From: Shimia aestuarii
GTDB taxonomy: Bacteria; Pseudomonadota; Alphaproteobacteria; Rhodobacterales; Rhodobacteraceae
DNA length: 64,000 nucleotides
NCBI RefSeq assembly: GCF_022814865.1
Contig: NZ_JAKVRD010000006.1
Span: 62,001 to 126,000, forward strand
Direction of reading: 5' to 3'
Shown piece after piece: positions 1 to 64,000 of this stretch (positions within the stretch are counted from its first letter, which is position 1; every line of letters begins with the position of its first letter). Both the position numbers and the translations under genes were made by a program. Below the pieces are notes generated by a model that ran no database searches, was not told the origin of the DNA, and saw only the letters and a list, made by a program, of their open reading frames with translations.

Positions 1-826
1 TCGCGACGAATGCGATGAGCAGGGCTGCGAAAAGCAAGGGCGCTGCGCTCACGAAGGCCGACATCACCAAGCTTACCAACATTAGAAGCACCAGAAGCGC
101 GTTGACCCGGTTCTTCAATGAGGTGTTGAGCCGCCCCATGCCGATACGTCCGTCTGCGAGGAGGCGCGCCCATGGCACGGCGCGGCCTTTCCAATCGGTC
201 ATAAACATGGAGAGGAGTGTCCACCCCTTGAGATGTGTGCCTTGAATTTCGGGGGCAAGGTCAATGCGCCCCCCTGCAGCGCCGATCCTCAGACCGAATT
301 CCACGTCTTCCAGATAGCGTAACTTGGGGTCAAACCCGCCCAACTTGGTGAACATGGACCGAGTGACAGCTCCAAGGCCGGTCCAGAAAGTCTCGGCATT
401 GCCTGCACTGATCTGGTGGGTGTGATGGTGTAGGAGATTACGGTAGCGGCTTACAAGGTGTGGGCCGGACGGCGCGTCATCATAGGAGCCAAACAGCGCA
501 TCTGGCGCGGCCTCTTGCGCGAACGCAGCAAGGATTTTCGCGCGCGTTCCCCGGCAGACCGCCACATCAGAATCCACGAAGAGGATGATCTCGGATTGCG
601 TCGCTGCGGCCCCAGTGTTGCGGGCCACGCCGGGACCGCCTTGGCGCTCTCTACGGATCACGGCGACACCGCGTTCCTTGGCCAATGCACCAGTTTGGTC
701 AGTGGATGCATCATCGACGACGGTGATGCTTTCCGGGGCAAATCCATCCGCGAGAAGGGCATCAATGCAGCGGCCAAGATGATTGGCTGCATCATAAGCA
801 GGAATAATGACGCAGAGATCTCTCAC
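1..826 (-). CDS. Family 2 glycosyltransferase, C-terminus cut by window edge
   Basis: This is a GT-A fold sugar transferase that should move a nucleotide-activated sugar onto a growing surface polysaccharide at the inner membrane. Reading the minus strand from a GTG at 826 gives a frame that stays open to the window edge (about 275 codons). The GTG has a GGAG Shine-Dalgarno seven bases upstream; the ATG at 843 is in another frame and stops at once. The N-terminus holds the nucleotide-binding VVDDASTD motif (residues 36-43), PGVARN (65-70) and the metal-binding FVDSDV (83-88). From about residue 230 the chain becomes strongly hydrophobic, so a membrane anchor is likely. It lies 21 bp downstream of the flavoprotein gene and probably shares its transcript. 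The acceptor and donor sugars cannot be read from sequence. Confidence 0.85.
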   Translation of the reverse strand, partial: MRDLCVIIPAYDAANHLGRCIDALLADGFAPESITVVDDASTDQTGALAKERGVAVIRRERQGGPGVARNTGAAATQSEIILFVDSDVAVCRGTRAKILAAFAQEAAPDALFGSYDDAPSGPHLVSRYRNLLHHHTHQISAGNAETFWTGLGAVTRSMFTKLGGFDPKLRYLEDVEFGLRIGAAGGRIDLAPEIQGTHLKGWTLLSMFMTDWKGRAVPWARLLADGRIGMGRLNTSLKNRVNALLVLLMLVSLVMSAFVSAAPLLFAALLIAFVA

Positions 827-847
827 GAAGGCGCTCCGTACATACAA

Positions 848-2332
848 CTATTCGGCAGCGATATCGCGCTGCGCGTCCTTCTCAACTTCGAAATCCTCGT
901 GGTAGGAGCGCTCTGTATTGACCTCCCAGACATCATGCCTTGCCCCCATGATATTGCGCGCGGCATACATCGCAGAAAGCATAGAATGGTCTTGGTTGTT
1001 GTAGCGATGCAGGCCTGCGCGCCCCACAGTCTGAAAGTTCTCGAGCGTCTTCAGCCATGCAGAAATGATCTCAAGCGCCTCGCGGTAATCGCTATCATAC
1101 ACGGGATAGGCCTTCAGCTGACGCACGATGGCGAAGTCGGTCACGGTCTCGGCTTTGGCCAGTCCGAGCTCCTCGAGCTCTTTCGCCGCAAGATCGCGCA
1201 GAGCGGTCTCGTCCATTTCCCAAAGTGCGTCGCCTTGGTTGCAGAAATACTCCATGCCAATCGAAGATGTGTTCGGGTCTGCGAGCATATCAGGAGACCA
1301 TGCCCGGAAATTCTGAATGCGTGCGACATTCACGTCAGGGCTATGGATGTAAATCCAGTTGTCCGGAAAAGGATCCGGATGATCGAGACAAAGCGTTACG
1401 ATGAGGAAGTCTCGATAGCGCAGCTTCTCGGCCGCGGCGACCACGTCAGGAGGCGGGGGCGGATCGAAAGCAAAGATCAAGTCCCGGAGCGGCATGCTGT
1501 TGATGAAATCATCGCCTTCAATCGCTGAGGTTTCAACGGCCTTGCCGTCCTCGCTCCACGTTCGGGTCTCGACAGATGTCACGCGGGTGTCAGACCGCTT
1601 GATGCGGGTGACTTCTCGGCGCATCTGCACTTCGCCGCCAGCCGCGCGCACGCGATCTCGCACAAATTCCCACATCATACCGGGGCCGAGGCGGGGATAC
1701 TGGAAGCGCTCGATCAAGGTCTTGGTGTCGTTCGCCCCGGAAATCGCATTCCAGACAGCCTTGGGCAAGGAGAGATTCTGAATGCGTTGTGCGGCCCAAT
1801 CCGAGCGGATTTCGCTCGGGTCGACACCCCAAACCTTGCGCGTGTAGCTTTGGAAGAAATGCATATAGAGGCGTCGACCGAAGCGGTTCGTCACCCATTG
1901 TTCGAACGTGTCTTCCTGCTTGGAGGGGCGCACTCTCCAGCGGATGTAGGACAAGAGGATGCGCACCGCCTCGACAAGACCGATATTCCGCAAGGCATTG
2001 AAGAGTTTCAGGGGATAAGAAAAGAACTTGTCCCGGTAAAAAATCCGGCTCAGGCGATCGACCTCGATAAAATCGTCCTGCATCACCTCGTGCCACATCG
2101 CCTCGACCTCTGGCACCTTGGTGAAGAAGCGATGGCCACCGATATCAAAGCGATTGCCGTTTTTTTGCTCGGTGCGGGAAATACCGCCAACCATATCGGA
2201 AGCTTCCAGGACGACCGGGATCGTCGGAGCGCCGATTTTCTGCAACTCATAGGCAGCAGTTAGCCCGGCAGGACCTGCGCCGATGATGATCGTACGCGAC
2301 GCCGGCCTGTCTCCGGTGAACGGCTCATTCAT
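848..2332 (-). CDS. FAD-dependent amine-oxidase/UDP-galactopyranose-mutase-like protein
   Basis: A 494-residue flavoprotein. The dinucleotide-binding motif [16 protein letters not shown] sits at residues 15-30, followed by the GG doublet region [10 protein letters not shown] and the FDIGGHRFF segment seen in the UDP-galactopyranose mutase and protoporphyrinogen-oxidase-like families. The segment [11 protein letters not shown] near residue 165 is also typical of the mutase-like branch. Family members in polysaccharide loci are thought to rearrange or oxidise nucleotide sugars, but this branch is not biochemically defined to my knowledge. The gene precedes the glycosyltransferase on the same strand with a short gap and is divergent from the UDP-glucuronate decarboxylase gene, so a role in making a precursor for the same glycan is the simplest inference. 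Length matches the family. The exact substrate is unknown. Confidence 0.8.
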
Positions 2333-2474
2333 AAGGTTTCGATCCCCTTCATTGCTCGAACACTAATCGCAGCATCCGGGCCTTGTCCACAGCCAAGGAC
2401 CGCAGATTTTTCGAATGTGTGACAGGAGGTTGAAGCAGGGCTGTATCCCCTGCATAGTCCTGAGAAGAAACACC

Positions 2475-2497
2475 AATCGGGATGGGCAATCCCGATT
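2475..2497. promoter_or_regulatory. Perfect 9-bp inverted repeat upstream of the UDP-glucuronate decarboxylase gene
   Basis: The arms AATCGGGAT and ATCCCGATT are exact reverse complements separated by five bases (GGGCA). The repeat ends 22 bases before the ATG of the decarboxylase gene, in the 187-bp divergent region shared with the flavoprotein gene. It could be an operator for a dimeric regulator or a hairpin in the 5' untranslated region. It is followed by a G-rich stretch, not a T run, so it is not an intrinsic terminator. Confidence 0.45.
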
Positions 2498-2519
2498 TGA
2501 CGGGATGGGGTGGGGGCGC

Positions 2520-3491
2520 ATGGCAAGACTTTACGACAGCCGAAAAAGGGTAATGGTCACTGGTGGAGCGGGCTTTATCGGTTCGCACTTGATCGACCGG
2601 TTGATCCAGGAAGGGCATGAAGTCCTGTGTGTCGATAACCTCTTTACCGGAACCAAGCGCAATATCGACCATTTGCATGGCAATCCGCGCTTCGAATTCC
2701 TACGCCACGACGTGACATTCCCGCTCTATGTCGAGGTGGATGAGATCTATAACCTCGCGTGCCCGGCGTCACCGATCCACTATCAATATGATCCGGTTCA
2801 AACGACCAAGACCTCTGTGCATGGGGCAATCAACATGCTTGGTCTCGCGAAACGGCTGAGCTGTCCGATCTTTCAAGCCTCGACTTCGGAGGTCTACGGC
2901 GACCCACATCAGCACCCGCAAACCGAAAGCTATTGGGGCAACGTGAATCCGATCGGGCCGCGATCCTGCTATGATGAGGGCAAGCGTTGTGCCGAGACCT
3001 TGTTCTTTGACTACCAGCGCCAGCATGGTCTCGAGATCCGAGTGGCGCGTATTTTCAACACTTACGGGCCCAGGATGCATCACGCTGATGGGCGCGTCGT
3101 GTCGAATTTCATTGTTCAGGCGTTGCGGGGCGAGCCGATTACACTCTATGGCGATGGCAGCCAGACGCGCGCTTTCTGCTATGTGGACGACCTCGTTGAA
3201 GGCATGATCGCAATGATGCAGGCGGGACAAGAGGCGAGCGGACCAATCAACCTTGGCAATCCGGTGGAGTTCAGTATTGCGGAGCTTGCCGAACAGGTGG
3301 TTGCCCTTGTGGGGTCTCGGTCGGAGATCGTCTACAAGCCCTTGCCACAGGACGATCCAACCCAACGCTGTCCCGATATCTCACGGGCGCAATCGCTCCT
3401 AAACTGGCAACCGGTCACCACGTTGGAGACCGGCCTTCACAGTACGGTCGGGTATTTTCAAACATTGCTTCAAGAACTTGAAAGCGCCTAG
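2520..3491 (+). CDS. UDP-glucuronate decarboxylase (UDP-xylose synthase)
   Basis: This extended short-chain dehydrogenase should convert UDP-glucuronate to UDP-xylose and CO2 through a bound 4-keto intermediate. The protein is 323 residues from the ATG at 2520, which follows a G-rich ribosome-binding stretch; upstream in-frame ATGs lack one and would add non-conserved residues. [11 protein letters not shown] (13-23) is the NAD-binding glycine motif. The catalytic region has STSEVYGDP (121-129) and the Tyr-x3-Lys pair in SCYDEGKR (Tyr151, Lys155). The family fingerprint NLACPASP and [10 protein letters not shown] are also present. UDP-xylose or its intermediate would feed the glycan made by the neighbouring transferase. 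The product assignment rests on close family resemblance; related UDP-glucose 4,6-dehydratases are less likely. Confidence 0.92.
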
Positions 3492-3532
3492 CGAGGCAGC
3501 ATCGCAATACCCCAAAGGCATTCGATGCGCAG

Positions 3533-4789
3533 CTAAAACAGGTCCGCGATCAGTTCGATCGGCATGCCCCAGTCCAGCCCAAAGACATGTTTAGGCGCCC
3601 AAACTATGCCGAGCACGAGGAGCAGGAGCGACGATGCCGTAGGGATGGTCTTCGTCTGTCGGATGCGTCCACGCAGAAGCATTAGGGCAAACAATAGTAA
3701 GATCGGGGTCACGTGCATGACCGTTTGCCGGCCCCAATCGAGACCGACGGAGTAGAGCGGCAGGATCGGGAGGACCGATAGGATGATCGGCCAGAGCATT
3801 GTGCGTGTGCCGTTTGTACGGCCAAGTAGGTAGAGCAGCGGCAATAGAAGGCCGGGGTAGATGATGAGGTGCCACGCGCCATAGCCTCTGCCGTAGGCGC
3901 GTTCTGCGACATAGTCGACGGCTGATCCGGCATTGTCCGCTGTGACTCGGATCGCATCTTTGCAGAAGCTTTCGTTCAGACCACGGTCCAGCAATGGCTG
4001 ACACACGTCCATCGCAGAAGCGATCCCAGAGAACCGAATGGGATACCATGTGTGGAAGGCGGCCCACGGTAGAAGGAGCGCAGCCGTGACGATCCATTGC
4101 GGGTTGGCGCGGCCCAAGACGATCCACGCCATGAATAAGAACATCGGCGTCATCATCGCATTCGCGATATGGCCGCTCACACCGAAGGCAAAGAGCAGGC
4201 TTGCAAAAGCGACAACCCAACGGTCCCGGCTTGGGGTGCCGGTCGAGAACAGCAACAGCGCCATCGCGGCGTAGGTGATCATCTCTTTGCGCGCTGTACC
4301 ATGGGGATCGGCGGCCCAGAACAGGAGACAGAACCCGGGAGAAAGCAACAGAAGTGCTGTGAGGCCGGGGAATGGCGATGCCCAAAGGGCACGCAGAACA
4401 CCGAGTGTAATTGCGGTCGCAAGACTACACTGTAGGAGAATTGCGACGCTTAGCGGTGAGACATGCAGCGTATCAGAGATGCGCAGTAGTGCCGAACCAA
4501 ACAGGCCGCGTCGCACATGCACATTTTCGGCGTTGATCAGCCAATCCGCCGTATTCCAAGAATGTCCACCCATCAGGTAGTGCCCCCGAAAAATCATCAG
4601 GATTGTCACAAGGGAAACGATCATGACGAACGCCACGAAAGCGCGGATGTAGCGCTCCGAGCGATCAGGCCCATACCAAGTTTGCGTTGATTCGAAGGGA
4701 TTTCTCATTGTGTCAGTAAGGCTTGAACCGACGGAGGAGACAAGGCTTGAGCCGCTGGCGAGGCGCGCTTTGGATTTCGGTGGCTTCAC
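3533..4789 (-). CDS. Polytopic membrane protein of unknown function, possible glycan polymerase
   Basis: A 418-residue protein made mostly of hydrophobic segments; I count about nine to eleven likely transmembrane helices, beginning near residue 48. I do not recognise a domain. Size, topology and position inside a polysaccharide locus that otherwise lacks a Wzy-type polymerase or flippase in view make a polymerase or a lipid-linked-sugar glycosyltransferase the most reasonable guesses. A short loop rich in polar residues with GGHSWNTADWL follows the first helix and could be periplasmic. The frame opens with a GTG at 4789 without a good ribosome-binding site; the ATG at 4708 is an alternative and would remove a serine-rich 27-residue stretch. 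The gene is convergent with the decarboxylase gene and divergent from the nusG-like gene. Confidence 0.6.
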   Translation of the reverse strand: MKPPKSKARLASGSSLVSSVGSSLTDTMRNPFESTQTWYGPDRSERYIRAFVAFVMIVSLVTILMIFRGHYLMGGHSWNTADWLINAENVHVRRGLFGSALLRISDTLHVSPLSVAILLQCSLATAITLGVLRALWASPFPGLTALLLLSPGFCLLFWAADPHGTARKEMITYAAMALLLFSTGTPSRDRWVVAFASLLFAFGVSGHIANAMMTPMFLFMAWIVLGRANPQWIVTAALLLPWAAFHTWYPIRFSGIASAMDVCQPLLDRGLNESFCKDAIRVTADNAGSAVDYVAERAYGRGYGAWHLIIYPGLLLPLLYLLGRTNGTRTMLWPIILSVLPILPLYSVGLDWGRQTVMHVTPILLLFALMLLRGRIRQTKTIPTASSLLLLVLGIVWAPKHVFGLDWGMPIELIADLF

Positions 4790-4947
4790 CGTGGTGTCAT
4801 TCGTTAGGTGTTAAGTTCAGCGCAAGCATCTCGCGCAGGCTTGGTCGCCTTGTTCATGGAACCTTCATACGCCTTCCGGGAGAGTTCGCTTGCAATCGTT
4901 CGTCTTTGAGCGATATGTCTGCGCCTAGGTTGTTGTAGGGTTTTAGT

Positions 4948-5460
4948 ATGAAAGTTCGCGAGTGTGGCAAGAGTTGGTTTCTGGCGCAGATCAAGCCGAA
5001 CTGCGCAAGAGTAGCCGAGAAGAACCTCGCACAGCAGGGGTTTGCAACGTTTCTTCCGATGCAGGAACAGACCCGCCAGACCGCGAGTAGGTTCATAACC
5101 ACCCTGCGACCACTGTTCCCGGGCTATATCTTTGTGCGTTTCGATGCTGCGAAGGGCCTGTGGCGTAAGGTGAATTCGACCTATGGGATTACACGGCTGG
5201 TCAGCCTTCGCGGAACGCCGACTGCGGTGCCTGATGAAGTGGTTTCGGAACTCATGGAGCGGTGCGACGATCAGGGAAAGCTCGTCCCGATCGCGGATTT
5301 CGCGCCAGGTGACCGCGTTTCCGTCAACAAGGGGCCTTTTGCCGATTTTGTCGCAGAGGTCGAGACTGTTTGCCCGGATCAACGCGTCTGGCTGTTGATG
5401 GAGATCATGGGCGGACAGACGCGCGTTGCCGTCGATGCAAATCAGCTTCGAGCTGGCTGA
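4948..5460 (+). CDS. NusG-family specialised antiterminator (RfaH-like)
   Basis: A 170-residue NusG paralogue. The N-terminal NGN domain spans about residues 8-105, with SWFLAQIKPN at the start and FPGYIFVRFD near residues 56-65, the hallmark of NusG, RfaH and UpxY-type proteins. A KOW-like segment follows (FAPGDRVSVNKGPFADF). Paralogues of this type bind RNA polymerase and let it read through long, poorly translated operons, and they are commonly the first or nearby gene of capsule and exopolysaccharide loci. Here it precedes the amide-ligase pair on the same strand, so those genes and the dehydratase are likely targets. The housekeeping nusG normally sits next to secE and rplK, which are absent. 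I found no match to the enterobacterial ops/JUMPstart element. Confidence 0.85.
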   Translation: MKVRECGKSWFLAQIKPNCARVAEKNLAQQGFATFLPMQEQTRQTASRFITTLRPLFPGYIFVRFDAAKGLWRKVNSTYGITRLVSLRGTPTAVPDEVVSELMERCDDQGKLVPIADFAPGDRVSVNKGPFADFVAEVETVCPDQRVWLLMEIMGGQTRVAVDANQLRAG

Positions 5461-5548
5461 GAAAAACAGCGCAGTATTCAGATTTCGCTTGGAAATTTCG
5501 CTGAAATGTCTTTGCATTGCGAGACATGAGAGAGACTGAATTTGCATA

Positions 5549-6979
5549 ATGGTAAATACGCTCAACGCTTTGACGCATTGCGCCTCGAACGGGCTTGATT
5601 TCGGGCGCATTTTTCGCAGCCAGTTCGTTCTTTCCGAGCGCAACGATATTGAAATTCCCGAATGGCAGACAAAACAGATCGGCGCGTGGCGTTTTCAGCA
5701 TTGTCCTGATCTCCCAGTCAGCGAGCTTTGCGCGGCAGATGGCACAAATGTCGGCTATGTCGCTGGTATTGCGGTTGATCCGCAAGGGCAGGTGGTTGAT
5801 CGCCCGCAGATCCTCCAGAGCAGTCCCGATGATGTGGCTTTCTGGGACGATGTGGAACGATATGTGATTGGCCTTGCGGGGCGCTATGTGGTTCTCGCAC
5901 TGCATGGCCCGACACCGCGACTATTCACCGATCCCGTTGCGGACTATGGCGTTGTCTATGATCCGGAGAGCCGTCTTATCGCGTCTTCTCTGACGCTGGC
6001 GCTGCAACGACCGATACATCCTAATCCGATCTTTCCATGGGCCGAGATCAGGGAAGCCAAGAAGCAGTATTCCCTTGGCCATACGCGCGATTTCTATGTG
6101 AAGCGTCTTCTTGGAAATCACTATCTCGGACTACATGATTTTCGCGCGCGTCGCTTCTGGCCACGTGAAGATAGCGATCTCGAAACCCGCCCTATGGAGC
6201 AGACAGACGCGATTGTAGACGCAATTCATGCCCGACTCTCCCAGAACATCCGTGCGCTGCTTACGATCGGGAATTGCATTTTGCCGCTCTCGGGCGGCCG
6301 GGACTCTCGCTGTCTTCTAGGGGCGGCGATGGAAGATATCCACAAAGCGCAGTTCATTTTTTCATGGCGATTTCACAAACAATCCGGGCTTGATACGGAA
6401 ACCGCGGCAAGGATTTGTGCGCGGCTAGGTCTTGAACATAGGGAGTTCAAATTCCAGAAGGCGAGTTTTGAAGATCGACAGCGGTTCTTTCTCGCCAATG
6501 GCTATGCGACGTTTGGGCCCGAAGTTAAGACGCTGGCGATCCATGAGCAAATACCGGAGAACCTCACCATTCTGCGCGGGAATATCATGGGGATCTTGCG
6601 GGCGACCAACTGGGCGCGACAGCGTGAAGGGGAGCTTAACATTGACCATGGCGTCAAGCGGCTTCGCATCTACGGGGCCGGCGTGACCGATCGCCCGTTC
6701 CAGCTCTGGCATCATGCCTTCTTGGAATGGCACGAGACCCTTCCGCCACAAGGCAAGAACAAGGTGCATGACCTTGCATGGCTCGACATCACACTGCCGC
6801 ATACGCAAGGGGCGCGTTGGCATGGGTTTCCACAGCATTTCTATATGAACCCATTCTGCGATCGGCAGTTGTTGGCGCTTTCTATGCAGCTTCCGCTCGA
6901 ATTGCGTCGCAATGATGAAGCCTACAAGGCCTTGCTGGATCGTACCATTCCAGACCTGAAGGATATTCCCTTTGTCTGA
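5549..6979 (+). CDS. Asparagine-synthetase-like adenylating amide ligase without the glutaminase nucleophile
   Basis: A 476-residue homologue of the synthetase half of AsnB. The PP-loop pyrophosphatase motif is clear: SGGRDS at residues 248-253, which binds ATP and supports acyl-adenylate formation. The region before it (about 1-170) has the outline of a class II amidotransferase fold (GIAVDPQGQV, RYVVLALHG, FTDPVADYGVVYD) but does not begin with the Met-Cys needed for glutamine hydrolysis; the first cysteine is residue 11. This pattern is known in beta-lactam synthetase and carbapenam synthetase, which close an amide with a substrate amine instead of ammonia. The stop codon lies inside the start of the next gene (8-bp overlap), so the two products are made together. 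Substrate and product are unknown; by context it may act on an amino acid, peptide or uronic acid. Confidence 0.8.
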   Translation: MVNTLNALTHCASNGLDFGRIFRSQFVLSERNDIEIPEWQTKQIGAWRFQHCPDLPVSELCAADGTNVGYVAGIAVDPQGQVVDRPQILQSSPDDVAFWDDVERYVIGLAGRYVVLALHGPTPRLFTDPVADYGVVYDPESRLIASSLTLALQRPIHPNPIFPWAEIREAKKQYSLGHTRDFYVKRLLGNHYLGLHDFRARRFWPREDSDLETRPMEQTDAIVDAIHARLSQNIRALLTIGNCILPLSGGRDSRCLLGAAMEDIHKAQFIFSWRFHKQSGLDTETAARICARLGLEHREFKFQKASFEDRQRFFLANGYATFGPEVKTLAIHEQIPENLTILRGNIMGILRATNWARQREGELNIDHGVKRLRIYGAGVTDRPFQLWHHAFLEWHETLPPQGKNKVHDLAWLDITLPHTQGARWHGFPQHFYMNPFCDRQLLALSMQLPLELRRNDEAYKALLDRTIPDLKDIPFV

Positions 6980-9368
6980 CCGACCCACTGAGGCAGGGCA
7001 GGAGACCCATCATTTCCTCGTCTATGGCAGGGTGCAAAAGGTCGGATATCGCAATTGGGCCATGAGCCGGGCTCAGGAAATCGGGCTTACGGGGTGGGTG
7101 CGCAACCGGCCCGATGGGCGGGTCGAGATCATGGCCAGCGGCACGGCACGGCAATGCACCACGTTCGGGACCTTGCTCGCCAGGGGGCCAAAACACGCAG
7201 ACGTGCGCCGCGTTGATGCCCGCCGCGCCAAGCCGAAAATTTTTCAGGCGTTCAGCCGAAAGGCAACCGGACCAAAGACATCTGAAGAGATCAGCGATAT
7301 CATATCGACACTCGATCCAGAATATCTCGCAGCGTGCCAGAAGGCCTATGATGGCTTGCCTCCGGACAGCCGGCGCATGAACCGGTTTCCAAAGAAGCAA
7401 GGAAACTGGCGATTTGGTCAGATCGACAAGGCCGCGGAAACATGCGGTTTGAATTTGGTGCACTTGGGCCCCAATGCGCCGCCAAGCCTACTATGTCGTG
7501 CGGGAGACCGGTCCTTTGGATTGGATGTCACGCGGCCGTCTTGGGTGTTGCCGCTGACCGAAGAACTAAGCAATAACAAGTTCTTGACCAAGGTTCTTCT
7601 CGACGGCCTTAACGTCCCGGTTCCCACCGGAGAGATTTGCCGCACCAAAGAAGAGGCCCTTGCCGCCTTTGAGCGGATAGACGGCGCGGCTGTTGTCAAA
7701 CCAGTCTTCGGAACAGAGGCAAAAGGCGTCACGCTTAACATCAATAGCGAACAAGCTTGTGAGCGCGCGTTTGCCCACGCACAAGCGGAGGGGACGAAGG
7801 ATCTCGTGCTGGTCGAGGACTATGTGCGCGGGGTTGATCTACGGCTCTTGTTGCTCGGGACCACGCTCATCGCGGCATATCTGCGCCTGCCTGCGCATGT
7901 GGTGGGCGACGGGACACAAAGCATTTCCGAGCTGGTGGACGAGAAGAACGCCGCGCGCCAATCCTTGCCGTCGACACAGGAGAGCCAACTCCTCAAGCTT
8001 GGTCTTCGGCAGCGGCGTCTCTTGTCTCTACAAGGCTGCGCGCCAGAGGATCGCCCCGCGCCGGATCAGATCGTGCTTCTTGGTGTCTCTCCGAATTACA
8101 TTGAGGGGGCGGACCTGCTTCCGATTACGGATCAAATTCATCCGGACGTGGTCGCGCTTGCACGGCGCGCCGCGGAAGCAATTGATCCGAAGGGGTTCTG
8201 GGGTGTGGATATCCTCACCGAAGACTTCACAAAGCCACAGCATGAGGCGAAATCCGTACTATGCGAGGTCAATAGCCGTCCTGTCGGGGGCGTGTTCCGT
8301 TACGCCACGCATGGGACGCATGTGCATTTCTTCGAAGAGGCATTCAAGACTGTCATGGCCACGCCAAATGTCTTTCTCCCCGGTGAGGCCAAGCCGCCAC
8401 TCGAGGTTCGCAGGGCACCCAAACCAAACATCGAGGACCGGTTTGAGCAGCAGGTGGCAAACGTCGTCACCAAGATGCGCCCTGATGTTTTTCCGCTGAC
8501 CCGGGATATCCTTGTTGAGCGCGAAGAAAAGGCCACATCGTTCTACCTCTTGAATCCGAACTCGAGCTTTGCGCGTGGTGCGCTTGCACCTTGGCGTTGG
8601 TTGGCGCTGCGCGAAGAGCTTGCTCGAGAAGGCGTTCCTGTGGCCCGAATTCTGGATGCGCAGGACGCTAAACCTTTGGCGAGGAACACCGAGACACCTC
8701 TTGGGCGCGCATTCCTGACAATGGCACGCAGCAAGATGCGCACTCACTGGGTTGAGGATGCGGAACGTCTTGCAAGTCTTGAACGGGACAATCCGGGCTG
8801 GCAGATCAGTTTGGAGACCTTTGAAACACCAAGCAGTCTTGAGGTCGCGATATTGGGTGGGCAGGCGTCCGCAGCAGTTAGGATCGACCACGAGCCGCAC
8901 TATGCGACCGGAAAAGACTCAACCGAAGACCTCCTAGCGCAAGCCATCCTACAGAAACGCGGAGACATCCCGCTCAAACCACGAGAGTTTCGCCGACAGT
9001 TGCGAGATGGCCAAACCATCGCGCCAAAGGATACCCCGCTTGTCCAGCCACAGGCGATTGCGCGGATGGCTGGCACAATTCAGGTCCATGAAGTGATCCC
9101 CAGCGATTTGCGCGGGATTTGCGAGAAACTAATGAAGCACTTGCCGGGTTTCGCAATTGGGACGGCGGTCTTCCGACTTGGTCGCGACGCCCAATGGGCG
9201 CTCTCTGAGCTGCGCGCCGGCATTGATACGAGGCCGTTCCTCCGGCCAGACAGCGGCGGCGCCTTGGATCTTGCGCGATTGCAGGCGGGATATGCATTGG
9301 CCAACCCTGTACGCTACGATGTGGCCTTGTCTCTCGATCTCCTGCAACAAGCGTCCGGATCGGCCTAG
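6972..9368 (+). CDS. Acylphosphatase / cyanophycin-synthetase-like ATP-grasp fusion protein
   Basis: A 798-residue multidomain protein starting at a TTG that overlaps the previous gene by 8 bp. Residues 12-95 are an acylphosphatase domain with both catalytic residues: Arg27 in VYGRVQKVGYR and Asn45 in GWVRNRPDGRVE. After a linker, residues about 180-480 form an ATP-grasp ligase like the N-terminal module of cyanophycin synthetase: AAVVKPVFGTEAKGVT (ATP-binding lysine), VEDYVRGVDLRLL, HVVGDGTQSISELV and the metal-binding CEVNSRP. ATP-grasp enzymes join a carboxylate to an amine through an acyl phosphate, which is exactly what an acylphosphatase hydrolyses. The last 300 residues contain ATGKDSTEDLL and later segments that echo a second ATP-grasp module, but look degenerate. 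Coupling to the AsnB-like gene suggests a joint amide- or peptide-forming pathway. I cannot name the substrate. Confidence 0.8.
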   Translation: MSDRPTEAGQETHHFLVYGRVQKVGYRNWAMSRAQEIGLTGWVRNRPDGRVEIMASGTARQCTTFGTLLARGPKHADVRRVDARRAKPKIFQAFSRKATGPKTSEEISDIISTLDPEYLAACQKAYDGLPPDSRRMNRFPKKQGNWRFGQIDKAAETCGLNLVHLGPNAPPSLLCRAGDRSFGLDVTRPSWVLPLTEELSNNKFLTKVLLDGLNVPVPTGEICRTKEEALAAFERIDGAAVVKPVFGTEAKGVTLNINSEQACERAFAHAQAEGTKDLVLVEDYVRGVDLRLLLLGTTLIAAYLRLPAHVVGDGTQSISELVDEKNAARQSLPSTQESQLLKLGLRQRRLLSLQGCAPEDRPAPDQIVLLGVSPNYIEGADLLPITDQIHPDVVALARRAAEAIDPKGFWGVDILTEDFTKPQHEAKSVLCEVNSRPVGGVFRYATHGTHVHFFEEAFKTVMATPNVFLPGEAKPPLEVRRAPKPNIEDRFEQQVANVVTKMRPDVFPLTRDILVEREEKATSFYLLNPNSSFARGALAPWRWLALREELAREGVPVARILDAQDAKPLARNTETPLGRAFLTMARSKMRTHWVEDAERLASLERDNPGWQISLETFETPSSLEVAILGGQASAAVRIDHEPHYATGKDSTEDLLAQAILQKRGDIPLKPREFRRQLRDGQTIAPKDTPLVQPQAIARMAGTIQVHEVIPSDLRGICEKLMKHLPGFAIGTAVFRLGRDAQWALSELRAGIDTRPFLRPDSGGALDLARLQAGYALANPVRYDVALSLDLLQQASGSA

Positions 9369-9773
9369 TTCTTGTGAAATCCGCGTCGAAACTGCGTCAA
9401 ATCTGCGCCACGCCTAGACCGTTTCAAGGGCTGCTTCATTTCTGTGCATTCCATGAAAGCAAAATGGCTATGCGCATTTGTAACGTGCGGTTAACCAGGC
9501 GCTGGATAGATTCCTTGGTAGAGCGAAGGCCACTAAGTCTCGGCCATGCCTCATGATATTGGACGACCTTTGCTGGCGGGCCTTTGATCTTCTGACTCCG
9601 TTCGCGAGAGCCGAGAAAGCAACCTGCACCGAAACGACGCAGCAGAAGTTGGCCGATGACCGCAGAGATATTTGAGCAGCGTGGAAGTTTTATTGTTCCT
9701 GTCACACCAATACTGTAGGTTGTATGCGCAACAATTGCTTGGCGGCCCTTTCAACGAGTGAGGTTTTTTAACC
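9369..9773. other. 405-bp intergenic stretch before the sugar dehydratase gene
   Basis: No convincing gene is present; the open frames are short, overlap each other and have no ribosome-binding sites. The first 50 bases hold three loose repeats of the form AAATC-GCGTC (at 9377, 9389 and 9399). Near the end, GTTG and CAAC flank six bases (9719-9732). The length and position suggest a promoter region for the dehydratase and Nudix genes, but I could not pick a confident -35/-10 pair and see no intrinsic terminator for the upstream ligase genes. Confidence 0.4.
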
Positions 9774-11738
9774 ATGTCGGACGTCACCAGTTTTCTCGCA
9801 GGCTTGAGCCGCAGAAGTAAGATCAAGCTGCAACTCATATCTGACGCAATGTTGGTCATAGTGTCGTTCTTCGGGGCAATGGCGCTCCGCCTTGAAAGTT
9901 TTCATTTCCTTTTTGACATCGGCATTCTTGGAACGGCCTTCCTGACGGCGCTGTTGACGCTCGCCGTTTTCAAGGCCTGCGGCCTATATCGGGCGCTTGT
10001 GCGCTACGTGACCGGCAAAGTGCTTGTGACGGTTGGGAAGGGTGCGTTGATTTCCGCGGTCCTCCTATATGTATCGAGCCTCATTCTTGACGCGGGCATT
10101 CCGCGCTCTGTGCCCTTCATGCACGCGGTGCTGGTTTTCCTGACGGTAGGCGGACTGCGCTTTTTTGCGCGGCAGTTCTTCAGGAACCCCGAGCAAGTCG
10201 GCAAACGCCCTGTGATCATCTATGGCGCGGGTGAAGCAGGGCTGCAGCTTTTGAATTCGCTGTTTCACGGGCGCGACTATCAACCTGTCGCGCTTGTCGA
10301 TGACAATGAGCATCTGCAGAATCTCACAATCGGAGGTTTGCATGTCTATGCACCCTCCGATATCGAACGCCTCGCGAAGAGTCGCGGGGCGAAGGTCATC
10401 CTTCTGGCGATTCCCAGCATGAGCCGCCAGCGTCGGCGCGAAGTAGTCGAATCCCTTGAAGACCTGCATCTCGAGATCAAGACGATCCCGGGCATTTCCG
10501 AGATTATCAGCGGCAAGGCCAAGATCTCTGAACTTCGCACCGTCACCGCAGAAGACCTTCTTGGCCGCGATCCCGTGGCCCCGGATCCGGAATTGTTGAG
10601 CCACACGATCGACGGCAAGATTGTCATGGTTTCGGGGGCAGGTGGCTCGATTGGCGGAGAGCTTTGTCGACAGATCCTGACCCAGAACCCACACACGCTC
10701 GTTCTCTATGAGATGTCCGAATTCGCGCTTTATGCGATTGAATCCGAATTGACCGAGGCGGCGAAACGTATGGGGTATCAAACGCGCATCGTGCCGATTC
10801 TTGGATCTGTGCAGCATGCCCGCCGTCTTGATATGGCGATCAAGACCTTCGGTGTGCAAACGATCTATCACGCAGCTGCCTACAAGCACGTGCCGCTCGT
10901 CGAAGAAAACGTCATCGAAGGTGTTCGGAACAACATATTTGGCACGCTCGAGATCACACGCGCGGCGCGCAAACATGGGGTCGAGAATTTCATCCTCATC
11001 TCAACCGACAAAGCGGTGCGTCCAACAAATATCATGGGATCGACAAAACGCGTCGCGGAACTGATTTGCCAAGCGCAGGCGCGGGAGACGAGCACCACCG
11101 TCTTTTCCATGGTCCGTTTCGGCAACGTGTTGGGCTCTTCAGGGTCTGTGATTCCGCGTTTCAGTGCGCAGATCGAGGCCGGAGGCCCGGTTACGCTTAC
11201 ACACCTAGATATCACCCGGTATTTCATGACCATTCCCGAGGCATCTCAGCTTGTCATTCAGGCTGGCGCCATGGCGAAGGGCGGCGATGTGTTCGTTCTC
11301 GACATGGGCGAACCGGTCAAAATCCTCGACCTAGCCATGAGCATGGTGAAGCTACATGGCCTCACGCCTTATCTCGTAGAAGACGTCGCACAGATCGCAC
11401 CGGAGAATGGCGATATACCGATCTGTGTGACAGGGCTTCGCAAGGGCGAAAAGCTCTATGAAGAACTGCTGATCGGAAACAATCCGTCTCCGACGAGGCA
11501 CCCTCGGATCATGACGGCTTCAGAGGTCTCGCTTCCGATGAAAGACTTGGCCGCCGTACTTGATCGTCTCTTGGCGGCGTGCACGAACTTTGATCTTCCT
11601 GAGATCATTGCAATCTTCCATGAACTGCCGGTGGACTATCGCCCTTCCCATGATGATATCTCTGATCTAATTTGGTCCGAGGGTATCTCGGTGCCCGCAC
11701 AGACACATCTAAAGATCGTAGAAGCCGCCAATTCATGA
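9774..11738 (+). CDS. Membrane-bound nucleoside-diphosphate-sugar 4,6-dehydratase/epimerase (FlaA1/CapD/WbpM family)
   Basis: A 654-residue polysaccharide-biosynthesis enzyme of the long FlaA1/WbpM/PglF class. Residues about 20-145 carry four hydrophobic helices. A first Rossmann-like segment starts with VIIYGAGEAGLQLL near residue 145, and the catalytic short-chain dehydrogenase domain starts with MVSGAGGSIGGELC near residue 286. The catalytic stretch STDKAVRPTNIMGSTKR has Met in place of the usual Tyr (Met-x3-Lys), which is the signature of UDP-GlcNAc 4,6-dehydratases of this class. The product would be a UDP-4-keto-6-deoxy-HexNAc used for a deoxy or diamino sugar in the surface glycan. The gene ends with an ATGA overlap with the Nudix gene. 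Whether it also epimerises cannot be told from sequence. Confidence 0.9.
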   Translation: MSDVTSFLAGLSRRSKIKLQLISDAMLVIVSFFGAMALRLESFHFLFDIGILGTAFLTALLTLAVFKACGLYRALVRYVTGKVLVTVGKGALISAVLLYVSSLILDAGIPRSVPFMHAVLVFLTVGGLRFFARQFFRNPEQVGKRPVIIYGAGEAGLQLLNSLFHGRDYQPVALVDDNEHLQNLTIGGLHVYAPSDIERLAKSRGAKVILLAIPSMSRQRRREVVESLEDLHLEIKTIPGISEIISGKAKISELRTVTAEDLLGRDPVAPDPELLSHTIDGKIVMVSGAGGSIGGELCRQILTQNPHTLVLYEMSEFALYAIESELTEAAKRMGYQTRIVPILGSVQHARRLDMAIKTFGVQTIYHAAAYKHVPLVEENVIEGVRNNIFGTLEITRAARKHGVENFILISTDKAVRPTNIMGSTKRVAELICQAQARETSTTVFSMVRFGNVLGSSGSVIPRFSAQIEAGGPVTLTHLDITRYFMTIPEASQLVIQAGAMAKGGDVFVLDMGEPVKILDLAMSMVKLHGLTPYLVEDVAQIAPENGDIPICVTGLRKGEKLYEELLIGNNPSPTRHPRIMTASEVSLPMKDLAAVLDRLLAACTNFDLPEIIAIFHELPVDYRPSHDDISDLIWSEGISVPAQTHLKIVEAANS

Positions 11739-12223
11739 CCTCACTCACTCAATCGCGTCGCGGGCTTGGAGGTCGGCTCGCGGGCCGATTGCTGCACTGG
11801 TTCTTTCTCACAAAGCGTGGACTGACTATTGGGGTCCGTGCGGTTGTGCGTTGTCGGGATGGAAAATTCCTCTTATTGCGCCACACATATCTGCCGGGCT
11901 GGCACTTTCCGGGAGGTGGGGTCGAGCGGGGAGAGACCGCCGAAACGGCGCTTGGCAACGAGCTTTTTCAAGAAACCGGCCTACGACTTGCGCAGAAACC
12001 AGTGTTGCACGGTGTGTTCTTCAACAAGGGTGTGAGCAAGCGGGATCATGTCCTGGTGTACCTCTGCGAAGTGCAGGGAGAGGCGCCGACGAAGGCTTCG
12101 AGCATCGAAATCGCTGAATACGGTTTCTTCGCAGCGGACGAACTTCCGCAAGATATTGATCCGGGCACTGCGCGACGCATCCGTGAGATCGCAGAAGGGG
12201 CAGAGCGCCACGAAGCTTGGTAA
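11735..12223 (+). CDS. Nudix hydrolase
   Basis: A 162-residue Nudix protein whose ATG overlaps the dehydratase stop (ATGA), so it is translationally coupled to a sugar-modifying enzyme. The Nudix box runs GGGVERGETAETALGNELFQ followed by ETGL. It keeps the glutamates that bind metal, but the Arg of the consensus REL-x-EE-x-G is replaced by Asn (GNELFQETG). A hydrophobic segment lies at residues 15-30, before the core. Coupling hints at hydrolysis of a nucleotide sugar or clean-up of a nucleotide by-product, but Nudix substrate cannot be read from sequence. It ends 10 bp before the convergent tonB gene. Confidence 0.8.
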   Translation: MTSLTQSRRGLGGRLAGRLLHWFFLTKRGLTIGVRAVVRCRDGKFLLLRHTYLPGWHFPGGGVERGETAETALGNELFQETGLRLAQKPVLHGVFFNKGVSKRDHVLVYLCEVQGEAPTKASSIEIAEYGFFAADELPQDIDPGTARRIREIAEGAERHEAW

Positions 12224-12233
12224 GCGACGAAGT

Positions 12234-13055
12234 CTAGCGTGATTTGATGGGCAGTCGGAAAGACTGGGTCGTGAGGTTCAGCCCGGCAGGCGCTGCGGGA
12301 AACCGGCCCGCTTTGCGGACAGCGGCCAAGGCGATCTTGTCGAGGCGCGCATTGCCAGAGCTTTTCGCAAGCGACACATCGCGGAGCGTTCCGTTGCTCG
12401 CCACTGTAATGGTCACGATCGCTGTTCCGCGACCTGCGCCGCGCGGTGTGCTGCGGGCGATCTTGGCCCTGATCTGACCGCCCCAGCGCGACAAGAGAGA
12501 CGACCTTTGCGCCTTGCTAAGAGTGGCAGTGTTGGATTTCTGACTATTGCCCCGCGCCGCGCCATCGCCGCTGCCTTCGGCGCGTTTCGCATTGACCTGC
12601 GCCGCTTCCTTGGAGGCCTGTTGTTTCGGTTTGGGCTTTGGCTTTGGGGCCTCTGCTTTCTTCGGTTTGGGAGTCGGCTTGGGCTCGGGTTTCTTTGGCG
12701 GCGCCGGATTGGCAATCGGCACAGGCGGCGCGTCTGGGCGTTGCGGCATATCTGGCAACTCGAGCAAAGGCGTGGCCTTAGGGGGCGCCTCCTGAAGCGG
12801 TTGCGGCGAGATGGGGGCGCTCTGCGGCGCATCCGGCATCTGCATCGCGGTCTCAACAACGTCATCCGTTTCTGGCGGACGATCCCATGTCTCGACCATT
12901 CTCTGAATACTGGCGGATGACGGATTGATGGTCAGAAGGGACTCGCCGCCTGCTCCGGCACTCGACTCACCCGTTTCGGCCTCTGGCGCCCAGATCGCCA
13001 GATGCGCGACGGTTGCAATCGCGAGGAAAGCGGAAGCTTCGGCAATCACACGCAT
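12234..13055 (-). CDS. tonB: TonB energy transducer
   Basis: A 273-residue TonB-family protein. It has one N-terminal membrane helix (about residues 5-22), a long periplasmic spacer rich in proline, lysine and glutamate (about 75-150, with repeats such as KPEPKPTPKPKK), and a C-terminal TonB domain (about 185-273) containing the typical GxGTAIVTITVASNGTLRDV and KIALAAVRKAGRFP segments. TonB passes proton-motive energy from ExbB-ExbD to outer-membrane receptors. It is the last gene of the heme-uptake operon, 2 bp after the second exbD, so a heme receptor encoded elsewhere is the probable partner. Confidence 0.88.
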   Translation of the reverse strand: MRVIAEASAFLAIATVAHLAIWAPEAETGESSAGAGGESLLTINPSSASIQRMVETWDRPPETDDVVETAMQMPDAPQSAPISPQPLQEAPPKATPLLELPDMPQRPDAPPVPIANPAPPKKPEPKPTPKPKKAEAPKPKPKPKQQASKEAAQVNAKRAEGSGDGAARGNSQKSNTATLSKAQRSSLLSRWGGQIRAKIARSTPRGAGRGTAIVTITVASNGTLRDVSLAKSSGNARLDKIALAAVRKAGRFPAAPAGLNLTTQSFRLPIKSR

Positions 13056-13057
13056 AG

Positions 13058-13438
13058 CTACCTCGACGAGGAAATGAGTTTAACGTTGCGCACACCTGCA
13101 GCGGCCAGACGCGGCAAGAGAGAGGCAATGCGGCTTGCATCAACGGCTTTGTCAGCACGGATCAAGAGCGGTTCATTCTCGCCAAGCCTCGCAAATCCAG
13201 CAAAGACATCGTCATCCTTCAAATCGCCATATACGAGGTTGCCGTCGGCAGAGATATAGAGAATGTGTTGACCCTCTGCCGGGGTTTCAGCCGTGGACTC
13301 CGGGGGGGTGATATCGAACGGATCAGGCGGGGTAATCTGTGCCGTCATCAGAAAGAAGATCAACAGCAGAAAGACGACATTGATCATCGGCACGATACTT
13401 TCGCGCATGGGGCGTTTGGCTGGCCTATCCAAGATCAT
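13058..13438 (-). CDS. exbD: ExbD-type energizer subunit, second copy
   Basis: A 126-residue ExbD/TolR family protein. It has a short cytoplasmic N-terminus, one membrane helix (about residues 16-36) with the conserved PMINVVFLLLIFF stretch and a periplasmic domain. The position normally held by the proton-carrying Asp (as in PMIDVVFLLL of the neighbouring copy) is Asn here, which is notable. It may pair with the other ExbD to form a mixed unit in the ExbB pore. It sits 6 bp from the first exbD and 2 bp from tonB. Confidence 0.85.
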   Translation of the reverse strand: MILDRPAKRPMRESIVPMINVVFLLLIFFLMTAQITPPDPFDITPPESTAETPAEGQHILYISADGNLVYGDLKDDDVFAGFARLGENEPLLIRADKAVDASRIASLLPRLAAAGVRNVKLISSSR

Positions 13439-13444
13439 CAGCGT

Positions 13445-13822
13445 TTACTCCACCAGAACCAGCGTCTCATAACCCGCCTCAGCAAGGCTTTCCATGACAC
13501 TCACGACACGCTGCAAATCGGCTTTGTCTTTGGCGCGCAGGATGATTGCGTCATCATGCGACAGCATCAAGGCACCAAGTTCAGGAAGGAGCGTTGCCAG
13601 CTCCATCTCCACCCCGTTGAGACGCACCGCATCAGGAAGGATGTCGATCAAACGCGGCGGACCTTCATACGGGGTTTCCGAAGACGCGCTCAGGGGCAGG
13701 TTGATCTCAACATCATGCCCAAAACGCGACGCCAGCATAAAGAAGACCAGCAGCAGAAAGACCACGTCAATCATCGGGGTCAGGCTGGGCTTGCGTCGCC
13801 GACGTGGAGGGCCGAGATGCAT
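13445..13822 (-). CDS. exbD: ExbD-type energizer subunit, first copy
   Basis: A 125-residue ExbD/TolR protein with a basic N-terminus (PPRRRRKPS), a single membrane helix containing the canonical SLTPMIDVVFLLLVFF motif with the proton-translocating Asp, and a periplasmic C-terminal domain. Together with ExbB it forms the proton channel that energises TonB. It lies 5 bp after exbB and 6 bp before a second exbD-like gene. Because this copy keeps the key Asp while the other has Asn, this one is probably the proton-conducting subunit. Confidence 0.88.
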   Translation of the reverse strand: MHLGPPRRRRKPSLTPMIDVVFLLLVFFMLASRFGHDVEINLPLSASSETPYEGPPRLIDILPDAVRLNGVEMELATLLPELGALMLSHDDAIILRAKDKADLQRVVSVMESLAEAGYETLVLVE

Positions 13823-13827
13823 CGTCC

Positions 13828-14499
13828 TTACTCCGCCGCAGCCGAGTGGTTTTGCGCGTTGCGTTTGGGACGGCGGGTCAGAACACGGGTGATTGCGTCC
13901 TCCATATCCCCCTGAGCACGGTCTGCAACGCTTTCAAACCATGTCAGCGCGACACCCGCCGGGATCGCAACGGCCATACCTGCCGCGGTTGTCAGCAGTG
14001 CCTCCCATATACCGCCTGCCAATGCAGCGGGATCAGCGCGAGACCCCGCTTCTTGTAGGGTCTGGAAGGCCGTTATCATCCCCATTACGGTCCCGAGAAG
14101 ACCAAGAAGGGGTGCCGTTGTCGCGATCAGCTCCAGAGCGCGCAACCCGGTGCGCGCCTCGGTCAGCTTGTTCCGAGCGACACGTTGGATTTCTTCGCGC
14201 GCTTCGGCATCGTTGAAACGGTCATCGAGCTCGGTTTCGATTGCGGCGCGCGCGACCACGGCGCGCAAGGATTGGCGATTGCCCAAGATCGCTCGTGCCG
14301 TGGCGACATCGCCATTTTCCCACGACTGCACCGCCGCCTCGGTATGGCGTCCGGCCCATGCGCCCAGCAACATCAGGCGCCAGATCTTCCACAGGATCAG
14401 AGCCAAGGTTAGAACGGACAGCGCCGCGATGGCCCAGATTGCTGGTCCACCCTTGATGAGAAACTCCTGAACATTCGTCCAGCTCGCTATCAGGTCCAT
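13828..14499 (-). CDS. exbB: ExbB/TolQ/MotA-family proton channel protein
   Basis: A 223-residue ExbB with three membrane helices: residues about 17-40, 115-140 and 155-175. The segments PLLGLLGTVMGMI and AGGIWEALLTTAAGMAVAIPA are the conserved pore-lining regions of ExbB/TolQ proteins. It assembles as an oligomer around an ExbD dimer in the inner membrane. The ATG follows a GGAGGGA ribosome-binding site. The gene follows hmuV on the same strand after 162 bp, and starts the exbB-exbD-exbD-tonB block that should power heme uptake. Confidence 0.9.
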   Translation of the reverse strand: MDLIASWTNVQEFLIKGGPAIWAIAALSVLTLALILWKIWRLMLLGAWAGRHTEAAVQSWENGDVATARAILGNRQSLRAVVARAAIETELDDRFNDAEAREEIQRVARNKLTEARTGLRALELIATTAPLLGLLGTVMGMITAFQTLQEAGSRADPAALAGGIWEALLTTAAGMAVAIPAGVALTWFESVADRAQGDMEDAITRVLTRRPKRNAQNHSAAAE

Positions 14500-14661
14500 A
14501 AGGATCCCTCCGAAATCTGGCCCTCATCGGACCGGTCTTGGCACGCACCCAATCGGTTCGGCGTACGGGTTCATACATGTTCCGGCGCCATATGAGGCAT
14601 TGGCCTCTGCTCACGCAAGTCCGCGATTGGGACAGGAGACAGCTAACCGGAGTTTAATAGG

Positions 14662-15447
14662 TCATTCCGCCGCCATCTTTGCCGCATGAGGCAATATGAA
14701 GGTGCCTTGCGACGGCGCCGAATTGACCCGGACGTCACAATGATATGCACGGCTCAGGAGGGCGTTGTTAAAGACCTCCTCTGGGGCGCCCTGTTGCAAG
14801 ATACGCCCTTCGCTGACAAGCGCCACGCTATCGGCAAACATCGCAGTGAGGTTGAGATCATGCATGACAGTGACGACACCACCACCCGCAGCGGCATAGT
14901 CATGCGCGATCTGCATGACCTGAAGCTGGTGACCGATATCAAGGGCCGATACGGGTTCATCAAGGAAAAGCCAGCGGGGTTCGCCGTCTTCGACCGGCGA
15001 CCAGACCTGGGCGAGGACACGGGCGAGTTGCACTCGCTGTTGCTCGCCACCAGAAAGCTCTTGGTAGAAACGCCCCTCAAAGCCTGAAAGGTCGACTCGG
15101 GCGAGCGCGCGGTGAATCAGATCGGTGTTGCCGGCGGAAACCCCTCGGCTCAGGCCAAGTCTCACGACCTCGATCACAGTGAAGGGGAAGGCGAGGGGGG
15201 TGGCTTGGGGCAATACACCGCGCATCGCGGCAAGCTCCCAGGGTTTCAGGCGCGCGATGTTCTCGTTGTTGAGCCGGACCTCCCCCGCGTAGTCCGTCTC
15301 ACCCGTCAGCGCACGCATTAGAGTCGTTTTGCCCGATCCGTTTGGCCCAACAATCGCTGTCACTGCGCCGGGCGCGGCATGGAAATCAATCCCGTGCAGG
15401 ATCCTATGCGGTTCGTAGCAGACCGAAATATCCGTAGCGTCTAGCAT
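14662..15447 (-). CDS. hmuV: Heme ABC transporter ATP-binding protein
   Basis: A 261-residue ABC ATPase of the FepC/HmuV type. Walker A is GPNGSGKTT, the signature is ELSGGEQQR, and Walker B is RWLFLDEP. The ATG at 15447 follows the hmuU stop by four bases; an upstream in-frame ATG at 15507 would lie within hmuU and is unlikely. It drives heme import through HmuU. Gene order hmuS-hmuT-hmuU-hmuV is the standard one for the system, which supports heme over a siderophore as substrate. Confidence 0.92.
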   Translation of the reverse strand: MLDATDISVCYEPHRILHGIDFHAAPGAVTAIVGPNGSGKTTLMRALTGETDYAGEVRLNNENIARLKPWELAAMRGVLPQATPLAFPFTVIEVVRLGLSRGVSAGNTDLIHRALARVDLSGFEGRFYQELSGGEQQRVQLARVLAQVWSPVEDGEPRWLFLDEPVSALDIGHQLQVMQIAHDYAAAGGGVVTVMHDLNLTAMFADSVALVSEGRILQQGAPEEVFNNALLSRAYHCDVRVNSAPSQGTFILPHAAKMAAE

Positions 15448-15451
15448 AGCG

Positions 15452-16528
15452 TTACATATCCAACAGGCCGCGCTGACGCAGCAGAATCCAGAGGAAGAAG
15501 GGCCCACCCAGGGTCGCTGTCACGATCCCGATAGGAAGTTCAGCAGGCGCGATGATAACTCGGCTGATCACGTCCGCGATGAGAAGAAGTGCCGCACCAA
15601 GAAGCGCGGAGTTCACCAGAAGATAGCGATGATCCGGCCCGACCATCAGACGAAGCAGATGCGGCACGACGATGCCGATAAAACCGATGCCACCCGCAAC
15701 CGCAACGGCGGCCCCAACCGCACCGGCAACCATCAAGATCGCGGTGTTTTTTAAACGCTGAACCGAAATTCCGATATGGGATGCAGCCGCTTCTCCTAGG
15801 GCGAGCGCATTGAGGCCGCGCGCAAGGAAAGGCACAATCGCAAGGGCAAGAAGGATCAACGGTGCAGCCGCGATGACCTTAGTCCATGTTGCGCCAGCCA
15901 ATGATCCCATGCCCCAGAAGGTCAGTGTCCGAAGTTGTGCATCGTCCGCGATATAGACAAGGACACCCTGCAGCGCCCCGGCAAGCGCTCCTAGTGCGAT
16001 CCCGGCAAGCAGCATGGTTGCGACAGAGGTGCGGCCCCGACGGGTCGACACCTTATAAAGAAGGATCGTGCTCAGCCAACCGCCAACGAACGCGGCGACA
16101 GAGACTAGGTAGTAGCCGAACATCGCGGCAACCGTTGCCGGGAGAAGTCCTCCGAGCACGATTGCGACAATCGCACCGAGACCGGCACCTGCGCTCACAC
16201 CGACAAGGCCCGGATCGGCAAGCGGATTGCGGAACAAACCCTGCATTACCGCGCCCGACACCGCAAGCGCAGCCCCGACGAGCATGCCCATCACGGTGCG
16301 AGGCAGGCGGATATCCAGAAGTACGATACGATCCCGCGCAGAAAGCGCCTCGCCATTGGCGAGCCCAATCAATGCGTCCCAGAGCGAGGTGCCCGATGCG
16401 CCAATCGCAAGGCTAAGCAGTGCGGCGGCAAACAGGATGAACACTAGCGCAAAGGAAAGCGCACGGGCCTTTTGGCTCCGGTCGCCGGCGAGTGCGGGAT
16501 CCGGCATGACATGTGTCAGAAAGGTCAA
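15452..16528 (-). CDS. hmuU: Heme ABC transporter permease (FecCD family)
   Basis: A 358-residue inner-membrane permease of the BtuC/FecCD/HmuU family, with about ten hydrophobic helices. Typical family segments are LLDIRLPRTVMGMLVGAALA, GAVMQGLFRNPLADPGLVG and the cytoplasmic coupling helix region near VPHLLRLMVGPDHRYLL. It forms the heme path across the inner membrane as a homodimer with HmuV. It lies 3 bp after hmuT and 4 bp before hmuV. The first ATG is used; a second one (residue 8) is equally possible. Confidence 0.92.
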   Translation of the reverse strand: MTFLTHVMPDPALAGDRSQKARALSFALVFILFAAALLSLAIGASGTSLWDALIGLANGEALSARDRIVLLDIRLPRTVMGMLVGAALAVSGAVMQGLFRNPLADPGLVGVSAGAGLGAIVAIVLGGLLPATVAAMFGYYLVSVAAFVGGWLSTILLYKVSTRRGRTSVATMLLAGIALGALAGALQGVLVYIADDAQLRTLTFWGMGSLAGATWTKVIAAAPLILLALAIVPFLARGLNALALGEAAASHIGISVQRLKNTAILMVAGAVGAAVAVAGGIGFIGIVVPHLLRLMVGPDHRYLLVNSALLGAALLLIADVISRVIIAPAELPIGIVTATLGGPFFLWILLRQRGLLDM

Positions 16529-16531
16529 GGA

Positions 16532-17401
16532 TCAGCTTCCGGCTTGGTTCAGGGCGGTTGCGAGGCTTGTCACGGCTTCTGCTGTTCGAACGGAGAAACC
16601 GAGCATCATCATCCCATCGAGGCGCACCACGGCATTGTTCTGTCCCGCAGGGGTTGCCGCGAGGGCCGGGTTGGAGAATATCTGTTCATTGGTGATCCCC
16701 ATTGGACCAGACCGTTCCATCAAGAGGATGACATCGGCATTGCTTGCCAGAATGGCTTCTTCAGTGATCGGCTTGTATCCTTCAAAGCCGCTCGCTGCGT
16801 TGACTGCCCCGGCGAGTTCAATGATGCCTTGCGCAGAGGAGTTCTGTCCGGCTGCCATAACACGCCCATTGGCCAGTGACAGAATAAAGAGGACGCGTTT
16901 TTCTTCGAGGCCTGCTGTCGCCGCTTTGGCTTTGGCGAGATCGTTGCTCACCTTTTCAGAAAGCGCGGCGCCTTTCTCCGGCACGCCAAGCGCCTCGGAA
17001 ACGGCAGTGATCTTGGCAACCACAGCATCGCCGGTAAAGCCTTCGGGGATTTCGACAACAGGAATGGCCGCTTCTTGCAGGATATCCATCGCTTCCGGCG
17101 GGCCGGCCCCCTCGAGGCTAATGATCAGATCGGGATCGACGGAAAGAATGCCCTCGGGCGAGAGGCGACGAATATATCCGATATCAGGAAGTTCCCGCGC
17201 GGCTTCCGGGTGGTTCGATGTCGTATCGCGCGCCACGAGGCGGTCTTCTTCGCCGAGCGCAAAGACGATCTCTGTGATCGCGCCACCCACCGCGACGATG
17301 CGGTTCGGCTCTTCCTCGGCCTGCGCAGAAACCGCGAGGGCGGCTGCGAAAATGCCCCCGATCGGAGCACGGAAGCTTCTCAAGATCTGAAAAAATGTCA
17401 T
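16532..17401 (-). CDS. hmuT: Periplasmic heme-binding protein
   Basis: A 289-residue substrate-binding protein of the class III (TroA/BtuF/HmuT) fold. Residues 1-28 form a signal peptide ending at Ala-Gln-Ala. The mature protein begins with RIVAVGGAITEIVFALGEED, and continues with the PDIGYIRRLSPEGILSVDPDLII stretch, both standard in heme-binding HmuT proteins. It captures heme in the periplasm and delivers it to HmuU. It overlaps hmuS by 4 bp, so the two are co-translated. Confidence 0.9.
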   Translation of the reverse strand: MTFFQILRSFRAPIGGIFAAALAVSAQAEEEPNRIVAVGGAITEIVFALGEEDRLVARDTTSNHPEAARELPDIGYIRRLSPEGILSVDPDLIISLEGAGPPEAMDILQEAAIPVVEIPEGFTGDAVVAKITAVSEALGVPEKGAALSEKVSNDLAKAKAATAGLEEKRVLFILSLANGRVMAAGQNSSAQGIIELAGAVNAASGFEGYKPITEEAILASNADVILLMERSGPMGITNEQIFSNPALAATPAGQNNAVVRLDGMMMLGFSVRTAEAVTSLATALNQAGS

Positions 17402-18450
17402 GCCGGGACATCCTCTTTAAGGGTTTCCAACTCGGCAATCATGTCATTCCATCGGCCAGCGCCTTCATCGTCCCGCAGCACACCGAAGAACTGAGCGATA
17501 AGACCTCCTTCAGCGTCAAACGCCTCCACAGAGATCGCGTCCCCCGCCCGCGTGGCCTTGGTAACAGCGTAAATCTCGGCGATGTGATCTTTGCGCAGAT
17601 GCATATCGAAACCGGGATCAAGCACATTGATCCAAGGCCCCATATCGACGATGCGGTGCACCGGTCCGGTATGAATTTCGATACACCCCATGTTTCCGAC
17701 GAAGACCATGATCGAGATCTCGCGCTCGGCCGCGCGATGAAGAAGCGTTTCAACGGCGTCGTTGCCGAGCCGGCGTGCATAGGGTTCTCCCGCGACGCGG
17801 TAGGCCCCAAGCCGGTTCATCTTGATGCGACGGGTCATCATGAGGAATTGATGCGTGTCGGTGATCTTGTCCCATTCGCTGCGCAGGCGGTCAGCCTGAT
17901 CTGGGGTGCCCTTGGCGCCTTCGGTCGGCTTGCGGGGGGAGACGGTCAGAGTGTCGGACTGGTCCTCGATCTTTAGCTCTTCGACCACGGGCGCCCAGGC
18001 GTCCGCGTTCGAGCCTTCGCGCAAGAAAACCTTGTGAACCGCATCACCCGCCGCGTCGAAGACCTGAATCGTGCGGCGCATTCCGCGGTCGGTTTCCTGT
18101 TCGATGGCAAATCCATGGACCCAGTGTTTCGGGAACATGCGCAGGTCGATATCTTCATTGACGACAAGCGCGGCATGTTCACCAGGGCGAAACCCATCGT
18201 ACACACCGACTTTCTCGATCACACAGCTTTCGTTGCGCGTCAAAGCCATGACCTCGCCGAAGCGATTGAGCGCGGGCATGATGCGGTCCATATCTGCGGT
18301 GATTCTCGTCACAGTGTCGCCCACGTGCGCGGCGACGAGCTGCGCCTCGGAAATTCCGAGTTTGTCGGCGAGATCGCGGTCGCGCATCTTTGGGTTCTCG
18401 GCGCGAGCGGCCTTGATTTCTGTTGCAGTCCTGACGTTTGCCTCTTCCAA
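17398..18450 (-). CDS. hmuS: Hemin-degrading / heme-trafficking factor HmuS (ChuS family)
   Basis: A protein of about 350 residues with the two-repeat ChuS/HmuS architecture: TRITADMDRIMPALNRFGEVMALTRNESCV in the first half (I quote positions about 46-75) and the related segment around RRLGNDAVETLLHRAAERE in the second. These cytoplasmic proteins bind incoming heme and release iron or pass it on. I place the start at the TTG at 18450, because AAGGAG lies just upstream and the length then matches the family; an ATG at 18486 would add 12 unconserved residues. It is the first gene of the heme operon and overlaps hmuT by 4 bp. Confidence 0.88.
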   Translation of the reverse strand: MEEANVRTATEIKAARAENPKMRDRDLADKLGISEAQLVAAHVGDTVTRITADMDRIMPALNRFGEVMALTRNESCVIEKVGVYDGFRPGEHAALVVNEDIDLRMFPKHWVHGFAIEQETDRGMRRTIQVFDAAGDAVHKVFLREGSNADAWAPVVEELKIEDQSDTLTVSPRKPTEGAKGTPDQADRLRSEWDKITDTHQFLMMTRRIKMNRLGAYRVAGEPYARRLGNDAVETLLHRAAEREISIMVFVGNMGCIEIHTGPVHRIVDMGPWINVLDPGFDMHLRKDHIAEIYAVTKATRAGDAISVEAFDAEGGLIAQFFGVLRDDEGAGRWNDMIAELETLKEDVPA

Positions 18451-18553
18451 GGGGCTCTCCTTCGCGCATTGTTTTGGAATGTGCATCTGGCTAGCGCCCA
18501 CGGGGACACGATCGCTGGATCAGCAGGCGCAGCTATGGCGCCGAATTTCGACA

Positions 18554-18582
18554 AAAATAGTCGGCTTTATTTTGGAGTGCAA
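18554..18582 (-). promoter_or_regulatory. Putative sigma-70 promoter of the hmu operon
   Basis: On the minus strand, TTGCAC and TATTTT are separated by exactly 17 bases, about 105 bases upstream of the hmuS start. The -10 region is embedded in nested inverted repeats (CGAC/GTCG with seven bases between, and GCCGA/TCGGC outside). Overlap of an inverted repeat with the -10 box would suit iron- or heme-responsive repression, but the sequence is not a clear match to a Fur, Irr or RirA consensus that I can state with confidence. Confidence 0.4.
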
Positions 18583-18674
18583 GAGGCCGTCTCACCAAAC
18601 CCGACCCGAGGGTCGCATTTCGTGCGGGAACGCCTTCGTCCTATGCAACATCCTTGGTTTCTTGGCGCGCGCCG

Positions 18675-20225
18675 TTAGAGACGACCTGCCATGAATGCTG
18701 AAACTCGTGAAATCCGAGAAGGGTCAAGGTGCTGAGCAGCAGCCCCCTCGATTCTCGCCCAAAGGCAAGAAAGCAAGGCGTCAATCGTCACCAGCATAAA
18801 GGCATGCGCGCCCGCTGAAGGATCCGCTTGGTCGCAAGTCTCTTGTCGCGCTGTGCGCCATTTTTCGAGCCACGACGACACGGCGCCTGAGCCGGATGTT
18901 TCTGCTTCTTGACTAAGGAAAGTGTCAAAGGCATCCGCGGGCGCGCCCTGGGCAAGCCGTGTCGCGAGCATTCGGGCATGTATTCCATTCGCGCCCTCGT
19001 AGATCGCTGTAATCCGGACGTCGCGATAGGTCTGTTCGACCCGGTATTCGCGCAGATAGCCGTAGCCACCGAGGATCTGAATTCCCAGATCAGCGGCTTT
19101 CATACCCGCTTCGGTGCAATAGACCTTGGCCACCGGTGTCAGGAACTCTACGAGGTCGGGGTTGTCGCCCGCCTCCATGGTGACACAGGCCAGATGCGCC
19201 ATGGCGCGCGCGCCGAGGGCAAGGCTATCGATCTCGTCCAGCATCCGACGGACGTCTGCGTGCTGATCAAGTGTCACAGGCGCACCATCCGCTCCACGTC
19301 CCTGCACACGATCCGCGGCATATGCGCTCGCGATGTCATGCGCGCGTGCGGCGTGAGCGACACCTTGCAGGGCCACATCCGCGCGCGCATGGTTCATCAT
19401 CGTGAACATCGCCATAAGGCCTTGCCCTTCGGCACCGATAATTTCGGCCTCTGCGCCGTCAAAGGCGAGTTGGCAGGTTGGTGATGCGTGCAGGCCCATC
19501 TTCTCTTCGATGCGCGTCACGGAAACAGTATTGCGGGTGCCATCGCGGCGTTCAGACGGGCAGAGGAAGAGAGACAAGCCCTTGACACCATTGTCGGATG
19601 TACGGGCGAGGACGAGGTGCAGAATATGCTCGCTCATGTCCTGATCGCCTCCGGAGATAAAGATCTTCTCTCCGGTGATGGCCCAGCCATTCTCTGTTTC
19701 TTCCGCGCGGCAGCGCACACGGGCGAGATCCGATCCGGCCCCTGGTTCGGTCAGGCACATGGTCGCCAAGGTAGCACCCGATGCAAGGGGCGGGATATGG
19801 CGGCTCTTCTGGTTTTCGGTGCCAAACCGCAGAAGCGTGCGCACCGCGCCAGGCACGAGGCCCGTTACCATCTGCAGGCTATGATTGGCCCCAGAAAAAA
19901 TCTCTGAGGTGACAGCGAGCATCAGCGCACCAAGACCCTGACCGCCATAGGCCTCTGGCACGGTCAGGCTCGGCCAACCCTGTTCGGCATAGGCCTTATA
20001 GACCGCGCCAAATCCATCCGGCATGCGGACGCGGCCATTTTCAAGCGCGCAACCTTGCAGATCACCCGGCTCATCCAAAGGCGCTATCTCGCCTTCGGCG
20101 AAGGCAGCAAAATGGCCGCCAATCTCGGCAGTGAACTCCGCGTCGAACTCTGGAAGGGCAGGGGCGCCGGCCACATGGATCAACGAGAACAGGATATCAT
20201 CAAGCGGGGCCTGAAACGGTTTCAT
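18675..20225 (-). CDS. Acyl-CoA dehydrogenase
   Basis: A 516-residue flavin acyl-CoA dehydrogenase that should introduce a 2,3 double bond into an acyl-CoA and pass electrons to ETF. Family motifs are ATMCLTEPGAGSDL (FAD/substrate contact), the KIFISGGDQD segment, and ILGGYGYLREYRVEQTYRDV; IYEGANGI carries the Glu that acts as catalytic base in most members. The C-terminal 100 residues resemble the long branch that includes 3-methylmercaptopropionyl-CoA dehydrogenase (DmdC). Here it is the last gene of a seven-gene operon with a feruloyl-CoA-synthetase-like ligase, crotonase and SDR, so a dihydro-hydroxycinnamoyl-CoA is a better guess for its substrate. It lies 3 bp from the DUF3237 gene. Confidence 0.88.
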   Translation of the reverse strand: MKPFQAPLDDILFSLIHVAGAPALPEFDAEFTAEIGGHFAAFAEGEIAPLDEPGDLQGCALENGRVRMPDGFGAVYKAYAEQGWPSLTVPEAYGGQGLGALMLAVTSEIFSGANHSLQMVTGLVPGAVRTLLRFGTENQKSRHIPPLASGATLATMCLTEPGAGSDLARVRCRAEETENGWAITGEKIFISGGDQDMSEHILHLVLARTSDNGVKGLSLFLCPSERRDGTRNTVSVTRIEEKMGLHASPTCQLAFDGAEAEIIGAEGQGLMAMFTMMNHARADVALQGVAHAARAHDIASAYAADRVQGRGADGAPVTLDQHADVRRMLDEIDSLALGARAMAHLACVTMEAGDNPDLVEFLTPVAKVYCTEAGMKAADLGIQILGGYGYLREYRVEQTYRDVRITAIYEGANGIHARMLATRLAQGAPADAFDTFLSQEAETSGSGAVSSWLEKWRTARQETCDQADPSAGAHAFMLVTIDALLSCLWARIEGAAAQHLDPSRISRVSAFMAGRL

Positions 20226-20228
20226 GGT

Positions 20229-20696
20229 TTACAGAACCTTGTAGTAAGCGATTTCAACAGCTGAGGCGCGCCGAATTCCGGCACATACGAAAAGCGTATG
20301 GTTGACCCAACCATAGCGCGCATCGCCGGTCTCAAGGCGGGCCGCGGTGCGCATGTAGTAGGTCGAGGGATCGACGCCTTCTCCAGCGGCGAGCCGGGCG
20401 AGAACGTCTGGGGGCCCGTGGCGCGTGCCAACATTCACGATCTCGATCAGTGCGCCATCCCCGGTCTCGACCGCATAGCGCGTATCGAGATGGGCCGCGC
20501 CATCCTCGAAGATTGTCTGCCAATCGGCGCCAAGGTTGAGGATCTTGCCGGTCAATTCTGGGCCAAGCGCCTCGCCGCCGATGATCGGAATGATCCGACG
20601 CATCCCCGCACGTCCCCGGCCCATCTCCAACGGGGCCGCAAGGTCGACGCGCAGTGTAAAGCTATGGGCGAGCGAGGGGACGGGGATCTGCATCAT
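20229..20696 (-). CDS. DUF3237-family protein
   Basis: A 155-residue protein with the DUF3237 pattern: PIIGGEALGPELTGKILNLG, ADWQTIFEDGAAHLDTRYAV split over residues 55-75, and YYMRTAARLETGDARYGWVN near 115-135. Members are small beta-barrel-like proteins without a settled function, often near aromatic or steroid catabolic genes. Its start overlaps the amidohydrolase stop by 4 bp and its stop lies 3 bp before the acyl-CoA dehydrogenase gene, so it is a fixed member of this operon. A role as a ring- or side-chain-modifying enzyme or as a thioester-handling protein is only a guess. Confidence 0.82.
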   Translation of the reverse strand: MMQIPVPSLAHSFTLRVDLAAPLEMGRGRAGMRRIIPIIGGEALGPELTGKILNLGADWQTIFEDGAAHLDTRYAVETGDGALIEIVNVGTRHGPPDVLARLAAGEGVDPSTYYMRTAARLETGDARYGWVNHTLFVCAGIRRASAVEIAYYKVL

Positions 20697-21565
20697 TCAA
20701 ATCCAAGAAGACGCGCAGCGTTGCCCTTGATGATATCCGGGCGCAACTCGTCCTTGATGTTGATCTGCTCAAAATCCGAGAGCCAACGTTCCGGCGTGAT
20801 CATCGGCCAGTCCGACCCGAAGAGTACCTTCTTGCGGAGAATCGAATTGCAGTATTTCACAAGGATCTCCGGGAAATACTTCGGCGACCAGCCGGAGAGG
20901 TCGATATAGACATTCGGCTTGTGCTGGGCGACCGAGAGCGCCTCTTCCTGCCATGGGAAAGACGGATGGGCGAGGATGATCTTGAGGTCGGGGAAATCGA
21001 CGGCCACGTCATCCATATACATCGGGTTCGAGTATTTGAGGCGCATGCCGTTGCCGCCGGGCATGCCCGATCCGACCCCAGTCTGCCCGGTATGGAAAAG
21101 TGCAATGCCGCCTTCTTCCTCGATCGCCTCGTAGAGCGCATACGCCATGCGGTCATTGGGATAGAAGCCCTGCATGGTCGGGTGAAACTTGAACCCCTTG
21201 ATGCCGAAATCGCGGATCAGGCGCTTGGCTTCGCGCACACCCATCTTGCCTTTCCAGGGGTCGATGGAGGCAAAGGGGATGAGCACATCGTCATTCTCGG
21301 CCGCGAGCTCAGCCACTTCCTCGTTCTTGTAGCGGCGATAGCCAGTTTCGCGTTCGGAATCGACCGGGAAGATCACCGCGGCAATGTTCTGTTCGCGGTA
21401 GTGGGCGGCGGTTTCCGGGATGGTCGGCGGGTGCGACCAGGGCGCGCGGAAATACTTGGCCATCGTGGATTGCAGATCGTCATACCCATCATCCGCATGG
21501 CAACCGCAGGGTTCTTCAGCGTGCGTATGAATGTCGATCGCGCGGACCTTGGAGATATCTACCAT
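20693..21565 (-). CDS. Metal-dependent amidohydrolase-superfamily hydrolase (CouO-like by context)
   Basis: A 290-residue TIM-barrel amidohydrolase of the Amidohydro_2 branch. It has the metal-binding DIHTHAEEP motif (His-x-His, residues 11-19), KGFKFHPTMQGF on strand four, ILAHPSFPW and the catalytic-Asp motif FGSDWPM near 245. Members include decarboxylases, hydratases and C-C hydrolases of aromatic pathways. In this operon there is no thiolase, and an amidohydrolase next to a CoA ligase, a hydratase and a 3-hydroxyacyl-CoA dehydrogenase is the arrangement of the Rhodococcus hydroxycinnamate genes, where the metal hydrolase CouO cleaves the 3-oxo intermediate. I infer the same step here. 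It lies 15 bp after the ligase gene and overlaps the DUF3237 gene. Confidence 0.82.
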   Translation of the reverse strand: MVDISKVRAIDIHTHAEEPCGCHADDGYDDLQSTMAKYFRAPWSHPPTIPETAAHYREQNIAAVIFPVDSERETGYRRYKNEEVAELAAENDDVLIPFASIDPWKGKMGVREAKRLIRDFGIKGFKFHPTMQGFYPNDRMAYALYEAIEEEGGIALFHTGQTGVGSGMPGGNGMRLKYSNPMYMDDVAVDFPDLKIILAHPSFPWQEEALSVAQHKPNVYIDLSGWSPKYFPEILVKYCNSILRKKVLFGSDWPMITPERWLSDFEQINIKDELRPDIIKGNAARLLGFE

Positions 21566-21580
21566 TTGTCCAACTCCTTG

Positions 21581-23398
21581 TTATATCGTGATGATCGCCG
21601 GATCGGCGTCGTCATAGAGCCGCTCAAGAAGGTCTTTGCGGCGCGTGAGGATTTTTCGGAAGTTCAGGTTGCCCTTGGCGGTCATCTCGCCCTCGGGCAT
21701 CGAGGCCGGTTCGCTGAGCACAATCGCGCGAGAGATCTTGGTCGAACTTCCCGAGATTTCGCGAGCGCGCTCGGCAAGACGGCGATGTATCTCACCCTGC
21801 AAGAGCGTGCACCGATACGCACCGTTGTCATCCGTGAGATCGAAGCCTTCGCGCTTGAGTTCGGCCACGTCAGGGAACACCATGACACCGATCTGGTTTC
21901 GGTCGGCTCCGGTGATGACAAGGTCCGTCGCAAGCGGTGCGAGACAGGCCAGCATGTCGATCCGAAGCTGTGCCGCGCGCACCCATGTGCCGGTCAGGAG
22001 CTTGAAGTCTTCCGAGATACGCCCGTCAAACTTCATGCCGCGATCAATATCGTCCGGATCGACGAAGACCATAGCATCGCCGGTGACAAAGAACCCTTCC
22101 TCGTCAAACGCCTCTGCGGTCTTATCGGGGTTCTGGAAATAGCCGGGCATGACATTCGGGCCTTTCACGCGCATCTCGCATCGCATGTCCGCGTCGGGAA
22201 TCAATTTAAGCGTCACACCTGTCATCGGAACACCGACGACGCCGGAGCGGTCTGTAGGTTCTTGCTGCATCATGGTGGCGGGCGCGGTTTCGGTCAGGCC
22301 CCAGGACGACGTCATAAGAGGCACTTCACCTTTCACCTCCATCGCCATCGCTTCGAACCCTTCCCAGACATCCTGTGGCAGAGAAGCGCCTGCATAGAAG
22401 ATCAGGTCGAGATCGGCGAAGAAACGTTGCCGGAGCGCCGTATCCTCGCGCAAGGCAGCAAGCAGCATGCCAAAGCCCACAGGCACGTTGAAGACAAGAG
22501 AACCAGTGACCATCGAAAGGTTCTCCAGCGTGCGCTCGAACAGGCCTTTGACGGGTTTGCCGTCATCGACATAGTAGCTGCCGCCGTTGGACAACATCAT
22601 GTTGAAGTTATGCGAGCCGCCAAAGACGTGGTTCCATGGTAGCCAATCGACAACACGCGGCGGACGTTCCCGCAAGAAGGGCAGGGAGTCTGCAAGCTGC
22701 GTCTGGTTCACGCACATCATGCGCTGTGTCGTCATCACACCCTTGGGTGCCGAGGTCGAGCCGCTTGTCATCAGGATCTTGGCCACGGTGTCGGGCGTGA
22801 CCTTGGCATGGGCCGCGGCGAGATCGACGCCCGCATCGCCTTTTAGCAGATCTGCGAACGGCGTGACTTTGCCATTCTGACCCGGTCTGCTCGCGACCAC
22901 CTCAATCCCGTTCAAGGCATCGAGCGCCAAGGCTTCGTCGTATTGGTCAGCATCCACGACATAGGCCATTTTCGGACCGACAAGTTCGATCGCGTGTTGC
23001 AGACGGCCATGCGCGCCATGGATGAGTGAGTATTGTTCGGCGACCGGAGCTGTGGGGACGCCAACATATTGCGCCGCCAAAGAAAGAAGCCCGTGATCGA
23101 CGCCGTTGCCAGACATGATCAAGATCGGAGTATCCGGCCCCATACCGCGCGCAAGAAGCGAAGCCGCAATCGCCTGCACCTTTTCGAGGGTGGCACTGTA
23201 GCTTTCTTCGCGCCAGCCAGCGCCGCTTCGCTCGGCAATAAAGACCCGGTCAGGTGCTTCATTGGCCCAGTGGTGCAGCCAGTCAGCGGTTTTCTCGGCA
23301 ACGGGGCCGAGTTCATAGTTCGAGCGCAACAGGATCGTCCCATCGGGGCGATTTTCGCGCGCTACGGAATGCTTGAGAAATTGCGAGGTGCGTTTCAC
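21581..23398 (-). CDS. Feruloyl-CoA-synthetase-like acyl-CoA ligase
   Basis: A 605-residue ANL-superfamily ligase that activates an aromatic or cinnamic acid to its CoA thioester with ATP. The phosphate loop is LMTSGSTSAPKGVM, the A5 motif is SSWGLTETAPATMM, the A7 region is FFVTGDAMVFVDPDD and the hinge is DGRISEDFKLLTGTWV. The DWLPWNHVFGGSHNFNMML segment and the C-terminal TAKGNLNFRKIL are typical of the feruloyl-CoA synthetase (Fcs) branch rather than fatty acyl-CoA or 4-coumarate ligases of plants. It lies 3 bp after a MarR regulator gene and 15 bp before the amidohydrolase gene, within the aromatic operon. Ferulate, p-coumarate or their saturated forms are plausible substrates. Confidence 0.88.
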   Translation of the reverse strand: MKRTSQFLKHSVARENRPDGTILLRSNYELGPVAEKTADWLHHWANEAPDRVFIAERSGAGWREESYSATLEKVQAIAASLLARGMGPDTPILIMSGNGVDHGLLSLAAQYVGVPTAPVAEQYSLIHGAHGRLQHAIELVGPKMAYVVDADQYDEALALDALNGIEVVASRPGQNGKVTPFADLLKGDAGVDLAAAHAKVTPDTVAKILMTSGSTSAPKGVMTTQRMMCVNQTQLADSLPFLRERPPRVVDWLPWNHVFGGSHNFNMMLSNGGSYYVDDGKPVKGLFERTLENLSMVTGSLVFNVPVGFGMLLAALREDTALRQRFFADLDLIFYAGASLPQDVWEGFEAMAMEVKGEVPLMTSSWGLTETAPATMMQQEPTDRSGVVGVPMTGVTLKLIPDADMRCEMRVKGPNVMPGYFQNPDKTAEAFDEEGFFVTGDAMVFVDPDDIDRGMKFDGRISEDFKLLTGTWVRAAQLRIDMLACLAPLATDLVITGADRNQIGVMVFPDVAELKREGFDLTDDNGAYRCTLLQGEIHRRLAERAREISGSSTKISRAIVLSEPASMPEGEMTAKGNLNFRKILTRRKDLLERLYDDADPAIITI

Positions 23399-23401
23399 GT
23401 C

Positions 23402-23884
23402 CTATCCCCTCCCTTGGCGTTTCTCGATGTGTTTCATCGCCGCGATCATTGACTTGATCGCGTCCTCCTCCAGCCCCTCCAGAAGCTGATCTTCATGCGC
23501 CGTCACAGCCGCAACGGCCTTGTCACAAAGCTGACGCCCCGCGAGGGTCACATGCAGCGCATAGGCCCGTCTGTCTGTCGGGACGCGGTCGCGTGTGATC
23601 AACTCACGCCGCTCCAATTCGTCGATAATGACAACAAGGTTCGGGCGCTCGATATCCATTGCATCGGCAAGCTGCGACTGACGCAGGCCTGGATTGTCGG
23701 CGATCAGGACCAGCGCCGTATAGGTCAACATGCGCAACTCAAAGGGTTTGAGCGTCTCAGCGAGATCCGCTTGGATCACGTTGAAGGCGCGCTTCATGTG
23801 ATACCCGATGAAACGCCGCAGTGTCGCATCGCTGACCTTGGTCAGTTCTGGGGCGACCGTGTCTTTTGAAACAGGTTTCGCCAT
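23402..23884 (-). CDS. MarR-family transcriptional regulator of the aromatic operon
   Basis: A 160-residue winged-helix regulator. The helix-turn-helix region is RQSQLADAMDIERPNLVVII and the wing ERRELITRDRVPTDRRAYALHV, a canonical MarR wing with the Asp-Arg-Arg turn. I place the start at the ATG at 23884, because it follows the crotonase stop by four bases; the frame extends upstream only into the crotonase gene. Homologues such as CouR, FerR and HcaR repress hydroxycinnamate genes and are released by the CoA thioester made by the pathway ligase, which is the adjacent gene here. Autoregulation of the whole operon is likely. Confidence 0.88.
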   Translation of the reverse strand: MAKPVSKDTVAPELTKVSDATLRRFIGYHMKRAFNVIQADLAETLKPFELRMLTYTALVLIADNPGLRQSQLADAMDIERPNLVVIIDELERRELITRDRVPTDRRAYALHVTLAGRQLCDKAVAAVTAHEDQLLEGLEEDAIKSMIAAMKHIEKRQGRG

Positions 23885-23888
23885 GGTC

Positions 23889-24656
23889 TTAACGGAATTT
23901 CGGCGCACGTTTTTCAAGGAAAGCCCGCAGGCCTTCCTCTGCATCCGGCGTCGTTTGCGATAGGGCGGCGGCGAGGGATTCCGTAAACAGCCCATCAGCC
24001 TGAGACATGTCATTGATCCGCGCAATCGACTGGATCATCAGGTAGTTTGACAGGGGCGCGTTGCGCGCGATCTTACCCGCCAACGACTGGGCCACTGCCA
24101 TCGCCTCTCCATCACCGACCGAGTAATGCGCAAGGCCAAGCGCGAGGCCTTCATCGGCGCTATATTTGCGCCCAGTAAGCATCATCTCGGTCATGCGATC
24201 CGCTCCGAGCAGGCGCCCGACCCGCGCTGTCGCGCCACCGCCCACAAAGATCCCACGCCGCCCTTCCGGCAGTTGGAAGATCGTCGAAGCTTCGGCAATA
24301 CGCACATGGGTCGACGCGGCAAGTTCAAGCCCGCCACCGATCACCGCACCGAACATGGCCGAGACCACGGCAAGGCCGCCGAATTGGATCTTGTCCATCA
24401 CGGTATGCCAATGGCGCGAATGATAGAGGTTCTCCTCGGCGGAGCGATGCACGTGCTCGGAAAGGTCAAGGCCCGAACAGTAATGCCCCTCAATCCCAGT
24501 CAGAATGACGACGCGCACATCTTTGGGCGGCGCGGAAAAGAAGCCATCCAACGCCACGAGAAGCTCTTCGCACATGGCGTTGCGCTTGCCCGGACGGTTC
24601 ATGGTCAACGTGGCGATCGGACCGTCGATGTCGATCTTGAGGATATCAGTGGCCAT
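23889..24656 (-). CDS. Enoyl-CoA hydratase/isomerase (crotonase) family protein
   Basis: A 255-residue crotonase. The oxyanion-hole segments are GHYCSGLDLSEH and MFGAVIGGGLELAAS. Both glutamates that act in true hydratases appear present, in FQLPEGRRG and in ADRMTEMMLTG, so hydration of an enoyl-CoA is likely. In its operon it could hydrate a cinnamoyl-CoA to the 3-hydroxy compound (the CouM step); lyase activity giving an aldehyde, as in hydroxycinnamoyl-CoA hydratase-lyase, cannot be ruled out, but no vanillin-type dehydrogenase gene is near. It lies 11 bp after the SDR gene. Confidence 0.85.
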   Translation of the reverse strand: MATDILKIDIDGPIATLTMNRPGKRNAMCEELLVALDGFFSAPPKDVRVVILTGIEGHYCSGLDLSEHVHRSAEENLYHSRHWHTVMDKIQFGGLAVVSAMFGAVIGGGLELAASTHVRIAEASTIFQLPEGRRGIFVGGGATARVGRLLGADRMTEMMLTGRKYSADEGLALGLAHYSVGDGEAMAVAQSLAGKIARNAPLSNYLMIQSIARINDMSQADGLFTESLAAALSQTTPDAEEGLRAFLEKRAPKFR

Positions 24657-24667
24657 CGTGGCTCTCC

Positions 24668-25432
24668 TTATCGCGGCGGCAGGCGCACGGCGCCGTCCAG
24701 ACGGATGGTGGTTCCATTGAGGAACGTGTTGGTGATGATCTGCTCCGCCAGGAGCGCGTATTCATGCGGCGTGCCAAGGCGCGGCGGGAAGGGGATGTTC
24801 GCGGTAATCTTCTGGGCAATCTCTTCGGGGAGCCCCTCCATCATCGGGGTATGAAAGAGCCCCGGCGCGATCGCCATGACACGGATACCCGATTGCGCGA
24901 ACTCACGCGCGGCGGGAAGACACATGGAGGCGATGGCCCCCTTGGACGCTGCATAGGCCGCCTGCCCAAGCTGACCATCCTCAAAGGCGACAGAGGCAGT
25001 ATTGATGATGACCCCGCGCTCCTGCGTGTCGAGTGCGTCCAGCTCGGCCATGCGGCGCGCACCGTGACTCATGACGTTATAAGTTCCGAAAAGATTGACC
25101 TTGAGCGTCCTCTCAAAGACATCGAATGAGAGCTTTCCCTCACGACCGACGATCCTGGCAGCCATACCAATCCCGGCGCAGTTGATGACGATCCGAGGAG
25201 CACTTCCGAATCTCTTTGCCGCAGCATCAAACGCGGCGCTCACCGCCGCCTCGTCGCTCACATCGGTCTTCACGGCCAGCGCGCCGATCTCGGACGCGAC
25301 TTCCTCCGCGCGCTCGATGTTGAAGTCGACAATTACCACCTTCGCACCTTGCGCTGCGAGATGGCGTGCCGTGGCTTCGCCGAGTCCGCTTCCACCGCCG
25401 GTGACCAATGCAACCTGATCCTTGATATGCAT
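24668..25432 (-). CDS. Short-chain dehydrogenase, probable 3-hydroxyacyl-CoA dehydrogenase
   Basis: A 254-residue classical SDR. It has the NAD-binding TGGGSGLGEATARH motif, INCAGIG, the catalytic Ser in NTASVAFEDGQLGQ and Tyr-x3-Lys in AAYAASKGAI. The overall pattern (C-terminal PFPPRLGTPHEYALL and NGTTIRLDGAVRL) matches type II 3-hydroxyacyl-CoA dehydrogenases related to 17-beta-HSD10. It would oxidise the product of the neighbouring crotonase, the CouN step in the hydroxycinnamate route. I chose the ATG at 25432, which sits at proper distance from a GAGGAGG site; an ATG six bases earlier is too close to it. It is the first gene of the operon. Confidence 0.88.
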   Translation of the reverse strand: MHIKDQVALVTGGGSGLGEATARHLAAQGAKVVIVDFNIERAEEVASEIGALAVKTDVSDEAAVSAAFDAAAKRFGSAPRIVINCAGIGMAARIVGREGKLSFDVFERTLKVNLFGTYNVMSHGARRMAELDALDTQERGVIINTASVAFEDGQLGQAAYAASKGAIASMCLPAAREFAQSGIRVMAIAPGLFHTPMMEGLPEEIAQKITANIPFPPRLGTPHEYALLAEQIITNTFLNGTTIRLDGAVRLPPR

Positions 25433-25549
25433 CTGCATTTCCTCCTCTTCGCACACGTTTTCTCAAACAAGAGTAAGAACGGCGCCAAATGCTGATTTTC
25501 CATAATGATTATACTTCATAACTAAATTGTCGAGAGAAATGATTTCAGA

Positions 25550-25561
25550 GATATCAATATC
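25550..25561. promoter_or_regulatory. Small inverted repeat in the AT-rich region upstream of the SDR-led operon
   Basis: GATAT and ATATC flank two bases in an AT-rich region of about 145 bp between the SDR start and the second marR stop. The region upstream of a MarR-controlled operon is where an operator is expected, but the repeat is short and AT-rich, so chance is a real possibility. Confidence 0.25.
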
Positions 25562-25577
25562 TTAGTGAAATACCACG

Positions 25578-26009
25578 TCAGTCTTCGCGATGGGCATTCG
25601 TGGCTTTCGTTGCAAGAGACAGGAAGGTCTCACGCTCTTCATCGCTTAGCCCGCGCAAAATATCGGTTTGCATTTCGCGCACGATCGGAAAGACGTCATC
25701 CACCATTTTTCGCCCCTCCGTGGACAGGAAAACTTCCCTCGCGCGGCGATCTCTTTGGCTCACCTTGCGCACAACCAGCCCCTTTTTTTCGAGCCGATCA
25801 ATGACCCCTCCAATCGTCGCGCGATCATAGGCAATAAGCGCAGCGATACGGGCCTGATCGACGCCAGGATTTGCACCGATCGCGTCCATTGCAGCGAACT
25901 GAACGGGCGTCAGATCATGGCCGGCACGCTGCGCATGGGCCGAAAAAACATGGGTCGCGATTTGGTGCAGCCGCCGAATCAAATGGCCGGGCATCGTCTG
26001 AATTTCCAT
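25578..26009 (-). CDS. MarR-family transcriptional regulator next to the aromatic monooxygenase
   Basis: A 143-residue MarR protein with the recognition region DQARIAALIAYDRATIGGVI and the wing EKKGLVVRKVSQRDRRAREVFL. It is transcribed divergently from the flavin monooxygenase gene with 148 bp between them, the usual layout for a local repressor of an aromatic hydroxylase gene. A 12-bp perfect palindrome lies in that region. It resembles regulators such as MobR, which responds to 3-hydroxybenzoate. Its gene is on the same strand as the SDR-led operon, 145 bp upstream of it. Confidence 0.88.
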   Translation of the reverse strand: MEIQTMPGHLIRRLHQIATHVFSAHAQRAGHDLTPVQFAAMDAIGANPGVDQARIAALIAYDRATIGGVIDRLEKKGLVVRKVSQRDRRAREVFLSTEGRKMVDDVFPIVREMQTDILRGLSDEERETFLSLATKATNAHRED

Positions 26010-26066
26010 GAGAAACCTTTAGCATTTTTTCAAATCCTCGCGCAATTACAGTGTGTTGCTGACAGT

Positions 26067-26078
26067 AGTGTGCACACT
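26067..26078. promoter_or_regulatory. 12-bp perfect palindrome between marR and the monooxygenase gene, putative MarR operator
   Basis: AGTGTGCACACT is its own reverse complement and lies 58 bp upstream of the divergent marR start and 80 bp upstream of the monooxygenase start. MarR dimers bind palindromes of this general size, and the palindrome is placed to control both promoters. No binding evidence is available from sequence alone. Confidence 0.5.
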
Positions 26079-26157
26079 CATTAATTTGTTGACCAATATT
26101 TGTAAGTATAGTTATTATTTTTGCCAAGGCAGTCGCCAAACAGATCGGAGGACCCTC

Positions 26158-28071
26158 ATGCAATACCATTTGAACGGCTTCACACCCGGCCATCCGGACG
26201 TATCACCCGCAGCTTCGACCGCTGCACGTCATCGAGGCGCCAATGGTCTGCCGGAAAAAGTCGACGTTTTGATTGCCGGGTGCGGACCGGCAGGCCTTTG
26301 CCTTGCGGCGCAGCTTTCCCAATTCCCAGACATCTCGACCATGATCGTCGAACCGAAGCAGGGCCGTATGGAAAAGGGGCAGGCCGACGGGATCAACGTT
26401 CGGTCGATGGAGATGTTTCAGGCCTTTGGGTTCGCTGACGCGGTGAAACGCGAATCCTATTGGGTCAATGAGACGACCTTCTGGGCGCCAAACCCTAGTG
26501 CCCCTGGAGAAATCAAACGCGTAGGACGCGTTCAGGACGTCGAGGACGGGATTTCGGAAATGCCCCATGTCCTCATCAACCAGGCGAGGGTGCATGATTT
26601 CTACCTCGACATCATGTCGAATTCCGCCTCGCGTCTCGAGCCCGACTATGGGTTGAAAGTTCTTGACCTCACTGTGGATGCAGAGGCGGAAGACTACCCC
26701 GTAACCGTTACGCTTGAGCGCACCGATCCAGAGCGCGCCGGTCAGACCGAGACCGTGCGCGCCAACTATGTTGTCGGTTGCGATGGCGCCCGCAGCAATG
26801 TGCGCAAATCCATCGGCGGTGCATTGCACGGCGACGCCGCGCATCAGGCGTGGGGGGTAATGGATGTGCTTGCCGTCACGGATTTCCCGGATTTCCGTAT
26901 GAAGGCGATCATTCAGTCGCAAGGCGAAGGAAGTATCCTCGTCTTGCCACGAGAGGGGGGCTATCTCGTGCGGCTCTATGTCGAACTCGACAAACTGCAC
27001 GAGAATGAGCGCGTCTCTGAGCGCGGACTTGGCATTGACGACATCATCGCGAAAGCCAAACGCATTCTTCAGCCGCACGCATTCGACGTGAAAGATGTGG
27101 TTTGGTGGTCGATCTATGAAATCGGCCACCGTCTCACCGACAAATTCGACGACGTGCCGGCCGAAGACGTTGCAACACGCGCGCCGCGTGTCTTTACCGC
27201 CGGGGATGCCTGTCACACCCATAGCCCGAAAGCCGGGCAGGGGATGAATGTCTCGATGGGAGATACGTTCAATCTAGGCTGGAAACTGATCTCTGTCCTG
27301 ACAGGCCGGGCTGCGCCGGACCTCCTTCATTCCTATTCCCGCGAGCGTCAGGCCGCGGCGCAGGGGCTGATCGACTTTGATCACCAATGGTCCCGCGTCG
27401 TCGGTGCGCGCCCGGACGAGGCGGACAGCGACATGCCCCTAGTGCAGAAGAAATTCATTGAAGGTGGTCACTTCACCGCCGGCCTTACTGTAAACTATGA
27501 GCAATCCGCCCTCATTGGCGGCAAGGAATGGCAGGGGCTGGCATCGGGGTTCGAGATCGGGATGCGGTTTCATTCTGCGCCAGTTATCCGCCTTGCCGAC
27601 GCAAAGCCGATGCAGCTTGGCCATGCGGTGACGTTTGGGCGTCGTTGGTACGTGTTCGCGTTCGCCGGAGAGGACGACCATGGACAGGAAGACGCCCCTG
27701 TCTCGAAGCTTTGTAGCTTCCTCGAGACGAGCCCAGATTCTCCGATTTCCCGTATCCGCAAATCAGGCGAAGATATCGACGCGATGATCGACGTGCGCGC
27801 CGTGTTCCAACAAGGCTTCCGCGACTTGGATCACACCAAGATGCCCTCGCTCTTGCGACCGATGAAAGGCCGCTTTGGCCTCGTGGATTATGAGAAAGTG
27901 TTCTGCTCCGACCTCAAGAGCGGCGAGGATATCTTTGACCTGCGCAATATTGATCGCGCCAAGGGCTGCATGGTTGTCGTGCGTCCGGATCAACATGTGG
28001 CGCATATCCTACCGCTCGAGGCATATCAGGATCTGGCCGCGTTCTTCGAGGGAATTTTTCTCCCGAAGTAA
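26158..28071 (+). CDS. FAD-dependent aromatic monooxygenase, 3-hydroxybenzoate 4-hydroxylase (MobA) / phenol 2-monooxygenase family
   Basis: A 637-residue flavoprotein hydroxylase. It has the three hallmark motifs of class A monooxygenases: the GxGxxG in LIAGCGPAGLCLAA, the DG motif in VGCDGARSNVRKSIGG and the GD motif in FTAGDACHTHSPKAGQGMN. A C-terminal thioredoxin-like domain (about residues 470-637) is as in phenol hydroxylase and in the 3-hydroxybenzoate 4-monooxygenase MobA, which is of the same length. It would insert one oxygen into the ring using NADPH and O2, for example 3-hydroxybenzoate to protocatechuate. The ATG at 26158 follows GGAGGA. The divergent MarR gene and nearby hydroxycinnamate genes fit such a role, but substrate is inferred. 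Confidence 0.87.
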   Translation: MQYHLNGFTPGHPDVSPAASTAARHRGANGLPEKVDVLIAGCGPAGLCLAAQLSQFPDISTMIVEPKQGRMEKGQADGINVRSMEMFQAFGFADAVKRESYWVNETTFWAPNPSAPGEIKRVGRVQDVEDGISEMPHVLINQARVHDFYLDIMSNSASRLEPDYGLKVLDLTVDAEAEDYPVTVTLERTDPERAGQTETVRANYVVGCDGARSNVRKSIGGALHGDAAHQAWGVMDVLAVTDFPDFRMKAIIQSQGEGSILVLPREGGYLVRLYVELDKLHENERVSERGLGIDDIIAKAKRILQPHAFDVKDVVWWSIYEIGHRLTDKFDDVPAEDVATRAPRVFTAGDACHTHSPKAGQGMNVSMGDTFNLGWKLISVLTGRAAPDLLHSYSRERQAAAQGLIDFDHQWSRVVGARPDEADSDMPLVQKKFIEGGHFTAGLTVNYEQSALIGGKEWQGLASGFEIGMRFHSAPVIRLADAKPMQLGHAVTFGRRWYVFAFAGEDDHGQEDAPVSKLCSFLETSPDSPISRIRKSGEDIDAMIDVRAVFQQGFRDLDHTKMPSLLRPMKGRFGLVDYEKVFCSDLKSGEDIFDLRNIDRAKGCMVVVRPDQHVAHILPLEAYQDLAAFFEGIFLPK

Positions 28072-28107
28072 CCACTTCGCGCTCTGACGTTGGGAAGGTG
28101 CGCTGCG

Positions 28108-29772
28108 TCAGGAGCGCGCCTTCATATTAGGTGCCTTGCGACCGCGATATTTCACCGTGAGATCAAGCGGCACGTCATTTTCGTCATAGACGCCAATGAT
28201 AACGCCGCGCCCGCCGGATTTCCTGCGCATCTCCAAGAGTTGTTCTTCGCTACGGGTCGTGCGCTGTGATTGGCGACGGGTCCAGGCGAAGAGTTTGTCA
28301 TACATTTCGGCGATGACCTCCGCGTGAGGGTCACTGTCACCTAGGTCGTAGAATTCCTCCGGATCGGCCTCGAGGTCGAAGAGCATCGGGCGATAGCCGC
28401 CTTCAAAGTGGATGAGTTTCCAGCGTTCGGTCGCGACCATGAACATCACCGCATCACGCACCGGGATGTCGTTCTTATCGGCCACAGGCGACGCGGAATA
28501 GTCATACTCGCAGATCACGTAGTCCCTCTGTGTATCTGCCGTTTCGCCGCGCACGATCGGCAATAGGCTTTCACCCTCGAGGATATGCAAGGCAGGGGCA
28601 CCACCCGCGACCTCAACGAAAGTCGGAGCGAGGTCTATGCTCTCGACGAGCGCATTGCAGACCGCTCCACGCGTTGCATCGGCCTCGGGTGAGGGATCGT
28701 AGATGATGAGCGGCACCTTGATCGCTGCGTCTTGGAAGAAGGTCTTTTCGCCCATCCAGTGATCACCCAGAAAATCGCCGTGATCGGAGGTCAGGACAAT
28801 CATTGTGTCGTCCATGCGCCCGGTGTCTTCCATCCAAGCAAAGAGACGTCCCATTTGGTCATCTGCCTGTTTGATAAGGCCCATATAGGCGGGGATCACC
28901 GCGTCGCGCACGTCCTGGCGGGAAAACGCCTCGCCAACCTTGGTTTCCATAAAGGCCTTGAAGATCGGGTGCGGGTTCTCCCGTTCACGCTCGGACCGGC
29001 TCACTGGAGGGACATGCTCTGGCCCATACATCGAGGCATAGGGTTCAGGCACGATATAGGGCCAATGTGGCTTGATATAGGAAAGGTGACAGCACCACGG
29101 ACCGTCATGGCCGTCCATAAACTCCATGCCGCGCCCAGTCAGGTAAGGTGTCTCGCTATCAGGTTCTGCGATATTGGCGGCCTCAGCGCTATTCTTCAGG
29201 AACCAGCCCGAAAGCACGTTGCCATCCTCGTCAAGGCCGGAATTCGCGAAGTCATGCCAAGGGTTGTCGCTCTCATAGCCTTTTCCACGAAGCCATTCAT
29301 TGTAGGATTTGGCACCGTCAGGATCATAAAACCCCTCCGGTCCCTCCGGAAGCATGCCGTCATCCCGCTCAAACACGTCAAAACCGCATTCGGCAACCCG
29401 CGCACCAATAAGGGAATCCGGCTCGAGCCCGAGACGCGCCATGCCCTCTGCATCGGCGCGCATGTGGGTTTTACCAACCAGGTAGCACTCCATACCCACC
29501 TTGCGCAGGTGATCGCCCATCGTCATCTCGCCAACTTTGAGCGGGATGCCGTTCCAACTTGCCCCATGAGAATGCACGTAGCGCCCGGTATATGTGCTCA
29601 TCCGGGAGGAGCCACAAATCGGCGACTGGATATAGGCGCGGTCAAAACGAACGCCCATGGACGCCAACCTGTCGATATGCGGGGTTTCAAGATGCGCATG
29701 TTTATAGCAACTTAGATAGTCCCAACGCAGTTGATCGAACATGATGAAAAGAATGTTCTTCGGCGCAGACAC
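28108..29772 (-). CDS. Sulfatase / phosphonate monoester hydrolase superfamily enzyme
   Basis: A 554-residue alkaline-phosphatase-superfamily hydrolase without a signal peptide, so probably cytoplasmic. The metal site begins with LFIMFDQLRWD (Asp13). The nucleophile motif is CGSSR at residues 53-57; the Cys would be converted to formylglycine, but the usual Pro or Ser-Pro context of the C-x-P-x-R motif has Ser at the third position. LTSDHGDFLGDHWMGEK is the second metal-binding and active-site segment. The length and the lack of a leader recall phosphonate monoester hydrolases and choline-sulfatase-like enzymes. It is divergent from the M24 gene with two strong inverted repeats between them. 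The substrate, a sulfate or phosphate/phosphonate ester, is undetermined. Confidence 0.85.
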   Translation of the reverse strand: MSAPKNILFIMFDQLRWDYLSCYKHAHLETPHIDRLASMGVRFDRAYIQSPICGSSRMSTYTGRYVHSHGASWNGIPLKVGEMTMGDHLRKVGMECYLVGKTHMRADAEGMARLGLEPDSLIGARVAECGFDVFERDDGMLPEGPEGFYDPDGAKSYNEWLRGKGYESDNPWHDFANSGLDEDGNVLSGWFLKNSAEAANIAEPDSETPYLTGRGMEFMDGHDGPWCCHLSYIKPHWPYIVPEPYASMYGPEHVPPVSRSERERENPHPIFKAFMETKVGEAFSRQDVRDAVIPAYMGLIKQADDQMGRLFAWMEDTGRMDDTMIVLTSDHGDFLGDHWMGEKTFFQDAAIKVPLIIYDPSPEADATRGAVCNALVESIDLAPTFVEVAGGAPALHILEGESLLPIVRGETADTQRDYVICEYDYSASPVADKNDIPVRDAVMFMVATERWKLIHFEGGYRPMLFDLEADPEEFYDLGDSDPHAEVIAEMYDKLFAWTRRQSQRTTRSEEQLLEMRRKSGGRGVIIGVYDENDVPLDLTVKYRGRKAPNMKARS

Positions 29773-29785
29773 GGTCTTTTAACTC

Positions 29786-29820
29786 CCCATTTTTTCGGGA
29801 ACAGTAGCCCGGAAAATGGG
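29786..29820. promoter_or_regulatory. Inverted repeat with 8-bp outer and 4-bp inner arms upstream of the sulfatase gene
   Basis: The outer arms CCCATTTT and AAAATGGG and the inner arms CGGG and CCCG surround an eight-base loop. The repeat begins 14 bases upstream of the sulfatase start. It is not placed as a terminator, since no gene ends here on either strand. It could be an operator or a hairpin in the sulfatase leader. Confidence 0.45.
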
Positions 29821-29859
29821 CCAACGGAAATGGCTGGGCCGCGATTCTTTTTTGACGTT

Positions 29860-29882
29860 TTCCCGACGGCGCATGTCGGGAA
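29860..29882. promoter_or_regulatory. Perfect 8-bp inverted repeat in the sulfatase / M24 divergent region
   Basis: TTCCCGAC and GTCGGGAA are exact reverse complements separated by seven bases. The repeat lies between two divergent genes, 66 bp before the M24 start and 88 bp from the sulfatase start. A T run precedes it on the plus strand but none follows it on either strand in the right place, so an operator is likelier than a terminator. Confidence 0.45.
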
Positions 29883-29947
29883 TGAACGCGCAGGATTCGG
29901 TTTCCCGCTTCAGTTTGCCCGGATACACCAAAATGGGAGACAGGATC

Positions 29948-31132
29948 ATGCCGGCAGGTAAGGCCCCTTTTTCGCTTGCTGAATATGACCGCCGTTTGGC
30001 AAAGACGCGCGCCGCCATGGCCAAGGCCGGGCTCGATGCCATCTTTGTCACCGACCCCTCGAACCAAGCCTGGTTGACGGGTTATGACGGTTGGTCCTTC
30101 TACGTCCATCAAGGCGTGATCGTCCCAATGGAGGGCGAGCCCGTCTGGTGGGGGCGCTACATGGATGCGATGGGCGGTCTGCGGACCTGCTGGATGGCCG
30201 AAGAGAATATCGTTGGCTATGCGGACAACTATGTACAATCGACCATACGCCACCCGATGCAAGATCTTGCCGGTCACCTCAAGCGCCTCGGCCTTGAGAC
30301 AGCACGGATCGGTGTCGAGATGGAGAACTACTATTACTCTGCGAAGGCTCATGCGGTCCTGACCGAAGAGCTGCCCAGTGCGACGCTTATAGACGCCACG
30401 GCGCTTGTGAACTGGCAGCGGCTCGTGAAATCCGAAGAAGAGATCGGCTTTATCCGCAAGGCGGCACGGATCACGGAGAAGGTCATCCATACCGCAATCG
30501 AGCGGGCAGAACCGGGTTTGCGCAAGAACGAACTGGTCGCCGACATCTATCACGCGGGGATCGTCGGCGTGGACGACGACTGGGGCGATTACCCGGCCAT
30601 TGTTCCACTGACGCCCTCGGGGCTTGATGCGACGGCGGCGCACCTGACCTGGAATGGTGATGCCATGCGCGCTGGTGAAGCGACCTTCTTTGAACTTTCG
30701 GGCTGCTATCGCCGCTACCACGCACCGCTTTGCCGGACGATCTATCTTGGCACGCCGCCACAGGATATGCTGGATGCCGAAAAGGCCCAGCTTGAGGGGA
30801 TTGCCGCAGGCCTCGAGGCCGCGCGCGCAGGCAATAGAACCTCGGATGTCGCAAATGCCTTCCTTGCAGTGCTTGAAAAACACGGCATCAAGCGCGAAGG
30901 TCGTATGGGGTATCCGATCGGGCTGAGCTATCCGCCGGACTGGGGCGAGCGCACCGCGTCGATCCGCACCGAGGATGAAACCATTCTCGAACCGGGCATG
31001 ACCTTCCATTTCATGCCGGCGCTCTGGATGGAGAGCTGGGGTCTGGAGACCACCGAGACCATCTTGATTACCGAAGACGGCCCCGCCGAGACGCTTTGCG
31101 ATGTGGACCGCAAGCTGTTCGTGAAAAACTAA
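29948..31132 (+). CDS. M24-family hydrolase, ectoine hydrolase (DoeA/EutD)-like
   Basis: A 394-residue creatinase/aminopeptidase-P-fold protein from the ATG at 29948, which has GGGAG upstream; earlier ATGs add non-conserved residues. The N-terminal domain (about 1-155) includes DPSNQAWLTGYDGWSFYVHQ and WGRYMDAMGG. The catalytic domain has PLTPSGLDATAAHLTW and FFELSGCYRRYHAPLCRT. At this last place ordinary M24 peptidases carry metal-binding Asp residues; here they are replaced, as in ectoine hydrolase DoeA, which opens the ectoine ring to N-acetyl-diaminobutyrate. The usual doe/eut/ueh neighbours are absent, so another cyclic amidine, amide or dipeptide substrate is possible. An ArgE-like deacetylase gene follows 40 bp downstream. 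Confidence 0.75.
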   Translation: MPAGKAPFSLAEYDRRLAKTRAAMAKAGLDAIFVTDPSNQAWLTGYDGWSFYVHQGVIVPMEGEPVWWGRYMDAMGGLRTCWMAEENIVGYADNYVQSTIRHPMQDLAGHLKRLGLETARIGVEMENYYYSAKAHAVLTEELPSATLIDATALVNWQRLVKSEEEIGFIRKAARITEKVIHTAIERAEPGLRKNELVADIYHAGIVGVDDDWGDYPAIVPLTPSGLDATAAHLTWNGDAMRAGEATFFELSGCYRRYHAPLCRTIYLGTPPQDMLDAEKAQLEGIAAGLEAARAGNRTSDVANAFLAVLEKHGIKREGRMGYPIGLSYPPDWGERTASIRTEDETILEPGMTFHFMPALWMESWGLETTETILITEDGPAETLCDVDRKLFVKN

Positions 31133-31172
31133 GAGGCGCTCCGCCAAGGCGTGGTGCTCCGGGAATGCACAT

Positions 31173-32351
31173 ATGACGATAATGACCGTGTCCAAGACGT
31201 TGCTTGAAGAGGCCAAGGCGCTTCTGGGTGAACTGATCGCCTTCGAAACCGTATCGAGCGCGAGCAATCTCGACATGATCGCCCATCTCGCGCGGCACCT
31301 GCAAGAAAGCGGTGCCGACGTCGAGATCCTGCATGACGAGACCGGCACCAAGGCCAATCTCTTTGCCACAATCGGACCGCGCAAGGACGGCGGAATTGTC
31401 TTGTCTGGGCATTCCGACGTCGTCCCGGTTCTGGATCAGGACTGGACCAGCGATCCGTTCCGCATGGAAGAGCGCGACGGCAAGCTCTATGGCCGTGGCA
31501 CCTGCGACATGAAGGGATTCATTGCAGCGGCTGTTGCGATGGCGCCTTTCTACGCGGCACTGAACCCAACGCGCCCGATCCATTTCGCCTTTACCTATGA
31601 CGAGGAAGTCGGCTGTTTCGGGGGGCAGGCGCTTGCCAATAGCCTCAAGGAGCTTGGACTTAAACCTGCGGTGGCGATTGTGGGAGAACCGACCTCGATG
31701 CGGATCATCGAGGGGCACAAGGGCTGTTACGAATACACCACCCGTTTTACCGGCCTCGAAGGCCACGGCAGCGGACCGGAACGTGGTGTCAACGCGGTCG
31801 AATACGCCGTGCGCTATGTCTCCAAGCTCTTGGAACTTAAATCAGAACTTCAGGCTCGCGCGCCCAAGGAAAGCCGCTTTGATCCGCCTTGGACAACGAT
31901 CAACACCGGCTCTTTGGTCGGCGGCGTGGCCCATAATGTGATCCCCGGAAAGGCCCAGATCGAATGGGAGATGCGCCCGGTGCAGCGTTCGGACGCGGAT
32001 CATGTCAAATCCGTCCTGGCGGCCTTTTGCGATGAAGAACTCCTGCCGCAGATGCGCGCCGTCTGCCCGGACGCAGGTATCGAAACCGAGATCATCGGAG
32101 AGGTCGATGGGCTTGAACCGGTCGATCAGAACGAGGCGCGCGATATCGTCATGGAGCTTACTGGTGCCAATGGGGCCGATCTCGTGCCGTTCGGTACCGA
32201 AGCAGGTATCTTCCAAGGCCTCGGCATGAATGTTGTCGTCTGCGGTCCTGGCTCGATCGAACAGGCGCACAAGCCTGATGAGTTCCTTGAGGTTGAGCAA
32301 CTCTCGCAATGCCTCGCGATGTTGGGTAGGCTCTCGCATAAACTGGTCTGA
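31173..32351 (+). CDS. Acetylornithine-deacetylase-like M20 metallohydrolase
   Basis: A 392-residue M20 family protein close to ArgE. The metal-binding motifs are LSGHSDVVPV (His, Asp), RGTCDMKGFIAA, the catalytic pair in YDEEVGCFGG and the His near the end in QAHKPDEFLEVEQ. A dimerisation domain lies at about residues 180-290. ArgE removes the acetyl group from N-acetylornithine; coming right after an ectoine-hydrolase-like gene, deacetylation of a related N-acetyl diamino acid is an attractive inference. Its ribosome-binding site is weak and a second ATG three codons in is possible. The gene is followed by the YihY gene after 17 bp. Confidence 0.82.
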   Translation: MTIMTVSKTLLEEAKALLGELIAFETVSSASNLDMIAHLARHLQESGADVEILHDETGTKANLFATIGPRKDGGIVLSGHSDVVPVLDQDWTSDPFRMEERDGKLYGRGTCDMKGFIAAAVAMAPFYAALNPTRPIHFAFTYDEEVGCFGGQALANSLKELGLKPAVAIVGEPTSMRIIEGHKGCYEYTTRFTGLEGHGSGPERGVNAVEYAVRYVSKLLELKSELQARAPKESRFDPPWTTINTGSLVGGVAHNVIPGKAQIEWEMRPVQRSDADHVKSVLAAFCDEELLPQMRAVCPDAGIETEIIGEVDGLEPVDQNEARDIVMELTGANGADLVPFGTEAGIFQGLGMNVVVCGPGSIEQAHKPDEFLEVEQLSQCLAMLGRLSHKLV

Positions 32352-32368
32352 CCCAAGAGGCAGCAGAT

Positions 32369-33229
32369 ATGCAGATCTTCGCAACGGCGCTCTGGGATGC
32401 GCTTAACCGGTTCCTCAACAAGGGTGGCACGGTGCGGGCGAGTCATGTCGCGCTCTCGATGATGCTTGCGATCTTTCCCTTTTGCCTCCTGGCCTTATCG
32501 CTTGCCGGCGTCGTGAGCCGGATCGGCCTGACCGGGTCCGAGACCGAGCTGGGCGATATCCTCAACCTCGTGTTCGGGTCGTGGCCTGACACGATTGCCG
32601 ACCCCATCGAAGGAGAGGTGCGCGCGGTGATGGAGACCAGCGATGGATCAATCATCACGCTTGGTGCCTTGCTGACCATTCTTTTTGCCTCGAACGGGTT
32701 CGATGCGATCCGCATCGCTGTCAGCGAGGCTTATCATGACCGGGATCCGCGCCCCCTCTGGAAGCGCCGACTTATCGCCGCCGGGTTCGCAGTCGGCGGG
32801 GCATTGTTGGTAACAGTCTCGGGGCTTTTTGGTGTGGTGATCCCGGTCTATGTGCGACTTGTCTCGGAGTACGCGCCGATCCTGCATCTTGATATCGTGA
32901 CCCATGAAACGGTCGTATTTTGGCTCACGAGTTTCGTACTTCTGGCCGGTCTCGTGGCGATCCACAAATGGCTGCCGGGCGTCAAACGTCCTTTGAAAGC
33001 GATTTTGCCGGGGGTCATCCTCACGGTGGTTCTCTGGGTCATCATCGCCTATGGCTTCGATTTCTACGTGCGCAATTTTCCAACTTATTCCGTAACTTAC
33101 GCAGGGCTCGCCGGGGTCATTGCGGCTCTGGTCTTCATGTACCTTATGTCCGCGGTGCTTGTCCTCGGAGCGGAATACAACGCGCGCCTTGGCGAGATTG
33201 CACAAGCCCGCAGGCGCCAAAGCTCATAA
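32369..33229 (+). CDS. YihY/BrkB-family inner-membrane protein
   Basis: A 286-residue protein with about six membrane helices and the YihY pattern: KGGTVRASHVALSMMLAIFP near the start, ILFASNGFDAIRIAVSEAYH in the middle, and the conserved YNARLGE near the C-terminus. The family is widespread but its function is unsettled; the old name ribonuclease BN is not supported. It could be a transporter or lipid-associated protein. It ends 6 bp inside the convergent cardiolipin synthase gene, and a membrane-lipid link with that gene is only suggestive. Confidence 0.85.
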   Translation: MQIFATALWDALNRFLNKGGTVRASHVALSMMLAIFPFCLLALSLAGVVSRIGLTGSETELGDILNLVFGSWPDTIADPIEGEVRAVMETSDGSIITLGALLTILFASNGFDAIRIAVSEAYHDRDPRPLWKRRLIAAGFAVGGALLVTVSGLFGVVIPVYVRLVSEYAPILHLDIVTHETVVFWLTSFVLLAGLVAIHKWLPGVKRPLKAILPGVILTVVLWVIIAYGFDFYVRNFPTYSVTYAGLAGVIAALVFMYLMSAVLVLGAEYNARLGEIAQARRRQSS

Positions 33230-34627
33230 GAGCGGCGAGAACAGCCGCGCCACCGGGGCAAGGAGGCGAATCCAAAGCGGCTGAGCCGAAAGGGGCTTGG
33301 TCAGGGGCGTGCTCTTTTCGAAGTCAGCCTTGAGCATCTCCGCCACGGCGCTGGCCGCTTCCCTATCAAAGATCAGGGCAGTGGCTTCGAAGTTCAATCG
33401 GCAGGACCGGCTGTCGAGGTTGATTGTCCCAACCGACGCCATCTGGTCGTCCACCACCATAGATTTCTGATGCATAAACCCGGTGTCATAGAGATAAATC
33501 CCCACACCAGCCTCGCGCATCTCGTCAAAGCAAGCGTATCCGGCAAGGAAGGTGGCCCAGTGATCGGCCCGCGCGGGCACCAAAATCCGCACATCAACGC
33601 CTCGCATGGCCGCGACCTTGAGAGCCGACATCACATCACCCTCGGGGACGAAGTAAGGGGACGCTATCCAAAGGCGCACCTGTGCCATCTGCGCGGCCGT
33701 ACAGAAGTAGAGCGTCCCGGTTTCAAACTCATCGGCAGGGCCGCTGGCAAGGAGGAGGGCGTCCTTGTCGGCAGCGGCGGTTCCCGCCTCCCAGTTCAGG
33801 TATTCGAACAGGCTTTCATCCGTAGCCCAAATCCAATCCTCGCAGTAGACCAGTTGAAGCTGCGACACGACTGGCCCATGAAGCACGCAGGCGGTATCGC
33901 GCCATGGTCCCATCGCCCCGTGGCCAAGGTATTCGTCTCCGACGTTGAGACCGCCGATAAAACCCTGTTTTCCATCAACAATCACGCATTTTCGATGATT
34001 GCGAAAATTGATCTGGCGGCGGTTGCTCGGCCCGCGCAGGGCGTTGCTATCGAGGATGCGGATACCGGCCTTGGTTAGTCGCTTGAGATAGGCGCGTGTG
34101 AGGCGTGAAGAGCCAATCGCATCATAAAGCACATAGACACGCACCCCACGTGTGGCGGCTTGGTGCAGACGCTCTGCAAGCGCGGCGCCGATCTCATCAT
34201 CGCGCAAGATATAGAACTGCAGAAGGATATATTCATCTGCGGCGTCTATCATGTTGAAAATACGCGCAAATGTCTCTTCCCCATCAATCAGGAGCTCAAA
34301 GTCGTTCCCCGACAAGACCCGCGAAGCTGCGAGCCGCTCAAAGGCGGGAAATGGCGCGGGGTTTCCTTTCGGCGGAAAAAGCTGGCGGGCCTGTTCTATC
34401 CCGTCGAGCACACGCTGCGAGGCACGGCGGGCCACGACATAGCCAAGATGTTTACGATGGCCGAGAAAGAGGTAGCTGATCACCGCGAGGTAGGGCGCGG
34501 CAAGAAGGAAGACGACCCAAGCCACGGCCCCTTGTGGGGTTCGGGCGCTGCGCATGGCACGCATAGCAAAGATCACCGCGACGATCTCGAGGAGGATCAG
34601 GGCAAAGAGAGAGAGACTTGCCGTCAA
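33224..34627 (-). CDS. cls: Cardiolipin synthase (phospholipase D family)
   Basis: A protein of about 467 residues that should condense two phosphatidylglycerol molecules into cardiolipin at the inner membrane. Two membrane helices lie at the N-terminus. Both HKD motifs are complete: NHRKCVIVDGKQGFIGG and HQKSMVVDDQMASVGTINLD. I prefer the TTG at 34627 as start because a GGGAG site lies eight bases upstream and the length then fits the family; an ATG at 34669 is the alternative, and still longer versions would run into the divergent ligase gene. The phosphatidylserine-synthase relatives have shorter N-termini, so cardiolipin synthase is favoured. Confidence 0.88.
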   Translation of the reverse strand: MTASLSLFALILLEIVAVIFAMRAMRSARTPQGAVAWVVFLLAAPYLAVISYLFLGHRKHLGYVVARRASQRVLDGIEQARQLFPPKGNPAPFPAFERLAASRVLSGNDFELLIDGEETFARIFNMIDAADEYILLQFYILRDDEIGAALAERLHQAATRGVRVYVLYDAIGSSRLTRAYLKRLTKAGIRILDSNALRGPSNRRQINFRNHRKCVIVDGKQGFIGGLNVGDEYLGHGAMGPWRDTACVLHGPVVSQLQLVYCEDWIWATDESLFEYLNWEAGTAAADKDALLLASGPADEFETGTLYFCTAAQMAQVRLWIASPYFVPEGDVMSALKVAAMRGVDVRILVPARADHWATFLAGYACFDEMREAGVGIYLYDTGFMHQKSMVVDDQMASVGTINLDSRSCRLNFEATALIFDREAASAVAEMLKADFEKSTPLTKPLSAQPLWIRLLAPVARLFSPLL

Positions 34628-34784
34628 AGGGGGCTCCCGGGCGATGGTTCTCTCAAAGCCTAGCCCCATCCCGACGCGGTTGCAAAGGCGGGGCGACGCA
34701 ACGGCGAATGCGGCAGAGATTGCGCGCGCAAGAGAAGGCGCTATGCTCCCCTCCGAGGAGATTAGAAGAGGGAGGGAGGCTTTC

Positions 34785-36380
34785 ATGCAGAGCAGCATCG
34801 GGGCGTTTTTCAAAGAAAAATCAGAGCATTACCGGAAGAACGAGTTTCTTGCCGTGCCTGCAGATGCAGGCCGCGCCTATCACCCTGACGGCTATGCGAT
34901 CAGCTATGAAGAGGCCGGCCAGCTTGTCCAGCGCTGGCAAGACAGGCTACAGCGCGCTGGCTACGGCTTTGGCGACCGGGTCGCGGTTCTTCTTGGCAAT
35001 CGGCCCGAGATGATGCTCTTGAAGCTTGCTCTCAACGGTTTGGGGATGAGCTGGGTGCCTGTAAACCCGGACTATCGGCCAAACGAGGTGGCGTACCTTC
35101 TTGATGACAGCCGGGCTTCGCTCGCCATTGCCGCGCCGGAACTTGCCGCTCTGATGCGCGACGGGATCGCGGAGGCGGCGCGCGACGTGGCGATGGTGGA
35201 GATGTCCGAAGATCTGCCGGACCTGCCGCAAGGGACGGGCGGCGCCGAAGGCGTCATCGATGGGAGCACAGAGGCGAGTCTGATCTACACCTCTGGCACG
35301 ACCGGACGGCCCAAGGGCTGTATCCTGAGCCATGCATACGAGCTCGACATGGGGCGATGGTATGCGACGCGCGGCGGGTTGATCGACTTTCGAGATGGTC
35401 AGGATCGCATCTACAACCCACTTCCACTTTTCCATGTAAATGCCGGAATTATAACGTTTTATTGTGCAATCGACAAAGGCAACTGCCAGATTATCCCAGA
35501 GAGGTTTCGGGCCAATTCCTGGTGGCGCGAGCTTTCGGAAACCGGGGCGACCGTGGTGCATTACCTCGGCATCGTGATCCCGGCCTTGATGAACCTCCCC
35601 GAGAGCCCGTGGGACCACACCCACAAGGTGCGTTTTGCCGTGGGGGCCGGTGTTGAACCGACGTTGCATCGACCCTTTGAAGAACGGTTTGGGTTCCCCT
35701 TGATCGAGGTCTGGGGCATGACCGAGATGTGCCGCATCCTTGGCGACAACCACGAACCCCGCCAGATCGACACCCGCGCCATGGGGCGACCGTCTCCGGG
35801 CCTCGAGGTACGCGTGGTCGATCAGGACGACAATGAGGTACCCCGAGGCACTCCCGGCGAGATGACCCTGCGCTATAGCGCCGAAGAGCCACGGCGCGGA
35901 TTCTTCTCGGGCTATCTCAACCTGCCGGAGGCAACGGAAGAGGCGTGGAAGGGCGGTTGGTTTCATACAGGCGACACGGTCGTGATGGATGAGAGCGGGA
36001 TGGTGTTTTTTGTGGATCGCAAGAAAAACATCATACGGCGCAGTGGTGAAAACATTGCTGCGGCCGAGATCGAAGCCTGTTTGCAGGAGCATCCCAAGGT
36101 CGAAAGGGTGGCCGTTTTGGCGGTCGAGGACGCGATGCGGGACGAAGAGGTCATGGCCTGCGTAACCGTCACGGGCACCACAGACGCGGCGATGGCGGAC
36201 GATCTTTTTGCGTGGTGTTTCAAGCGGTTGGCCTATTACAAGGCGCCCGGCTGGATTCGGTTTGTGGACGAGATTCCAGTCACTGGAACCCAGAAAATCC
36301 AGAAACACGCGATGTTTTCCGAAGGGCAAGACCCGACCGAGGGGGCACATGATTTCCGCCCTCGCAAGAAGCGGGGTTAA
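34785..36380 (+). CDS. AMP-dependent acyl-CoA ligase
   Basis: A 531-residue ANL-superfamily ligase from the ATG at 34785, which has GGGAGGGAGG upstream. Motifs: phosphate loop YTSGTTGRPKGCILSH, the A5 motif EVWGMTEMC, GWFHTGDTVVMD and the hinge DRKKNIIRRSGENIAAAEIE; the catalytic Lys is in GTQKIQKHAM. The pattern resembles crotonobetaine/carnitine-CoA ligases and the ATP-dependent acyl-CoA synthetases of roseobacters. It stands alone here, divergent from cardiolipin synthase and followed by the convergent one-carbon operon, so its acid substrate cannot be guessed from context. Confidence 0.87.
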   Translation: MQSSIGAFFKEKSEHYRKNEFLAVPADAGRAYHPDGYAISYEEAGQLVQRWQDRLQRAGYGFGDRVAVLLGNRPEMMLLKLALNGLGMSWVPVNPDYRPNEVAYLLDDSRASLAIAAPELAALMRDGIAEAARDVAMVEMSEDLPDLPQGTGGAEGVIDGSTEASLIYTSGTTGRPKGCILSHAYELDMGRWYATRGGLIDFRDGQDRIYNPLPLFHVNAGIITFYCAIDKGNCQIIPERFRANSWWRELSETGATVVHYLGIVIPALMNLPESPWDHTHKVRFAVGAGVEPTLHRPFEERFGFPLIEVWGMTEMCRILGDNHEPRQIDTRAMGRPSPGLEVRVVDQDDNEVPRGTPGEMTLRYSAEEPRRGFFSGYLNLPEATEEAWKGGWFHTGDTVVMDESGMVFFVDRKKNIIRRSGENIAAAEIEACLQEHPKVERVAVLAVEDAMRDEEVMACVTVTGTTDAAMADDLFAWCFKRLAYYKAPGWIRFVDEIPVTGTQKIQKHAMFSEGQDPTEGAHDFRPRKKRG

Positions 36381-36499
36381 CGGCGAATCGGACCCTGAAA
36401 CGGGGGGCGGTATCACGTCGGTATTTTGTCGGTATTGCGTCGGTGGAGGGTGCGGATTGTTCCGGGTAACCGAACGTGCGGTGGTTAATTTTCTGAGAA

Positions 36500-36540
36500 A
36501 CAAAAAGAAGAGGGCAAGCGGTCATGCGACCAGCTTGCCC
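36500..36540 (-). terminator. Intrinsic terminator of the one-carbon operon
   Basis: On the minus strand, GGGCAAGC and GCTTGCCC pair as an 8-bp stem, extended by an inner GGTC/GACC stem, and the stem is followed by TCTTCTTTTTG. It lies 34 bp past the stop of the methyltransferase gene, the last gene of the operon, which makes it a good rho-independent terminator. Confidence 0.8.
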
Positions 36541-36573
36541 CCCTGTGATGCTTAGCAGTACGTGAACGCCGGA

Positions 36574-37656
36574 TCAGGCGCGGCGACGGCGGCCCCCGGT
36601 GCGCCCACCACGGCCACGGCCTTCCTGGCCGGGTTTGGCGGGCTGCTTGTTGAAGGAGATCCAAGCCGCGCCACCATCGTCGTTGTTGGTCAGCAGGTTG
36701 GCGGCGCGGATGGCCTCCATTTCCTTGCCGGCGCGCGCCTTGGTCGAACCCATACCGAACATCTGCACGAAGGCTTCGTCGTCCATATCCTCGGGCAGGA
36801 TGATGCCTGCGGCCTGAACCTCAGCCTTCTTCTCGGCAATCTTGGTGGCGTTGATCGGGAGCGCGACCGGGTTCATGATCGCCGAGGTCATGCCAGTGGC
36901 CATGGCCATCGGCAGGAAGGCGTTGTTGACGCCGTGACGGTTCGGCAGACCGAAGGAGATGTTCGACGCGCCACAGGTTGTGTTTACACCAAGCTCGTTC
37001 CGGAGGCGGCGGTTCAGTTCAAAGACCTGAAGGCCAGCGGTGGCCATGGCGCCGATCGGCATGACGAGCGGGTCGACCACGATGTCATGCGCGGGGATGC
37101 CGAAATCGGCGGCGCGCTCGACAATCTTCTTGGCGACGGCGAAGCGGACCTCGGGATCTTCGGAGATGCCGGTGTCGTCGTTGGAGATCGCCACGACCGG
37201 GACGTTGTATTTCTTGACCAGCGGAAGAACCACTTCGAGACGCTCTTCCTCGCCGGTGACGGAGTTGAGGAGGGGGCGGCCTTCGGCGGCTTCGAGACCG
37301 GCCTCGAGCGCGCCGGGCACCGAGGAGTCGATGCAGAGCGGGCAGTCGGTCACGGCCTGCACGCGGGTCACGAGCTCGCGCATCAGGTCGGGTTCGACGA
37401 AGTTGTTGTCGGCATAGCGCGGGTCTTCGGCCATCTTGTTGGAAAAGACAGCGCCCGAGTTGATGTCGAGCACGGTGGCCCCAGCGGCCACCTGTGCCAG
37501 AGCATCAGCTTCGACGCGGGAGAAATCTCCACGCTCAAGCTCTTCGTTGAGGATCTTGCGACCCGTGGGGTTGATGCGTTCGCCGATAACGGTGAACGGC
37601 TGGTCAAACCCCATGATCGTGGTTTTCGACTTCGATTCGATGATTGTACGGGTCAT
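36574..37656 (-). CDS. Methyltetrahydrofolate:corrinoid methyltransferase-like protein
   Basis: A 360-residue pterin-binding TIM-barrel protein related to the methyltetrahydrofolate domain of MetH and to AcsE/MtgA-type methyltransferases. FTVIGERINPTGRKIL is the pterin-binding segment, followed by ATVLDINSGA, PLCIDSSVPGALE and VDPLVMPIG. The C-terminus ends in an Arg/Gly-rich tail (GRGRGGRTGGRRRRA) of about 17 residues, unusual for the family and positively charged. It should move methyl groups between tetrahydrofolate and a corrinoid protein, but no corrinoid protein or reactivase gene is in the window. The ATG at 37656 is used; the frame runs upstream into metF. It lies 10 bp after metF. 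Confidence 0.85.
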   Translation of the reverse strand: MTRTIIESKSKTTIMGFDQPFTVIGERINPTGRKILNEELERGDFSRVEADALAQVAAGATVLDINSGAVFSNKMAEDPRYADNNFVEPDLMRELVTRVQAVTDCPLCIDSSVPGALEAGLEAAEGRPLLNSVTGEEERLEVVLPLVKKYNVPVVAISNDDTGISEDPEVRFAVAKKIVERAADFGIPAHDIVVDPLVMPIGAMATAGLQVFELNRRLRNELGVNTTCGASNISFGLPNRHGVNNAFLPMAMATGMTSAIMNPVALPINATKIAEKKAEVQAAGIILPEDMDDEAFVQMFGMGSTKARAGKEMEAIRAANLLTNNDDGGAAWISFNKQPAKPGQEGRGRGGRTGGRRRRA

Positions 37657-37666
37657 TGGTCGTCCT

Positions 37667-38593
37667 TCAGGAAGCGTTTGCGGGCGTGGTCGAAGAGCCG
37701 CCGTTCTCGATGGCCCAGGTGGCGTTGGTCTTGATACCGCCAAGCGGGAAGAAGTGCACCTTCTCGATGTTGAAATCCGGGTTCGCGGCTTTGTGGGCGG
37801 CAAGCTCGGCAATCACGTCGGTCGGCTCGTAGGGCAGGAGCAGCTTGGAGACATCCATGGCGCGCTTCTGAAGCACCTTGAGCGAGGGGCCGACGCCACA
37901 GGCGATGGCAAATTTGATCAGGGTCTGCAGCTTGGCCGGACCGGCGATGCCGATATGGATCGGCAGGTCGATACCCGCGTCCTTGAGGCTGTCGGCCCAT
38001 GCGATGATCGGCTTGGCGTCAAACGCGAACTGGGTCGCGAGCGCCATCTTGGCATCGGTGGTTTCCGAGAATTTCTGTTTCCAGCGCAGGGCATCCATGA
38101 CGTTGGCCATGCTGCCGTCGGGATCGATGTCCTTGTTGCCTTCCGGGTGCCCGGCGACGTGCAGGTTGGTGAATCCCGCCTTGTCGAAGGCGCCGGTCTC
38201 GAGGAGCTGCATGGAGCTATCGAACGCGCCGTGGGGCGTGTCGACGCCACCGGCAAGCAGGAGCGCCTGTTTCACGCCAGCTTCGCCCTGATACATGGCG
38301 ATCCAGTTCTCGAGCGTCGCCTTGTCCTTGATGATGCGCGCCGGGAAGTGCGGCATCACCGGATAGCCTTCGTCGGCGAGACGCTTGGCGGTGGCGACCA
38401 TTTCCTCGATGGGCGTGCCTTCGATATGGGCGATGTAGACGCGCGTGCCTTCGGGCAGCAGGTCGCGGAAGTTTTCAACCTTGGCGGCCGTGCGCGGCAT
38501 GACCTCGATCGAATAGCCTTCGAGGAAGGCAACGACGTCGGCAGAGGCGCCGATGGGGCCTTCGGTCTTTTTTCTGAAATTCAGCAGTGCCAT
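37667..38593 (-). CDS. metF: Methylenetetrahydrofolate reductase
   Basis: A 308-residue MetF-family protein: SIEVMPRTAAKVENFRDLLP near residue 30, VYIAHIEGTPIEEM, VMPHFPARIIKD and the QALLLAGGVDTPHGAFDSS segment near residue 115 match the flavin- and folate-binding barrel. It interconverts 5,10-methylene- and 5-methyl-tetrahydrofolate. It is somewhat divergent from the MetF that serves methionine synthesis, and the linked methyltransferase and Virulence_fact genes suggest a demethylation pathway that feeds methyl groups into the folate pool for oxidation. The second of two adjacent ATGs (38593) is better spaced from GGGAGG. Confidence 0.82.
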   Translation of the reverse strand: MALLNFRKKTEGPIGASADVVAFLEGYSIEVMPRTAAKVENFRDLLPEGTRVYIAHIEGTPIEEMVATAKRLADEGYPVMPHFPARIIKDKATLENWIAMYQGEAGVKQALLLAGGVDTPHGAFDSSMQLLETGAFDKAGFTNLHVAGHPEGNKDIDPDGSMANVMDALRWKQKFSETTDAKMALATQFAFDAKPIIAWADSLKDAGIDLPIHIGIAGPAKLQTLIKFAIACGVGPSLKVLQKRAMDVSKLLLPYEPTDVIAELAAHKAANPDFNIEKVHFFPLGGIKTNATWAIENGGSSTTPANAS

Positions 38594-38619
38594 CATGGCC
38601 TCCCAGAGTGATGCGCGGG

Positions 38620-38916
38620 TCATGCCCAGCCTTCGTTGTCGATCAGCGCCTTGAGGCGGTCCTGATCAAATTCCGTATCGAGACGGGCCGCTTCGGCCTC
38701 GGCCACGTCAGCCGCCTCGCCCTCCACCGGGTAGGGATCTGCCTTGCGCCATTCAGCCAGGTAAGCGTCGGCATCCTTGGCGCCGATCTTCATGGCCGCA
38801 CGGTCAATCGCCTGTTCGAAACGCTCGGGGAGCTGTTTCTTGGCGCCACGACGCCCTTTGCCCACAATCACTTGGGCCGGGATATCGCGCCAGTAGACGA
38901 CAGTCACATCAGGCAT
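38620..38916 (-). CDS. Small Virulence_fact-family protein
   Basis: A 98-residue protein starting MPDVTVVYWRDIPAQVIVGK, with a conserved RRGAKKQLPERFEQAIDRAA stretch near residues 24-43 and an acidic C-terminus. It belongs to the family annotated as virulence factor in many alphaproteobacteria; the name is not informative. It is regularly found beside metF and methyltetrahydrofolate methyltransferase genes, as here (26 bp before metF), so it may be an accessory protein of the methyl-transfer pathway. Start chosen at 38916. Confidence 0.75.
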   Translation of the reverse strand: MPDVTVVYWRDIPAQVIVGKGRRGAKKQLPERFEQAIDRAAMKIGAKDADAYLAEWRKADPYPVEGEAADVAEAEAARLDTEFDQDRLKALIDNEGWA

Positions 38917-39149
38917 GGTTTGATTCCTTCCGGTTAACGCATTCTTCCTAGGACAGCGCGCCCGACGGACAGTGCACGTTTTCGACAGAACACTCGTCAA
39001 GTGCGACGCGCACGCTTGTAACGGAGCCAAGACAGAGAGGCACACGCATATTCTTCATGTTCATGATGAGGGGAAGCTGCGGTGTTGCTATTGCGCGGGC
39101 GCCGGGGAGTGACTAGGTTTGAGGTAACTCGAAATGGAGGGCGTGACTG

Positions 39150-40262
39150 ATGGCGCCCAAGCGTCCCAAAGGTGCGGGCGCATTCCCGAAACCGGTTGAG
39201 AGCCCCGCGCCGAAACCGCCCGATCCCAGCGAACTTTATGCCGCGCTGGATCTGGGCACCAATAGTTGCCGCATGTTGATTGCCCAGCCAAAGGGCAATC
39301 AATTCCATGTGGTCGACAGTTTTTCGAAATCCGTGCAACTCGGGGCAGGCCTCGAGAGCACCGGGCGTCTTTCGCGCGGCTCGATGCGGCGCACGGTGCA
39401 GGCGCTTCGGATTTGTCAGCAGAAACTCAAGCGTCACAAGGTCAAGCGGATGCGGCTTGTCGCGACAGAGGCCTGTCGGCGGGCGAAGAACGGGCGCGAT
39501 TTCATGCGTCAGGTGACTCGCGAGACGGGGCTGCGGCTCGACATTATCAAGCCCGAAGAAGAAGCGCGCCTCGCTGTGATTTCCTGCGCGCCGCTGGTCA
39601 GCATGAAGACCGAACAGCTATTGGTGGTGGATATCGGGGGCGGCTCGACGGAATTGGTCTGGATTGACCTCAAGGCGGTGCCGCCGCGCGAGCGCCCGAA
39701 CGCGATCATGCGGCTGCATGCGGGGTTCCATGATCTTGGCAGCCCGTTCCCGGCGGCCAAGGTGGTGGATTGGATATCGGTGCCGTTGGGCGTTGCGACG
39801 CTTCGGGATCAGTTTCAGGACGTGGAAGACGATTCCGCGCGGTTTGCGCTGATGAGTTGGTTCTTTGAAGAAAACCTTGCCGAGTTCGCCCCCTATAAGG
39901 AAATGCCGCCGAGCGAAGGGTTTCAGATCATTGGCACCAGCGGCACGGTCACCACGGTCGCGGCCTCGCATCTTGGGTTGCGCCGCTATGACCGCACCAA
40001 GGTCGACGGGCTTCGGATGACGACGGAACAGATCGACAAGGTGATCCGCAGTTATCTTGACCTTGGGCCGCAGGGGCGGCGGCAGGATCCGCGGATCGGC
40101 CAGGATCGCCAGGCGCTCATCATGTCGGGCGCAGCGATTTTGCAGACTTTGATGCGGTGCTGGCCGACGGACCGGCTTTCGGTGGCGGACCGGGGGCTGC
40201 GCGAGGGGCTTCTTTATGCACAGATGAGCGCCGATGGCGTGCTTGAGGGCACGCCCTATTGA
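39150..40262 (+). CDS. Ppx/GppA-family phosphatase
   Basis: A 370-residue protein of the ASKHA fold. The phosphate-binding loops are YAALDLGTNSCRMLIAQ (about residues 30-46), LVVDIGGGSTELVWI (about 155-169) and IIGTSGTVTTVAASHLG (about 265-281), and the conserved DRGLREGLLY lies at the C-terminus. Members hydrolyse polyphosphate or the 5'-phosphate of pppGpp; this short single-module type lacks the C-terminal HD-like domain, so exact substrate is open. The start has a GGAGG site nine bases upstream. A pair of palindromes separates it from rlmE, on the same strand. Confidence 0.9.
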   Translation: MAPKRPKGAGAFPKPVESPAPKPPDPSELYAALDLGTNSCRMLIAQPKGNQFHVVDSFSKSVQLGAGLESTGRLSRGSMRRTVQALRICQQKLKRHKVKRMRLVATEACRRAKNGRDFMRQVTRETGLRLDIIKPEEEARLAVISCAPLVSMKTEQLLVVDIGGGSTELVWIDLKAVPPRERPNAIMRLHAGFHDLGSPFPAAKVVDWISVPLGVATLRDQFQDVEDDSARFALMSWFFEENLAEFAPYKEMPPSEGFQIIGTSGTVTTVAASHLGLRRYDRTKVDGLRMTTEQIDKVIRSYLDLGPQGRRQDPRIGQDRQALIMSGAAILQTLMRCWPTDRLSVADRGLREGLLYAQMSADGVLEGTPY

Positions 40263-40269
40263 CGGGGGC

Positions 40270-40293
40270 GCCAAGTCTTCTAGAAGACTTGGC
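40270..40293. repeat. 24-bp perfect palindrome between ppx/gppA and rlmE
   Basis: The arms GCCAAGTCTTCT and AGAAGACTTGGC are exact reverse complements with no spacer. The repeat starts 8 bp after the ppx/gppA stop. As RNA it could form a stem only with a few unpaired bases at the tip; no T run follows. It is followed by a second hairpin, which suggests an intergenic repeat unit rather than a simple terminator. Confidence 0.6.
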
Positions 40294-40298
40294 CCGGG

Positions 40299-40320
40299 CA
40301 GGATTTTCCAGAAAATCCTG
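40299..40320. repeat. 22-base hairpin next to the 24-bp palindrome
   Basis: CAGGATTTTC and GAAAATCCTG flank two bases (CA). The hairpin lies between ppx/gppA and rlmE, 20 bp before the rlmE start. Paired palindromes of this AT-centred type resemble small dispersed intergenic repeats; only one copy of each is seen in this window. Confidence 0.55.
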
Positions 40321-40340
40321 AGACGCGAGAGGATAAGACC

Positions 40341-41057
40341 ATGGCGAAGACACCGAGCGGCAAGAACACATCGGGGCGCGGACAGCGCGACCTGACCGTG
40401 AAGGTCAAGACGGCGCGGGGGCGCAAACTCTCTTCGACGCGGTGGTTGCAGCGTCAACTCAACGATCCTTATGTGAAACGCGCGCAGGCCGAGGGCTATC
40501 GCGGGCGCGCGGCGTTCAAGATCATGGAGCTGGACGACAAGTATCGCTTCCTCGTGCCCGGTGCGCGGGTCGTGGATCTTGGCTGTGCGCCCGGAGGTTG
40601 GTGTCAGGTCGCGGTGAAGCGGGTCAATGCGCTGGCCGAGAAGCCGGGCAAGCGGGTAGGCACGATCCTCGGCGTCGATCTTCAGGAGGTGGAGCCGATC
40701 GCTGGCTGTGAAATCCATCAGCTCGATTTCATGGAAGATGACGCGGATATTCAGGTCAAGGAGTGGCTTGGCGGCAAGGCGGATGTGGTCATGTCGGACA
40801 TGGCGGCGGCCTCATCGGGCCATAAGCAGACCGACCACTTGCGGATCATGGCGCTTTGCGAGGCGGCGGCCTATTTCGCCTTTGACGTGCTCGACGAGGG
40901 CGGCACCTTTGTGGCCAAGGTTCTGGCCGGGGGGGCAGAGGGCGAGTTGCAGAAACTGCTCAAGCAGAAATTTACCAAGGTCGCCAATATGAAGCCACCT
41001 TCGAGCCGCTCGGATTCTTCGGAGAAATTCGTCGTCGCTACCGGGTTCCGGGGCTAG
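40341..41057 (+). CDS. rlmE: 23S rRNA (uridine-2'-O)-methyltransferase
   Basis: A 238-residue FtsJ/RrmJ enzyme that 2'-O-methylates a uridine (U2552 in E. coli numbering) of the 23S rRNA A-loop late in ribosome assembly. The SAM motif is [15 protein letters not shown] (about residues 74-88). The catalytic Lys-Asp-Lys-Glu set is visible in [35 protein letters not shown] and [10 protein letters not shown]. The first 40 residues are basic, probably RNA-binding. The ATG is preceded by GAGAGGATAAG. Assignment is secure. Confidence 0.94.
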
Positions 41058-41254
41058 CCCGCACGGCGCAATGACTGACTGGCGAGATCGCGAAACGCCG
41101 TGAGCTTGGCCGTGGTGAGCGGCGTGTCTTCTTCCGGTGCAAGGCGCGGGGGGCAGGCCTCATGCGCTTGTTCATCCTGACGAATCAATTCGAACAGACG
41201 CGCGTGGCGTGGAGGTTGGGCAGGTACAAACCTGTCCCGCATGACATGTTGCAT
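41054..41254 (-). CDS. Possible small protein of unknown function
   Basis: A 66-codon frame reading [20 protein letters not shown] onward and ending in RRAG, antisense-convergent with the rlmE stop. Its third codon positions are mostly G or C, as in real genes here, which is the main argument. There is no clear ribosome-binding site and I recognise no domain. The frame extends upstream to 41425. The rest of the region up to 41502 shows nothing else of note apart from the AAGGAG site of the next gene. Confidence 0.35.
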
Positions 41255-41502
41255 GGGCAGCGATCCCGAAATGGCAATTGACGCGAGCAGACGCGATAGG
41301 CCGTAAAGATCGGTTAAGAGCAGGGCAAAAAGGGCTCTGAAATGTGCCTTTTTCAAGGAAACTGCGGTGATGCCCGCCAGCGTCCGGCAAGGAATTGCCC
41401 AAAATGTCGCATTCGCACTCGGCAAGGCGGATATGGCGCGTTACACTTTTGCCAGAGCGTGCCCCGACGGGTGTGAACGGGGCGCCATCACAAGGAGTTT
41501 CC

Positions 41503-42369
41503 ATGCGCTATCACAAGCCCGCGTCTTTCGCGCAAGCCATTGATATCGCCAGCACATCCGAAGGGATCACACGGTTCCTCGCCGGTGGCACGGATGTGTT
41601 GGTACAACTGAGAGCAGACATTGTCTCGCCGGATGATCTTATCGACATCAAGCATATTTCCGGGGTCCGCGAGATCACCAAACGCGCCGATGGCGGCTAT
41701 GATATTGGCATTGCCGTGAGTGGCGCGGAAATGAGCGAAGACGACGTGCTCATGGCCGATTGGCCGGGGCTCGTCGAGGCCATGGACCTGATCGGCTCGA
41801 CTCAGGTGCAGGGGCGCGCGACGCTTGTCGGCAATCTTTGCAATGCCTCACCGGCGGCGGATTCCGTGCCTGCGATGATCGCCGCGGGGGTGACGCTCAC
41901 CGTCGAGGGACCGACCGGCGCACGCGAGGTTGCGGTCGAGGATATCCCGACCGGACCGGGCAAGACAGCGCTCGAAAAGGGCGAAATGATCACCAAGGTG
42001 CATGTCCCGGCGCGCGGCGAGAACGCGGGCGATGCCTATCTGCGGTTCATCCCGCGCACCGAGATGGATATTGCGGTTGTGGGCTGTGGTGTGAACCTGC
42101 GCCTCGAGGGCGACACGATCACCGAGGCACGCGTCGCGCTTGGTGCCGTGGCCCCGGTAGCGGCACTGGTGCCGGAGGCGGCCAAGGCGCTCATCGGAAC
42201 GACGCTTGACGAGGCCGCACTTGCTGCACTGGCCAAGGCGGCGCAGGAGGCCTGCAACCCGATTGACGACAAACGCGGCACGATTGCCTTCCGCACGGAC
42301 GTGGCCGGTGTGTTGGCGCAGCGCGCGGCAAAGATCGCCTATGCGCGGGCGAAAGGAGAGACGAAATGA
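41503..42369 (+). CDS. Molybdenum hydroxylase FAD-binding subunit (CoxM-type)
   Basis: A 288-residue FAD subunit of the xanthine-dehydrogenase family. ITRFLAGGTDVLVQLRADIV (about residues 24-43) is the first FAD motif and ATLVGNLCNASPAADSVPAM (about 107-126) the second; the C-terminal CO_deh_flav domain follows. It passes electrons from the iron-sulfur subunit to NAD or a quinone. The ATG at 41503 has AAGGAG six bases upstream. The order medium-small-large is that of coxMSL operons, and its stop overlaps the small-subunit ATG (ATGA). The substrate is set by the large subunit. Confidence 0.9.
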   Translation: MRYHKPASFAQAIDIASTSEGITRFLAGGTDVLVQLRADIVSPDDLIDIKHISGVREITKRADGGYDIGIAVSGAEMSEDDVLMADWPGLVEAMDLIGSTQVQGRATLVGNLCNASPAADSVPAMIAAGVTLTVEGPTGAREVAVEDIPTGPGKTALEKGEMITKVHVPARGENAGDAYLRFIPRTEMDIAVVGCGVNLRLEGDTITEARVALGAVAPVAALVPEAAKALIGTTLDEAALAALAKAAQEACNPIDDKRGTIAFRTDVAGVLAQRAAKIAYARAKGETK

Positions 42370-42845
42370 GCTTGGTTCATGTGACCACGAAAGTGAACGG
42401 CGACGAGGCGGAATTCCTGTGCGAACCGCGAGAGACACTTCTTGACGTGCTGCGCGACCGGCTTGGTCTCACGGGATCGAAAGAAGGCTGTGGCACCGGC
42501 GATTGCGGGGCGTGCAGCGTTACAATCGACGGGCGGCTTGTGAGCTCGTGTCTTGTTCTTGGCGTCGAGGCCGAGGGCAAGGAGATCGCGACCATCGAGG
42601 GCATGGCACAGGGCGAGGCCCTGCACCCGCTTCAGCGCAAGTTCATCGAACATGCGGCGCTACAATGCGGGTTCTGCACGCCGGGCATCCTTGTCGCGGC
42701 AAAATCGCTTCTCGAAAAAGACCCGGACCCGAGCGAGGAGGACATCCGCTATTGGCTGGCGGGGAACCTCTGCCGCTGCACGGGGTATGACAAGATCGTG
42801 CGCGCCGTACAGGACGCGGCGAAAGAAATGCGGGAGGGCGTGTGA
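42366..42845 (+). CDS. Molybdenum hydroxylase [2Fe-2S] subunit (CoxS-type)
   Basis: A 159-residue subunit carrying two 2Fe-2S clusters. The plant-ferredoxin-type cluster ligands are in GCGTGDCGACSVTIDG with a further Cys in SSCLVLG; the second cluster ligands are in CGFCTPGILVA and NLCRCTGYDKIV. It connects the molybdenum centre to the FAD subunit. Both ends overlap the neighbouring genes by a few bases, so the three subunits are co-translated. Confidence 0.93.
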   Translation: MSLVHVTTKVNGDEAEFLCEPRETLLDVLRDRLGLTGSKEGCGTGDCGACSVTIDGRLVSSCLVLGVEAEGKEIATIEGMAQGEALHPLQRKFIEHAALQCGFCTPGILVAAKSLLEKDPDPSEEDIRYWLAGNLCRCTGYDKIVRAVQDAAKEMREGV

Positions 42846-45079
42846 TGGCCTTTGATCAGGAAAAAGACCAGTTCCGCGTGCTTGGCACGCGACCAGACCG
42901 CCCGGATGGGCTCGACAAGGTGACGGGCAAGGCGCGCTATGGCGCGGATATGTCGGCCTCGGGAATGCTGCATGGCGCTATCGTGCGCAGCCCGCATGCG
43001 CATGCGCGCATCGTCAAGATCGACGCCAGCAAAGCGCTGGCCATGAAGGGGGTGAAGGCCGTGGTGACGCGGGCCGATTTCCCGGATGGGCAGAAAGGCG
43101 AAGACTGGAACATCATGGAAAACTGCATGGCGGGCGAACGGGCGCTCTATGACGGGCACGCGGTCGCAGCCGTTGCGGCGACGACGCCGTGGCTTGCCCG
43201 CGATGCGGCCAAGGCGGTCGAGGTCGAATATGAGATTCTGCCGCATGTGACGGATGTCGATAAGGCCATGCAAGACGGCGCGCCGGTGATCCGCGAGGGC
43301 GCGGCGAACTATTCGGTGCCAGAGGGCATGCATCCGAATGTCGTCCGCTTCATCGAATTCGGCCATGGCGATGTGGAGAAGGGCTTTGAAGAGGCCGATG
43401 TCGTCATGGAGAACTCCTATACGACCGAGGCGACGCACCAGGGGTATATCGAGCCGCATGCCTGTCTTGCACAGATGGGCAGCGACGGGCGCGGCGAACT
43501 TTGGTGCTGCACCCAAGGGCATTGGTTCGTGCGGCGCATGTCGGCGGCCTGCCTTGGGATCGAGGTCAGCAAGCTGCGGGTGACGCCTTCGGAGATCGGC
43601 GGCGGCTTTGGCGGCAAGACGACGGTGTTCATCGACCCGGTGGCGCTCGCGCTCAGCCGCAAGGCGGATCGGCCGGTGAAGATCGTGATGAGCCGCGAAG
43701 AGGTTCTGCGCGCGACAGGCCCGACAGCGGCGGCAAGCATGGACGTCAAGATCGGCATGACCAAGGACGGCAAGATGACCGCCGGCAAGGCCGTGTTCCG
43801 TATGACGGGTGGCGCCTTTCCGATGGCGCCGGTGGATTCGGCGCTGGCCTGTGCCTTTGCCTGCTATGACCTCGAGAACGTCCAGCACGAGGGCTATGAC
43901 GTGATGTCGAACCGCCCGAAACAGGCGGCGTATCGCGCGCCGGGTTCGCCCATGGCGGCGTTCGCGGTTGAGAGTCTTGTCGACGAGATGTGCCGCGAGC
44001 TGAAGCTTGATCCGCTTGAGGTCCGGCTCAAGAACGCGGCCAAAGAAGGGACGAAATCGAGCGCGGGGCCGACCTATCCGCGGATCGGTCTTGTCGAGAC
44101 GCTCGAGGCGGCCAAGGCGCATCCGCATTTCACGGCGCCACTCGGACCTAATCAAGGGCGTGGGATTGCCTCTGGGTATTGGATGAACTGGGGCGGAGAA
44201 ACCTCTGTTTCCCTTGCGCTTTCCGAAGATGGCACCGTGACGGTTTCGGTCGGCACGCCAGATATCGGCGGCTCGCGCGCTTCCGTCGCGATGATGGCGG
44301 CCGAGGCGCTTGGCGTCGAATATGAAGACGTGCGCGTCAACGTGGTCGAGACGGGTGCGCTTGGCGTCAACGAGCCGACACATGGCAGCCGTGCGACCTT
44401 TGCCACCGGGCTTGCCACGATCGAGGCCGCGACGCAGGCAAAGAAAACGCTCTGTGAACGCGCGGCGGCGAAATGGGGCATCGATGCCGAGGCGGTGATC
44501 TGGGAAGATGGCTGTGCCAAGCCCTCGGGGCCGAACGCAGGCGAGTTCCCACCGCTCAGCATTGGCGAGATTTGCGCCAAGATGGGCCGCACAGGCGGGC
44601 CGATCTCGGGCCACTTTGAAGCCACGCCGATGGGCTTTGGCGGCAGTTTCGGCACCCATATCGTCGATGTCGAGGTGGACCCCGAGACCGGGCACACAAG
44701 CGTCGTGCGCTACACGGTGGTACAGGATGCCGGGAAAGCGATTCACCCGTCCTATGTCGAGGGCCAGTTCCAAGGTGGCGCGGCGCAGGGCATCGGCTGG
44801 GCGCTGAACGAGGAGTATATCTATGGCGAGGATGGGCGGCTTCAGAACCCGATCTTCCTTGATTACCGCGTTCCCGTAGCCTCGGACCTGCCGATGATCG
44901 ATACGGTGATTGTCGAAGTGCCGAACCCCGGCCATCCCTATGGTGTGCGCGGCGTCGGGGAGACAGGGATCACGCCACCGCTTCCGGCGATTGCCAACGC
45001 GGTCGCGGATGCAACGGGTCAGCGGCTTCGCGGCTTGCCGGTTTCGCCTCCAAAAATCCTCGCGGCGATAAAGGGTTAG
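42845..45079 (+). CDS. Molybdenum hydroxylase molybdopterin-binding large subunit
   Basis: A 744-residue xanthine-oxidase-family catalytic subunit. Motifs are LGTRPDRPDGLDKVTGKARY at the start, EIGGGFGGKTTVFIDPVALA at the molybdopterin site, and the catalytic Glu in GVRGVGETGITPPLPA near the end. The active-site loop reads AAYRAPGSPMAAFAVE, without the Cys of form I CO dehydrogenase (AYRCSFR type), so this is not a classical CO dehydrogenase; hydroxylation of an aromatic, N-heterocyclic or aldehyde substrate is likelier. Start may be the ATG at 42845 or the GTG just before it. A MoaD-like gene follows after 5 bp. The substrate is not predictable. Confidence 0.9.
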   Translation: MAFDQEKDQFRVLGTRPDRPDGLDKVTGKARYGADMSASGMLHGAIVRSPHAHARIVKIDASKALAMKGVKAVVTRADFPDGQKGEDWNIMENCMAGERALYDGHAVAAVAATTPWLARDAAKAVEVEYEILPHVTDVDKAMQDGAPVIREGAANYSVPEGMHPNVVRFIEFGHGDVEKGFEEADVVMENSYTTEATHQGYIEPHACLAQMGSDGRGELWCCTQGHWFVRRMSAACLGIEVSKLRVTPSEIGGGFGGKTTVFIDPVALALSRKADRPVKIVMSREEVLRATGPTAAASMDVKIGMTKDGKMTAGKAVFRMTGGAFPMAPVDSALACAFACYDLENVQHEGYDVMSNRPKQAAYRAPGSPMAAFAVESLVDEMCRELKLDPLEVRLKNAAKEGTKSSAGPTYPRIGLVETLEAAKAHPHFTAPLGPNQGRGIASGYWMNWGGETSVSLALSEDGTVTVSVGTPDIGGSRASVAMMAAEALGVEYEDVRVNVVETGALGVNEPTHGSRATFATGLATIEAATQAKKTLCERAAAKWGIDAEAVIWEDGCAKPSGPNAGEFPPLSIGEICAKMGRTGGPISGHFEATPMGFGGSFGTHIVDVEVDPETGHTSVVRYTVVQDAGKAIHPSYVEGQFQGGAAQGIGWALNEEYIYGEDGRLQNPIFLDYRVPVASDLPMIDTVIVEVPNPGHPYGVRGVGETGITPPLPAIANAVADATGQRLRGLPVSPPKILAAIKG

Positions 45080-45084
45080 AAACC

Positions 45085-45330
45085 ATGGTTGATGTGACAC
45101 TCTGGTCCAGCATGCGGCGTTTTGCCGACGGGCAAGAGACCGTCAGCGTCGCCGGAAACACGGTTGGCGAGGTTCTGCAGAACCTCGTCACCAGCTATCC
45201 GGGCCTTGAGCCGGTGATCGAAGACGGCGCGTCGCTTGCCGTGAATGGCGAGTATGCGGGCGACAGCCTCCAGATGGAAATCAAAGAGGGCGACGAAGTC
45301 TTTCTGCTTCAGCGGGTCAGGGGCGGATAA
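45085..45330 (+). CDS. MoaD/ThiS-like ubiquitin-fold sulfur carrier
   Basis: An 81-residue beta-grasp protein that ends in RVRGG; the C-terminal Gly-Gly is the thiocarboxylation site of MoaD and ThiS. SLAVNGEYAGDSLQMEIKEG and DEVFLLQ match the fold. MoaD carries sulfur into molybdopterin with MoaE. Its place directly behind a molybdenum hydroxylase operon, away from moaE or other cofactor genes, suggests a dedicated or accessory carrier for this enzyme's cofactor. It is 5 bp after the large subunit, so surely co-transcribed. Confidence 0.8.
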   Translation: MVDVTLWSSMRRFADGQETVSVAGNTVGEVLQNLVTSYPGLEPVIEDGASLAVNGEYAGDSLQMEIKEGDEVFLLQRVRGG

Positions 45331-45387
45331 AAAGCCATAACCGACCGCTCTTATGCAGTCGTTTTCTTGAACCATGTCAGGAAGTTA

Positions 45388-45477
45388 TGGCGGAGAGACA
45401 GGGATTCGAACCCTGGGTCCCCGTGAAGGGACAACGGTTTTCGAGACCGCCCCGTTCGACCACTCCGGCACCTCTCC
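45388..45477 (-). tRNA. tRNA-Ser (anticodon CGA)
   Basis: On the minus strand the sequence starts GGAGAGG, pairs with TCTCTCC at the 3' end, and has discriminator G followed by an encoded CCA (45388-45390). The anticodon arm is GCGGT, loop CTCGAAA, ACCGT, giving anticodon CGA at 45441-45443, which reads UCG. A long variable arm (GTCCC-TTCAC-GGGGAC) and the T-loop GGTTCGAATCC are as expected for a class II serine tRNA. Confidence 0.95.
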
Positions 45478-45598
45478 GCGGGGGTCTGTGGAGGCGTCGT
45501 TTAATGATCTTTCGCAGGGGGTGCAAGGGGGGTTTTGACATTGTTTGAGAATTCCTGTGCGATAGGCTCATACAAGCTCTGAACGGAGGGTAAGACAC

Positions 45599-46444
45599 AT
45601 GATGCTACGGGTTTTCCTTGGACGCCTATTGTCGCTTGGGGTCGTGAGTTGTTTCACCCTTGCGATCATGGTCTTGCCGGCGCGTGCCGCGGACCGGGCC
45701 AATATTGAAGCGTTTCTCACAACGACGGGCTTTGATGTGGCAATCGAGTCCATCGCGCTCTCGGCGGAAAGCGCGCCAGAGATGCTTGGCCTCGATGCGA
45801 GCGATTTCGGCATTGAATGGAAACGCGTCTCGGAAGAGGTCTTTGACCCGGCGATGATGCGGGAGCGGGCGATGGATATCCTTGAGGAAACGCTTGAGGA
45901 TGATCTGCTCGACCACGTGGCGGCCTTTTATGCGAGCCCGCTTGGCGCGGAGCTTGTCGCGGCGGAGAACGATTCGCATATGGCAGACGAGGACCACAAG
46001 CGCGAAGCAGGCAAGGCGCTGGTTGCGGAGATGGTGGTCGACGGGGCGGGGCGGATCGACCTGCTTGAACGCATGAACCATGCCATTGACCCCAATGACG
46101 TTGGCCCGCGGGCCGCGCAGGAAATCCAAATCCGGTTCTTGCTCGCCGCGTCCTATGCCGGGGTGATCGAGCTTCGGATGGACGAAGCCGGATTGCGCGC
46201 GGCCTTAAAGGAAAGCGAAGGCGCGTTGCGGCGCGACATGGCGGCCTCGGCCCTTGTCAGCGCGGCATATACCTATCGCGCGTTCTCGGATGAGGACATC
46301 CGGACCTATGCCGAGGCGCTTGAAGACCCGCGTATGCAGACGGTCTATGAGCTCATGAATGCGGTGCATTACGACATTATGATCAACCGGTTTGAAGCAC
46401 TGGCCGGGCGCATGGGCGATCTGAGTCCGGGCGAAGAGCTCTGA
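45599..46444 (+). CDS. Exported DUF2059-domain protein
   Basis: A 281-residue protein with a signal peptide (about residues 1-30, ending ARA) and a helical body. The segment LEDDLLDHVAAFYASPLGAE near residue 100 is the DUF2059 signature; a related repeat follows in the second half (AYTYRAFSDEDIRTYAEALE). Function is unknown; it is probably periplasmic. GGAGGG precedes two adjacent ATGs. It stands alone between the tRNA and a convergent GFA gene. Confidence 0.8.
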   Translation: MMLRVFLGRLLSLGVVSCFTLAIMVLPARAADRANIEAFLTTTGFDVAIESIALSAESAPEMLGLDASDFGIEWKRVSEEVFDPAMMRERAMDILEETLEDDLLDHVAAFYASPLGAELVAAENDSHMADEDHKREAGKALVAEMVVDGAGRIDLLERMNHAIDPNDVGPRAAQEIQIRFLLAASYAGVIELRMDEAGLRAALKESEGALRRDMAASALVSAAYTYRAFSDEDIRTYAEALEDPRMQTVYELMNAVHYDIMINRFEALAGRMGDLSPGEEL

Positions 46445-46446
46445 CC

Positions 46447-46818
46447 CTAGCCGCGATTGCGTCGGAACCGGTCGGTCACGGGGAAGGGCGGTAGCCAAGT
46501 CTCGCGCCGCTCGGTCCATGTTTCATAGTCAGGCAAGAAACGATCGGGTTCATCAAGCGCGCCGAGATGGATTTCGACCTCATCGCCCGTCCGGGCAAAG
46601 ACAGATGAGCCACAGTGCGGACAAAATGCGCGGCCCTCATAGGCGCGCGTCTCACCGGTGATCGTCACTGCGCGCGCGGGAAAGATCGCGGCAGCGTAGA
46701 ATAGGGCGCCATGATGTTTGCGACAGTCGAGACAATGGCAGATTCCGGTACGATCCGGCGCACCATGGGCGACAAAGCGTACCTTGCCACAGAGACATCC
46801 GCCTTCGACCTGTTCCAT
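46447..46818 (-). CDS. GFA-family (glutathione-dependent formaldehyde-activating-like) zinc protein
   Basis: A 123-residue protein with the family's zinc-binding cysteines: GGCLCGKVRF at the start, CHCLDCRKHHGALF, and FCPHCGSSVFAR. The name comes from one glutathione-formaldehyde enzyme; most family members have unknown substrates. It is convergent with the DUF2059 gene (2 bp apart) and divergent from rplU. Confidence 0.87.
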   Translation of the reverse strand: MEQVEGGCLCGKVRFVAHGAPDRTGICHCLDCRKHHGALFYAAAIFPARAVTITGETRAYEGRAFCPHCGSSVFARTGDEVEIHLGALDEPDRFLPDYETWTERRETWLPPFPVTDRFRRNRG

Positions 46819-46913
46819 CGGCTTTTCCTTCGACTTCTCTCATGGGGCAGTCTATAGAGACGGGCGCGTTTTACCATCCATCGTCCCGGCTGCGGAAAGC
46901 GGTAAGTTATCCC

Positions 46914-46942
46914 TTGACAGTCGGGCCGATGCACAGGATAAG
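46914..46942 (+). promoter_or_regulatory. Putative sigma-70 promoter for rplU-rpmA
   Basis: TTGACA and GATAAG are separated by 17 bases, about 150 bp upstream of the rplU start. The -35 box is a perfect consensus. No other -35-like hexamer of this quality is in the divergent region. Confidence 0.6.
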
Positions 46943-47094
46943 CGCGCAATCCGGCGTAAGGACCTCCTTGCGCCGTGTTTTGTTGAAACTACGTCCGGGC
47001 CAGATTGCCCACAAGGACGCGCGGTTCGAGGCGGCAACAGCCACAAACACCCGGATGGGGGCCACAGAACGCGGCAAACGCAAAGGAATAGGGC

Positions 47095-47730
47095 ATGTTC
47101 GCAGTCCTCAAGACCGGCGGCAAGCAGTACAAGGTACAGGCAGGCGATATCCTGCGTGTCGAAAAACTGGCTGCAGACGCTGGCGAAAAAATCCAATTCA
47201 ACGACATCCTGATGCTCGGCGGTGACAAGACCGTTGTGGGCGCGCCGCTTGTTGATGGCGCCGCTGTTCAGGCTGACGTGATCGACCAGATCAAAGGCGA
47301 GAAGGTCATCAAATTCGTCAAGCGCCGTCGTAAGCACTCGTCGAAGCGCACCGTGGGTCACCGTCAGAAACTGACCCTCGTGAAGATCACCGAGATCCTC
47401 GCATCGGGTGCCGACAAGTCCGGCGTCAAAGCCGCTGTGGGCGCTGGTTCGGTTGCGGGCGTGGCTGTTGCCGCTGCTGCTCCGAAGAAAGCCGCTAAGA
47501 AGCCCGCTGCCAAGAAGGCAGAGGCTCCGGCCGGCGCGGACGACCTCAAGAAGCTCTCGGGTGTTGGCCCGGCACTTGAGAAGAAATTGCTCGAAGCAGG
47601 CGTGACCTCCTTCGCGCAGATCGCGGCCTGGACCGACGCGGATGTTGCCGAGTTCGACGAAAAACTGTCGTTCAAAGGCCGCATCGAGCGCGAAGGCTGG
47701 GTTGAACAGGCCAAAGAACTGGCCAAATAA
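47095..47730 (+). CDS. rplU: 50S ribosomal protein L21 with a C-terminal helix-hairpin-helix extension
   Basis: A 211-residue L21, about twice the usual length. Residues 1-103 are standard L21 ([39 protein letters not shown]). Then comes an Ala/Lys-rich linker (about 110-145) and a helix-hairpin-helix domain containing [20 protein letters not shown] and [20 protein letters not shown]. Such tails occur in L21 of some alphaproteobacteria; their role, perhaps extra rRNA or DNA contact, is not known. It is followed by rpmA after 25 bp, as in most bacteria. Confidence 0.95.
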
Positions 47731-47755
47731 GCCGTAGAAACAGGAGACAAGCGAT

Positions 47756-48025
47756 ATGGCACATAAAAAAGCTGGCGGTAGCTCCCGTAACGGACGCGAC
47801 TCTGCGGGTCGTCGCCTCGGCGTCAAGAAATACGGTGGCGAAGTCGTCATCCCTGGCAACATCATCATGCGTCAGCGCGGCACCAAGTGCTGGCCGGGCG
47901 AAGGTGTTGGCATGGGTAAAGACCACACCATCTTTGCGACCGTCGAAGGCAACGTGAAGTTCCACAAAGGCCTCAAGGGCCGCACCTTTATTTCGGTTCT
48001 CCCGGTGGCGGAGGCCGCTGAGTAA
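47756..48025 (+). CDS. rpmA: 50S ribosomal protein L27
   Basis: An 89-residue L27 that begins [20 protein letters not shown], the conserved N-terminus that reaches the peptidyl-transferase centre. The [20 protein letters not shown] core is standard. There is no Firmicutes-type cleavable leader. It is co-transcribed with rplU and followed by a strong intrinsic terminator. Confidence 0.97.
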
Positions 48026-48054
48026 GCCGACCTTAAAGGCCATGTGACATTTAG

Positions 48055-48084
48055 GGGATCGGCGTCAAAGCCGGTCCCTTTTTT
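48055..48084 (+). terminator. Intrinsic terminator after rpmA
   Basis: GGGATCGGC and GCCGGTCCC pair as a 9-bp stem (one G-T pair) around a six-base loop, followed directly by six T residues. It ends the rplU-rpmA transcript 29 bp after the rpmA stop. Confidence 0.9.
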
Positions 48085-48108
48085 CATTTTGAGCAGGAGC
48101 CACGTGAT

Positions 48109-48702
48109 ATGACAGTGGCTGTCGTGACATTCACCGCATTTGCCGCGAGCCAGATCGCGACGCCGGGGCCGGCCAATATGGCCCTGATGGCGACGGGCGC
48201 GCGCTATGGGTTTGCCGCAGCCTTGCCGTTTGTCGCCGGGGTGGCGCTTGGCAAGCAGCTCATCATCTGGCCGATCGGGTTCGGGTTGATGTCGCTTGCG
48301 CAGTCAGTGCCGATCCTGTTCGAGGCGCTGAAATGGATTTCGGCGGCGTATATCTGTTGGCTCGCATGGCGGGTCGCGCATCTGCGGCTCGCGCCGGATG
48401 GGGCACAGGTGGGTGACGCACCGGGGTTTCGCGCCGGGCTGATCGTGCATCCCTTGAACCCCAAGGCCTGGGCGATGATCGTCACGGGGTTTGCCAATTT
48501 CGTGACCCCCGGCACGCCGGTCTTGCAGGCAACGGCCACCATCGCCATCTGTCTTCTGGCCTGCCAGATGGTGTTTCACCCGATCTGGACCTTTGCCGGG
48601 GACCGGATTGCGCGCCTCGTCGCAGGGCGTCCGGCAGAAAAGTACCTTATGAGAACACTGGCTGCGTTGACCGTGGCCTCGGTTCTTTATGTGTTGTTTT
48701 GA
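48109..48702 (+). CDS. LysE-family exporter
   Basis: A 197-residue inner-membrane protein with about six helices and the LysE/RhtB pattern: ATPGPANMALMATGARYGF near the start (the PGP motif) and VHPLNPKAWAM near residue 118, which is the conserved NPK segment. Members export amino acids such as lysine, threonine or homoserine lactones. A 13-bp gap separates it from the GNAT gene, so the two are probably co-transcribed. Substrate unknown. Confidence 0.87.
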   Translation: MTVAVVTFTAFAASQIATPGPANMALMATGARYGFAAALPFVAGVALGKQLIIWPIGFGLMSLAQSVPILFEALKWISAAYICWLAWRVAHLRLAPDGAQVGDAPGFRAGLIVHPLNPKAWAMIVTGFANFVTPGTPVLQATATIAICLLACQMVFHPIWTFAGDRIARLVAGRPAEKYLMRTLAALTVASVLYVLF

Positions 48703-48715
48703 GGAGGGCACACAT

Positions 48716-49255
48716 ATGAAACACGATACGATCGTGACCCAACCCGTGATCGAAACCGACCGGTTCGCACTGCGCCCGGTCCGGCGATCTGATGAAGGGT
48801 TGATCGCGCTTTATGCAGGGGACGAGGAGGTCGCCCGCAACACATCGTCGATCCCGCACCCGCTTCCGCCGGGCAGCGTCGAGGCGTTTATTCAACGCGC
48901 CCAGTCTGAGGACCGGATCGAGGACGTCTGGGTCATGGATGGCAGCGCCGCGAATGGCGCCGAAGTCATGGGCGTGATTTCTCTCAAGCGCGTGGACACC
49001 GGCAAAGCCGAGATCGGCTACTGGGTCGCGTCGGCGTTCTGGAACACAGGTTTGGCCTCGGAGGCGGTTGCGGCGCTTATCAAGGCGAACCCGCTTGAGC
49101 TTGATACCATCTATGCCACGGTGTTTCAGGACAACCCGGCCTCGGCCCGTGTCCTGACCAATACCGGGTTTCAATACTTGGGCGACGCGGAAACGTTCTC
49201 GATCGCGCGGGATGCGACCGTCCCGACATGGACGTATAGTCTGAAACTGGATTGA
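48716..49255 (+). CDS. GNAT-family N-acetyltransferase (RimJ/RimL type)
   Basis: A 179-residue acetyltransferase: ETDRFALRPVRRSDE at the N-terminus, AEIGYWVASAFWNTGLASEA as the acetyl-CoA-binding region and NPASARVLTNTGFQYLG near the C-terminus are the usual RimJ/RimL segments. The pyrophosphate loop (WNTGLAS) is slightly altered from Q/RxxGxG/A. It could acetylate a protein N-terminus or a small amine. Start at the ATG at 48716, after GAGGAGG. Confidence 0.87.
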   Translation: MKHDTIVTQPVIETDRFALRPVRRSDEGLIALYAGDEEVARNTSSIPHPLPPGSVEAFIQRAQSEDRIEDVWVMDGSAANGAEVMGVISLKRVDTGKAEIGYWVASAFWNTGLASEAVAALIKANPLELDTIYATVFQDNPASARVLTNTGFQYLGDAETFSIARDATVPTWTYSLKLD

Positions 49256-49271
49256 GGCAGGCCTCGCTTGA

Positions 49272-51475
<2,204 letters not shown>

Positions 51476-51505
51476 GGCGCAAGAGCATTGAACACGAAGG
51501 ACCAG

Positions 51506-52774
51506 ATGATGACGGACATCACAGACATTCCCGCCCTGATGGCAGAGATTGGCCAGAAGGCCAAAGCCGCAAGCGCGGAGCTGGCCTTTGCCCCGGCGGA
51601 GGTCAAGACCAAGGCGCTTGAGGCGGCGGCTGAGGCGGTCTGGGCGCGCCGGGCCGAGATCATTGAGGCCAACGCCAAGGACATGGATTTCGGGCGCGAG
51701 AAGGGGCTCTCCGACGCGATGATGGACCGCCTGATGCTCGACGAAGGGCGTATTCAGGGGATCGTGGACGGCCTGCGCGCCGTGGCGGCGCAGGATGATC
51801 CGGTGGGGGAAGTCCTGACCGAATGGGACCGCCCTTCGGGCCTTCATATCAAACGCGTGCGCACGCCGCTTGGCGTTGTCGGGGTGATCTATGAGAGCCG
51901 TCCGAATGTCACTGCGGATGCGGGTGCGCTCTGCCTCAAGTCGGGCAACGCGGTGATTCTGCGCGGTGGCTCGGAGAGCTTCCATTCCTCGGGTGCGATC
52001 CATGCCTGCCTTGTCGAGGGCCTAAAGGCGGCGGGGCTGCCGGAGGATGCGATTCAGCTTATTCCCACGCGGGACCGGGCGGCGGTGCAGGAACTTCTGA
52101 CCATGGTCGATACCGTGGACGTGATCGTGCCGCGCGGGGGCAAGGGGCTTGTCGGTCTCGTGCAGCGCGAGGCGCGAGTGCCGGTTTTCGCCCATCTCGA
52201 AGGGATCGTGCATATCTATCTCGACGCCGATGCCGACCCGGTGAAGGCGCTCGATGTGGTGACTAACGCCAAGACCCGGCGGACCGGGATTTGCGGCGCT
52301 GCAGAATGCCTTTTGATCCATGAGAGCCTTGTCGACACGATCGGGCAGGGCGTCTTGCGCGCCCTTCTGGACAAAGGGGTGCGGGTGCATGGCGACGACA
52401 CGCTTCAGAAGATCGAAGGCGTGATGGCCGCGACGGACGCGGATTGGGGCAAGGAATACCTCGACATGGATATCGCGGCCAAGGTCGTTGGCGATGTGGA
52501 TGGCGCGATTGCTCATATCCGGCAGTTCGGATCGAACCACACCGACTGTATCATCACGGAGAATGACGCCACGGCGGCGCGGTTCTTCCAGCGGCTCGAT
52601 AGTGCGATCCTGATGCGCAACGCCTCGACCCAGTTCGCCGATGGTGGCGAGTTCGGCATGGGCGCGGAGATCGGTATCGCGACCGGCAAAATGCACGCGC
52701 GCGGCCCGGTGGGGGCCGCACAACTTACGAGCTTTAAATACCTTGTCGAAGGCGACGGCACCATCCGGGGCTAA
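51506..52774 (+). CDS. proA: Gamma-glutamyl phosphate reductase
   Basis: A 422-residue NADPH-dependent reductase that makes glutamate-5-semialdehyde from the ProB product. Conserved segments: [42 protein letters not shown] and the catalytic Cys in [14 protein letters not shown]. The [19 protein letters not shown] end is standard. Two adjacent ATGs follow a GAAGGA site; I list the first. It ends 6 bp before the convergent chpT gene. Confidence 0.96.
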
Positions 52775-52780
52775 AGCCGG

Positions 52781-53383
52781 TCAGAAACTAAGCGTGATCC
52801 GGTCTTCTTCGCGGGTCACAGCGAGCCTGCGTTGCAGCGTTTCAATGACACAGGGCAGAAGTCCAAACTCGACCTCATTCGGGGTCAGCCCTTCTGGTGG
52901 CAGGCCGGTTTCGATCGCCTGCCAGCTGCTTTCTTTCAGGGTCAGCGTGTCGGAGAGCGCCACCACCTGCCAGATACCAGACGCCTGCCGCAGGATGCTC
53001 AACACACCACCGCGGCCAAGTGCCGTCTCGGCGCAGAGCAGGGCCAGGAAAACCGCACGCAATTCGGGACGGGCAACGGCGCCTTCGACGAGCCAATCAA
53101 GGGAAATCCGGCTCTCGTGATAGCTATCGGCGAGGATGGTGCGGATTTCCAGTTCGGGGACAAGCTGATTGCCGGAGGCAAGGCCAAAGGCAATCCGGAA
53201 AAATCGGATACGTGCGGTGGCGTTGCTGACACTGCCGGAGATGAGGCCAATCTCGGGGCCAGTGGCATCGCCAGACATTGTGATGAGTTCGAGGCCGTTG
53301 CCAATAGCGCCGACCGGCGAGATGAGATCATGGCAGATCCGCGACCCTACCAGCGCCGCGAGATCTGTATTAGGGTTGGGCAT
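52781..53383 (-). CDS. chpT: ChpT-type histidine phosphotransferase
   Basis: A 200-residue protein with the ChpT N-terminal helical-hairpin motif LVGSRICHDLISPVGAIGNG; the His in CHDLISP is the phospho-accepting residue. The C-terminal part (about 100-200) is a HATPase-like fold that no longer binds ATP. In alphaproteobacteria ChpT carries phosphate from CckA to CtrA and CpdR, controlling the cell cycle and, in Rhodobacterales, motility and gene transfer agents. The DUF3553 gene diverges from it 32 bp away. Confidence 0.88.
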   Translation of the reverse strand: MPNPNTDLAALVGSRICHDLISPVGAIGNGLELITMSGDATGPEIGLISGSVSNATARIRFFRIAFGLASGNQLVPELEIRTILADSYHESRISLDWLVEGAVARPELRAVFLALLCAETALGRGGVLSILRQASGIWQVVALSDTLTLKESSWQAIETGLPPEGLTPNEVEFGLLPCVIETLQRRLAVTREEDRITLSF

Positions 53384-53415
53384 AAGTCGGGCCTTGCATA
53401 ATAGGATTTGAGAAA

Positions 53416-53607
53416 ATGGATGATCTAAATGCGTTTCTTGAACCGGGAATGCTTGTGCGCCACCCGGATCGTCCGGATTGGGGCACCGGGCAGGTCCAAT
53501 CGAATATCGGCGGCAAGATCACGGTTAATTTCCGTGAAGAAGGCAAAGTCGTCATAAACGGCTCCAGAGTAATGCTCTTGCCAGTCATTGAAAATGACAG
53601 TGATTGA
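53416..53607 (+). CDS. Small DUF3553-domain protein
   Basis: A 63-residue protein, MDDLNAFLEPGMLVRHPDRP onward, with the DUF3553 pattern (GxVRHPDxPDWGxGQVQS, then KITVNFREEGKVVI). The fold recalls the short beta-barrels found at the C-terminus of UvrD/Rep-type helicases and may bind nucleic acid or RNA polymerase; function is unknown. GAGAAA precedes the ATG. It lies upstream of olsB, 113 bp away. Confidence 0.82.
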   Translation: MDDLNAFLEPGMLVRHPDRPDWGTGQVQSNIGGKITVNFREEGKVVINGSRVMLLPVIENDSD

Positions 53608-53650
53608 CGTAAAGTTAACACAACTCCTGATTGTCTATCAGCGCACCCCC

Positions 53651-53680
53651 TGTCGCACGATGTTGCCAATTGTCACACCA
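53651..53680. repeat. Three tandem 10-bp TGT-starting repeats upstream of olsB
   Basis: Three consecutive ten-base units start TGTCGCACGA, TGTTGCCAAT and TGTCACACCA. They end 40 bp before the olsB start. The units recall the TGTCA half-sites of PhoB binding sites, but the period is 10 instead of 11 bases and the match to the Pho box is partial. Confidence 0.35.
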
Positions 53681-53720
53681 ATGCCTAAAACGCGGAAATT
53701 CCACTTTGCAGTCGGACAAG

Positions 53721-54500
53721 ATGGCCAGCCAAGATCCTGATTTCACGTTGAAACTTGCCGAGACGCCGGAAGAGCTCATGGCGGCGCAGCGGCTGCGCTA
53801 CCGGGTTTTCATCGAAGAACTTGGCGGGGCGGGCGCGTTGGTCGATCACGAGGCGCGGCTCGAGAAGGATCGGTTTGATCCGTATTTCGATCACCTGATC
53901 CTCATAGACAACGCGCTTGACGTGCCGGAGATCGACCGGGTTGTCGGCGTTTATCGGCTCTTGCAGGACACACAGGCGCGTGAAATTGGCCAGTTCTACG
54001 GCGAAGATGAATATGACCTGACGGTCCTGAAGGAGAGCGGGCGCAAGCTCTTGGAACTTGGCCGGAGCTGTCTGCTGCCGGACTACCGGGGCGGGGCAGC
54101 GATGTTTCATCTCTGGAATGGGCTCGCGGCCTATGTGTTCGAGCATGAGATCGAGGTTCTTTTCGGGGTCGCGAGTTTCCACGGCACAGATATCGAGGCG
54201 CTCGCCGGGCCGCTCTCGCTTTTGCATGCCCGCCACCTCGCGCCGGAAGACCTTCGGGTGCGGACGCAGGCCGCGCATTTTCAGCCGATGGACCTCATCC
54301 CCGAGGACCAGATCGACCGCCGCAAGGCAATGCTCGCAGTGCCGGCGCTGATTAAGGCCTATCTGAGGCTTGGCGGCTTCGTGGGCGAGGGGGCCTATGT
54401 CGACCATGCGTTCAACACGGTCGATGTGTGCCTCGTGATGGATACGGAGCGTATGAACGCGAAGCAAAAAGCGATCTATACGAAAGGCCTTGAGACGTGA
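53721..54500 (+). CDS. olsB: L-ornithine N-alpha-acyltransferase
   Basis: A 259-residue GNAT-like acyltransferase that makes lyso-ornithine lipid from ornithine and 3-hydroxyacyl-ACP. Family segments are AQRLRYRVFIEELGG near residue 24, RVVGVYRLL, ELGRSCLLPDYRGGAAMFHL (about 112-131) and GVASFHGTDIEALAG. The start at 53721 gives the usual length; the frame continues upstream without conserved sequence. Its stop overlaps the olsA start by 4 bp, so the two steps of ornithine-lipid synthesis are coupled. Confidence 0.9.
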   Translation: MASQDPDFTLKLAETPEELMAAQRLRYRVFIEELGGAGALVDHEARLEKDRFDPYFDHLILIDNALDVPEIDRVVGVYRLLQDTQAREIGQFYGEDEYDLTVLKESGRKLLELGRSCLLPDYRGGAAMFHLWNGLAAYVFEHEIEVLFGVASFHGTDIEALAGPLSLLHARHLAPEDLRVRTQAAHFQPMDLIPEDQIDRRKAMLAVPALIKAYLRLGGFVGEGAYVDHAFNTVDVCLVMDTERMNAKQKAIYTKGLET

Positions 54501-55330
54501 ACCAGACCTGGACCGGCGAAGACAGCTATCCGCAGGACCGCCCGATCACGGCGATGGGTTGGCTGCGCGTGGTGGTTCGCGGCGCGGTCTTGATCGCGTT
54601 GATCTCGGTCTGTCTCGTCGGTCTCTTGCTGATCCGTTTCGTGGAAAAGCCGGTGCATGGGCTGCATCGACCGTGGACCCCCTTCATCACGCAGTTTGTC
54701 TGTCGCAATGCGCTTCGGATTCTCGGGATCGGGTTTCGGAGCGAAGGTACGCTGATGACGGGGCCGGGCGCGGTTGTCGCCAATCATAGCTCTTGGCTTG
54801 ATATCTTTACGCTGAACGCGCGCAAACGCATCTACTTTGTCTCCAAGGCAGAGGTGGCGGATTGGCCGGGGATCGGATGGCTCGCCAAGGCGACGGGGAC
54901 AGTCTTCATCAACCGGAATCCGAAAGAAGCGCAGGCACAGAAGGTGCTATTTGAAGAGCGTCTTCTGGCTGGGCACAAGCTCTTGTTCTTTCCGGAAGGC
55001 ACGAGCACGGATGCGATCCGCGTGCTGCCGTTCAAGCCGACGCTATTTGCGGCGTTTTTTTCGCACGAGCTACGCGACAGGCTTTCAGTGCAGCCGGTGA
55101 CGGTTCTTTACCATGCGCCTGAGGGCGAGGATAAACGCTTTTACGGCTGGTGGGGCGACATGGGGTTTGGGCCGCATGTACTCAAGGTTCTGGCGCAAGG
55201 GCGGCAGGGGCGCGTCGAGGTGATCTACCACACGCCGCTCAAGGTTTCCGAGTTCGCCAACCGCAAGACACTTGCCATGGCCTCGGAAGAGGCGGTGCGC
55301 GGCGCGCATAGCCTGGCCATAAAGGGGTAG
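54497..55330 (+). CDS. olsA: Lyso-ornithine lipid O-acyltransferase
   Basis: A 277-residue PlsC-type acyltransferase with one N-terminal membrane helix (about 25-48). The catalytic motif is NHSSWLD (HxxxxD) near residue 95 and the second motif is FFPEGTSTDA near 170. It adds the second fatty acid to lyso-ornithine lipid to give ornithine lipid, a phosphorus-free membrane lipid. It starts at a GTG inside the olsB stop (GTGA overlap). It could in principle also act as a lysophosphatidate acyltransferase. Confidence 0.9.
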   Translation: MNQTWTGEDSYPQDRPITAMGWLRVVVRGAVLIALISVCLVGLLLIRFVEKPVHGLHRPWTPFITQFVCRNALRILGIGFRSEGTLMTGPGAVVANHSSWLDIFTLNARKRIYFVSKAEVADWPGIGWLAKATGTVFINRNPKEAQAQKVLFEERLLAGHKLLFFPEGTSTDAIRVLPFKPTLFAAFFSHELRDRLSVQPVTVLYHAPEGEDKRFYGWWGDMGFGPHVLKVLAQGRQGRVEVIYHTPLKVSEFANRKTLAMASEEAVRGAHSLAIKG

Positions 55331-55365
55331 GGCGCAGTTTTGCGTGGATTGGCACGTTTATAGGC

Positions 55366-55394
55366 TTGCAACCCTGCCCAGCCTTGCGTATATG
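55366..55394 (+). promoter_or_regulatory. Putative sigma-70 promoter for rpsB-tsf
   Basis: TTGCAA and TATATG are separated by 17 bases, about 127 bp upstream of the rpsB start. The position leaves a leader of about 120 bases. Confidence 0.55.
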
Positions 55395-55429
55395 CGCGCG
55401 TATTCAAACCCGCAGGCGAGGTTTGGGTT

Positions 55430-55468
55430 GCTCCGGGGAGACATCCCGGACAGTCCGCCGGTTGGAGC
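55430..55468 (+). other. Potential structured leader of rpsB
   Basis: GCTCC (55430-55434) and GGAGC (55464-55468) can form an outer stem, and CCGGG/CCCGG an alternative inner one, in the 5' leader between the predicted promoter and rpsB. Ribosomal protein S2 often represses its own mRNA through such leaders. The pairing was found by eye and is not a match to a named family. Confidence 0.3.
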
Positions 55469-55520
55469 ATCCGCTCTCAATTGACCCCGCCAAGGCGTAA
55501 ACCGGAAAAGGAAAACAAGC

Positions 55521-56294
55521 ATGGCTCTTCCCGAGTTCTCCATGCGCCAGCTGCTCGAAGCAGGCGTTCACTTTGGTCACCAGACTCAGCGTTGGAATCC
55601 CCGTATGGGCGAGTTCATCTATGGCTCGCGCAATGGCATCCACATCATGGACCTCACCCAGACGGTCCCGATGCTCGACGCAGCGCTGAACGTGATCCGC
55701 GAAACCGTCGCGAAAAACGGCCGCGTTCTTTTCGTCGGCACCAAGCGTCAGGCCGCAGCGCCGATCGCAGACGCAGCCGAGAAATGCGCACAGTATTACA
55801 TGAACCACCGCTGGCTCGGTGGCACGCTCACCAACTGGAAAACCGTTTCCCAGTCGATCAACCGCCTGAAGGAAATCGACGAGAAAATGGCGAACGGCGC
55901 AGAAGGCCTCACCAAAAAAGAGCGTCTCGGCATGGAACGCGACCAGGCGAAGCTTCAAGCCTCGCTCGGCGGGATCCGCGAAATGGGCGGTGTTCCGGAT
56001 CTTCTCTTCGTCATCGACGTGAAGAAAGAAGCACTTGCCATCGCAGAAGCCAACAAGCTCGGTATCCCGGTTGTGGCCGTGGTTGACACCAACTGCTCGC
56101 CCGATGGCGTAGACTACATCATCCCGGGCAACGACGACGCGGCACGCGCCATCGCGCTCTACTGCGATCTGGCCTCGCGCGCAGCCCTCGACGGCATGTC
56201 GGCCCAGCTTGGCGCCGCAGGCGTTGACCTTGGCGCGCTCGAAGAAGCTCCGGTGGAAGAAGCCGTGGCCGAAGACGCCGCAGCCGAAGCGTAA
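55521..56294 (+). CDS. rpsB: 30S ribosomal protein S2
   Basis: A 257-residue S2, beginning [20 protein letters not shown], with the standard [19 protein letters not shown] and [16 protein letters not shown]-type segments (here [20 protein letters not shown]). The last 25 residues are acidic and Ala-rich. It is followed by tsf after 73 bp, the usual rpsB-tsf operon. Confidence 0.97.
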
Positions 56295-56367
56295 GCGTTA
56301 CAGAACTGACACGGGGGCAGGGTAAGCCCGCCCCCGACAACTCTTTAGAACATCGAGGAGAGCCAAG

Positions 56368-57243
56368 ATGGCGATCACAGCAGCAATGGTAAAAGAACTG
56401 CGCGAAATGACCGGCGCAGGCATGATGGACGCGAAAAAGGCCCTGACCGAAACCGACGGTGACCAGGAAGCGGCCATCGACTGGCTGCGCACGAAGGGTC
56501 TCGCGAAAGCCGCCAAGAAATCCGGCCGCACCGCAGCTGAGGGCCTCGTGGCCGTCAAGGTTGACGGTGGCAAGGGCGTGGCCGTCGAGGTCAACTCGGA
56601 AACCGACTTTGTCGGCAAGAACGCTGACTTCCAGAAAATGGTTGCAGGCATTGCTGATGTTGCGATCACCGTGTCCGACGTTGAGGCGCTGAAAGCGGCC
56701 GAAATGAACGGCAAGACCGTCGCAGACGTTGTGACCGACGCGGTCGCCACCATCGGCGAGAACATGTCGGTACGCCGCATGGCGAGCGTCGAAGGCGACA
56801 TCGTGACCTCCTACATCCACAACCCGGCCGCAGACGGCATGGGCAAGATCGGCGTTCTCGTGGCGCTCAAGGGCGGCGACGAAGGGTTCGGCAAGCAGGT
56901 TGCCATGCACATCGCAGCAGCCAACCCGCAGGCTCTCTCGGAAGCGGACCTTGATCCGGCAGTTGTCGAAAAAGAGCGCTCCGTGCAGATCGACATCGCA
57001 CGTGAATCCGGCAAGCCCGAGCAGGTCATCGAGAAGATGATCGTTGGCCGCATGAAGAAATTCATGGCCGAAGTGACCCTGCTTGGTCAGGACTTTGTCA
57101 TCAACCCCGACCTGACCGTGGAAGCCGCGGCCAAGGAAGCCGGTGCCGAGATCGTGGGCTATGTCCGCATGGAAGTCGGTGAAGGCATCGAGAAGAAAGA
57201 AGAAGATTTCGCAGCAGAAGTGGCCAAGGCCGCTCAGGGCTAA
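56368..57243 (+). CDS. tsf: Elongation factor Ts
   Basis: A 291-residue EF-Ts, the nucleotide exchange factor for EF-Tu. It begins [20 protein letters not shown] with the conserved [12 protein letters not shown], and the [10 protein letters not shown] motif that contacts EF-Tu follows near residue 78. GAGGAGAG precedes the ATG. It closes the rpsB operon and is followed by an intrinsic terminator. Confidence 0.97.
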
Positions 57244-57270
57244 CGCCTGAACGCACGCGAAACGAGGGAC

Positions 57271-57305
57271 AACGCCGCTCACATTTCGTGGGCGGCGTTT
57301 TCTTT
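57271..57305 (+). terminator. Intrinsic terminator after tsf
   Basis: AACGCCGC and GCGGCGTT form an 8-bp stem with a further CAC/GTG pairing in the loop, followed by a T-rich tract (TTTCTTTT). It lies 28 bp past the tsf stop. Confidence 0.85.
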
Positions 57306-57618
57306 TGTCTGGTTGGCGGATTGCCAGGCTTGGAAACGAAAAAGGCGACGCCGCCGGGGAAGGCAACGCCGCCGAAATCGAGCTCCCCTGTGCATGGGGA
57401 TGGGGAAACCCGAACGTCGACCCGAAAGCGAAAATACACTCCGGGACCGACAACCGGACTGAAACCGGACAGCCGCAAGAGCCTCGGAATGGCGAGGGTT
57501 ACAGCCATAATGTTCCAAGGCTAAAGCCACCACTCACGGAACAGTCTCTAAATGCCTGATTGACGCAAGGTCACACAAGTAAGGGAAACCTGACTTTTGA
57601 CGCTTTCTTGCGTCAGGT
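57306..57618. other. Intergenic stretch between tsf terminator and the LuxR gene
   Basis: No gene is supported; the open frames lack ribosome-binding sites. Two copies of ACGCCGCC (57348-57355 and 57366-57373) could pair with the 3' arm of the tsf terminator. At the far end TGACGC (57598-57603) and GCGTCA (57610-57615) form a small hairpin, and TGACGCAAG (57561-57569) is complementary to CTTGCGTCA (57607-57615). This last group lies just past the stop of the LuxR gene and may end its transcript or be a protein-binding site. Confidence 0.4.
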
Positions 57619-58383
57619 CTAGCTTTCTGGCTTGTAAATCTGCTTTAGAAACGAGGCCTTGAGCAGCGCCTGTGCCGTGGTTTCCACGTCGAGCGCTTCC
57701 CGTGCGAGGCGCAGGTGCTTTTCGACGGTCGCCGGCGTGCGGTCTAGCAAGGTCGCGATGTCTTGGATCGTCTTGCCATCGCCAACCCATTCGAGCACCT
57801 CGCGCTGGCGTCCGGTCAGGGCGCGGCGCGGGTGTTCATAGGGCAGGGAGAGGATCTTGAGATGGGCGATCTGGCTCGAGAGCTCGATGAACCGGCCATG
57901 TTCTTGCCAGATCTCATCCACCTCGTCCTGTGTCATCCCAAGACGCGCCGTCAGCGCGAGCGCGCCCTTGGCCCGCGAGGACACCGTTGGAAAGCTGATC
58001 GAATAGCCCGCGGTGACACCCATGCTCAGGTTGAAATCGCTCACGGCGAGCTCAGTGGGCGACAGCGCGCCCGCGGCGCGCCGCTCAGCCATCCAGCGCC
58101 AGCTACAGGCCCCGGTGTTGTGCAGGCACCAATGCATCATCGGACCGTTGAAATAGAGCCCATCTCCCAGAAAGGCGTTGAGATAGGCGGGATCGTGGTT
58201 CGACAGGATGGTGAAATCATCCACATCGCCAAGCGAGGCGTCCGTGCGAAATCCGGTATAGCCATAGATCAACCGATCAAAGCCAAAGGTGGCCATCATC
58301 TCGGTGTGCATAGACCAAAGTGTTTCTTGCGACCGTGCCTCGGTCAGTGCTTCGATATAGTCGAGAGAAGCGTCTGGTGTCAT
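57619..58383 (-). CDS. LuxR-family regulator with autoinducer-binding domain (LuxR solo)
   Basis: A 254-residue protein with an N-terminal autoinducer-binding-type domain (about 20-170) and a C-terminal LuxR helix-turn-helix (about 185-250: [32 protein letters not shown]). No luxI synthase gene is in the window, so it is a solo. In the ligand-domain the usual Tyr-x3-Asp-Pro segment reads YFNGPMMHW, with Asn-Gly before the Pro, so a non-standard ligand is possible. Its start overlaps the aroQ stop by 4 bp, an unusual coupling of a regulator to a shikimate-pathway gene. Confidence 0.85.
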
Positions 58384-58826
58384 GCGGGCGATTGCTCGAG
58401 ATGCGCCTTGAGGGCATCGAGCGCGAGGATATAGCCATGCGCGCCAAAGCCGCAGATCTGTCCGACCGCCACCGGGGCGATATAGGATGTGTGGCGGAAA
58501 TTTTCGCGCGCGTGGATATTCGAAAGGTGGAGTTCCACCACGGGCAGTTCGACCGAGGCAATCGCATCCATCAGAGCGATGGATGTGTGGGTATAGGCAC
58601 CGGCGTTGAGGATGATCCCGTCATGCATGCCCTTGGAGGCGTGGATCGCATCGACGAGCGCGCCTTCGTGGTTGCTCTGGGCGCAGATCACAGAGAAACC
58701 GGAGGCTTCGGCATGGGCGGCGCAGGCGGCTTCGATATCGGCGAGCGTCGTGGAACCGTACACCTCGGGCTGGCGTTGGCCGAGAAGATTAAGGTTGGGG
58801 CCGTTCAGGACGAGTATAGAAGTCAT
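58380..58826 (-). CDS. aroQ: Type II 3-dehydroquinate dehydratase
   Basis: A 148-residue enzyme of the shikimate pathway. It has the [17 protein letters not shown] start with the catalytic Tyr, [17 protein letters not shown] in the middle and [20 protein letters not shown] near residue 100, where the catalytic His lies. It is a compact dodecameric cytoplasmic enzyme. The LuxR gene overlaps its stop by 4 bp. Confidence 0.95.
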
Positions 58827-58946
58827 GGTGTCCTCAGTCGTTCATTTGACCATATCGCCAGTGTTCTTGCGCTGTCTAGCGTCAAGTTCCTCATTTCCAA
58901 CATCAATTTGGATTGGGGGGTGCCGTATCTGTAGGTGTTTTATTTA

Positions 58947-58962
58947 CATAATATGGATTATG
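58947..58962. repeat. Inverted repeat between aroQ and the oxidoreductase gene
   Basis: CATAAT and ATTATG flank four bases in an AT-rich stretch, directly past the stop of the oxidoreductase gene and 121 bp upstream of aroQ. It could be an operator for aroQ-luxR or part of a weak terminator; the AT-rich composition makes a chance repeat possible. Confidence 0.3.
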
Positions 58963-58965
58963 GGA

Positions 58966-60234
58966 TTAACCTAACACCCGATCCGCCATATGGATGAGCC
59001 GCGCCCCGCTTTCGTAATATGCCGTGCGCGTACCACAGAACCGTTCACTATACTGTTCCAGCACCGGTAGCGGCAGATCTTGATCTGACCCGCTCAACAC
59101 CGCCGCGCCCGCGAGACGCCCAAGCCGTGTGCCAGGTGCGATGCCGCGCCCGGAGAAGCCCATGAGGCTCATCGCGTTGGGACCGAAGCGGATCGCCTTT
59201 GGCACATGGTCAGAGGTCATGGCGATATTGCCGACCCAGAAATGCGCAATCTCCTGCCCTTCCAAGGCCGGATAGAGCCGCGTGAGCGCTTTCAAGGCCC
59301 AGGCGCGATGCACAGCATGGCCAAGCCCCTCGGGATTGCCCATTGCGCCAAAGATCAGCCGTCCTGCCGTGTCTCGACGCAAAGACGACATGATGAGCGC
59401 AGTGTCCCAGCAACCTTCACCACCGGCAAGGATCGTCTCGCCAATGCGCTTTGGAAGCGGTTCAGTGGCGAGTTGAAAGAACGAGACCTGGGCGCTTCGC
59501 GCCTCATGTACGCCAGCGATCCCAAGATGGTAAGCATTTGTTGCCAATAGACAATTCTTGGCTCGGACTGTGCCATGCGCGGTCGTCCCGCGCCATAACC
59601 GGCCGTCATGGGCCAGCGCCTTGACCGGGCTTTCGGTAAAAATCTCCGCGCCTGCGTCTTGTGCGGCGCGGGCAAGGCCTTGGACATAGGCGAGCGGCTG
59701 CACTGTCCCTGCCCTGCGGTCATGCAACGCGCCGTGATAGGCGTCGGTCCCGGTGCGGCGCGCGGTTTCGGCGGCGTCGAGCAGTGCCACCGGCGCTTGC
59801 CGTGCTTCTTGTTGCGCAAGGCGCATCTCGAGGTCTTTTAGCCCACGTGGTGCATGGGCGAGATGCAATGTGCCATTCCGCGTCGCTTCGCATTGGATGC
59901 CGTGCCGGGCGATCAGGTCAAACACTTCGTCCGGCGCTCCGGCAAGCGCGTGGTTGAGCGCCTGCCCCACCTCGGCCCCCATCACCGACTCGACCTCATC
60001 GGGCGGTAGCCAGAGACCCGCGTTGACAAGGCCCACATTGCGCCCCGAGCCGCCATGCCCGATTGAATGAGCTTCGAGAAGCGCCACGGAGGCGCCAGCC
60101 TCGGAGGCGGCCAGAGCCGCAGAACAGCCCGTAAAGCCGCCACCAATGACAAGAAAATCAACGTGAAGGTCGCCCTTCAAGCAATTGTATTTTCGTAATT
60201 CTTTACTGCTGCTGCGCCAGAGTGAGCTATCCAT
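58966..60234 (-). CDS. DadA/DAO-family FAD-dependent oxidoreductase
   Basis: A 422-residue flavoprotein with VDFLVIGGGFTGCSAALAAS near residues 25-44 (FAD-binding) and the GHGGSGRNVGLVNAGLWLPP motif that follows. The C-terminal HFWVGNIAMTSDHVPKAIRF and GFSGRGIAPGTRLG segments match gamma-glutamylputrescine oxidase and related amine oxidases. It probably oxidises a secondary amine or amino acid to an imine or aldehyde. It stands alone, without puu genes around it. The ATG at 60234 is preferred over one nine codons upstream on alignment grounds. Confidence 0.85.
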   Translation of the reverse strand: MDSSLWRSSSKELRKYNCLKGDLHVDFLVIGGGFTGCSAALAASEAGASVALLEAHSIGHGGSGRNVGLVNAGLWLPPDEVESVMGAEVGQALNHALAGAPDEVFDLIARHGIQCEATRNGTLHLAHAPRGLKDLEMRLAQQEARQAPVALLDAAETARRTGTDAYHGALHDRRAGTVQPLAYVQGLARAAQDAGAEIFTESPVKALAHDGRLWRGTTAHGTVRAKNCLLATNAYHLGIAGVHEARSAQVSFFQLATEPLPKRIGETILAGGEGCWDTALIMSSLRRDTAGRLIFGAMGNPEGLGHAVHRAWALKALTRLYPALEGQEIAHFWVGNIAMTSDHVPKAIRFGPNAMSLMGFSGRGIAPGTRLGRLAGAAVLSGSDQDLPLPVLEQYSERFCGTRTAYYESGARLIHMADRVLG

Positions 60235-60345
60235 GTGCGGCGCTCCGATCTGGTGTAGCAAACTGATTTTGAATGAGGTCAGGCATCAGGGAACTCCCGG
60301 CGTGGTTCCCGGAAGTTAGCCCCCGATTTCAATCAGATGCAAGCC

Positions 60346-61035
60346 TTAGCCGAGCGCGTAGCCCGCACCGCGCACCGTGCGCAGCGGATCATCTCCGCCA
60401 TGCTTGCAAAGCGCCTTGCGCAGCCGACCGATATGGACATCCACGGTGCGGCTATCGACATAGATGTCGCGGCCCCAAACCCGATCCAGAAGCTGTTCCC
60501 GGCTCCAGACGCGGCCCGGTTTTTCCATGAAGGTCGACAGCAGACGGAATTCCGTCGGACCGAGCTTTAGCGGCTTCTCATCGCGGGTCACGCGATGGGT
60601 TTCAGCGTCGAGGATGATATCCTCGTATTCCAAACGTTGGCCCACCGCGGCGGGGCGCACGCGGCGCAGTTGGTTGCGGACGCGCGCCATCAGTTCCATG
60701 ACGGAATAGGGTTTGACCACATAGTCGTCAGCCCCGGTTTCAAGCCCCCTCACCCGGTCAACCTCTTCCGAGCGCGCCGAGAGCATGAGCACAGGAATGC
60801 CCGCGGTTTCGGATTTGGTCTTCAGACGGCGGCAGATCTCGATCCCCGAAATACCCGGCAGCATCCAGTCGAGCACGATGATATCGGGCACGACTTCTGC
60901 GACGAGCAGAAGGGCCTCTTCGCCGTCGCCTGCGCTCACCACCTCGAAGCCTTCGGCCTCGAGGTTATAGGTCAGAACATCGCGTTGTGCAGGCTCATCC
61001 TCGACGACGAGAACGGTGGGGTGATCTTTGGCCAT
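60346..61035 (-). CDS. phoB: Phosphate-regulon response regulator PhoB
   Basis: A 229-residue OmpR/PhoB-type regulator. The receiver domain has VVEDEPAQRD (acidic pocket), the phospho-Asp56 in DIIVLDWMLPG and the conserved Lys in DDYVVKPYS. The C-terminal winged helix has LGPTEFRLLSTFMEKPGRVW and VDVHIGRLRKAL. It activates genes for phosphate uptake and phosphorus-sparing. It is the last gene of the pst operon here, 24 bp after phoU; phoR is not in the window. Confidence 0.95.
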   Translation of the reverse strand: MAKDHPTVLVVEDEPAQRDVLTYNLEAEGFEVVSAGDGEEALLLVAEVVPDIIVLDWMLPGISGIEICRRLKTKSETAGIPVLMLSARSEEVDRVRGLETGADDYVVKPYSVMELMARVRNQLRRVRPAAVGQRLEYEDIILDAETHRVTRDEKPLKLGPTEFRLLSTFMEKPGRVWSREQLLDRVWGRDIYVDSRTVDVHIGRLRKALCKHGGDDPLRTVRGAGYALG

Positions 61036-61059
61036 CTTACTAGGTCGTCCGTACTGGTA

Positions 61060-61773
61060 TTATTCCGTCGTGTGCAGCGCAGGGTCATAGTGATCCTCGC
61101 GCGGGCGGTTGTCTTCGGGCAGTTCACCGGTCACCAGGTAGATCACCTGTTCGGCGATCGAGGTCACATGGTCCCCCATGCGCTCGGTATTCTTGGCGAT
61201 GAAATGCAGATGCATACAGGGCGTGATGTAGCGCGGGTCTTCCATCATGAAGGTGAGGAATTCGCGGAACAGCGCATTGTACATCTGGTCGATGTCGCGG
61301 TCGCGCTCGAGGATGTCACGGGCCAGCTCGGCGTCGCGCTGAATATAGGCGTCGAGCGCATCCTTGAGCATGAGCTGCACTTCGCGGGCCATGCGGCGCA
61401 GCGCCCCGCGCGCGCCTTCGACCGGCGCCATATGCACAAGAACCGAGGTCCGTTTGGCCATGTTCTTTGCATAGTCGCCAATACGCTCGAGGTTGCCCGC
61501 GATCTTCAGCACCGAGAGCGCGACGCGCAGGTCGATTGCCGTTGGTGCGCGCAGCGCGATCAGTTTGATACACTCGTCATTGATAAGCTCTTCGAGCTCG
61601 TCGATGGCCTTGTCATTGTTGCGCACCTGCTCAGCCAGTTCCTCATCGCGATTTTTGAGCGACTTGGACGCGTCGAGGATAGCTTCTTCGACCAGACCAC
61701 CCATTTTCATGATATGGGCCTGGACCTTTTCGAGATCCGCATCAAAGGCGGAAACGATATGTTTATCGTTCAT
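61060..61773 (-). CDS. phoU: Phosphate signalling protein PhoU
   Basis: A 237-residue helical PhoU with its two three-helix repeats, each with an E/DxxxD metal-binding pattern: KMGGLVEEAILDASKSLKNR near residue 23 and VQLMLKDALDAYIQRDAELA near 132. It tunes PhoR and the Pst transporter when phosphate is plentiful. It lies between pstB and phoB with short gaps, the normal order. Confidence 0.95.
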   Translation of the reverse strand: MNDKHIVSAFDADLEKVQAHIMKMGGLVEEAILDASKSLKNRDEELAEQVRNNDKAIDELEELINDECIKLIALRAPTAIDLRVALSVLKIAGNLERIGDYAKNMAKRTSVLVHMAPVEGARGALRRMAREVQLMLKDALDAYIQRDAELARDILERDRDIDQMYNALFREFLTFMMEDPRYITPCMHLHFIAKNTERMGDHVTSIAEQVIYLVTGELPEDNRPREDHYDPALHTTE

Positions 61774-61787
61774 CGGTAATGGCTCCC

Positions 61788-62585
61788 TTAGCCGATACGG
61801 CCAGTGATGTAGCTTTCGGTGCGCTCATCACGGGGGTTGGTAAAGATCGTTCCGGTGTCGTCGTATTCCACGAGGTTGCCGAGGTGGAAGAAGGCGGTCT
61901 TCTGGCTGACGCGGGCGGCCTGCTGCATCGAGTGGGTCACGATGACAACGGAATACTGCGCGCGCAGTTCGTCGATGAGTTCTTCAACCTGAGCCGTGGC
62001 GATGGGGTCGAGTGCCGAGCAAGGTTCATCCATGAGGAGGACCTCCGGCTCGGTCGCGACCGCACGCGCGATGCAGAGGCGCTGTTGTTGGCCACCGGAG
62101 AGGCCGGTGCCGGGCGCATGCAGGCGGTCCTTGACCTCGTCCCAGATTGCACCGCGGCGGAGCGATTTTTCGACAATCACGTCAAGGTCGGCCTTGTTCT
62201 TCGCGAGGCCGTGGATACGCGGGCCATAGGCGATATTGTCGTAGATCGATTTGGGGAACGGGTTCGGTTTCTGGAACACCATGCCCACCTTGGCGCGCAG
62301 TTGCACCGGGTCGACCTTTTTGTCGTAGATGTCCTCGCCATCAAGCAGGATATCGCCTTCGACACGGCACACATCGATCGTGTCGTTCATGCGGTTCAGG
62401 CAGCGCAGGAAGGTCGACTTGCCACAGCCCGAGGGGCCGATGAAGGCGGTGACGGTCTTGTCTTCGACCTCGATATCCACGTCCTTGATGGCGTGCGTCT
62501 CGCCATAATAGACCTGAACCTTGTTGGCGGAAATCTTGATGTCTTTCTGGTCCACGTTGGCCCCCGGGTTCGGTGCGTCGTACAT
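61788..62585 (-). CDS. pstB: Phosphate ABC transporter ATP-binding protein
   Basis: A 265-residue ABC ATPase. Walker A is GPSGCGKST, the signature [14 protein letters not shown] and Walker [13 protein letters not shown], all standard for PstB. It energises high-affinity phosphate import through PstC-PstA. It lies 17 bp after pstA and 14 bp before phoU. Confidence 0.97.
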
Positions 62586-62602
62586 TGGTTCGTTTTCCCG
62601 TC

Positions 62603-63967
62603 TTACCAGCGGCGCTCGAAGCGGCGGCGCAGGAGGATGGCGATGATGTTCATAGTGATGAGGAACACCAGCAGGATGATGATACCGCCCCAGGCACGTT
62701 CATAGAAGGCCGGGTCGGCGCGTTTGGCCCATTCGTAAATCTGGGCCGGCATGGCGGAGTTGGGCGAGACGAAGCCGTCCATGACGCCTTCGGGGTAGTT
62801 CGAGGCGATGAAGCCCACCATCCCGATAAGGAGAAGCGGCGCGGTCTCACCAAGAGCTTGGGCCAAGCCGATGATGGTCCCGGTGAGAATTCCCGGCGCG
62901 GCAAGCGGCAGCACATGGTGAAAGACCGATTGCATCTTCGAGGCCCCAACCCCAAGCGCGGCGTCGCGGATCGAGGGCGGCACAGCCTTGAGTGAGGCGC
63001 GGGTCGCGATGATGATTGTCGGCAAGGTCATCAGCGTCAGCACGAGGCCACCAACAAGCGGCGCCGATTGCGGCAGGTGCGCAAACTGGATGAAGACCGC
63101 GAGGCCAAGGATACCGAAGACAATCGACGGCACGGCCGCGAGGTTGGAGATGTTCACCTCGATCAGGTCGGTCCAGCGGTTCTGCGGCGCGAATTCCTCA
63201 AGGTAGATCGAGGCGGCCACGCCGATCGGCAGCGACAGGCCCAGCACGACAAGCATCATGAAGAGCGACCCGAGCATCGAGACCCCCATGCCGGCAGCTT
63301 CAGGACGAGTATCCGAGGCGTCCGAGCCGGTGATGAAGGACCAGTTGAAGGTCTTTTCGATGACACCAACCTCGAGCAGCGCGTCGACGAGATCGAGATG
63401 CGCCGCGTCGATGTTCTTGTCGCGGGCAATCGACTCGCGGGTGACACGGCCCTTGAGGTAGCCATCGACACGGCTCGACGCGAGGAAGCGGAATTCGACC
63501 GTTTCACCGATCTTGTCGGGGTTGGCGATCACATAGTCACGCAGTTGGGCAGCCGCAGAGGCCGACAGGATCGGCTTCATGTCCTTGCCTTTGGACAGCG
63601 GCGTTTCGGCACCGCTTTGGTCCACCGCGCTCAGGAGACCGTTTTGCACCAACGGGCTATAGCCGAAGGTCGAGACCTTCTTGATATCCTCGAGATTGCG
63701 ATTGCCGTTCTTGTCGAGCTTGCTTTCGAGCAGCTCGACCTGAACCGACACAAAGGTCTGGCTAAAGGCCTGCGCGCCGTTGGTGATAATCGCCCACAGC
63801 AGCACGAGCAGGAAAAGCAGCCCCGTGCCGACGGCCAGAACGCCGTAGAACTTAAAGCGAGATTCGGCGGCATTGCGGCGTTTGGTGCGCGCGTCCTGCT
63901 GAAGGAGCGAGCCCTTCTTGGAGCCGGACGGCTGCGGCGCGGCGGTACCTGCGGTTGCGTCACTCAT
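62603..63967 (-). CDS. pstA: Phosphate ABC transporter permease PstA (long form)
   Basis: A 454-residue permease, about 150 residues longer than E. coli PstA because of an N-terminal extension with one helix (about 42-62) and a periplasmic domain of the DUF3333 type (about 65-210). The BPD_transp domain follows with about five helices and the EAA loop [20 protein letters not shown]. It overlaps the pstC stop by 4 bp (ATGA). The long form is common in alphaproteobacteria. Confidence 0.95.
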
Positions 63968-64000
63968 TCGTACTGCTCCCGGTATTTGCGCACGATATAG
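63964..64000 (-). CDS. pstC: End of phosphate permease gene pstC, cut by window edge
   Basis: On the minus strand the last codons before a TGA at 63964-63966 read [11 protein letters not shown]. This basic, hydrophilic C-terminus after a membrane protein, and the ATGA overlap with pstA, fit the end of PstC. Only about 11 residues are in view, so the assignment rests mostly on the operon order. Confidence 0.6.
   Translation of the reverse strand, partial: YIVRKYREQYE

Follow-up and report, generated by a model that had tools for sequence, protein, structure and literature searches.

A linked AsnB-fold enzyme and acylphosphatase/ATP-grasp fusion as a possible portable amide-bond module

AsnB and beta-lactam synthetase adenylate a carboxylate, while ATP-grasp domains of the cyanophycin synthetase and GshF kind make acyl phosphates. 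Glutamine is not known to be used by carbapenam synthetase (CarA) or by beta-lactam synthetase. An acylphosphatase domain can also form part of a larger enzyme, as it does in HypF. The 64,000-nucleotide stretch of DNA analysed here (the window) carries two overlapping genes, designated A and B, which would represent a new variation on these known kinds of ligase. No description of the B fusion or of the A/B pair was found among the titles and opening lines of abstracts covered by the literature search, a body of text that most subscription papers lie outside, so that this absence weighs little. The features of the locus are as follows.

4948..5460, + strand: NusG/RfaH-type antiterminator, the upstream neighbour (Pfam NusG, 1.6e-19)
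5549..6979, + strand: gene A, enzyme of the AsnB/beta-lactam-synthetase fold without an N-terminal Cys (Pfam, AlphaFold model, Foldseek)
6290..6310, + strand: PP-loop motif SGGRDSR of gene A, residues 248-254 (alignment A3)
6972..6979, + strand: 8-base overlap of the A stop and the B start (TTGTCTGA; equal overlap in G208)
6972..9368, + strand: gene B, acylphosphatase, ATP-grasp and degenerate ATP-grasp (Pfam, NCBIfam, phmmer, hhalign, AlphaFold, structural matches)
7011..7253, + strand: predicted acylphosphatase domain of B, about residues 14-94, with Arg27 and Asn45 (Pfam, structural matches)
7554..8306, + strand: first, predicted intact ATP-grasp domain of B, about residues 195-445 (phmmer, conserved residues)
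8607..9299, + strand: second, predicted degenerate ATP-grasp domain of B, about residues 546-776 (hhalign)
9774..11738, + strand: UDP-sugar 4,6-dehydratase-type gene, the downstream neighbour (Pfam Polysacc_synt_2, 1.6e-118; PglF/WbpM-like by name only)

Gene A encodes a 476-aa protein with an ATG start and a Pfam Asn_synthase match (6.1e-8, 33.1 bits against a cut-off of 21). Its AlphaFold model (pLDDT 92) is most similar by Foldseek to carbapenam synthetase 1q15, beta-lactam synthetase, TsnB9 and AsnB (TM 0.50-0.61 by query length), and alignment, model and Foldseek together identify the two-domain AsnB/beta-lactam synthetase fold with a PP-loop. Residues G250, D252, S253 and R254 of this loop are invariant in 19/19 rows of alignment A3, and the first two residues of the motif are variable in some. 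The N-terminus reads MVN..., with Val as residue 2, so the N-terminal Cys nucleophile of glutamine-dependent amidotransferases is absent; the internal Cys15, kept in 16/18 rows, is not N-terminal. An AsnB-like ligase without Cys2 had been predicted originally, and the Asn_synthase match, the PP-loop and Val2 agree with this. The gene A product shares with CarA and beta-lactam synthetase a full-length two-domain fold, a PP-loop and the lack of a usable glutamine Cys, at 12-16% identity. Structural identity with AsnB is only 11-12%, and in the correspondingly weak alignment with the E. coli protein no Lys is seen at the column of K449, which we take to be the catalytic Lys of that enzyme (0 of 18 gene A-type rows, with 15 gaps and 3 other residues; one of the 19 A3 rows was left out). 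The window protein ends at this column in the same weak alignment. Because the counterpart of the catalytic Lys is not seen there, gene A may not form amides in the manner of AsnB.

Gene B is an ORF of 798 aa with a TTG start. The N-terminal domain matches Pfam Acylphosphatase (3.4e-21, residues 14-93) and acylphosphatase structures, with a TM-score by target length of up to 0.96. It carries both catalytic residues, Arg27 and Asn45, whose counterparts are conserved in every B protein with this domain (4/4). The domain is accordingly predicted to be intact in fold and in its catalytic Arg and Asn, as had been proposed. The region that follows matches Pfam ATP-grasp_3 (3.7e-8) and, over residues 195-437, cyanophycin synthetase 7lgn (phmmer, 3.2e-33). 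Seven of its residues (Lys203, Lys243, Glu282, Arg291, Asp413, Glu432 and Asn434) are invariant in all 5 B-type rows, and the domain is predicted to be an ATP-grasp of the CphA/GshF type with conserved Lys, Glu and Asn. The C-terminal part does not exhibit a Pfam match at E<=1, and hhalign relates its 5-row profile to a 10-row profile of the first ATP-grasp domain (probability 83%, E 9e-6). The secondary structure of the AlphaFold model, in which this part is supported by 5/35 rows, agrees with a degenerate second ATP-grasp. Where the first domain has Glu-x-Asn, the Asn is gone from the second copy in 5/5 rows and the Glu in 3/5. This second domain was absent from the earlier reading of the sequence.

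The solved structures nearest to B are those of CphA1, CphA2 and GshF, whose ATP-grasp domain is the closest to that of B by both sequence and structure. Synthesis of cyanophycin or of a cyanophycin-derived polymer would fit this similarity, but B gives no Pfam match to a Mur-ligase, GshA or GNAT domain, and it has instead an acylphosphatase and a degenerate second ATP-grasp. The NCBIfam cyanophycin synthetase models match residues 196-437 at 168-177 bits against cut-offs of 850-877. In a midpoint-rooted tree of ATP-grasp segments, the B domain is set apart from the rows taken for CphA by size and similarity; this tree has no GshF rows. The tree holds 53 of 60 segments (three duplicates and four presumed near copies were dropped), the grouping of L015 with one Agrobacterium copy could be a long-branch artefact, and four Virgibacillus rows are compositionally unusual. 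A cyanophycin role is therefore very improbable, and the ordinary cyanophycin-type enzyme that had been named as the refuting outcome does not describe B.

A layout comparable to that of A and B is found in NAGGN synthesis, for which there is an annotated example in Haematobacter. There an AS-like amidotransferase gene (AsnO) adjoins the gene of an ATP-grasp ligase with an extra domain (Ngg). An osmolyte pathway of this type is nevertheless extremely unlikely for the window pair. The gene A product has no N-terminal Cys, B carries an acylphosphatase in place of a GNAT as its extra domain, the Ngg model scores 116 bits on B against a cut-off of 569, and the annotated Ngg row falls in a separate 7-row clade (100/100). 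The NAGGN pathway is contradicted by the domain content of A and B.

HypF resembles B in its N-terminal acylphosphatase domain within a larger enzyme, the match to B being weak (2.5e-4), but its partner domains and reaction are different. Closer in content are fusions of Virgibacillus alimentarius (NZ_JFBD01000026.1), which also hold an ATP-grasp and an acylphosphatase domain in one chain and whose ATP-grasp domains group with that of B in a 14-row set of the tree (96/94). Unlike B, they have the reverse domain order, no recognised AsnB-like partner and a position among glycosyltransferases, in a locus that also encodes TupA-like and PGA_cap-type proteins. Some Virgibacillus copies seem by eye to be without the acylphosphatase residues. 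The existence of these reverse-order fusions suggests a working link between the acylphosphatase and ATP-grasp domains, and that their pairing is no accident.

Genes A and B also overlap by 8 bases in the congener G208, where the B start is ATG and identity with the window is 65% for A and 48% for B. The long open frames of both are kept there, and they are therefore real genes and not chance frames. This upholds the prediction of two adjoining and overlapping ORFs of amide-forming ligase kinds, with both folds recognised at the coordinates given above. In each of the five B-bearing genomes found, A adjoins B or lies within 6.4 kb. The order in G203 and G209 is A, a sulfotransferase-like gene and B. 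In G171, A and a B-like gene of unsure start position are 6.4 kb apart on one strand; the B-like gene adjoins a Ddl-like ATP-grasp gene, and its product is without acylphosphatase.

Four of the 25 genus genomes, counting the window's own, carry the fusion. Outside the genus, the 394 sampled family genomes yielded one B relative, that of G171 from one other genus, without the acylphosphatase. The B profile searches used E limits of 1e-30, 1e-30, 1e-45 and 1e-3 on overlapping genome samples, and per genome scored the top two candidates of a first look (up to five in one search), so that B genes could be missed. Apart from the window's own, the class and phylum matches listed cover the ATP-grasp part only.

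A and B might be neighbours that are not functional partners, with a pairing inherited by chance. A occurs without B in 8/12 genus genomes having an A match and in 13/15 such genomes of a 198-genome family sample, although three of these matches (in G005, G022 and G087) are weak ones limited to the PP-loop part. The five B-linked A proteins also fall into two groups, and form one clade in no bootstrap tree (20 rows; the hits of G103, G007, G087, G005, G022 and G218 were left out). Against chance, B is found without a nearby A in 0/5 genomes, the same 8-base overlap occurs in two species, and by our own estimate the probability of three lineages each having the genes within 10 kb is about 1e-7 (0.005 cubed, with one A match per genome of about 4 Mb). 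Chance pairing is thus improbable. Of the dedicated A+B pathway originally predicted, the recurring linkage in 5/5 genomes stands; the frequent occurrence of A without B and the split among B-linked A proteins do not favour it.

The pair was said to lie between a NusG/RfaH-type antiterminator and a sugar dehydratase, and the NusG and Polysacc_synt_2 matches confirm this position. The NCBIfam RfaH model gives the upstream neighbour 118.7 bits, under its cut-off of 144.5. Further upstream are sugar transferase, DegT aminotransferase, flippase-type and glycosyltransferase genes. This setting, together with that of the Virgibacillus fusions, favours decoration of a glycan, in which B with A would put amino acids on a uronic-acid or amino-sugar residue of a surface polysaccharide. 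Such decoration would resemble that of teichuronopeptide. The other loci do not share the setting. Family scans of 24 neighbour genes, which covered the surroundings of the pair in G203, G209 and G171 and the A flank in G208 (where the contig ends on the B side), gave no polysaccharide family. With the remaining neighbour genes read by eye, and simple calls of our own used in unannotated loci, linkage with polysaccharide genes is conserved in 0/4 other loci. In G208, G203 and G209, the gene most similar to the dehydratase is located on a different contig from the pair. Antiterminator homologues at E<=1e-15 are found in 4/25 genus genomes (the window's own, G199, G201 and G210) and are absent from G208, G203 and G209. 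In G214 and G201 a dehydratase or an antiterminator is present with no A/B pair beside it. The proposed tie of the pair to a polysaccharide locus is not supported: of the linkage that had been expected, A with B recurs, and no polysaccharide genes were seen beside them in the parts of the four other loci covered. The polysaccharide context of the window copy is regarded as coincidence, and glycan decoration is possible but rather unlikely.

The neighbours otherwise differ among the five pair loci, and no transporter or regulator common to all five was recognised. An IS4/5-type transposase gene lies about 6 kb from A in G208. Together with the patchy occurrence, the differing neighbours fit a portable unit. 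Anti-phage defence models gave 0 matches at E<=0.1 for A, B, the G203 sulfotransferase-like protein and the G171 Ddl-like protein, and the neighbours of the single-domain ATP-grasp relatives L014 and L015 showed no shared theme by eye. Over positions 3400-12300, there are 0 Rfam matches at gathering scores. Promoter-like sites number two against 2.2 expected and terminator-like sites six against 5.5 expected, counts that carry no information about the locus.

A YcaO/TOMM cluster lies near the A/B pair of G203. It would be consistent with a RiPP pathway, in which A would act as a lasso-cyclase- or amidase-like enzyme and B as a graspetide-like ligase on a ribosomal precursor. AS-like enzymes that amidate or cyclise RiPPs are described in PMC13060819, and B matches the graspetide ligase PsnB structurally with a low TM-score. 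The cluster is found in one genome only, however, and no conserved small ORF (20-110 aa; flanks of about 0.1-1.5 kb) is present near the pair in the five genomes. Each of the 16 small-ORF matches falls within one of three genes (A, B and the sulfotransferase-like gene), on the opposite strand or in another reading frame. A RiPP role is distinctly improbable.

The reading preferred here, held tentatively at somewhat less than an even chance, is that A and B act together as a portable amide-bond module, expressed jointly, whose product would be a small amide or peptide-like compound built from carboxylates and amino acids. The overlap suggests that the two genes would be expressed together. B would join an amino acid to a carboxylate by way of an acyl phosphate, and its acylphosphatase domain might clear stalled or wrong acyl phosphates, an editing role that is a guess. 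The degenerate second ATP-grasp may aid substrate binding or enzyme assembly, and A would use a free amine or ammonia to form another amide. Several observations are counterpoints to this module: the window pair does sit in a polysaccharide locus, the five loci have no recognised transporter or regulator in common, the B-linked A proteins fall into two groups, the weak alignment gives A no counterpart of the AsnB catalytic Lys, and A is found without B in many genomes, so that its job need not need B. It is doubtful, though conceivable, that the pair represents a new two-step amide pathway, in which a ligase with built-in acylphosphatase editing and a glutamine-independent AS-like partner lead to an undescribed class of compound. 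To our knowledge, acyl-phosphate proofreading by a fused acylphosphatase would be a new idea for ATP-grasp ligases. If the pair does make a small compound, a new amide or peptide would be available from just two genes.

The two genes under study are located on contig C6 of the source genome (3.97 Mb in 70 contigs), within the following arrangement.

Upstream neighbour: NusG/RfaH-type protein
5549-6979, + strand: gene A, AsnB/beta-lactam-synthetase-like, open frame of 476 aa
6972-9368, + strand: gene B, acylphosphatase/ATP-grasp fusion, open frame of 798 aa
Downstream neighbour: UDP-sugar 4,6-dehydratase-type protein

Genes A and B overlap by 8 bases. Farther upstream are genes encoding a bacterial sugar transferase, a DegT aminotransferase, a hexapeptide transferase, a flippase-type protein and three glycosyltransferase-family proteins. 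The domains, the residues Arg27 and Asn45, the coordinates and the neighbours named in the original prediction were found to be correct by reading frames and domain scans.

The gene A product exhibits a Pfam match to Asn_synthase (6.1e-8), with the best stretch at residues 247-309. As a single sequence it had no PDB match at E<=5 using phmmer, and a 19-row profile provided only weak PDB matches, including CarA (0.0037) and beta-lactam synthetase (0.0053). With the AlphaFold model (pLDDT 92), all 23 Foldseek matches at E<=0.001 were carbapenam synthetase, beta-lactam synthetase, the hydroxyamidotransferase TsnB9 or asparagine synthetases. These alignments span approximately the full length (TM 0.50-0.61, identity 11-16%), and the N-terminal glutaminase-like domain is therefore present as a fold in the model. 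Residue 2 is Val. In an alignment of 19 relatives, the PP-loop does not vary at G250, D252, S253 and R254. At the column of E. coli AsnB K449, none of 18 gene A rows contains Lys (15 gaps, three other residues) and the window protein terminates there, though identity in this alignment is too low for one column to be trusted. Gene A therefore appears to share the fold of adenylating amide synthetases without depending on glutamine, its chemistry being uncertain. The fold is common to beta-lactam and carbapenam synthetases, and gene A may work similarly. Members of the gene A family (e.g. loci L095-L098, L100 and L071) are AS-like with a conserved SGGxDSR-type loop, and are often solitary in Rhodobacteraceae, lacking a recognised partner; the homologues of several congeners occupy one conserved chromosomal place.

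Residues 14-93 of gene B are identified by Pfam as an acylphosphatase (3.4e-21), and this domain aligns in the model with acylphosphatase structures at a TM-score of up to 0.96 by target length. In phmmer searches, residues 195-437 hit cyanophycin synthetases (3.2e-33) and, at lower significance, enzymes of the GshF type, and the first ATP-grasp domain is of the CphA/GshF kind. Gene B as a cyanophycin synthetase was ruled out, since it scored 168-177 bits against NCBIfam cyanophycin models with cut-offs of 850-877. Pfam matched nothing at E<=1 in the last 345 residues, but their profile aligns in order with that of the first ATP-grasp (probability 83%, E 9e-6). The metal-binding Glu-x-Asn of this region has lost its Asn in 5/5 rows and its Glu in three, so by its sequence the C-terminal part is assigned as a degenerate second ATP-grasp copy. 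The gene B model (pLDDT 81, low at residues 474-523, with the C-terminal part based on five rows) provided CphA1, CphA2 and GshF as its best structural matches.

The acylphosphatase fusion is present in four of the 25 genomes of the genus, namely that of the window and the congeners G208, G209 and G203. G171, from another genus of the family, encodes the tandem ATP-grasp part without the acylphosphatase. No further full-length relatives of gene B were identified among 198 family genomes (E limit 1e-3), 394 family genomes from 393 genera (1e-45), 385 class genomes (1e-30) and 398 phylum genomes (1e-30), though these samples overlap and only the best 2-5 first-look candidates per genome were scored, so misses are possible. 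The remaining matches listed were to the ATP-grasp part only or to separate acylphosphatases, and no place in 72,556 plasmid records covered 80% of gene B.

Gene A is found near gene B in all five B-bearing genomes. The 8-base overlap recurs in G208, while in G203 and G209 the order is A, a sulfotransferase-like gene (so labelled from a low-scoring Pfam match in G209, E 0.083; no match in G203) and B. In G171, A and the B-like gene are 6.4 kb apart on one strand, and a Ddl-like ATP-grasp gene adjoins the latter. This Ddl-like gene is divergent and lies directly beside the B relative (L070:16260-19555), giving, with the nearby A, a single locus of three ligase-type genes. Gene A matches occur in 12/25 genomes of the genus, only four of which encode B, and in 15/198 family genomes (three weak and partial), only two of which do (the window's and G171). 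In a 20-row tree, the five B-linked A proteins form two groups (window, G208 and G171; G203 and G209), and they were one clade in 0/200 bootstrap trees. Since B occurs with A in all five genomes found to carry it, A often occurs without B and the B-linked A proteins fall into two groups, gene B seems to need a nearby A more than A needs B.

The original prediction placed the pair in a polysaccharide locus, and this linkage is not conserved: no polysaccharide families were detected among 24 genes scanned around the other four copies, where the remaining neighbours were read by eye. The neighbours in G208, scanned on the A side (the contig ends beside B), are CheW-, CheR- and chemoreceptor-type proteins and a transposase. 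G203 has molybdopterin oxidoreductase, arginase-family, AraC-type, ankyrin-repeat and YcaO/TOMM proteins; G209 has hybrid histidine kinase, chemoreceptor, citrate-transporter-type and subtilase-type proteins; and G171 has acetolactate-synthase-like, aldehyde dehydrogenase, TcuA-like, lyase, GntR-type and Hint/RTX proteins. The best dehydratase homologues of the three congeners are on contigs other than those of A/B. Two more genomes of the genus, with gene names read by eye from sequence starts, lack A/B beside the corresponding genes: in G214 ExbB/ExbD/TonB-like genes adjoin the dehydratase, as they do in the window, and in G201 sugar-nucleotide genes adjoin the antiterminator. The polysaccharide setting thus looks particular to the window copy. 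The YcaO/TOMM cluster near the pair in G203 (L069:14763-19900) is preceded by a 632-aa Gly/Cys-rich repetitive protein matching a thiocillin-family RiPP model (8.8e-14, 51.5 bits, cut-off 25), a score that low complexity may inflate; it is possibly an unusually long RiPP precursor.

A related architecture is found in Virgibacillus alimentarius contig NZ_JFBD01000026.1 (L034:6180-15253), where five ATP-grasp genes with a PGA_cap gene among them are accompanied by TupA-like ATP-grasp and glycosyltransferase genes. A C-terminal acylphosphatase is over the Pfam cut-off in four of the five and just under it in the fifth; by eye, these domains range from intact (9502-11004) to lacking catalytic residues (12164-13723). 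The locus may thus serve to make a surface polymer's peptide or polyglutamate portion. Along with the window setting, it favours the chief rival explanation, in which A/B would take part in the amino-acid decoration of a glycan; the other A/B loci argue against this role, which is considered rather unlikely. A tree was built from 53 ATP-grasp segments (midpoint root, some long branches, GshF left out). In it, the five B rows and the five Virgibacillus rows each form their own clade (both 100/99) inside a 14-row set (96/94) that excludes the presumed CphA rows and the annotated-Ngg clade. The set also includes both CphA/GshF-type copies of an Agrobacterium multi-ATP-grasp protein. On plasmid pAt of Agrobacterium tumefaciens (L130:1026-6008), a 1660-aa "hypothetical protein" has one YheCD-type and two CphA/GshF-type ATP-grasp regions, and its gene adjoins a type I secretion adaptor. 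On a Microvirga ossetica plasmid (L128:6368-9382), type I secretion genes lie close to a gene whose product joins a cyanophycin-synthetase-like ATP-grasp domain to PGA_cap.

The layout of the NAGGN system, with an annotated example in Haematobacter, resembles the A/B pair, but A/B lacks the defining NAGGN features. A literature search at title and abstract level found no published description of the fusion or of the pair. As the leading explanation, the pair is tentatively regarded as a portable module for amide formation whose product is small; domain content, overlap and linkage are the observed part. Gene B would activate a carboxylate as its acyl phosphate and then join an amino acid to it, its acylphosphatase would clear unproductive acyl phosphates, and its degenerate ATP-grasp copy would serve as a structural or substrate-binding part; gene A would then add a second amide.
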